DNA of 22,093 nucleotides from a virus. Within the stretch, counting starts at the first letter, position 1, and each line of letters opens with the position of its first letter. A program made the translations under genes and the position numbers. The DNA lies in the IMG/VR virus record IMGVR_UViG_3300020439_000093, positions 1 to 22,093 of that record, one strand, 5' to 3'. The notes under the pieces were generated by a model. It saw only the letters and a program-made list of their open reading frames with translations. It did no database searches and was not told where the DNA came from. Below are positions 1 through 22,093 of the stretch, piece after piece.

Positions 1-693
1 CAGATAGACATAGTTATGGAATGGCAGAAAGAACTTGTTGGTTTTTCTGCTGAGAGTGCAACACTACACAAAAACATTTCTGCGTTACAAAAAGAAATCG
101 CTAACCTAAAAGAAGGTGATGGTGATCTCCAAGGCGCAAACGAAGAACTACAAAACTTTAGAGATGGTAAGGAAAAACTTCAAGAAGAGAAGTACCATCT
201 CAACACTGAGTATTCCTATCAACAAGTAACAGCAGAGTTACTTAGAGATCAAGGAATCAAGTCTAAGATTATTAAACAGTATCTACCTGTGATTAATCAA
301 TTGACCAATCAGTACCTACAGACACTAGACTTCTTTGTCCACTTTGATCTGGACGAGAGTTTTTCTGAAACCATACGATCTAGACATCGTGATGCGTTCT
401 CGTATGATTCATTCTCTGAGGGTGAGAAACAACGTATTGACTTATCGTTGTTGTTCACTTGGAGACAAATTGCGAAGATGAAGAATAGTGTAGCAACCAA
501 CCTACTGATCCTTGATGAGACATTTGATTCATCATTAGATGCAGAAGGGGTTGACAATTTGATGAAGATACTGTATACTCTTGGGGAAGATACAAATGTA
601 TTTGTAATTTCTCACAAGGGTGAGTTAGAGGATGCACAGTTTCAACGCAAAATCGAATTCATCAAAGAGAAAAACTTTAGTAAAATAAGATAG
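1..693 (+). CDS. 46: Recombination endonuclease subunit gp46 (SbcC/Rad50-like), 3' part only
   Basis: This is the C-terminal 230 residues of a T4 gp46-type SMC/Rad50 ATPase. The frame is open to the window edge, so the start lies upstream. The first ~70 residues are coiled-coil-like, rich in Glu, Lys and Leu. The C-terminal ATPase lobe carries the ABC signature SEGEKQR (about residues 139-145 of the fragment), Walker B LLILDE (168-173) and the H-loop histidine in VFVISHKGE. The N-terminal Walker A is outside the window. In T4, gp46 pairs with gp47 to resect DNA ends for recombination-dependent replication. The sliding clamp gene follows 9 nt after the stop, behind an AGGAG ribosome site, so the two are probably co-transcribed. 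Confidence 0.92.
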   Translation, partial: QIDIVMEWQKELVGFSAESATLHKNISALQKEIANLKEGDGDLQGANEELQNFRDGKEKLQEEKYHLNTEYSYQQVTAELLRDQGIKSKIIKQYLPVINQLTNQYLQTLDFFVHFDLDESFSETIRSRHRDAFSYDSFSEGEKQRIDLSLLFTWRQIAKMKNSVATNLLILDETFDSSLDAEGVDNLMKILYTLGEDTNVFVISHKGELEDAQFQRKIEFIKEKNFSKIR

Positions 694-702
694 GAGTATA
701 TT

Positions 703-1380
703 ATGGAATTGACTGATAAAACGTTGGAAGTTCTTAGGAACTACGCAACCATCAATCCAAATCTGGTGTTCTCAGAAGGGAATACTTTGAAAACAATCTC
801 AGTTGCTCGTAACGTGTTGAGTCAGACAACAGTGGAAGAATCCTTTCCTCAGTCGTTTGGTATCTATGATCTGAACGAGTTCTTGAGTGTACTGTCTCTT
901 GTTAACAAACCAAGACTGAAGTTTGAGACTGACTATGTTGTAGTCGGTGATTCAACTGGACGATCTGAGGTGAAATACTTTTACTCTGATCCTGATATGT
1001 TGACTTCACCAGCACAAGACATTGTTATGCCTGAAGCGGAAGTTAAATTTGTTATAGATACAGATACGTTGAGTCGAGTAAGGAAAGCGTCAGCTGCCCT
1101 TGGTCACAATGAAATGACTATCACACCAACTACGGGTGCGGTACGATTAACTATTGTTGATCCAAAAGATTCGACATCTAATGCATTCTCTATTGATGTA
1201 GAGGGTGAGTACCCCGAAGATGTAGACTTTAACTTTGTGGTTAACGTCAATAACATCAAAGTGGTTAATGAAGACTTCACTGTGAGTGTATCAAAGAAAC
1301 TGATATCTCAATGGAAGTCACAACAGTCTGCGATTGAATATTTCATCGCATTCGAAAAATCATCAACATATGGAGCATAA
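703..1380 (+). CDS. 45: DNA polymerase sliding clamp gp45
   Basis: The 225-residue product matches T4 gp45 (about 228 aa) in length and pattern. It has an N-terminal LRNYATINPNLVF block like T4's LKNFATINSGIM, the IYDLNEFLSVLSLVN segment (T4: IYDLNGFLGILSLVN), and NFVVNVNNIKV near the C-terminal third. The trimeric clamp tethers gp43 polymerase to DNA and, in T4, also activates late transcription. An AGGAG ribosome site (about 692-696) precedes the ATG. It lies between gp46 and a short overlapping gene; in T4 the order 46-45-44-62-regA-43 is also clustered. The stop TAA shares its last A with the next ATG. Confidence 0.95.
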   Translation: MELTDKTLEVLRNYATINPNLVFSEGNTLKTISVARNVLSQTTVEESFPQSFGIYDLNEFLSVLSLVNKPRLKFETDYVVVGDSTGRSEVKYFYSDPDMLTSPAQDIVMPEAEVKFVIDTDTLSRVRKASAALGHNEMTITPTTGAVRLTIVDPKDSTSNAFSIDVEGEYPEDVDFNFVVNVNNIKVVNEDFTVSVSKKLISQWKSQQSAIEYFIAFEKSSTYGA

Positions 1381-1595
1381 TGATGGCAAAAGCAGATAAA
1401 GATTATTCTGAATTGATTGACCTTGCAAACCGTGTCGCAAGATCAACTGTTGCTGTGGTGGACACTGTTGTACAACGTGGTGGATTTAAGGGTGAAGAAC
1501 TCTCTACTATCGGACAACTTCGTGACCAAGCAGTACAGATTGTTCAAATGGTTGAACAGGTACAAGGCGAAGAAGGACTTGAGGGAGACAAGTAG
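1380..1595 (+). CDS. Conserved small phage protein of unknown function (71 aa)
   Basis: This 71-residue protein starts at ATG 1380 (or the next ATG, 1383) in a one-base overlap with the gp45 stop, behind a GGAG motif. It is acidic and predicted largely helical, with a Val/Gln-rich centre (AVQIVQMVEQVQ) and no recognisable domain or membrane segment. Tight coupling to gp45 suggests translation together with the clamp, but the function is unknown. The stop codon TAG (1593-1595) sits in the loop and stem of a perfect hairpin (1583-1601). Confidence 0.75.
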   Translation: MMAKADKDYSELIDLANRVARSTVAVVDTVVQRGGFKGEELSTIGQLRDQAVQIVQMVEQVQGEEGLEGDK

Positions 1596-1601
1596 TCTCC
1601 C
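1583..1601 (+). other. Perfect 7-bp hairpin overlapping a stop codon
   Basis: GGGAGAC (1583-1589) pairs perfectly with GTCTCCC (1595-1601) around the five-base loop AAGTA. The TAG stop of the 71-aa gene (1593-1595) lies across the loop and the 3' arm. No U-run follows, so it is not a canonical intrinsic terminator. It may act as an attenuator, an mRNA 3'-end stabiliser, or a structure controlling the next gene. Confidence 0.55.
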
Positions 1602-1657
1602 CAACTTTCGTGTTATATAAGAAAACAAACAAATTAGTCGTAAACGAACACTTTGGT

Positions 1658-1951
1658 ATGTCTTGGTATGAAATTAAGACTTACTACAGTCCATCTAATC
1701 CATACGTGTACATTTGGTACAACAGTATGGAGAAGAAGTATTACATAGGTAGTACCAACGGTAAGACACAATCTTATACTCACAGTTCATCAAGAATGGA
1801 GTATTTTAATAATTTGGATGTACCGCCTTATATGCATAGAAGAATTCTCAAAGAGTTTACTGACCCCAAGGAATGTAAAGAGTTTGAGAAGAAAATAATA
1901 AGACAAAGACTGAGAAAAAATCCAAGTAGATACTACAACGTTTTTGCTTGA
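1658..1951 (+). CDS. GIY-YIG domain nuclease, possibly a free-standing homing endonuclease
   Basis: The product has the two GIY-YIG hallmark strands (VYIWYN and YYIGSTNG), a downstream Arg (SSRMEYF), a helix with the candidate catalytic Glu (ECKEFEKKII) and a terminal YYN that fits the conserved Asn. From ATG 1658 it is 97 residues, essentially the nuclease domain alone. An upstream GTG at 1610 would give 113 residues. Neither start has a clear ribosome site; I prefer 1658 because the conserved-looking sequence begins there. It sits between gp45 and gp44, which are adjacent in T4, so it may be an intruding mobile gene. Its TGA stop (1949-1951) lies inside the -35 box of the gp44 promoter. Homing activity is inferred only. 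Confidence 0.7.
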   Translation: MSWYEIKTYYSPSNPYVYIWYNSMEKKYYIGSTNGKTQSYTHSSSRMEYFNNLDVPPYMHRRILKEFTDPKECKEFEKKIIRQRLRKNPSRYYNVFA

Positions 1952-1976
1952 CATTACCGTCTAGATACTGTATACT
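1948..1976 (+). promoter_or_regulatory. Sigma70-type promoter upstream of gp44
   Basis: Consensus -35 TTGACA (1948-1953), a 17-bp spacer and -10 TATACT (1971-1976). The predicted start is near 1983, giving a ~20-nt leader that contains the GGAG ribosome site at 1994-1997. The upstream gene's TGA stop (1949-1951) lies within the -35 hexamer. Confidence 0.85.
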
Positions 1977-2003
1977 AGATGTAATTTTATTATGGAGACT
2001 CGT

Positions 2004-2939
2004 ATGAGTAATGAATTCTTGTGGGTAGAGAAATATCGTCCCCAAACAATTGAAGACTGTATCCTTCCCGATACACTTAAGCAAACATTTCAAAAAATCG
2101 TAGACGGTGGTGAACTCCCGAATATGATGTTCACTGGTACAGCGGGTCTTGGTAAGACCACTGTTGCACGTGCATTATGTAATCAACTCAACCTTGATCA
2201 TATTGTAATCAATGGATCGGAAGAGGGGAACATCGACACTCTACGTGGAAAGATTAAACAGTTCGCCTCGTCTGTATCTCTCTCTGGGGGTTACAAAGTT
2301 GTAATCCTAGACGAGGCGGACTACCTCAATCCCCAATCTACACAACCCGCACTACGTGGATTCATCGAAGAGTTCAGTCGTAACTGTAGATTCATCCTAA
2401 CTTGTAACTTCAAGAATCGTATCATTGAACCACTACACTCTCGTTGTGGTGTATATGAATTCAACACAACCAAATCAGAGATGCAAGGATTGTGTGGTTC
2501 TTTTATGAAACGTCTACAGAACATCTTGTCTCAAGAGAAAGTAGATTTCAAGAATGAGGTACTTGCAGAAGTTATATCTAAGTATGCCCCTGATTGGAGA
2601 CGCATACTGAATGAAACCCAACGTAACAGTATCAGTGGTAGATTGACTGTCGATGCGTTAGTCAGTGACAATGATCAATACTCTGATTTGTACAAACATC
2701 TCAAGAACAAAGACTTCAAGAAGATGCGATCTTGGGTAGTCAACAACATTGATGTCGAACCCGCATCGATATTCCGTGGCATATATAATACTATGAACGG
2801 TAACGTCCAATCAACATCAATCCCTCAACTTGTGTTGATCCTCGCTGATTATCAATACAAGAATGCATTTGTAGCAGATCACGAACTGAATCTAGTTGCT
2901 TGTTTGACGGAAGTGATGGCAAACGTTGAATTCAAATGA
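2004..2939 (+). CDS. 44: Clamp loader large subunit gp44 (AAA+ ATPase)
   Basis: This 311-residue RFC-type AAA+ ATPase loads the gp45 clamp onto primer-template junctions together with gp62. It has EKYRPQTIEDCILP at the N-terminus, Walker A GTAGLGKTT (45-53), Walker B VVILDEAD (99-106), sensor 1 ILTCNFKNRI (131-140) and the SRC arginine-finger motif (146-148). T4 gp44 is 319 aa. I chose ATG 2004 because GGAG at 1994-1997 is six bases upstream; an in-frame ATG at 1992 would add four residues but overlaps the predicted leader. It has its own consensus promoter and is separated from gp62 by four other genes. Confidence 0.95.
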   Translation: MSNEFLWVEKYRPQTIEDCILPDTLKQTFQKIVDGGELPNMMFTGTAGLGKTTVARALCNQLNLDHIVINGSEEGNIDTLRGKIKQFASSVSLSGGYKVVILDEADYLNPQSTQPALRGFIEEFSRNCRFILTCNFKNRIIEPLHSRCGVYEFNTTKSEMQGLCGSFMKRLQNILSQEKVDFKNEVLAEVISKYAPDWRRILNETQRNSISGRLTVDALVSDNDQYSDLYKHLKNKDFKKMRSWVVNNIDVEPASIFRGIYNTMNGNVQSTSIPQLVLILADYQYKNAFVADHELNLVACLTEVMANVEFK

Positions 2940-2954
2940 GAAAAGGAAAAAACG

Positions 2955-3200
2955 ATGAGTAAAGATCGATTTCATTTAGAACAATCTATTATGGAATGTT
3001 GGAATGTCACTGACGATATTAATATGGTGACCGAACATTTTATGGATAGTCCTAAGTGGGAACATATACCACCTGATGTTGCGGATGCTATATGTAACAA
3101 GTATCTTGGTATCAAGGAACTGTACGACATTCGTTTCCAAAGGTTGTGGGATACCTTTCTAGAATGTTTCGATTTAGATGTAGAAAATGACCGAATTTGA
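2955..3200 (+). CDS. Conserved small phage protein of unknown function (81 aa)
   Basis: This 81-residue acidic, aromatic-rich protein starts with MSKDRFHLEQSIMECWNVTDD. That opening closely resembles a short hypothetical protein I associate with the replication region of marine T4-like phages. It lies 15 nt after gp44, behind a purine-rich AAAGGAAAAA ribosome site. No catalytic motif, signal peptide or membrane segment is visible. The position between gp44 and dCMP deaminase suggests early expression with the replisome. Confidence 0.8.
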   Translation: MSKDRFHLEQSIMECWNVTDDINMVTEHFMDSPKWEHIPPDVADAICNKYLGIKELYDIRFQRLWDTFLECFDLDVENDRI

Positions 3201-3369
3201 AATGGTAAAAGAGTTACTAGAGGACTATGACGTTCCTGATAATGTAATACACACTATTGTTATGAGAATGTGGGATCGTACTGGTACTGAACACCAACCC
3301 ATTTCTTTAAAACTTGATGGTGGTGAATGGAAACCTATACAACTGGAGTTATTTGATGATGAGTGCTGA
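3187..3369 (+). CDS. Small hypothetical protein (60 aa)
   Basis: This 60-residue acidic protein fills the space between two confident genes. It overlaps the upstream gene by 14 nt and the dCMP deaminase start by 14 nt. No domain is recognised. ATG 3187 has only a weak purine-rich site, and the in-frame ATG at 3202 just after the upstream stop is an alternative. The C-terminal LDGGEWKPIQLELFDDEC is strongly acidic. It is probably translated by coupling. Confidence 0.6.
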   Translation: MTEFEMVKELLEDYDVPDNVIHTIVMRMWDRTGTEHQPISLKLDGGEWKPIQLELFDDEC

Positions 3370-3775
3370 TAAGTGGGACTTTGCACATATGGAAGCTGCT
3401 AAAGTCTATGCAAAACTATCTCACGCAAAACGGTTAAAGGTTGGGTGTGTTATTGTAAGAGATAAACGTATTATCTCTATTGGTTATAATGGTATGCCTG
3501 CTGGTTGGGATAATGAGTGTGAAGAAGAAGGTGTTACCAAACCTGAAGTGTTACACGCAGAAACTAATGCACTCGCTAAGGTCGCAAGTTCACACGAATC
3601 TTGTAGGGGTGCAGAACTCTATTGTACACACTCACCGTGTTTGGATTGTGCTAAACTAATATATCAAGCAGGAATTGTAAAAGTGTTCTTCGCTGAAGAG
3701 TATAAAAGTCGGGACGGAATAGAGTTTCTATTACGTTCTGGTGTTGAGGTATCTAGACTTGAAACCAGTCAGTAA
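3356..3775 (+). CDS. cd: dCMP deaminase
   Basis: This zinc-dependent deaminase converts dCMP to dUMP, feeding thymidylate synthesis. The zinc motif is complete: HAE at 67-69 (H67, catalytic E69) and PCLDC with C95 and C98. The N-terminal half has the fold's VGCVIVRDKRIISIGYNG strand. At 139 aa it is shorter than T4 Cd (193 aa). ATG 3356 is chosen because GGAG at 3345-3348 is seven bases upstream; ATG 3359 is possible, and a GTG further upstream would add non-homologous residues. It works logically with ThyX (17832-18551). It overlaps the genes on both sides. Confidence 0.93.
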   Translation: MMSADKWDFAHMEAAKVYAKLSHAKRLKVGCVIVRDKRIISIGYNGMPAGWDNECEEEGVTKPEVLHAETNALAKVASSHESCRGAELYCTHSPCLDCAKLIYQAGIVKVFFAEEYKSRDGIEFLLRSGVEVSRLETSQ

Positions 3776-4442
3776 AAAAATTCAGTTCGAAAATTTCGTA
3801 AATAATAGGCGATGGAAAGATATAAGTCCAGCGAATAATATTTTGTATTTTCCTAATAACATAGACATTCGTATCTGTCCTAAAAATGGGATGACCACTT
3901 TAAAAGAAGCGTTGAAAAAAAGCATTGGTAGAGTTGATTACGAAGGAGACAAACACGATACGGGTACTGTGTCATTTAGACTCAATCAAATTAAAAAATA
4001 CGCATATGGCCCAGAACAACCCTTTCGAAAAGGTTCTACTCGAATTGCTGTAAAACGTGATCCTGTAGAGCGTTTTACCTCGGCGTGTGAGTATCTTGCT
4101 CGCAATAGAGAAAAGTTTGTGAAACACGGTATTAATTACCCTGAGTTAAAAGAAGATTTGCGATCAGTGATCGGTGAGGTTGTGGACGGTTCGGTTAAAA
4201 ACGAACACTTTTTTTCTCAATCATATTTTATGGGCAATATCTATGACTATGACCTTGTATATGATCTTGATGATATGACTAAACTTTTAGAATTTCTAGC
4301 GAAATCTACAGGAATCGATAGGTTAAAATCCATCTGGGAAAACAAAACCAAAGATAAACTATACGATGATATATTGACAGAAAGTGATGCACGTGATATA
4401 ATGCGACTTTATAAAAAAGACTATGATAATGGATGGCACTAA
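3759..4442 (+). CDS. Sulfotransferase-family-like protein
   Basis: This protein of about 227 aa resembles PAPS-dependent carbohydrate sulfotransferases. It has a 5'-phosphosulfate-loop-like segment RICPKNGMTTL (about 38-48), a 3'-phosphate-binding segment VKRDPVERFTSACEYLA (with R100 and S108), HFFSQSYFMG, and the terminal LYKKDYDNG that resembles the family's (Y/F)xxDY ending. The loop has Lys-Asn-Gly-Met in place of the usual Lys-(T/S)-Gly/Ala-(S/T), which may matter for activity. The start is not ATG: TTG 3759 has GAGG nine bases upstream, and GTG 3741 is the longer alternative. It overlaps dCMP deaminase by 17 nt and ends in gp62. The acceptor is unknown. Confidence 0.65.
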   Translation: MKPVSKKIQFENFVNNRRWKDISPANNILYFPNNIDIRICPKNGMTTLKEALKKSIGRVDYEGDKHDTGTVSFRLNQIKKYAYGPEQPFRKGSTRIAVKRDPVERFTSACEYLARNREKFVKHGINYPELKEDLRSVIGEVVDGSVKNEHFFSQSYFMGNIYDYDLVYDLDDMTKLLEFLAKSTGIDRLKSIWENKTKDKLYDDILTESDARDIMRLYKKDYDNGWH

Positions 4443-4822
4443 TGACACCCTTTGATTATTTAAACACAATTAACTATTCCAAGAAGGATATTATGGTAAC
4501 TCCCGAAGATGAGTCCGTATACAATCCTTTCTTGATCAATCGTAGTCTTTCTTATTTTAGTGACACAGCAATTATCGCTAATGAGATGAATCGTTATCAC
4601 CACCTAGATAACATTCTACAATATCACTTTTTTATAAATATAATTAGAAAGCGGAAACGCTTCTCTAAATGGATTAAACAAGAACTAGAAAATGATATTG
4701 AAGTGGTGAAAGAGTATTATGGATATAGCAACGAGAAAGCTAGACAAGTCCTTCCGTTACTTACACCAGATCAGATCAATATAATAAGGAATAAGGTGAA
4801 CAAAGGTGGAAGAAGAAAATAA
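4442..4822 (+). CDS. 62: Clamp loader small subunit gp62
   Basis: This 126-residue protein matches the short gp62 form I associate with marine T4-like phages. It has TPFDYLNTIN at the start, YNPFLINRSLSYF, a MNRYHHLDNILQYHFF helix, and RKRKRFSKWIK, which corresponds to T4 gp62's RGKRYGKWAK. T4 gp62 is 187 aa. It lacks ATPase motifs, as expected, because gp62 is the structural partner of gp44. ATG 4442 is embedded in the upstream stop (TAATG); ATG 4433 is an alternative adding three residues. A TATAAATA string at 4633-4640 within the gene is probably coincidental. It is followed by RegA, as in T4. Confidence 0.85.
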   Translation: MTPFDYLNTINYSKKDIMVTPEDESVYNPFLINRSLSYFSDTAIIANEMNRYHHLDNILQYHFFINIIRKRKRFSKWIKQELENDIEVVKEYYGYSNEKARQVLPLLTPDQINIIRNKVNKGGRRK

Positions 4823-4847
4823 TTTAGTATCGTGGAATCCAGCGTCT

Positions 4848-5219
4848 ATGCTGGAGATCAGTCTTTCAGAACCAGATGACTTTCTTAAGATTCGAGAAAC
4901 GCTGACTCGTATTGGTGTCGCATCTCGAAAAGAAAAGAAGTTATTTCAATCGTGTCATATACTACATAAACAAGGAAGGTACTTTATCGTACACTTCAAG
5001 GAGTTGTTTATGTTGGATGGTAAAAAAGCAAACCTAGAAAAGTCAGACGTAGAGAGACGTAACACTATCGCAACACTGTTAAGTGATTGGGGTTTACTAG
5101 AGATTCAGAACAAAGAAGTTGCACAAGATTGTGCTCCTCTTAGAACAATAAAGATCATTGGTTTTAAAGAGAAGGATGAATGGGAGTTATGTCCCAAATA
5201 CAATATTGGTAATAAATGA
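4848..5219 (+). CDS. regA: RegA translational repressor
   Basis: This 123-residue protein is a clear orthologue of T4 RegA (122 aa). Matching segments include DDFLKIRETLTRIGVASRKEK, LFQSCHILHKQGRYFIVHFKE, ERRNTIATLLSDWGLLEI and the C-terminal EWELCPKYNIGN (T4: EWKLVPKYTIGN). RegA binds around the start codons of early mRNAs, including in T4 those of the clamp-loader and clamp genes and its own. The start is set by alignment with T4 (MIEITL against MLEISL). A GTG at 4806 would add 14 residues and overlap gp62. No strong ribosome site is seen at 4848, which would suit weak, autoregulated initiation. Confidence 0.95.
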   Translation: MLEISLSEPDDFLKIRETLTRIGVASRKEKKLFQSCHILHKQGRYFIVHFKELFMLDGKKANLEKSDVERRNTIATLLSDWGLLEIQNKEVAQDCAPLRTIKIIGFKEKDEWELCPKYNIGNK

Positions 5220-5797
5220 TTGAGATATGGCAGCAGAATGTAGACCAGATCAGAAAGAAGAGAGTCTTCTGGGGTAGACACGATAGTGATGAACTTCGCA
5301 ATTACTCTTGGGATAAACTCATCGATATGGTCGATACACATTCACAAGATGATTACGATTGGAACAGAGAAAAACAACGTCTGGGGTTAAACGCATTTCA
5401 CCGCCGAGGTTCTGCACCTAAATTTGCACATAGTATAGTTAGTGCAATGGAGAAGTTCTTTATTGACGATCATAAAGACGCTCATACCAAAGAAGAATAT
5501 GATAAGGGCCCACAACAGATAACTAACATCGCATTCTGTGGTTTCGGTCAATATTCTGGATCATATCCTAGACACAAAGATTCTATGGACGTGTTCTTAT
5601 ACCAAGTCTTGAATAAGTGTAAGATCACTATCGGATATACCGAAGAACCTTCAGATGATGATATGGTTGAGGTGTTACACCCAGGCTCATTCGTATGGAT
5701 ACCAAGAGGAACTTGGCATCAACTTGAACCAGATGTTTCTAGAGTTACTTTTAGTTTCGGTGTGGAAGGGGATACTGATCCCGCTACTTACGTCTGA
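5216..5797 (+). CDS. JmjC/cupin-type Fe(II)/2OG oxygenase-like protein
   Basis: This 193-residue protein has a C-terminal double-stranded beta-helix like the cupin/JmjC hydroxylases. The metal triad appears intact: H120-K-D122 in YPRHKDSMDVFLYQV, then H168 in PGSFVWIPRGTWHQL, with R176 downstream. Spacing and surrounding sequence resemble bacterial RoxA-type ribosomal oxygenases, but the N-terminal ~100 residues are unlike them and the C-terminal winged helix is missing. The substrate is unknown. The start ATG overlaps RegA's TGA (ATGA). The 3' end overlaps the convergent minus-strand gene by 10 nt. It is one of three DSBH proteins in the window. Confidence 0.65.
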   Translation: MIEIWQQNVDQIRKKRVFWGRHDSDELRNYSWDKLIDMVDTHSQDDYDWNREKQRLGLNAFHRRGSAPKFAHSIVSAMEKFFIDDHKDAHTKEEYDKGPQQITNIAFCGFGQYSGSYPRHKDSMDVFLYQVLNKCKITIGYTEEPSDDDMVEVLHPGSFVWIPRGTWHQLEPDVSRVTFSFGVEGDTDPATYV

Positions 5798-5994
5798 GTT
5801 GTATAAACTATATTAATACCACGTCTAGTCAACTCATTTCTTACTTTCTGTTTGATCTTTGGTTTCGCACTGGAACTATTCAAATAATCAATCAGTTCTT
5901 GTTTGGGAGTTGTCTTCATATAGTAGTGTTCTATAGATGTTTTCTTAGTTTGTCTATCTATCTTAGTTGCACTAGGTTTAAATTTTATGGGCAA
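5788..5994 (-). CDS. Conserved small phage protein on the minus strand (68 aa)
   Basis: This is the only gene I can support on the minus strand. The start is a TTG at 5994-5992, five bases after an AGGAG site (CTCCT at 6000-6004 on plus), giving MPIKFKPSATKIDRQTKKTS at the N-terminus. It continues with a conserved-looking TPKQELIDYLNSSS and a basic KIKQKVRNELTRRGI helix. The pattern resembles short hypothetical proteins in marine T4-like phages. It is strongly basic, which suggests nucleic-acid contact. It converges on the JmjC-like gene with a 10-nt 3' overlap and diverges from hsp20. A longer ATG frame from 6048 would run through the hsp20 promoter and is less likely. Confidence 0.7.
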   Translation of the reverse strand: MPIKFKPSATKIDRQTKKTSIEHYYMKTTPKQELIDYLNSSSAKPKIKQKVRNELTRRGINIVYTTQT

Positions 5995-6011
5995 TATTTC
6001 TCCTGTTTTGC

Positions 6012-6040
6012 TTGACAATTTATGGCAAATCGCATATAAT
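6012..6040 (+). promoter_or_regulatory. Perfect consensus sigma70 promoter for hsp20
   Basis: TTGACA (6012-6017), exactly 17 bp, TATAAT (6035-6040): a full consensus match. The predicted start is near 6047, giving a leader of about 110 nt before hsp20, the longest in the window. The promoter lies in the divergent space just upstream of the minus-strand gene's ribosome site. Confidence 0.9.
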
Positions 6041-6063
6041 ATATACAATTTACTAAAAAAGTC

Positions 6064-6159
6064 TTGATTTTAAAGAATCAATACTTATATATAGTAATAG
6101 GAAATGCCGTAGGTTCGGGTTTCCGATTAATCTTGCTTAATAATAGGAGATAGAAAATG
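6064..6159 (+). promoter_or_regulatory. Structured hsp20 leader, ROSE-like RNA thermometer candidate
   Basis: The leader can fold into three successive hairpins. Hairpin 1 is TTGATT (6064-6069) with AATCAA (6076-6081). Hairpin 2 is GGAAA (6100-6104) with TTTCC (6120-6124), with an inner CCG/CGG. Hairpin 3 pairs ATCTTGCT (6130-6137) with the ribosome site region AGGAGAT (6145-6151), leaving G6135 bulged or mispaired and a seven-base loop. The TTGCT against AGGA arrangement is the hallmark of ROSE thermometers, which control small heat-shock genes in bacteria by hiding the Shine-Dalgarno sequence. Folding was done by eye; no energy was calculated. Confidence 0.5.
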
Positions 6160-6567
6160 ACGAAAATAGGCAATACATTATTCCCACGAGCCTCATTCAT
6201 AGGGTTCGACCACTTGTTCAGTGAACTTGAACACGCAACAAAACACGCTTATGATCATTATCCACCTCACAATATTGTGAAGGAAAGTGAAACTGAGTAT
6301 GTGATAGAAGTAGCGGTAGCAGGTTTTTCTGAGGATGAACTTGATGTAGAACAGAAAGAACGTTCTGTAATCATATCAGGAGAACACAAGGCAGAAGACC
6401 GTGACGTGATCCATCGTGGAATATCAACGAAGAAGTTCAAAAGAACTTTTCGCCTATCAGAGTATGTTCTAGTAGATGGAGCGACTTTGAAGGATGGTAT
6501 ACTTGCAATTAAGTTGAAGTTGGAACTACCAGAAGAGAAGCGTCCTCGTAAAATTAAAATATCTTAA
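6157..6567 (+). CDS. hsp20: Small heat-shock protein Hsp20 (IbpA/alpha-crystallin family)
   Basis: This 136-residue protein is a holdase chaperone of the IbpA type. It has an N-terminal FPRASFIGFDHLFSELE segment and the alpha-crystallin domain from about residue 38, with YVIEVAVAGFSEDELDVEQ and FKRTFRLSEYVLVDGATLKDGILAI. A C-terminal KIKIS corresponds to the I-x-I oligomerisation motif. Its length is usual for the family. The start follows AGGAG (6145-6149) by seven bases. It has its own perfect promoter and a ~110-nt structured leader that may be temperature responsive. Hsp20 genes are common in cyanophages and other marine T4-like phages, where they may assist virion protein folding. Confidence 0.95.
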   Translation: MTKIGNTLFPRASFIGFDHLFSELEHATKHAYDHYPPHNIVKESETEYVIEVAVAGFSEDELDVEQKERSVIISGEHKAEDRDVIHRGISTKKFKRTFRLSEYVLVDGATLKDGILAIKLKLELPEEKRPRKIKIS

Positions 6568-6585
6568 TCTTTCGAGGAGAAACAG

Positions 6586-6705
6586 ATGAGGAAGAAGATT
6601 ACTTCTAACCTCAGACAAAATGGCGAAATTTACGGTCACTTAGGATTATTTGCGTTATGCATTGGTATGATGTGGATAGCACTGCGTCCGATGTTTGTCA
6701 TCTAA
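6586..6705 (+). CDS. Very small membrane protein (39 aa)
   Basis: This 39-codon frame runs from ATG to TAA, six bases after a strong AGGAG (6575-6579) and 18 nt after hsp20. It has a basic N-terminus (MRKKITSNLRQNG) followed by one hydrophobic helix (HLGLFALCIGMMWIALRPMFVI), so it is probably a single-pass inner-membrane protein with its N-terminus in the cytoplasm. The ribosome site and clear topology make it convincing despite its size. Function is unknown. It probably shares the hsp20 transcript. Confidence 0.7.
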   Translation: MRKKITSNLRQNGEIYGHLGLFALCIGMMWIALRPMFVI

Positions 6706-6721
6706 TGAGTATGAAGAACAA

Positions 6722-6745
6722 GGGGTGGGACGAAAGTTCCACCTC
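6722..6745 (+). other. Stable GNRA-tetraloop hairpin after the hsp20 unit
   Basis: GGGGTGGGAC (6722-6731) can pair with GTTCCACCTC (6736-6745) across a GAAA tetraloop, with two G-U wobbles. The stem of about 10 bp closed by C(GAAA)G should be very stable. No U-run follows, so it may be a transcript 3' end, an RNase barrier or a factor-dependent terminator for the hsp20 unit. It sits just before a TATAAATA box. Confidence 0.6.
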
Positions 6746-6752
6746 AAATATG

Positions 6753-6760
6753 TATAAATA
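6753..6760 (+). promoter_or_regulatory. T4-late-type promoter box TATAAATA
   Basis: An exact match to the T4 late promoter consensus TATAAATA, in an intergenic space five bases before ATG 6766. In T4 this box is read by the gp55 sigma factor with gp33 and the gp45 clamp. If used at the normal distance, transcription would start at or next to the start codon, so the message would be nearly leaderless. AT-rich chance occurrence cannot be excluded. Confidence 0.45.
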
Positions 6761-6765
6761 GTATT

Positions 6766-7560
6766 ATGAAAGCATATCAAATAGTCGATCTTACCAACCC
6801 TGTTTCCGTGGAATACCACGAAATCTCTAAGCAATCTTTCCAACCTGCCATTGAGGAAGGTCTAATTGAGGAAATAATCCCTGTACAGGCGATTACTCCT
6901 ACAGCGGGACTTGATCAATGGGAAGATAAATTCAACTGGCAAAACTCTCTGACCCACATCGACAACCAAGATGGGGATGGGACTATATCACCGACAGAGC
7001 GATCTGGTAACATCTCACATTGGTTGTTGATGCAGAGACAATCAGAATCAGATGAAAGATTTCTGATTATGGAACACGATGCATATCTTTTAGACCTCAC
7101 GAGGTTTAGACGATGCATCAAGTTTATGAACAGACACGATATGTGTTACGCTAATATGGGTCTGTTTATGTCTTGTTATTCTTATAACAAACACGCCGCT
7201 GGTTGGATGTGGAACGAACTTATTAAAAATCAGTTACCCATTAATTGTGGCCCATACGGAGTTGCGGAACGACTCTACAAGAACTATGCAACTCACTACC
7301 TATCTAAAAGAAACTACTTAGGTAAGAAGTATTGTTATATGACACATATGAATAACTGCAAACACATTGGATTCGGTAAAACCGCTGAAGAAATGTTCGT
7401 TACATATAACTTCACTCCAGATGTGTCAGATTTGGTTATCCCAACCACACAGTGCATAAAACGTTCACTAGGGATTACTCAAGAACACGAGAACTATGGC
7501 GAGGACTTACAAAGAAACCCTTGGAATAGATCGAATGCATTTATTTTAATTGACGATTGA
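6766..7560 (+). CDS. GT25-like glycosyltransferase
   Basis: This 264-residue protein has the layout of glycosyltransferase family 25 and related GT-A enzymes. It begins with a strand after Met (AYQIVDLTNPVSVEYHEISK) and a SGNISHWLLMQ segment like the family's 'S.SH...W'. FLIMEHDAYLLD (99-110) carries the metal-site position, reading E-H-D-A where the family usually has E-D-D-A. The donor and acceptor are unknown. No ribosome site precedes ATG 6766; the upstream bases are the TATAAATA box. The TGA stop lies inside the -35 box of the gp43 promoter. The epimerase and dehydrogenase at 12204-14248 could supply its donor, but this is inference. Confidence 0.6.
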   Translation: MKAYQIVDLTNPVSVEYHEISKQSFQPAIEEGLIEEIIPVQAITPTAGLDQWEDKFNWQNSLTHIDNQDGDGTISPTERSGNISHWLLMQRQSESDERFLIMEHDAYLLDLTRFRRCIKFMNRHDMCYANMGLFMSCYSYNKHAAGWMWNELIKNQLPINCGPYGVAERLYKNYATHYLSKRNYLGKKYCYMTHMNNCKHIGFGKTAEEMFVTYNFTPDVSDLVIPTTQCIKRSLGITQEHENYGEDLQRNPWNRSNAFILIDD

Positions 7561-7585
7561 CAAAACGTGTACCGTCCTGTATAAT
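7557..7585 (+). promoter_or_regulatory. Perfect consensus sigma70 promoter for DNA polymerase
   Basis: TTGACA (7557-7562), 17 bp, TATAAT (7580-7585). The upstream TGA stop (7558-7560) is embedded in the -35. The predicted start is near 7592, about 23 nt before the gp43 ATG. The 14 bases from 7557, TTGACAAAACGTGT, are identical to those of the promoter at 11216. Confidence 0.9.
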
Positions 7586-7614
7586 GGACACAATAATATG
7601 ATTAGGTTTATAAT

Positions 7615-10098
7615 ATGCAATTTTATACTACTGTTGAGCGGTTCGGCAACAATCTCCTTTATCGAGGATACGATGGAACAGAGAGGGTTAGTAAGAAAAT
7701 CCCTTTCCGACCAACACTATTCGTTCGTGGTAAAAAGGAAGGATGGACTAACTTAAACGGTCAGACCGTTGAACCCTTAGAATTTGATTCAATGCGTGAA
7801 GCAACAGACTTCACGAAACGATATGAAAACGTAGACAACTTCGAAGTCTATGGTATGAACAATTATATCGTTCAATTCATCGCACAACGATTCCCCAACG
7901 AAATCAAATATAACAAAGACGCAATCAATATCGTATCATTAGATATTGAGGTTGCATCGGATGATGGGTTTCCTGAACCTAACAAAGCAGATCATCCAGT
8001 GATTTCTATTGCACTCAAGTCAAGTAAGAATGACAAGTATGTCGTATTTGGTTTACAAGACTATGATGCACCCGACAATGTAATCTTTGTTAAGTCTGAA
8101 AACGAAGCAGAGATGTTAAACAAGTTTGTGAGGTACTGGCAGGAATCTCTCGATCCAGATGTCATTACAGGTTGGAACACTAAGAACTTTGATATTCCAT
8201 ATCTTGTTAACAGAACAAGAAAATGTTTTGGTGATGAGACTGTCAAACGACTATCACCTTGGGGTGTTGTCAATCCTAAAGTTGTACGTGGGAATATGTT
8301 TATTCCAGACGCAAACACCTATGAGATTACAGGTGTTGCACAACTAGATTACTATGACTTGTTCCGTAAGTTTACCTACAATACACTTGGTCAACAAGAG
8401 TCATATCGACTAGACCATATCGCTCACGTGGTTCTTGGTGAACGTAAACTATCGTATGAAGAACACGGCAATCTACACACACTCTATAAGAATGACTATC
8501 AGAAGTTCATCGACTATAACATAAAAGACGTTGAACTGATCGAGAAACTAGATGAGAATCTTGGACTGATTGATCTTGCAATGACTATGGCATATCGTGG
8601 TGGTGTGAACTATGAGGAAGTTCTTGGTACTACAACAATATGGGATTCAATCATCTATCGTATTTTGAATGAACGTAAGATTGCGATCCCGCAGAAACGT
8701 GAGAAACCAAAGGGTGACTATGCGGGTGGTTACGTAAAAGAACCGCAAGTAGGAATGCACCAGTGGGTTGCATCCTTTGACTTGAACTCACTGTATCCTA
8801 ACATCCTTGTACAGTATAATATGTCACCTGAAACTGTGGTTGATGGTTTGATTGATACAGACGTTAATCGTATGTTACATAAAAAATCTACTCACACAGA
8901 TGGGGATACAATGAAGTATGCGGTTGCACCAAGTGGTGTCAGATTCCGCAAAGACAGAAAGGGTGTGATCCCTAGTATCATTGAGAAGTATTATGATGAA
9001 CGTAAAGTCATCAAACGTGAGATGATCGAAGCACAAAAAGAATACGAAACAACACCCACCCAAGCACTCCGCAATAAAATCTCTACACTAAACAACAACC
9101 AAATGTCTATCAAGATTCTAATGAACTCACTTTATGGTGCGTTGGGTAATCGATGGTTCAGATACTTTGATCAACGTGTTGCAGAGTCAGTTACACTTGC
9201 GGGTCAGTTGTCCATTCTTTGGGCAGAGAAAGCAATCAACGAAGAAATGAATCGTATCCTTGACACGGATAAAGATTATGTTATTGCAATCGACACCGAT
9301 TCTTTGTACATCAATATGTCAGCACTTGTTGATAAAACAAGTCCGAAGAATCCTATAGCATTCCTTGATAAGATATGCAGTGATCATTTTGAGAGGACAC
9401 TAGAAACTTCATATGATCAACTCGCACGATATACTGGTGCGTATGAAAATCGTATGGAGATGGGACGTGAGGTACTCGCAGACAAAGGTATCTGGGTTGC
9501 GAAGAAACGTTACATTCTGAACGTCCACAATAACGAAGGTGTCCAGTACAAAAAACCCAAACTAAAATTGATGGGTATTGAAGCGGTAAAGTCCTCAACC
9601 CCACAGGTAGTACGTGATAAATTCAAAGAAGTATTTTCAGTCATTATGAACGAGACTGAACAGGATACTCAGAAGTTTATCCGTGAATTCCGTACCGAAT
9701 TCTGTACGCTTCCGCCTGAAGATGTATCTTTCCCTCGTGGGGTGTCTGATCTAACTAAGTGGCGGGACGCAAAATCAATCTATGGTAAAGGAACACCTAT
9801 TCACGTGCGTGGTGCGTTGTTGTACAATCACCACGTGAAGGCAAACGGTCTTGAACGTAAGTACGAGATCGTGAAGAACGGCGAGAAGATCAAGTTCGTA
9901 TACTTGAAAGTACCTAATCGTATTAACGAGAATATAATCTCGTACCCTTTAAATCTTCCAAGGGAACTTGATCTTCATCGTCATATCGACTACGACAAAA
10001 TGTATGAGAAAACATTTCTCGATCCATTGACTCCGATCCTTGATGCGGTAGGATGGAACGCAGAACCCGTAGCATCACTTGAGGAGTTTTTTGGGTGA
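7615..10098 (+). CDS. 43: DNA polymerase gp43 (family B)
   Basis: This 827-residue replicative polymerase has 3'-5' exonuclease and polymerase domains in the usual order. Exo I is SLDIEVAS (D110, E112), Exo [12 protein letters not shown] (D193) and Exo [11 protein letters not shown] (D305). Polymerase motif A is FDLNSLYPN (D389), motif [17 protein letters not shown] (to 508) and motif [10 protein letters not shown] (D560, D562). The final SLEEFFG is a clamp-binding tail like T4's SLDFLFG. T4 gp43 is 898 aa; the shorter length agrees with marine relatives. The ribosome site is a weak AGG nine bases before the ATG. No intron or inserted nuclease interrupts it. The TGA stop overlaps the next GTG (GTGA). 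Confidence 0.97.
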
Positions 10099-10667
10099 GA
10101 GAATTTAGACATTTAGATTTTGATACTGACACGGGTTGGGGGTATTTGCCTCCAACAAAAGAAGTGTTTGCAGTATTTGATTACGTCCGTGCGTATTGCG
10201 ATCCACAATTTATTTTAGAGATAGGATACTATGCGGGACATTCAACTTCTTATATGGGGGGAATATTTGAGAACGCACAGATTATTTCGTGTTGTCCAAA
10301 CCACCCTAAGTATCGAGAAACGTGTCTTGCAGTGGAGAAAGCACATCCTAATGTAAAGGTCATAGGAGTTAAGAGTCCTGAGATATACGAATATATCTTA
10401 GACTATCCTATAGACTTTGTGTTTATTGATGGCGCACATACACCTAAAAATGTTCATCTGGATTTATCAGTTGCATTCTCGTTTGATACTGTAAGGTATG
10501 TTCTAATGGATAACTCAGATCAATCGGGGGTCAAACGAGGTTTATACCACTATCGTGATAAGATGAAAAAAATCAACACGTGGACATACGAAGGAACAAA
10601 TAAAGGTGTGACTAAAACAAATGAGATTTCTTTGTATATGGTGTTATCTTTACCAAAAAGCGCTTGA
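10095..10667 (+). CDS. Class I SAM-dependent methyltransferase-like protein
   Basis: This 190-residue protein has a Rossmann-type SAM site. Motif I is [17 protein letters not shown] (39-55), and the later [13 protein letters not shown] segment matches the Methyltransf_24 pattern 'D.vfiDg.H'. Such enzymes often act on sugars or small molecules; no DNA-methylase DPPY or PC motif is present. The start is GTG 10095, eight bases after AGGAG (10082-10086) and overlapping the gp43 stop, so translation is probably coupled to the polymerase. The TGA stop lies in the -35 of the next promoter. The substrate is unknown; the nearby sugar genes make a glycan target possible. Confidence 0.7.
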
Positions 10668-10686
10668 CAAAAGGGGTTGCTTTTTG
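10654..10686 (+). repeat. 8-bp inverted repeat spanning a gene end and promoter
   Basis: CAAAAAGC (10654-10661) is the reverse complement of GCTTTTTG (10679-10686), with 17 bases between. The repeat brackets the methyltransferase stop and the -35 box. As RNA it could act as a weak T-rich terminator for the upstream gene; as DNA it could be an operator. Neither is shown. Confidence 0.4.
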
Positions 10687-10693
10687 TTATAAT
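10664..10693 (+). promoter_or_regulatory. Sigma70-type promoter for the PD-(D/E)XK-like gene
   Basis: TTGACA (10664-10669), 18-bp spacer, TATAAT (10688-10693). The upstream TGA stop (10665-10667) is inside the -35. The -10 context TTGTTATAATAA also occurs at the promoter at 21141. The leader is about 25 nt and holds GAGAGG. Confidence 0.87.
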
Positions 10694-10724
10694 AAGTGTA
10701 TTGAAATGAAGAGAGGCATATATT

Positions 10725-11219
10725 ATGTGTAGAGATGAAGTAGTCTTCGGACGTTTATTTGAGCAGATGTATTCTTTGTGTGAAAAGAATGGGTGGGGTG
10801 ATCCGTTCTCTTATGCACGTTCAAGGGAAATACATATCGCTGGTACACTAGGACATCAAATATCTGACACCTTAGCGGGTGCAGACGGTATTGATGAGGA
10901 TGGTGAATGTGAGTATAAATCGACTATTGGAAAAAGTATTAACGGTACTTACAATGGAATCTCCGTCCAACCTACGTGGGAAGAACAAGTATCTTATCTT
11001 GAAAAGAAGAAGATTGGCAAATATAAAAACCACTACATCGTTAGATACGAAGGTGGACAAATTGTCGAAGGATACAAACTAGATGGGATGGATGTCTTCA
11101 GATTGTTGTTACCAAAACTGAAGAAGAAGTATCCAAACATTATGTCAAAGAAAGACCCACGTTTGGGTGCATCGATTACTCAAAGGGAGATATACGAGTA
11201 CGGTGAAAAAATTATTTGA
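10725..11219 (+). CDS. PD-(D/E)XK nuclease-like conserved phage protein
   Basis: This 164-residue protein has a PD-(D/E)XK-like core: GADGIDEDGECEYKST, with D54 followed by E63-Y-K65, after a helical N-terminal region. The rest includes NGISVQPTWEEQVSYLEKKKI and RLLLPKLKKKYPN. I associate this pattern with a conserved protein of marine T4-like phages sometimes called restriction-endonuclease-like. No methyltransferase partner of DNA type lies beside it, so classical restriction is unlikely. Host DNA degradation or DNA processing are alternatives. It has its own consensus promoter and a GAGAGG ribosome site. The TGA stop sits in the -35 box of the next promoter. Confidence 0.55.
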   Translation: MCRDEVVFGRLFEQMYSLCEKNGWGDPFSYARSREIHIAGTLGHQISDTLAGADGIDEDGECEYKSTIGKSINGTYNGISVQPTWEEQVSYLEKKKIGKYKNHYIVRYEGGQIVEGYKLDGMDVFRLLLPKLKKKYPNIMSKKDPRLGASITQREIYEYGEKII

Positions 11220-11244
11220 CAAAACGTGTGAGATCACGTATACT
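11216..11244 (+). promoter_or_regulatory. Sigma70-type promoter with an inverted repeat in the spacer
   Basis: TTGACA (11216-11221), 17 bp, TATACT (11239-11244), with the upstream TGA stop (11217-11219) inside the -35. The spacer holds ACGTG (11224-11228) and CACGT (11235-11239), a perfect inverted repeat with six bases between, ending at the first base of the -10. That placement suits a repressor operator. The predicted start (near 11251) is only about four bases before ATG 11255. Confidence 0.85.
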
Positions 11245-11254
11245 ATTTTAAATT

Positions 11255-12202
11255 ATGTACAGTCTAACTATATTCAAAAATATATTCGACAACAAGACCC
11301 ATCGTTCTATGACGGTGGATTCTTGGGATGCATTCGAGGGTTTACTGTACGGAATGAGTCGGAAAGTAGGAGAGAAGGGTGGAGATAATTCTTCTGTCCT
11401 TATTAGTCCTAGTGTTTATATCAAAGACAGTACGAGGAGTAATAAAAATGTTATTTCTTGGGGTCGTTGGGCTTGTCTTGACGTTGATGATTTTAGTCTG
11501 GATGCTTCCGATAATATACTGGTAACACTACAACAAGAATTAGAAAACCGTTTTGGTGTCTATCATTATGTGTGTTACTCTACCGCTTCTTCAAAAGAAG
11601 AACAACCGAAGTTCCGTATAGTATTCCCGTTGACAAAAGAGGTGGTCGCAAAAGACTTACCTCACTTTTGGTTTGCAATGAATAAAGAGTTTTCAGAACT
11701 TGGTGATGAACAAACCAAGGACTTGTCACGTATGTACTACGTGCCTGCCCAGTATCCTAATGCATTCAACTTTATCTTTACTAACAAGGGTGTGCATATC
11801 GATCCAGAAATGTTGATGGAAAAACATTCGTATGTCGAGAAGAAAGGTGATACCTTCCTAGATAGATTACCTGAACAAATGCAAAAAGCAGTGATAGAAC
11901 ATCGTAAGAATCAACTAAATAATACTAGTATTAGTTGGACTAATTATCGTGATTGTCCGTTTTGGCCCAAGAGTCTTGCAGTTGAGTATCAACGTATTGC
12001 GGGTACAGGATGGTATCACAAGATGTATCAGATAATGGTTGCTGTAGCGGGTAATGCTGTGAAACGTGGATACCCCATCACATCACAACAAATCGCAGAA
12101 CTATGTAAACAGTTTGATATAGATAATGGTAACTGGTATGAGAACAGACCCTTGGATAAAGAATCCGATAGGGCATTAGAATATATCTACAGGAACGGAT
12201 AG
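11255..12202 (+). CDS. AEP-primase-like replication protein
   Basis: This 315-residue protein resembles archaeo-eukaryotic-primase-type Rep proteins of plasmids and phages. It has an acidic strand WACLDVDDF (D76, D78), a YVCYSTASS segment, then KFRIVFPLTKEV (119-130) and DLSRMYYVPAQYPNAFNF (156-173), which matches the family's 'DxSRxFYxP' motif. The C-terminal region (WYHKMYQIMVAVAGNAVKRG) resembles a PriCT-type helical domain. It might prime DNA synthesis, but no activity can be claimed. T4's own primase gp61 is of a different (DnaG) type and is not in this window. No ribosome site precedes ATG 11255, and the promoter is so close that the transcript may be leaderless. Confidence 0.55.
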   Translation: MYSLTIFKNIFDNKTHRSMTVDSWDAFEGLLYGMSRKVGEKGGDNSSVLISPSVYIKDSTRSNKNVISWGRWACLDVDDFSLDASDNILVTLQQELENRFGVYHYVCYSTASSKEEQPKFRIVFPLTKEVVAKDLPHFWFAMNKEFSELGDEQTKDLSRMYYVPAQYPNAFNFIFTNKGVHIDPEMLMEKHSYVEKKGDTFLDRLPEQMQKAVIEHRKNQLNNTSISWTNYRDCPFWPKSLAVEYQRIAGTGWYHKMYQIMVAVAGNAVKRGYPITSQQIAELCKQFDIDNGNWYENRPLDKESDRALEYIYRNG

Positions 12203-12203
12203 A

Positions 12204-13154
12204 ATGAAAGTAGTAATTACAGGAGCAGCTGGTTTTATAGGATCGCACCTACACAACGAACTTCTCGCAGAAGGATTAGATGTAATTGGATTGGATAATT
12301 ATAACGATTACTATGATCCTAGTCTTAAACACGCAAGGGTAAATCACTTTGATTTGCCTGTCGAAAATGTTGATATGAAAGATTTCGATGCGCTCGATAA
12401 ATTTTTCAACGTATATAAACCTGATATTGTAATCCACCTAGGCGCACGTGCTGGTGTGAGAGATTCCTTCGGTAAAGAAACCTTGTATCATAAAGATAAC
12501 ATTGATGCAACTCAAAACTTGATTGAGTGTTGTAAGATGTATCACACGGGTAAAGTGGTCTACGCATCCACATCTTCAGTTTATGGTGGAACACCTATTA
12601 GTAAAGATGGGTGGAGAGAAGATGATATTGCAGGCAAGAATCAAGGTAAACAACGTAACGCATATGCATACACAAAATATGTTAATGAAATCCAGTGGGA
12701 GATCAGTGGTCTTAATGTAGTCGGTCTCAGATTCTTCACCGTCTATGGGCCGTGGGGTAGACCAGATATGGCACTGTTTAATTTTACAAGAGACATCATC
12801 GAAGGTAATGAGATACAAGCATTCAACTACGGTGATATGAAAAGAGACTTTACTTATATTGCAGATATTATTCAAGGTATCAAACTAGCGCTTCTAGGGG
12901 ATATCGAATCTGGAGAAATCTTCAATATAGGAAGAGGTAAGCAAGTCGATCTTATGAAGTTTATAGATATCATAGGAAAGGAGTGCGGTAGAGAACCTAT
13001 CGTAAAACTTGCACCAAGACATCCAGCAGATACGTTGGAAACTTGGAGTAACACAGAGAAGTTACAAGAACTAGGATACAAACCTACCACCAACATTGAG
13101 GTTGGAGTACAAGCGTTTGTTGACTGGTACAAATATTTTTATAAGGTGAATTAA
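12204..13154 (+). CDS. NAD-dependent epimerase, probably UDP-glucuronate 4-epimerase
   Basis: This 316-residue short-chain dehydrogenase/reductase epimerase has an N-terminal GAAGFIGSH Rossmann loop (7-15). LDNYNDYYDPSLKHAR (30-45) is characteristic of UDP-glucuronate 4-epimerases. It also has the S124-S125 pair, catalytic Y154-x3-K158 (YAYTK), RFFTVYGPWGRPDMALF and KRDFTYIADI. The expected reaction is UDP-glucuronate to UDP-galacturonate. Length is typical. It starts one base after the previous stop and its own stop overlaps the next ATG, the UDP-glucose dehydrogenase-like gene that would make its substrate. Such pairs in bacteria build surface polysaccharide; the phage role is unknown. Confidence 0.88.
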   Translation: MKVVITGAAGFIGSHLHNELLAEGLDVIGLDNYNDYYDPSLKHARVNHFDLPVENVDMKDFDALDKFFNVYKPDIVIHLGARAGVRDSFGKETLYHKDNIDATQNLIECCKMYHTGKVVYASTSSVYGGTPISKDGWREDDIAGKNQGKQRNAYAYTKYVNEIQWEISGLNVVGLRFFTVYGPWGRPDMALFNFTRDIIEGNEIQAFNYGDMKRDFTYIADIIQGIKLALLGDIESGEIFNIGRGKQVDLMKFIDIIGKECGREPIVKLAPRHPADTLETWSNTEKLQELGYKPTTNIEVGVQAFVDWYKYFYKVN

Positions 13155-14248
13155 TGGCGAAAGATAATATTAGTCCTGAAGAAAGGGCGAGACGAATTAA
13201 AGAAATGGAAGCGAGTGATGTATATGATCCCTCTAATCCTAAAAATCTGTATGACAACGATATGGTAGAAGCTGCATCTGGTGATCAACTTCTTGGTAGG
13301 GGCGCACCCCAAGCAGATGGTTCATTACCAAAGTTAAGAATGGGTATTGTTGGTCACGGATTTGTTGGTCAAGCAGTTGACTATGCATTTACCCACAGTG
13401 AAGTAGAAAAGTTTTTTGTTGATCCAAAGTATGGTACAACAATTGATGATCTTATTGAGTGGTCACCACATTTATGTTTTGTGTGTGCGCCAACGCCAAT
13501 GAGTGACAACGGTTTCGTTGATGCATCTATAGTAGAAGATGCAGTGCTAAAACTATTCGAACATACAGACGGTGCTGTTATTGTCAAATCAACAATAACA
13601 CCTGATGTTGTAGATAGACTTGCAAATTCATTATATGATGAAGATGTAAAGAGACTAGTGTACAACCCTGAGTTCCTAACAGAATCAAATGCAAAAGAAC
13701 AATTTGTAAATGCACCATATCATATTCTTGGTGGTCACCCTGAAGCAACAGGTGACGTTGAACACATTTATAAAATGTTCTCATTATGTTCTGCACAGAA
13801 ATATTATCATATGTCCGCTCCAGAGGCATCATTTGTCAAGTATGGGGTAAACTCATTCCTTGCAACCAAGGTTACATTCTTTAATCAATTATATGATGCA
13901 GTTCATAAGTTTGGTTGTAATTGGCCAGGCGTAGTGACGGGTGTCACCGCTGATCCTCGTATTGGTGTTGGACACAGTAAAGTGCCAGGCTATGACAGTA
14001 AACGTGGATTCGGGGGTGCGTGTTTCCCTAAAGATTTAAAGGCGTTCAATTTATTTGACCCTGAGAGCTTGACAATTCTTGCCGAAGTTGGTAATATAAA
14101 CAATAATTATAGAAAGGAATACGAATTGGATGACCGTGAGAAGTCCAATAATATTTCTTACAATGAGAAAACGCCTATAGAAGGTGATTTATTTGAAGGA
14201 GAGATCGATGTCGATAATGGACAAGCTGAAAAAGAACTCGAAGATTAA
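13154..14248 (+). CDS. UDP-glucose 6-dehydrogenase-like protein lacking the C-terminal domain
   Basis: This 364-residue protein would oxidise UDP-glucose to UDP-glucuronate. After an unusual ~60-residue acidic N-terminal extension comes the NAD Rossmann loop GIVGHGFVG (64-72). NPEFLTESNAKEQF (171-184) and SFVKYGVNSFLATKVTFFNQL in the central helical domain follow, then FGGACFPKDLKAF with the catalytic Cys at 290. The sequence then leaves the family: the C-terminal UDP-binding domain is absent and an acidic tail follows. The extension has no better internal start. The gene overlaps the epimerase by one shared A and UvsX by 41 nt. Activity is uncertain without the missing domain. Confidence 0.82.
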   Translation: MAKDNISPEERARRIKEMEASDVYDPSNPKNLYDNDMVEAASGDQLLGRGAPQADGSLPKLRMGIVGHGFVGQAVDYAFTHSEVEKFFVDPKYGTTIDDLIEWSPHLCFVCAPTPMSDNGFVDASIVEDAVLKLFEHTDGAVIVKSTITPDVVDRLANSLYDEDVKRLVYNPEFLTESNAKEQFVNAPYHILGGHPEATGDVEHIYKMFSLCSAQKYYHMSAPEASFVKYGVNSFLATKVTFFNQLYDAVHKFGCNWPGVVTGVTADPRIGVGHSKVPGYDSKRGFGGACFPKDLKAFNLFDPESLTILAEVGNINNNYRKEYELDDREKSNNISYNEKTPIEGDLFEGEIDVDNGQAEKELED

Positions 14249-15257
14249 AACCACAGAAGTTCTTCAAGATTCAAAATTTTTTACAGAAAAAGATATGGTA
14301 TCAACAGACGTTCCTATGGTGAACGTTGCGTTGAGCGGAAGTATTGACGGTGGTGTAACGCCAGGATTGACCGTCCTAGCGGGCCCTTCCAAACACTTCA
14401 AGACCTCGTTTGCACTACTTATGGCGGGTGCATACTTAAAGGCAAAGAAGGATGCGGTAATGTTGTTCTATGATAGTGAGTTTGGTTCGCCACAATCTTA
14501 CTTCGAACAATTTGGGATCGACACCAGCAGGGTATTACACACTCCTGTCGCCAATGTCGAGGAACTTAAGTTTGATCTGGTTGGACAACTTGAGAATCTC
14601 GATAGAGAGGATGATGTAATAGTCGTTATCGACAGCATAGGTAACCTCGCATCCAAGAAAGAACTAGAGGATGCACTGTCTGAAAAGAGTGTTGCTGATA
14701 TGTCCCGTGCGAAGGCACTGAAAGGTCTATTCAGAATGATTACACCATATCTGACTATGAAAAACATCCCAGTGCTTGCCGTCAACCATACCTATAAAGA
14801 AATCGGATTATTCCCTAAAGATGTAGTTGGTGGTGGAACAGGTATCTATTACAGTGCTGATAACATCTGGATTATTGGTAGACAACAAGACAAAGTAGGA
14901 ACAGAAATTAAGGGATATCACTTTGTCATCAAAGTGGAGAAATCTAGATATGTTAAAGAACAATCTAAGATACCTATTAGTGTTTCTTGGGAAGGTGGTG
15001 TCCAGCGTTTTAGTGGTTTGTTGGACGTTGCTCTTGCTGGCGGTTATGTTGCTAAGCCTTCCAATGGTTGGTATTGCCGTGTTGATAAACAAACTGGAGA
15101 ACTGGTTGATCCAAAGGTAAGACAAGTACAAACCTTAGAAGAAGATTTCTGGAAACCTATATTCGAAGATACTGACTTCTCATCGTTCATCAAAGAACAA
15201 TATGCTATTGGTCTGACACAACGTGTCGATATGGATGAGATAGTACAGGATGCCTAA
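14208..15257 (+). CDS. uvsX: UvsX recombinase (RecA/Rad51-like)
   Basis: This 349-residue strand-exchange protein has a T4 UvsX-type Walker A AGPSKHFKTS (58-67), differing slightly from T4's AGPSKSFKSN. Walker B is VIVVIDSIGNLASKKE (D142), nearly identical to T4's. The later VLAVNHTYKEIG and VVGGGTGIYYSAD segments match the family's L2 region. T4 UvsX is 391 aa; the shorter form fits marine relatives. ATG 14208 is chosen because AGGAG (14197-14201) is six bases upstream; a GTG at 14184 and an ATG at 14217 are alternatives. It drives recombination-dependent replication with gp46. It overlaps the dehydrogenase tail by 41 nt and the next gene by 8 nt. Confidence 0.95.
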   Translation: MSIMDKLKKNSKIKTTEVLQDSKFFTEKDMVSTDVPMVNVALSGSIDGGVTPGLTVLAGPSKHFKTSFALLMAGAYLKAKKDAVMLFYDSEFGSPQSYFEQFGIDTSRVLHTPVANVEELKFDLVGQLENLDREDDVIVVIDSIGNLASKKELEDALSEKSVADMSRAKALKGLFRMITPYLTMKNIPVLAVNHTYKEIGLFPKDVVGGGTGIYYSADNIWIIGRQQDKVGTEIKGYHFVIKVEKSRYVKEQSKIPISVSWEGGVQRFSGLLDVALAGGYVAKPSNGWYCRVDKQTGELVDPKVRQVQTLEEDFWKPIFEDTDFSSFIKEQYAIGLTQRVDMDEIVQDA

Positions 15258-15636
15258 ATTAGAACAACAACTCTCTGAAGGGATAGCGTATGAGTTAGTT
15301 CCCGAAGGAGAGTATGGTTGGAACGTAAGGTTACTAGAAGAGTATCCTGAAACCGTTATCAAATTTGGTACGGTTACTCTAGAAGACGAACACTTGAAAT
15401 GGAATATGGAAATTGTATCGTCACCCGACCCAGACCTAACTACAGAGAGCTTGACTTTTCAAGACTACTGTGGTAATATACTACTTAATATAATGGACAC
15501 ATCTCTTTCTGAGGGAAGTGCTATCATCCGTGATAAAGATACGGGTGATGTTGCGTATACTTCAGAAGGCGTAAAAGAGGAACTGAATGACTGGTATAAA
15601 TCTACAACAAACGATACTGAGGAATCTTCTAACTAA
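15250..15636 (+). CDS. Conserved phage protein between uvsX and the helicase (128 aa)
   Basis: This acidic 128-residue protein has GIAYELVPEGEYGWNVRLLEEYPE, then VIKFGTVTLEDEHLKWNMEIVSSPDPDL and an FQDYCGNILLNIMD helix. I associate this pattern with a conserved hypothetical protein next to uvsX in marine T4-like phages. No catalytic motif is visible. It starts 8 nt inside uvsX and overlaps the helicase gene by 50 nt, so all three are probably translated from one message. A role with the recombinase or helicase is possible but only positional. Confidence 0.85.
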   Translation: MPKLEQQLSEGIAYELVPEGEYGWNVRLLEEYPETVIKFGTVTLEDEHLKWNMEIVSSPDPDLTTESLTFQDYCGNILLNIMDTSLSEGSAIIRDKDTGDVAYTSEGVKEELNDWYKSTTNDTEESSN

Positions 15637-16972
15637 CGAAGAGTATACCCGAAAAGTATTACCATTCCTTGCACCTGATTATTTCGAGGGTGCATATAAA
15701 GATATTTTCAAAGAAGTTGCTAAGTTCGTACACAAGTACAACAAACTTCCAACCCAAGAAGCATTTAAGATTGAAGTAGACGAAGGCGGACGTATGTCCG
15801 ATGAGAACTATCGTCAAACTATGGAGATGTTACCTAACATCTTTACCTTCGAAAAAGAAAACTTAGATTGGTTGGTTGAGTCAACTGAAAAGTTTTGTCA
15901 AGATCGTGCAGTCTATAATGCGGTGATGGAATCGATCAACATCATTGACGGTAAACACCCAACACTACAAAAAAATGGTATCCCTGATATTTTATCAAAA
16001 GCACTTGGTGTTACCTTTGATACTAATATCGGTCACGATTATCTAGAGAACGTAGACAATCGTTATGAGTTCTACCATCAACAAGAAGAACGTATTCCGT
16101 TTGATCTAGAATACTTCAACAAAATTACCAAGGGTGGATTACCTAACAAGACTTTGAATATTGCACTCGCTGGTACGGGTGTTGGTAAGTCTTTGTTTAT
16201 GTGTCACGTAGCTGCTAATGCTTTGATGCAAGGACGTAATGTTCTGTATGTCACTATGGAGATGGCAGAAGAAAGGATTGCAGAAAGGATCGATGCGAAC
16301 TTATTGAATGTTCCGATTGATCAACTTGAGAATCTATCAAAGGATATGTTCACGGATCGAGTCGGTGATCTACGTGCAAAGACTGAAGGTAAACTTGTTA
16401 TCAAAGAATATCCAACAGGACAAGCACACACCAATCACTTCCGTGCATTGTTGAACGAGTTGAAACTCAAAAAGAACTTTGTTCCTGAGATGATCTTTGT
16501 TGACTATCTCAATATATGTGCATCGTCTCGTATGAAAGGTATGGGTGGTGCAATCAACTCTTATACTTACATCAAGAGTATTGCAGAAGAGTTACGTGGT
16601 CTTGCAGTTGAGTTCAATGTACCAATCGTATCCGCAACTCAAACAACACGTAGTGGTTATTCTAATGATGACGTTGGTCTAGAAGATACTTCAGAATCAT
16701 TTGGTTTACCCGCAACTGCTGACTTGATGTTTGCATTGATTACTAATGATGAACTAAACAATCTAGGTAAGATACTTGTCAAACAGTTGAAGAACAGATA
16801 TAACGATCCAACAGCGTTTACTAGATTTACTATCAAGGTTGATCGTTCTAAGATGAGACTTGAAGATGATGATCAAGAAGATGAGATTTTAAGTTCCGAT
16901 GATACTCCAGTATTCGACAAGTCTGATGCGTCTAAATATGATAGTAAGTTCAAAAATTTTAAGATGGAATAA
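15587..16972 (+). CDS. 41: Replicative DNA helicase gp41 (DnaB-like)
   Basis: This 461-residue hexameric 5'-3' helicase matches T4 gp41 (475 aa). The N-terminal domain includes LLTNEEYTRKVLPFLAPDYF. The RecA-like motor domain has Walker A AGTGVGKS (195-202), YVTMEMAEERIAERID (H1a-type) and Walker B MIFVDYLNI (302-310). VPIVSATQTTRSGYSNDD follows, then KNRYNDPTAFTRFTIKVDRSKM as the distal motif. The C-terminus is acidic, then ends in a basic KFKNFKME. The ATG follows GAGG by six bases and overlaps the upstream gene by 50 nt. It would unwind the fork for gp43. Confidence 0.95.
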   Translation: MTGINLQQTILRNLLTNEEYTRKVLPFLAPDYFEGAYKDIFKEVAKFVHKYNKLPTQEAFKIEVDEGGRMSDENYRQTMEMLPNIFTFEKENLDWLVESTEKFCQDRAVYNAVMESINIIDGKHPTLQKNGIPDILSKALGVTFDTNIGHDYLENVDNRYEFYHQQEERIPFDLEYFNKITKGGLPNKTLNIALAGTGVGKSLFMCHVAANALMQGRNVLYVTMEMAEERIAERIDANLLNVPIDQLENLSKDMFTDRVGDLRAKTEGKLVIKEYPTGQAHTNHFRALLNELKLKKNFVPEMIFVDYLNICASSRMKGMGGAINSYTYIKSIAEELRGLAVEFNVPIVSATQTTRSGYSNDDVGLEDTSESFGLPATADLMFALITNDELNNLGKILVKQLKNRYNDPTAFTRFTIKVDRSKMRLEDDDQEDEILSSDDTPVFDKSDASKYDSKFKNFKME

Positions 16973-16974
16973 CT

Positions 16975-17172
16975 ATGTCACCAGAGTTCTTAACATTTAT
17001 ATTTCTTATCTGTATGGGTGTCGCCTATTGGTGGGGATATGGTCAAGGTAAGACTGCGGGTGCTTTTATGGCAACTGAAGCAATGATGAACTGGGTAAAA
17101 GAAAAGGCAGGAGTATTCCAATTTGATCAATGGATGAGAGAGTCTGAGGAAGAAGATGAAACCTTTTTATGA
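16975..17172 (+). CDS. Small single-pass membrane protein (65 aa)
   Basis: This 65-residue protein has one N-terminal hydrophobic segment (LTFIFLICMGVAYWWGYGQG, about 6-25) with a small-residue GYGQGKTAG region after it. An amphipathic and acidic tail follows (MRESEEEDETFL). It starts two bases after the helicase stop and overlaps the next gene by 17 nt. Function is unknown; its N-terminal helix could be an uncleaved anchor. Confidence 0.75.
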   Translation: MSPEFLTFIFLICMGVAYWWGYGQGKTAGAFMATEAMMNWVKEKAGVFQFDQWMRESEEEDETFL

Positions 17173-17845
17173 AACAGAATTGCAGTTTTGCGACAACGAA
17201 CTAAAACAAGAAATACTTGATCTCGCTTTGAGATTGAGTGATGAAATAGAATTTATTCATCGTCCGTGGAGAGACATCAACTACGATTCAACCCAAAAAC
17301 AGATCGAAGAGAAAGTAGGTATAAAACTCGCACGAGAATTTAAGAGACGTAGACTTCTTCTTGGTAAACACTTTGGTACTAGACAAACAGGTACACACGA
17401 AATTAGAATTGATCAATACCGTTTACCTAAGAACATTGCAGATAAGTTAAGAGATACAACGCATAAAATTTTAGGGATCGACAAAGATCAGATCGATCCA
17501 ATTGTCCAAATACAAGATGACGGTAATTGTTTATATCCGCATCGTGGACACGGAAGGACATCTTCCCTATATTGTTTATTGATGGGTGAAGGTGCAAAGA
17601 CTGTATGGTATAATGAAACCGAACCGTTTGAGGTATATGACATCTACAAAATACCAGACTATTCTAAGATGGTTGTAGATGTTGAAACAGAATTGAAATA
17701 TGATGTGTGGACTACCTTCGATAATTATAAGTGGCATTCAGTACACAGAGATAAGATAGTAGAACCACGTATCAATATCAATATAAACTTTGCGACACTA
17801 ACCTATCAAGAATTATGGAGAAAACTAAAAGATGTCACAACCTAG
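17156..17845 (+). CDS. DSBH Fe(II)/2OG oxygenase-like protein with an HxG motif
   Basis: This 229-residue protein has a C-terminal region shaped like Fe(II)/2-oxoglutarate enzymes. It has NCLYPHRGHGRTSSLYCLLMG with H129, GAKTVWYN, then FDNYKWHSVHRD with H194, and R205 in PRINININF. The acidic residue expected two after the first His is Gly131. HxG with a distal His and an Arg 11 residues later is the arrangement of Fe/2OG halogenases, where the open site binds halide. It could equally be an inactive or differently liganded member. The start follows GAGG by six bases. ThyX overlaps its end by 14 nt. The substrate is unknown. Confidence 0.5.
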   Translation: MKPFYETELQFCDNELKQEILDLALRLSDEIEFIHRPWRDINYDSTQKQIEEKVGIKLAREFKRRRLLLGKHFGTRQTGTHEIRIDQYRLPKNIADKLRDTTHKILGIDKDQIDPIVQIQDDGNCLYPHRGHGRTSSLYCLLMGEGAKTVWYNETEPFEVYDIYKIPDYSKMVVDVETELKYDVWTTFDNYKWHSVHRDKIVEPRINININFATLTYQELWRKLKDVTT

Positions 17846-18551
17846 AGTAAAACTCATTGCTTTAAGTCAACCGTCTGCTATCACAGATTGTCACACTGCC
17901 GAAGAATTAGTTGCATATTCCGCTAGAGTATCCAACCCCACTAACCAGAGTAACAAGAAAACTGCGGATAAACTTGTACGATATCTCATCAAAGAGAATC
18001 ACTGGTCACCATTAGAAATGGTACATATGACTATGGAGATCAGAACTACACGAGATATTGCACGTCAAATTATTCGTCACCGCTCGTTCTCATTCCAAGA
18101 GTTCTCTCAAAGATATGCAGAAGCGACTAACTTCGAACCAAGAGAAGCACGTCTACAAGATGTAAAGAATAGACAAAACTCTATTCCTATAGAACAAGAT
18201 ACAGAATTGGCGATTAGGTGGAGAAAGAAACAAGAAGAAGTCAAGAGAAATTCTGTTGAGGTTTATAACTGGGCACTCAAAGCGGGTATTGCAAAAGAAC
18301 AAGCACGTGCAGTTCTACCTGAAGGTAATACTGAATCAGTCGTTTATATGGCAGGTTCTTTACGAAGTTGGGTACATTACTGTGAACTACGTAGGGGTAA
18401 CGGTACACAACTTGAACATACAGAGATTGCTGATGAGTGTTGGGAAATTATCCGCACCCATTTCCCTAACGTTGTAAAGGCAATAGAACCCCAACCTCGT
18501 GTTGTAGATGATGCGGGTGTTGATATTGAAACTGGTAAATTTGTTGGATGA
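17832..18551 (+). CDS. thyX: Flavin-dependent thymidylate synthase ThyX
   Basis: This 239-residue FAD/NADPH-dependent enzyme makes dTMP from dUMP with methylene-tetrahydrofolate. The signature RHRx7S is present as RHRSFSFQEFS (82-92), followed by QRYAE. The EQARAVLP segment and a WVHYCELR helix with an invariant-type Arg match the family. Length is typical. It replaces the classical ThyA/Td of T4 and uses the product of the dCMP deaminase pathway once dUMP is formed. It starts 14 nt inside the upstream gene and ends in an ATGA overlap with the next oxygenase-like gene. Confidence 0.96.
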   Translation: MSQPRVKLIALSQPSAITDCHTAEELVAYSARVSNPTNQSNKKTADKLVRYLIKENHWSPLEMVHMTMEIRTTRDIARQIIRHRSFSFQEFSQRYAEATNFEPREARLQDVKNRQNSIPIEQDTELAIRWRKKQEEVKRNSVEVYNWALKAGIAKEQARAVLPEGNTESVVYMAGSLRSWVHYCELRRGNGTQLEHTEIADECWEIIRTHFPNVVKAIEPQPRVVDDAGVDIETGKFVG

Positions 18552-19231
18552 GTGGACATAACATCGTAATAAGGAATAAAGACTTTTTAGATAAGTTGAA
18601 TTCCATCTCAGATGAATTCTTCTCTATGGAGAATTATGAGGATGAAAGGTATTACGCATATCACGGTGAAGAAGCGTTTGATAATGGTGAATACTTTTGT
18701 TCCGATGAAGCACTTCAAGAGAAGTTACAGAACTGGGAAGAACACGATGGATATCCACAAGAACATTGGGCTCAACCTATATCTAAAATGGTACAGGAAG
18801 ACCCTGAAATTTGGACACCGTTTAGGGATAAGGTAAAACACGATTTTGCTAGAGAGATCGGCGCACATACTAGTGCATTGTTATCTTACTATCCGCCAGG
18901 CGGGTTCGTTGGTTGGCACACAAATTGGAATGCAAATGCGTATCAAGTATTGTTTACTTATTCTGAAACTGGTAATAGTTATTTCCGCTATTATGATAAG
19001 CAGTCAGGCGATATAATCACTCTGGACGAAAAACCAGGCTGGCAATGTCACCACTATTATTTTGGAAATAAGGATGAAGAGGATCATCATTGTTGGCACT
19101 CAGCATATGCTGGATGTCGAAGGATAACCCTTGCGTATAAATTCGTGGGTAAAGGAATCGCAAATCCACAAGACGCAATGGCAAGAAACCTAAGAGATAT
19201 GTTGATCGAGGAGATAGAAGATGGGGATTAG
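18548..19231 (+). CDS. 2OG-Fe(II) oxygenase-like protein with an HxN motif
   Basis: This 227-residue protein resembles oxygenase-family proteins common in marine T4-like phages. The core is YYPPGGFVGWHTNWNANAYQ with H124-T-N126, then FTYSETGNSYFRYYD, then HHCWHSAYAGCRRITLAYKF with H184 and R191/R192. The usual HxD acid is Asn126, so metal binding may be altered. The N-terminal ~100 residues are acidic and aromatic, with no known domain. It starts in an ATGA overlap with ThyX and its end overlaps the hydrolase start by 11 nt. The target is unknown; protein or nucleotide hydroxylation are possibilities. Confidence 0.55.
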   Translation: MSGHNIVIRNKDFLDKLNSISDEFFSMENYEDERYYAYHGEEAFDNGEYFCSDEALQEKLQNWEEHDGYPQEHWAQPISKMVQEDPEIWTPFRDKVKHDFAREIGAHTSALLSYYPPGGFVGWHTNWNANAYQVLFTYSETGNSYFRYYDKQSGDIITLDEKPGWQCHHYYFGNKDEEDHHCWHSAYAGCRRITLAYKFVGKGIANPQDAMARNLRDMLIEEIEDGD

Positions 19232-19814
19232 TCGCCGTACTGAGGATATCTTAATAACGATATTCTGTGTTGGTATAATTATTATGCTTGGTTGGGTAAT
19301 AGCAATGCCTAAAGACACTGTACCTGAAGAGGTTGTTGAAGAAGAAGTAGTAGCATTACCACCCGAACCAGTTGTTGATGAAGACCAAATGCATTGTCTT
19401 GCTCTGAACATTTATCACGAAGCACGTGGTGATAACTTTGCGGGTCAAGTTGCAGTTGCAGATGTTACAATGAATCGTGTAGAGAGTTCACGATATCCCA
19501 ACACTATTTGTGAGGTTGTAAGAGAGGCAAAACTATCTGAATGGTGGTTGGAAAAAGGAAAGGAAGTTCCTGTTAGACATCAATGTCAATTTAGTTGGTA
19601 CTGTGATGGTATAGATGATACTCCAACTAACACTGATTCTTTTAATCGATCTATCTTGATAGCGTATGATGTTATAGAAAACAATATGCATAGAGGTATT
19701 ACCGAAGGTGCAACACACTATCACGCTGGTTACGTCACTCCCGCTTGGAGAAATGATAGGGGTATGAAACTAGTAGGTAAGATTGGTGATCATATTTTTT
19801 ACAGATTTGATTGA
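19221..19814 (+). CDS. SleB/CwlJ-type cell-wall hydrolase with an N-terminal membrane anchor
   Basis: This 197-residue protein carries a Hydrolase_2 (SleB/CwlJ) domain from about residue 57. It has CLALNIYHEARGD with the likely catalytic E67, GQVAVADVTMNRVESSRYP, CQFSWYCDG and GATHYHAGYVTPAW, ending in GDHIFYRFD. The N-terminus has a hydrophobic helix (about 10-28) after Arg-Arg, then an acidic Pro-rich linker. This could be a signal-anchor that exports the enzyme to the periplasm. It may serve as endolysin or for local wall remodelling. A GAGGAG site precedes ATG 19221. Its TGA stop lies in the -35 of the next promoter. Confidence 0.85.
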   Translation: MGISRRTEDILITIFCVGIIIMLGWVIAMPKDTVPEEVVEEEVVALPPEPVVDEDQMHCLALNIYHEARGDNFAGQVAVADVTMNRVESSRYPNTICEVVREAKLSEWWLEKGKEVPVRHQCQFSWYCDGIDDTPTNTDSFNRSILIAYDVIENNMHRGITEGATHYHAGYVTPAWRNDRGMKLVGKIGDHIFYRFD

Positions 19815-19840
19815 CAAAACCTGTCTCGTTTTGATATACT
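19811..19840 (+). promoter_or_regulatory. Sigma70-type promoter for the DUF3310 gene
   Basis: TTGACA (19811-19816), 18-bp spacer, TATACT (19835-19840). The upstream TGA stop (19812-19814) is inside the -35. TTGACAAAACCTGT differs by one base from the 14-bp string at 7557 and 11216. The leader of ~22 nt holds GGAG (19856-19859). Confidence 0.85.
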
Positions 19841-19868
19841 ACATATAATAAAATTGGAGAACTACATT

Positions 19869-20297
19869 ATGGCAAGAAACCGCAGAAAACAATCAATTGA
19901 TGATATCACACCCGAAGAGTGGAATGAAATCAACCGAAAACATTTATCGAAACAAACCGAATACGATCCACCAGCGTATGATGATCCGCCAGAAACACTT
20001 TCACGTCTTGGGTTAGGTGTTGATCCAATTGAGTATAGATATAATGAAGGTAATACAATCGATGAGTTGAAACAGTATATCGACTCAACGTATGACCAAC
20101 ATTATTCTAAAAATAAGTTTCAAGCGACTGAGTTTATTATTGATGGTGGTCACGGAGAAGGTTTTTGTATCGGTAACATTATGAAGTATGCACAACGTTA
20201 CGGTAACAAAGACGGGTATAACAAAAAAGACTTGATGAAAGTATTACACTACGCAATAATTATGTTGTATGTACACGATCATTTAGGAAGAGATTAA
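19869..20297 (+). CDS. DUF3310-family phage protein
   Basis: This 142-residue protein has a charged N-terminal half and a C-terminal DUF3310-like domain: GEGFCIGNIMKYAQRYGNKDGYNKKDLMKVLHYA (97-129). It fits the family pattern 'FclGNaiKYi.R.G.Kdg...eDL.KA..Y'. YDQHYSKNKFQATEFI precedes it. Family members are common in phages and are sometimes called nucleotide-kinase-like, without firm function. ATG 19869 is chosen because GGAG (19856-19859) is nine bases upstream; the TTG at 19854 overlaps that site. Its stop shares a base with the next ATG. Confidence 0.85.
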   Translation: MARNRRKQSIDDITPEEWNEINRKHLSKQTEYDPPAYDDPPETLSRLGLGVDPIEYRYNEGNTIDELKQYIDSTYDQHYSKNKFQATEFIIDGGHGEGFCIGNIMKYAQRYGNKDGYNKKDLMKVLHYAIIMLYVHDHLGRD

Positions 20298-21133
20298 TGG
20301 GAAAACTTTTAACTACGGGTTGTAGTTTTGTGTGGGGAGATGAGTTAGACGGTTATGATAATAACCCACCCACTCACTGGGACAAAACTTTCACCTACAA
20401 ACTTGCAGATACTCTTGGTTTAGAACCAGTAATAATTGCCGAGTGCGGTAATTCCAATCACAAGATTTATCGTGATTTGATAGATTATCTTACCGATCCT
20501 GAAAACGATGATCCTGAAATGATCTTCGTATCTTGGTCAGCATTTAAAAGACACGAGTTGTTTGAAATCAAGGAAGAGGATTTCGAAGAAAGACAGAAGA
20601 TCAAACGCTTCCAACATATGACTCAATACTCACCAGAAAGGTTTCACTGGTTAAATAAAGAGAACAGAGAAATCACTGAGTTGTTCATCAACTTAGTATG
20701 GAATTACGAAACCCCTATGATGCATCTATTGACACAGATGAAAGCATTACAAGCACTATGTGATGCTAAGGGTATCAAAATTATGCAGACCCATTTCCAT
20801 TATCGTATGGGGTTTGCTATTCAAGAAATGCATAAACACCAACTCAATGATCCTACCTACTACGGGAAGTTTTCTACGTATGTCAAGAAAACCATTATGG
20901 AACATCTACGATGGGAAAACAGTTTAGGGTTTAGAGTCTGGGAAGGTTGTGATGAACTATCCAGAGATCACACCGATGCACAACAAAAAGATTGGCACGA
21001 TATGTATTACCTCTCAAGGAACACAGAAGGATGCAAAGTCCTAGAATTTATGCACCCGTGTGAGAATACACACACAGCATATGCTGATCAAATCGCAGAT
21101 ATTACCAAAAAATTAGGTTGGAAATTTTCATAA
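20297..21133 (+). CDS. SGNH/GDSL-hydrolase-like protein
   Basis: This 278-residue protein looks like an SGNH-fold hydrolase. Block I is LLTTGCSFVWGDEL with the candidate nucleophile Ser10. A Gly/Asn block follows as ECGNSNHKIYRDLID (49-63), then MIFVSWSAFKRHE. A C-terminal MHPCENTHTAYADQI could supply the catalytic His. Similar phage proteins exist without known substrate; esterase or deacetylase action on glycans is the usual activity of the fold. The long central helical region (about 110-230) is extra. It starts in the stop of the DUF3310 gene, so it shares that transcript. Confidence 0.6.
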   Translation: MGKLLTTGCSFVWGDELDGYDNNPPTHWDKTFTYKLADTLGLEPVIIAECGNSNHKIYRDLIDYLTDPENDDPEMIFVSWSAFKRHELFEIKEEDFEERQKIKRFQHMTQYSPERFHWLNKENREITELFINLVWNYETPMMHLLTQMKALQALCDAKGIKIMQTHFHYRMGFAIQEMHKHQLNDPTYYGKFSTYVKKTIMEHLRWENSLGFRVWEGCDELSRDHTDAQQKDWHDMYYLSRNTEGCKVLEFMHPCENTHTAYADQIADITKKLGWKFS

Positions 21134-21140
21134 AAAACGC

Positions 21141-21169
21141 TTGACATCTCTTGCCACGCTTGTTATAAT
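21141..21169 (+). promoter_or_regulatory. Perfect consensus sigma70 promoter with a palindromic -10
   Basis: TTGACA (21141-21146), 17 bp, TATAAT (21164-21169). The -10 is the core of a perfect 15-base palindrome, TTGTTATAATAACAA (21160-21174). A direct repeat ACGCTTG occurs at 21137-21143 and 21157-21163. The leader of ~26 nt ends with AGAGG. It drives the run of four small genes at the window end. Confidence 0.9.
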
Positions 21170-21201
21170 AACAACGTAAACTACGAAAAGAGAGGTTAAT
21201 T

Positions 21202-21369
21202 ATGGATGTTTATGTTGAATACTTTGAGTTCCTAAATGAGTTGCGTGATTCTGGCGTAACTAATATGTTTGGTGCCGCTCCTTATCTACAGGAGGCATTT
21301 GCTCTTGACAAATATGAAGCAAGAGAAATTCTTGGCGCTTGGATGAGGTCTTTTGAGGAGAATGCATAA
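21202..21369 (+). CDS. Small conserved phage protein (55 aa)
   Basis: This 55-codon frame follows AGAGG (21191-21195) by six bases and has its own consensus promoter. The product contains YVEYFEFLNELRDSGVTNMFG, then APYLQEAFALDKYEAREILGAWMR. The pattern resembles small hypothetical proteins I associate with cyanophage-type myoviruses. It is helical and acidic, with no known domain. The TAA stop shares its last A with the next ATG. Confidence 0.78.
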   Translation: MDVYVEYFEFLNELRDSGVTNMFGAAPYLQEAFALDKYEAREILGAWMRSFEENA

Positions 21370-21743
21370 TGGCGTTTGGACGTAACGTACTAGAGTACGA
21401 TATCTACGAGAACTTTAACAAGGGTGGTTCTTCCCTTCAGGGTGGACTTGTGACTACTTATGACAAGTTGGTTGACCAGTTTGGTAAACCGTCATATACT
21501 TGCGCTGACCCCTATGAGAAGGTTTCTTGTGAGTGGGTTATCAATGCGAAAGTTCTAGATGACTTTGCTGAGTCTGAAGACGATTGGTACTATGAACAAG
21601 TATCGATTTACGCTTGGAAGTATGGACGTATTCCTACTGAAGAGTGTCAGTGGAATATCGGTGGTTATAACTGCTTTGCACAGGACATCATTGAGACTAT
21701 CTTTGCGAAGAATCTTAAACCCGAATACAGTGAGGTGTCATAA
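21369..21743 (+). CDS. Conserved hypothetical phage protein (124 aa)
   Basis: This 124-residue protein starts eight bases after AGGAG (21356-21360). It has GGLVTTYDKLVDQFGKPSYTCAD, KVSCEWVINAKV, a VSIYAWKYGR strand and WNIGG, a compact alpha/beta pattern that recurs in short phage proteins of unknown function. It has four cysteines. No catalytic motif is evident. Its stop overlaps the next ATG by one base, so the four genes here form a coupled run. Confidence 0.78.
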   Translation: MAFGRNVLEYDIYENFNKGGSSLQGGLVTTYDKLVDQFGKPSYTCADPYEKVSCEWVINAKVLDDFAESEDDWYYEQVSIYAWKYGRIPTEECQWNIGGYNCFAQDIIETIFAKNLKPEYSEVS

Positions 21744-21919
21744 TGAAAGGAACGATTAGGTTGTTACTTGGTATGATACTAACACTGGGTGGTGCTGGTG
21801 GTATAGAAACCAATACCGAAGTCCTAATTCCGCTTGACAGTTTAGGTATTGCTGTGTTAGGATTGTTACTTATGTTTTGGGCAGCTATTGATATTAACAA
21901 GGAATATGATTATGAGTAA
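21743..21919 (+). CDS. Small two-helix membrane protein (58 aa)
   Basis: This 58-residue protein has two hydrophobic segments, TIRLLLGMILTLGGAGGI (4-21) and LGIAVLGLLLMFWAAIDI (34-51). A short polar loop, TNTEVLIPLD, joins them, and the tail is acidic. The topology suggests a helical hairpin in the inner membrane. The ATG overlaps the upstream TAA and the GTGTCA context gives no strong ribosome site, so translation is probably coupled. It could be a holin-like or superinfection protein, but there is no direct evidence. Confidence 0.72.
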   Translation: MKGTIRLLLGMILTLGGAGGIETNTEVLIPLDSLGIAVLGLLLMFWAAIDINKEYDYE

Positions 21920-22093
21920 GATGGGTCAGTTTGTTTTCGAATGCCAAGAGGTGGCGTGCGAGTTGTACAATGAACCTGTTGAGGTTGTAAAACAAAAAGC
22001 AGAGGAACGGTTTCCAAATGATTCCTATGCGGTTCAAACAGTGCTTCAAGAATGGGAAGTAATCCAGAAGGAGTTAAAATCTGTTTGGGTATA
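21912..22093 (+). CDS. Conserved small phage protein, 3' end cut by the window
   Basis: The frame opens at ATG 21912, eight bases after AAGGA, overlaps the upstream gene by eight bases, and stays open to the window end (60 complete codons). It begins MSKMGQFVFECQEVACELYN and continues with VKQKAEERFPNDSYAVQTVLQEW. The sequence is helical and acidic. It resembles short hypothetical proteins of marine T4-like phages. Function is unknown. Confidence 0.72.
   Translation, partial: MSKMGQFVFECQEVACELYNEPVEVVKQKAEERFPNDSYAVQTVLQEWEVIQKELKSVWV

Follow-up and report, generated by a model that had tools for sequence, protein, structure and literature searches.

ROSE-type thermometers in bacteria and thermometers in phages

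The short ROSE-like element in the leader of Pseudomonas ibpA (Krajewski et al. 2013) is an RNA thermometer that has been shown to confer temperature-dependent reporter expression and ribosome binding (PMC3669281). Its hairpin II melts and its hairpin I does not, and deletion of the bulged G in P. aeruginosa (delta-G39) locks the leader in repression (PMC3669281). As in the phage leaders described below, the Pseudomonas element has two hairpins only and lies directly upstream of an IbpA-type gene; it likewise has a hairpin II in which U(U/C)GCU pairs with the Shine-Dalgarno, a stable hairpin I, a free AUG and a leader of ~61-62 nt (PMC3669281). The ROSE1 element of Bradyrhizobium hspA and the ROSE element of E. 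coli ibpA share the U(U/C)GCU anti-Shine-Dalgarno, the unpaired G and the association with small heat-shock genes, but their hairpins number three to four, and the sensing one is longer than that of the phage elements (PMC3669281). The single-hairpin thermometer of Synechocystis hsp17 is also found on a small heat-shock gene (PMC4477652).

Temperature-responsive leaders are known on phage genes as well, namely on phage lambda cIII and SP-beta blyA (fourU), although these belong to other structure classes and other genes than the element studied here. A 2023 paper names no phage thermometers other than these, and by its account a single phage RNA thermometer had been described earlier than the one it presents (PMC10586365). 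In the open-access literature on cyanophages, phage hsp20 and pelagiphages, no thermometer on a phage small heat-shock gene was found. The ROSE kind of thermometer is already known, whereas its systematic presence in viruses appears to be new.

The locus considered here is a marine-phage hsp20 leader, which is very probably a short two-hairpin ROSE-like RNA thermometer controlling translation of that gene, its temperature response being argued from the likeness to Pseudomonas ibpA. In addition to being phage-borne, it differs from the Pseudomonas case in that most phage leaders score below the Rfam ROSE_3 threshold, and in that the predicted phage promoters are sigma-70-like or T4-late-like boxes and not sigma-32 promoters.

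The phage hsp20 gene and its transcription

The window is the whole stretch of DNA that was analysed, 22,093 bases in length, and is identical with the virus record. The product of its hsp20 gene matches PF00011 in Pfam (E 6e-18) and phrog_432 in PHROG (E 6e-34), and the gene is surrounded by those for the sliding clamp, clamp loader, RegA, a family-B polymerase (PolB), UvsX and a DnaB-like helicase. Since these neighbours make up a phage replication cluster, the DNA is attributed to a T4-like phage, and the initial annotation was right to see a genuine small heat-shock gene on a phage. The features of the locus are collected in Table 1.

Table 1. Features of the hsp20 leader and gene, in window coordinates
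Feature	Position	Strand	Basis
Sigma-70 consensus promoter, TTGACA-17-TATAAT, 12/12 positions; predicted start ~6047	6012..6040	+	sequence match
TATATATA box, T4-type late promoter or -10 box; predicted start ~6099	6086..6093	+	conserved just upstream of the thermometer
Whole ROSE-like element	6098..6162 (ROSE_3), 6097-6152 (R2)	+	covariance-model matches
Hairpin I: P1 6100-6105/6119-6124, bulged G6106, P2 6107-6109/6116-6118, loop 6110-6115	6100..6124	+	folding, pairing over 56 leaders, covariation
Hairpin II (putative thermosensing hairpin): 6130-6134 and 6136-6137 with 6147-6151 and 6145-6146, bulged G6135, loop 6138-6144	6130..6151	+	sequence, covariation, register test
Shine-Dalgarno AGGAG, predicted to be sequestered in hairpin II	6145..6149	+	sequence, covariation
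hsp20, IbpA-type class A small heat-shock protein, 136 aa, regulated gene	6157..6567	+	PF00011, phrog_432

A JmjC/cupin-type oxygenase-like ORF (5216-5797; PF08007, E 1e-6) directly precedes hsp20 on the same strand, and in HTVC008M a putative 2OG-Fe(II) oxygenase directly follows the hsp20 gene. The region of the sigma-70 promoter before hsp20 is overlapped on the minus strand by an 86-aa ORF (5788-6048), which had no match in Pfam or PHROG and may be a divergent small gene.

A transcription start near 6047, as predicted in the initial annotation, is reasonable given the perfect sigma-70 promoter. The TATATATA box offers another candidate start, with which the transcript would begin at the foot of hairpin I. 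At the position of this box, TATAAATA or a close variant (including TATATATA) is present in 32 of 34 window-type leaders and in 45 of 60 Melnitz-type leaders, as compared with 3.8% of random 130-nt windows that contain TATAAATA or a close variant. In the relative C48C1, TATAAATA occurs 28-43 nt before the structural genes gp48, gp4, gp2 and a baseplate wedge gene, and T4-type late promoters occupy a similar position before their genes. Some relatives have a TTGAC-like box ~17 nt before TATATATA, therefore, judged by sequence, TATATATA may be a -10 box rather than a T4-type late promoter. A start downstream of ~6130 had been named as a finding that would speak against the thermometer; both plausible starts, ~6047 and ~6099, lie upstream of hairpin I, and the element is intact with either of them. 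Further sigma-70 consensus promoters are found in the window at 4374-4402 (12/12), 7557-7585 (12/12) and 7585-7614 (11/12), the latter two forming a tandem pair directly before the DNA polymerase gene.

A two-hairpin ROSE-like leader

The sequence elements reported in the initial annotation are all correctly placed, with the anti-Shine-Dalgarno ATCTTGCT (AUCUUGCU in the RNA) at 6130-6137, AGGAGAT at 6145-6151, the unpaired G6135 and the hsp20 ATG at 6157. In hairpin II, AUCUU[G]CU is paired with the Shine-Dalgarno region AGGAGAU, so that UUGCU (6133-6137) faces AGGA (6145-6148) imperfectly around the bulged G. This arrangement, its position in the 5' leader of a small heat-shock gene, and the presence of two hairpins, of which the 5' one is stable, with the AUG outside both, are the attributes by which ROSE elements (two to four hairpins) are recognized. 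The leader does not qualify as a fourU thermometer, in which four consecutive U residues pair with AGGA, as its anti-Shine-Dalgarno reads CUUGCU.

Three hairpins had originally been proposed for the leader. The last two are conserved, but the 5'-most (~6059-6086) is absent from relatives or replaced there by another hairpin, and it was rejected as a part of the element. In one clade (L009-L035), a third hairpin is found between the TATATATA box and hairpin I, ~100 nt before hsp20, and its sequence varies (e.g. GTGTCAC...GTGACA or GTGAGAA...TTCTCAC).

At the Rfam gathering threshold, neither the window nor 20 relatives gave a match. When searched by E-value, ROSE_3 (RF02523), whose two-hairpin model is common to the window element, matched 6098-6162 over the full model (1-69) with 34.3 bits and an E-value of 1.3e-5. 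The search with ROSE models proposed by the initial annotation thus gave a match, but it falls under the curated gathering score of 43, therefore the element is filed as ROSE-like and not as an RF02523 entry. The ROSE_3 scores of relatives are 34.1 bits for Melnitz, 26.8 for C48C1 and 34.3 for locus L003, and one viral contig (L368) reaches 44.1 bits, which is above the gathering score. Matches of the window to preQ1-II, Yfr10 and freshwater-2 (E 0.11-6.6) were taken as chance.

The leader of a record named 'Pseudomonas phage Y7' (OQ572409, marked UNVERIFIED; L093) has a ROSE_3 score of 69 bits. It scores as a bacterial ibpA ROSE and was not counted as a phage case. The record resembles bacterial chromosome DNA, and the same may hold for the Salmonella and Campylobacter phage entries in which hsp20 occurs at two places.

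Conservation and covariation across phages

Leaders were gathered by protein search, which yielded 80 close loci from the window query, 352 more from five additional queries (cyanophage syn9, HTVC008M, Melnitz, HTVC103P and S-H9-1) and three more from Atu_ph07; the set also includes thirteen annotated records from the phage collection. Counted as distinct 78-nt leaders, with ORFs of at least 100 aa preceded by a Shine-Dalgarno in the same contigs as controls, both hairpins are present in 249 of 274 phage hsp20 leaders and in 0 of 414 leaders of other ORFs. The anti-Shine-Dalgarno motif alone occurs in 261/274 and 4/414, respectively, and hairpin I in 2% of dinucleotide-shuffled leaders. The two-hairpin pattern is carried by T4-like cyanophages, a methylophage, pelagiphages and rhizobial jumbo phages, while a few hsp20 leaders are without the motif (the L189-type deep-ocean group, L365 and the Vibrio phage L090). 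In the deep-ocean HTVC008M-like group (L189-L196), CUGUCU stands opposite AGGAGG instead of UUGCU, possibly as a variant with another mismatch.

Nearly all leaders follow a common plan, in which P1-[G]-P2-loop-P2'-P1' is joined by a linker to Y-G-C-U, after which come a loop, mostly 5-8 nt long, the Shine-Dalgarno and the AUG. The invariant columns among 55 MAFFT-aligned leaders are the bulged G of hairpin I with the C that follows it, and the T, G, C and T of the anti-Shine-Dalgarno, in an alignment method that puts the hairpin arms of divergent leaders in wrong places. When hairpin I was fitted to 56 diverse leaders, 4.95 of the five P1 pairs beside the bulge were formed on average, compared to 2.94 (sd 0.12) with the arms swapped, and single positions show up to six pair types. 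This fit picks the best arm and favours pairing, therefore a covariance model served as a second test.

For the covariance model (R2), 11 phage leaders other than that of the window were used, and the model detects the window element with 38.2 bits and an E-value of 7e-9. Among 68 loci (233 kb), it found the hsp20 leader in 62 of the 66 phage-collection loci at E<0.04, with the next match at E 0.54, and it also matches the ibpA leader of the Pseudomonas record L093 (E 6.5e-4). The hsp20 leader is the best R2 match in each of six complete annotated genomes (C48C1, Melnitz, HTVC008M, syn9, Atu_ph07 and Phosso) and in two large viral contigs, all eight being 141-490 kb in size. In the R2 alignment, which is fitted to the model and so favours structure, 89.0% of cells pair versus 67.9 (sd 0.9) after shuffling, and the covariation is 0.511. 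Shuffling lowers it to 0.155 (sd 0.010), and no slid register exceeds 0.114; the bare sequences agree with the slid controls. Covariation in homologous leaders, by which the initial annotation had proposed to check its reading, is clearly present, with two-sided changes in 14 of the 17 pairs, and it extends across the Shine-Dalgarno pairs. One pair of the Shine-Dalgarno hairpin is C-G in 52 leaders, G-C in 8, U-G in 6 and A-U in 4, and the S-H9-type cyanophages have AGGAC opposite GUCGCU.

Predicted folding and temperature response

In the minimum-energy fold of the window leader alone (nearest-neighbour folding), the Shine-Dalgarno is paired, as the thermometer reading requires, but the hairpin adopts another register with a 2x2 internal loop, and when 24 nt of coding sequence are included, the anti-Shine-Dalgarno pairs elsewhere at 25-42 C. 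The 2x2-loop register was rejected, as it can form in only 1 of 56 diverse leaders, that of the window, whereas 55 of the 56 are able to adopt the published ROSE register. The openness of the window Shine-Dalgarno is flat, 0.37-0.48 from 5 to 55 C (ViennaRNA), because the energy model chooses the other register; nearest-neighbour parameters ignore the non-canonical pairs of ROSE.

Across 55 leaders, the median unpaired probability of the Shine-Dalgarno increases from 0.05 (5 C) through 0.09 (25 C) and 0.16 (37 C) to 0.39 (55 C) in ViennaRNA, versus an openness of 0.50-0.76 over 5-55 C in a comparison set of 79 leaders of other genes. The hsp20 Shine-Dalgarno is buried relative to these 79 genes with p ~3e-13 at 15 and 25 C. 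In the 55 leaders, hairpin II is less stable (median -4.6 kcal/mol at 25 C and -2.8 kcal/mol at 37 C) than in the L093 ibpA leader (-6.5 and -4.7 kcal/mol, respectively). The family folds thus support a Shine-Dalgarno that is predicted to be more buried in the cold and to open gradually, although fold evidence alone does not establish melting of the window leader.

Proposed mechanism and alternative explanations

The ROSE-like reading is supported by four tests, the ROSE_3 match, the R2 covariance model, the compensatory changes and the near-exclusive association with hsp20. The leader forms two hairpins that are conserved through compensatory changes, are restricted to hsp20 and bury the Shine-Dalgarno. 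Transcripts would begin at the sigma-70 promoter and/or the TATATATA box, upstream of hairpin I, which would be a stable 5' element, conserved in its structure and bearing a bulged G. Hairpin II would hide the Shine-Dalgarno behind U(U/C)GCU, and its own bulged G would make it marginally stable, so that the ribosome would be unable to bind at ordinary temperature. Upon warming, hairpin II would open while hairpin I would remain folded, and the Hsp20 then made would protect phage and host proteins. Translational repression, the temperature response and the benefit to the phage are inferred from Pseudomonas ibpA, and the phage very probably possesses its own temperature sensor.

Chance resemblance, that is, an ordinary A+T-rich leader with a Shine-Dalgarno and an unrelated UUGCU, would fit the minimum free energy of the window, which reaches merely z -1.8 against shuffles, but it has practically no probability, as it is refuted by the comparative data (the 249/274 versus 0/414 distribution, the covariation and the R2 match at E 7e-9). 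The structure might instead set a fixed low translation rate and protect the 5' end of the mRNA, with no switching in the natural temperature range of the phage. It is known that 5' hairpins stabilise mRNAs, hairpin I lies at the predicted transcript start, and folding of the window leader predicts little temperature change. This explanation is nevertheless improbable, because the bulged G of hairpin II is kept (Y-G-C-U is invariant apart from U/C) while the flanking pairs covary, which argues for selection of marginal, not maximal, stability, and because deletion of the bulged G locks repression in P. aeruginosa (PMC3669281).

The hairpins might also be mainly a binding site for the phage Hsp20, which would repress its own translation until aggregated proteins titrate it, so that unfolded protein would be sensed; this could be combined with thermosensing. 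The precedent is IbpA of E. coli, Cedecea and Vibrio, which binds its own thermometer-bearing leader via Arg93 (PMC10474464). Among 292 phage Hsp20 proteins, 251 have R at the position equivalent to Arg93 and all 292 have an aromatic residue at the one equivalent to Tyr34. In addition, hairpin I is strongly conserved with an invariant bulged G even though it does not melt in Pseudomonas. However, the window Hsp20 has Lys at the Arg93 position, and R93K abolished repression in E. coli IbpA (PMC10474464). Lys is found there in 40/292 proteins (the window and 39 others), in whose phages the RNA is conserved too, and K98 is not conserved among phage Hsp20 proteins. Conservation of the RNA in the Lys-bearing phages favours sensing by the RNA itself. 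Self-repression as the main function is less likely, but it is the most credible of the three alternatives. A widespread viral family of ROSE-type operators that would read both heat, through melting of hairpin II, and aggregation, through binding of Hsp20 to the bulged-G hairpin I, is slightly more doubtful still; if true, the virus would gauge host proteostasis during assembly, independently of host heat-shock regulation.

Origin and bacterial occurrences

The element is also found before hsp20 in small alphaproteobacterial genomes, as 26 of 289 genomes have a match at E<=0.01, and in 9 of the 11 loci that were read from genomes with a match, hsp20 adjoins it. In a tree of these short proteins, phage and bacterial hsp20 are interleaved, and well-supported branches force at least four changes, in a tree that is poorly resolved. 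On the simplest reading, gene and thermometer would have been taken up together from proteobacteria, more than once.

A scan of genome contigs gave one locus, in the Rhodobacteraceae bin G001 (L450-L452). This bin has seven matches to the thermometer model, and the two that were read (L451 and L452) lie on T4-like phage contigs, where a RegA-like gene is found close to hsp20, so that several phages seem to be present in the bin.

Significance

Dozens of highly divergent natural variants of the leader provide a ready set for dissecting the roles of the bulged G residues and of hairpin I in ROSE elements. Since T4-like cyanophages, a methylophage, pelagiphages and rhizobial jumbo phages all have a covarying ROSE-type element on hsp20, gating of translation by temperature may be commonplace in some of the most abundant viruses of the ocean. 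Ocean warming or heat stress could thereby be connected, in a simple and testable way, with the production of chaperones by viruses.
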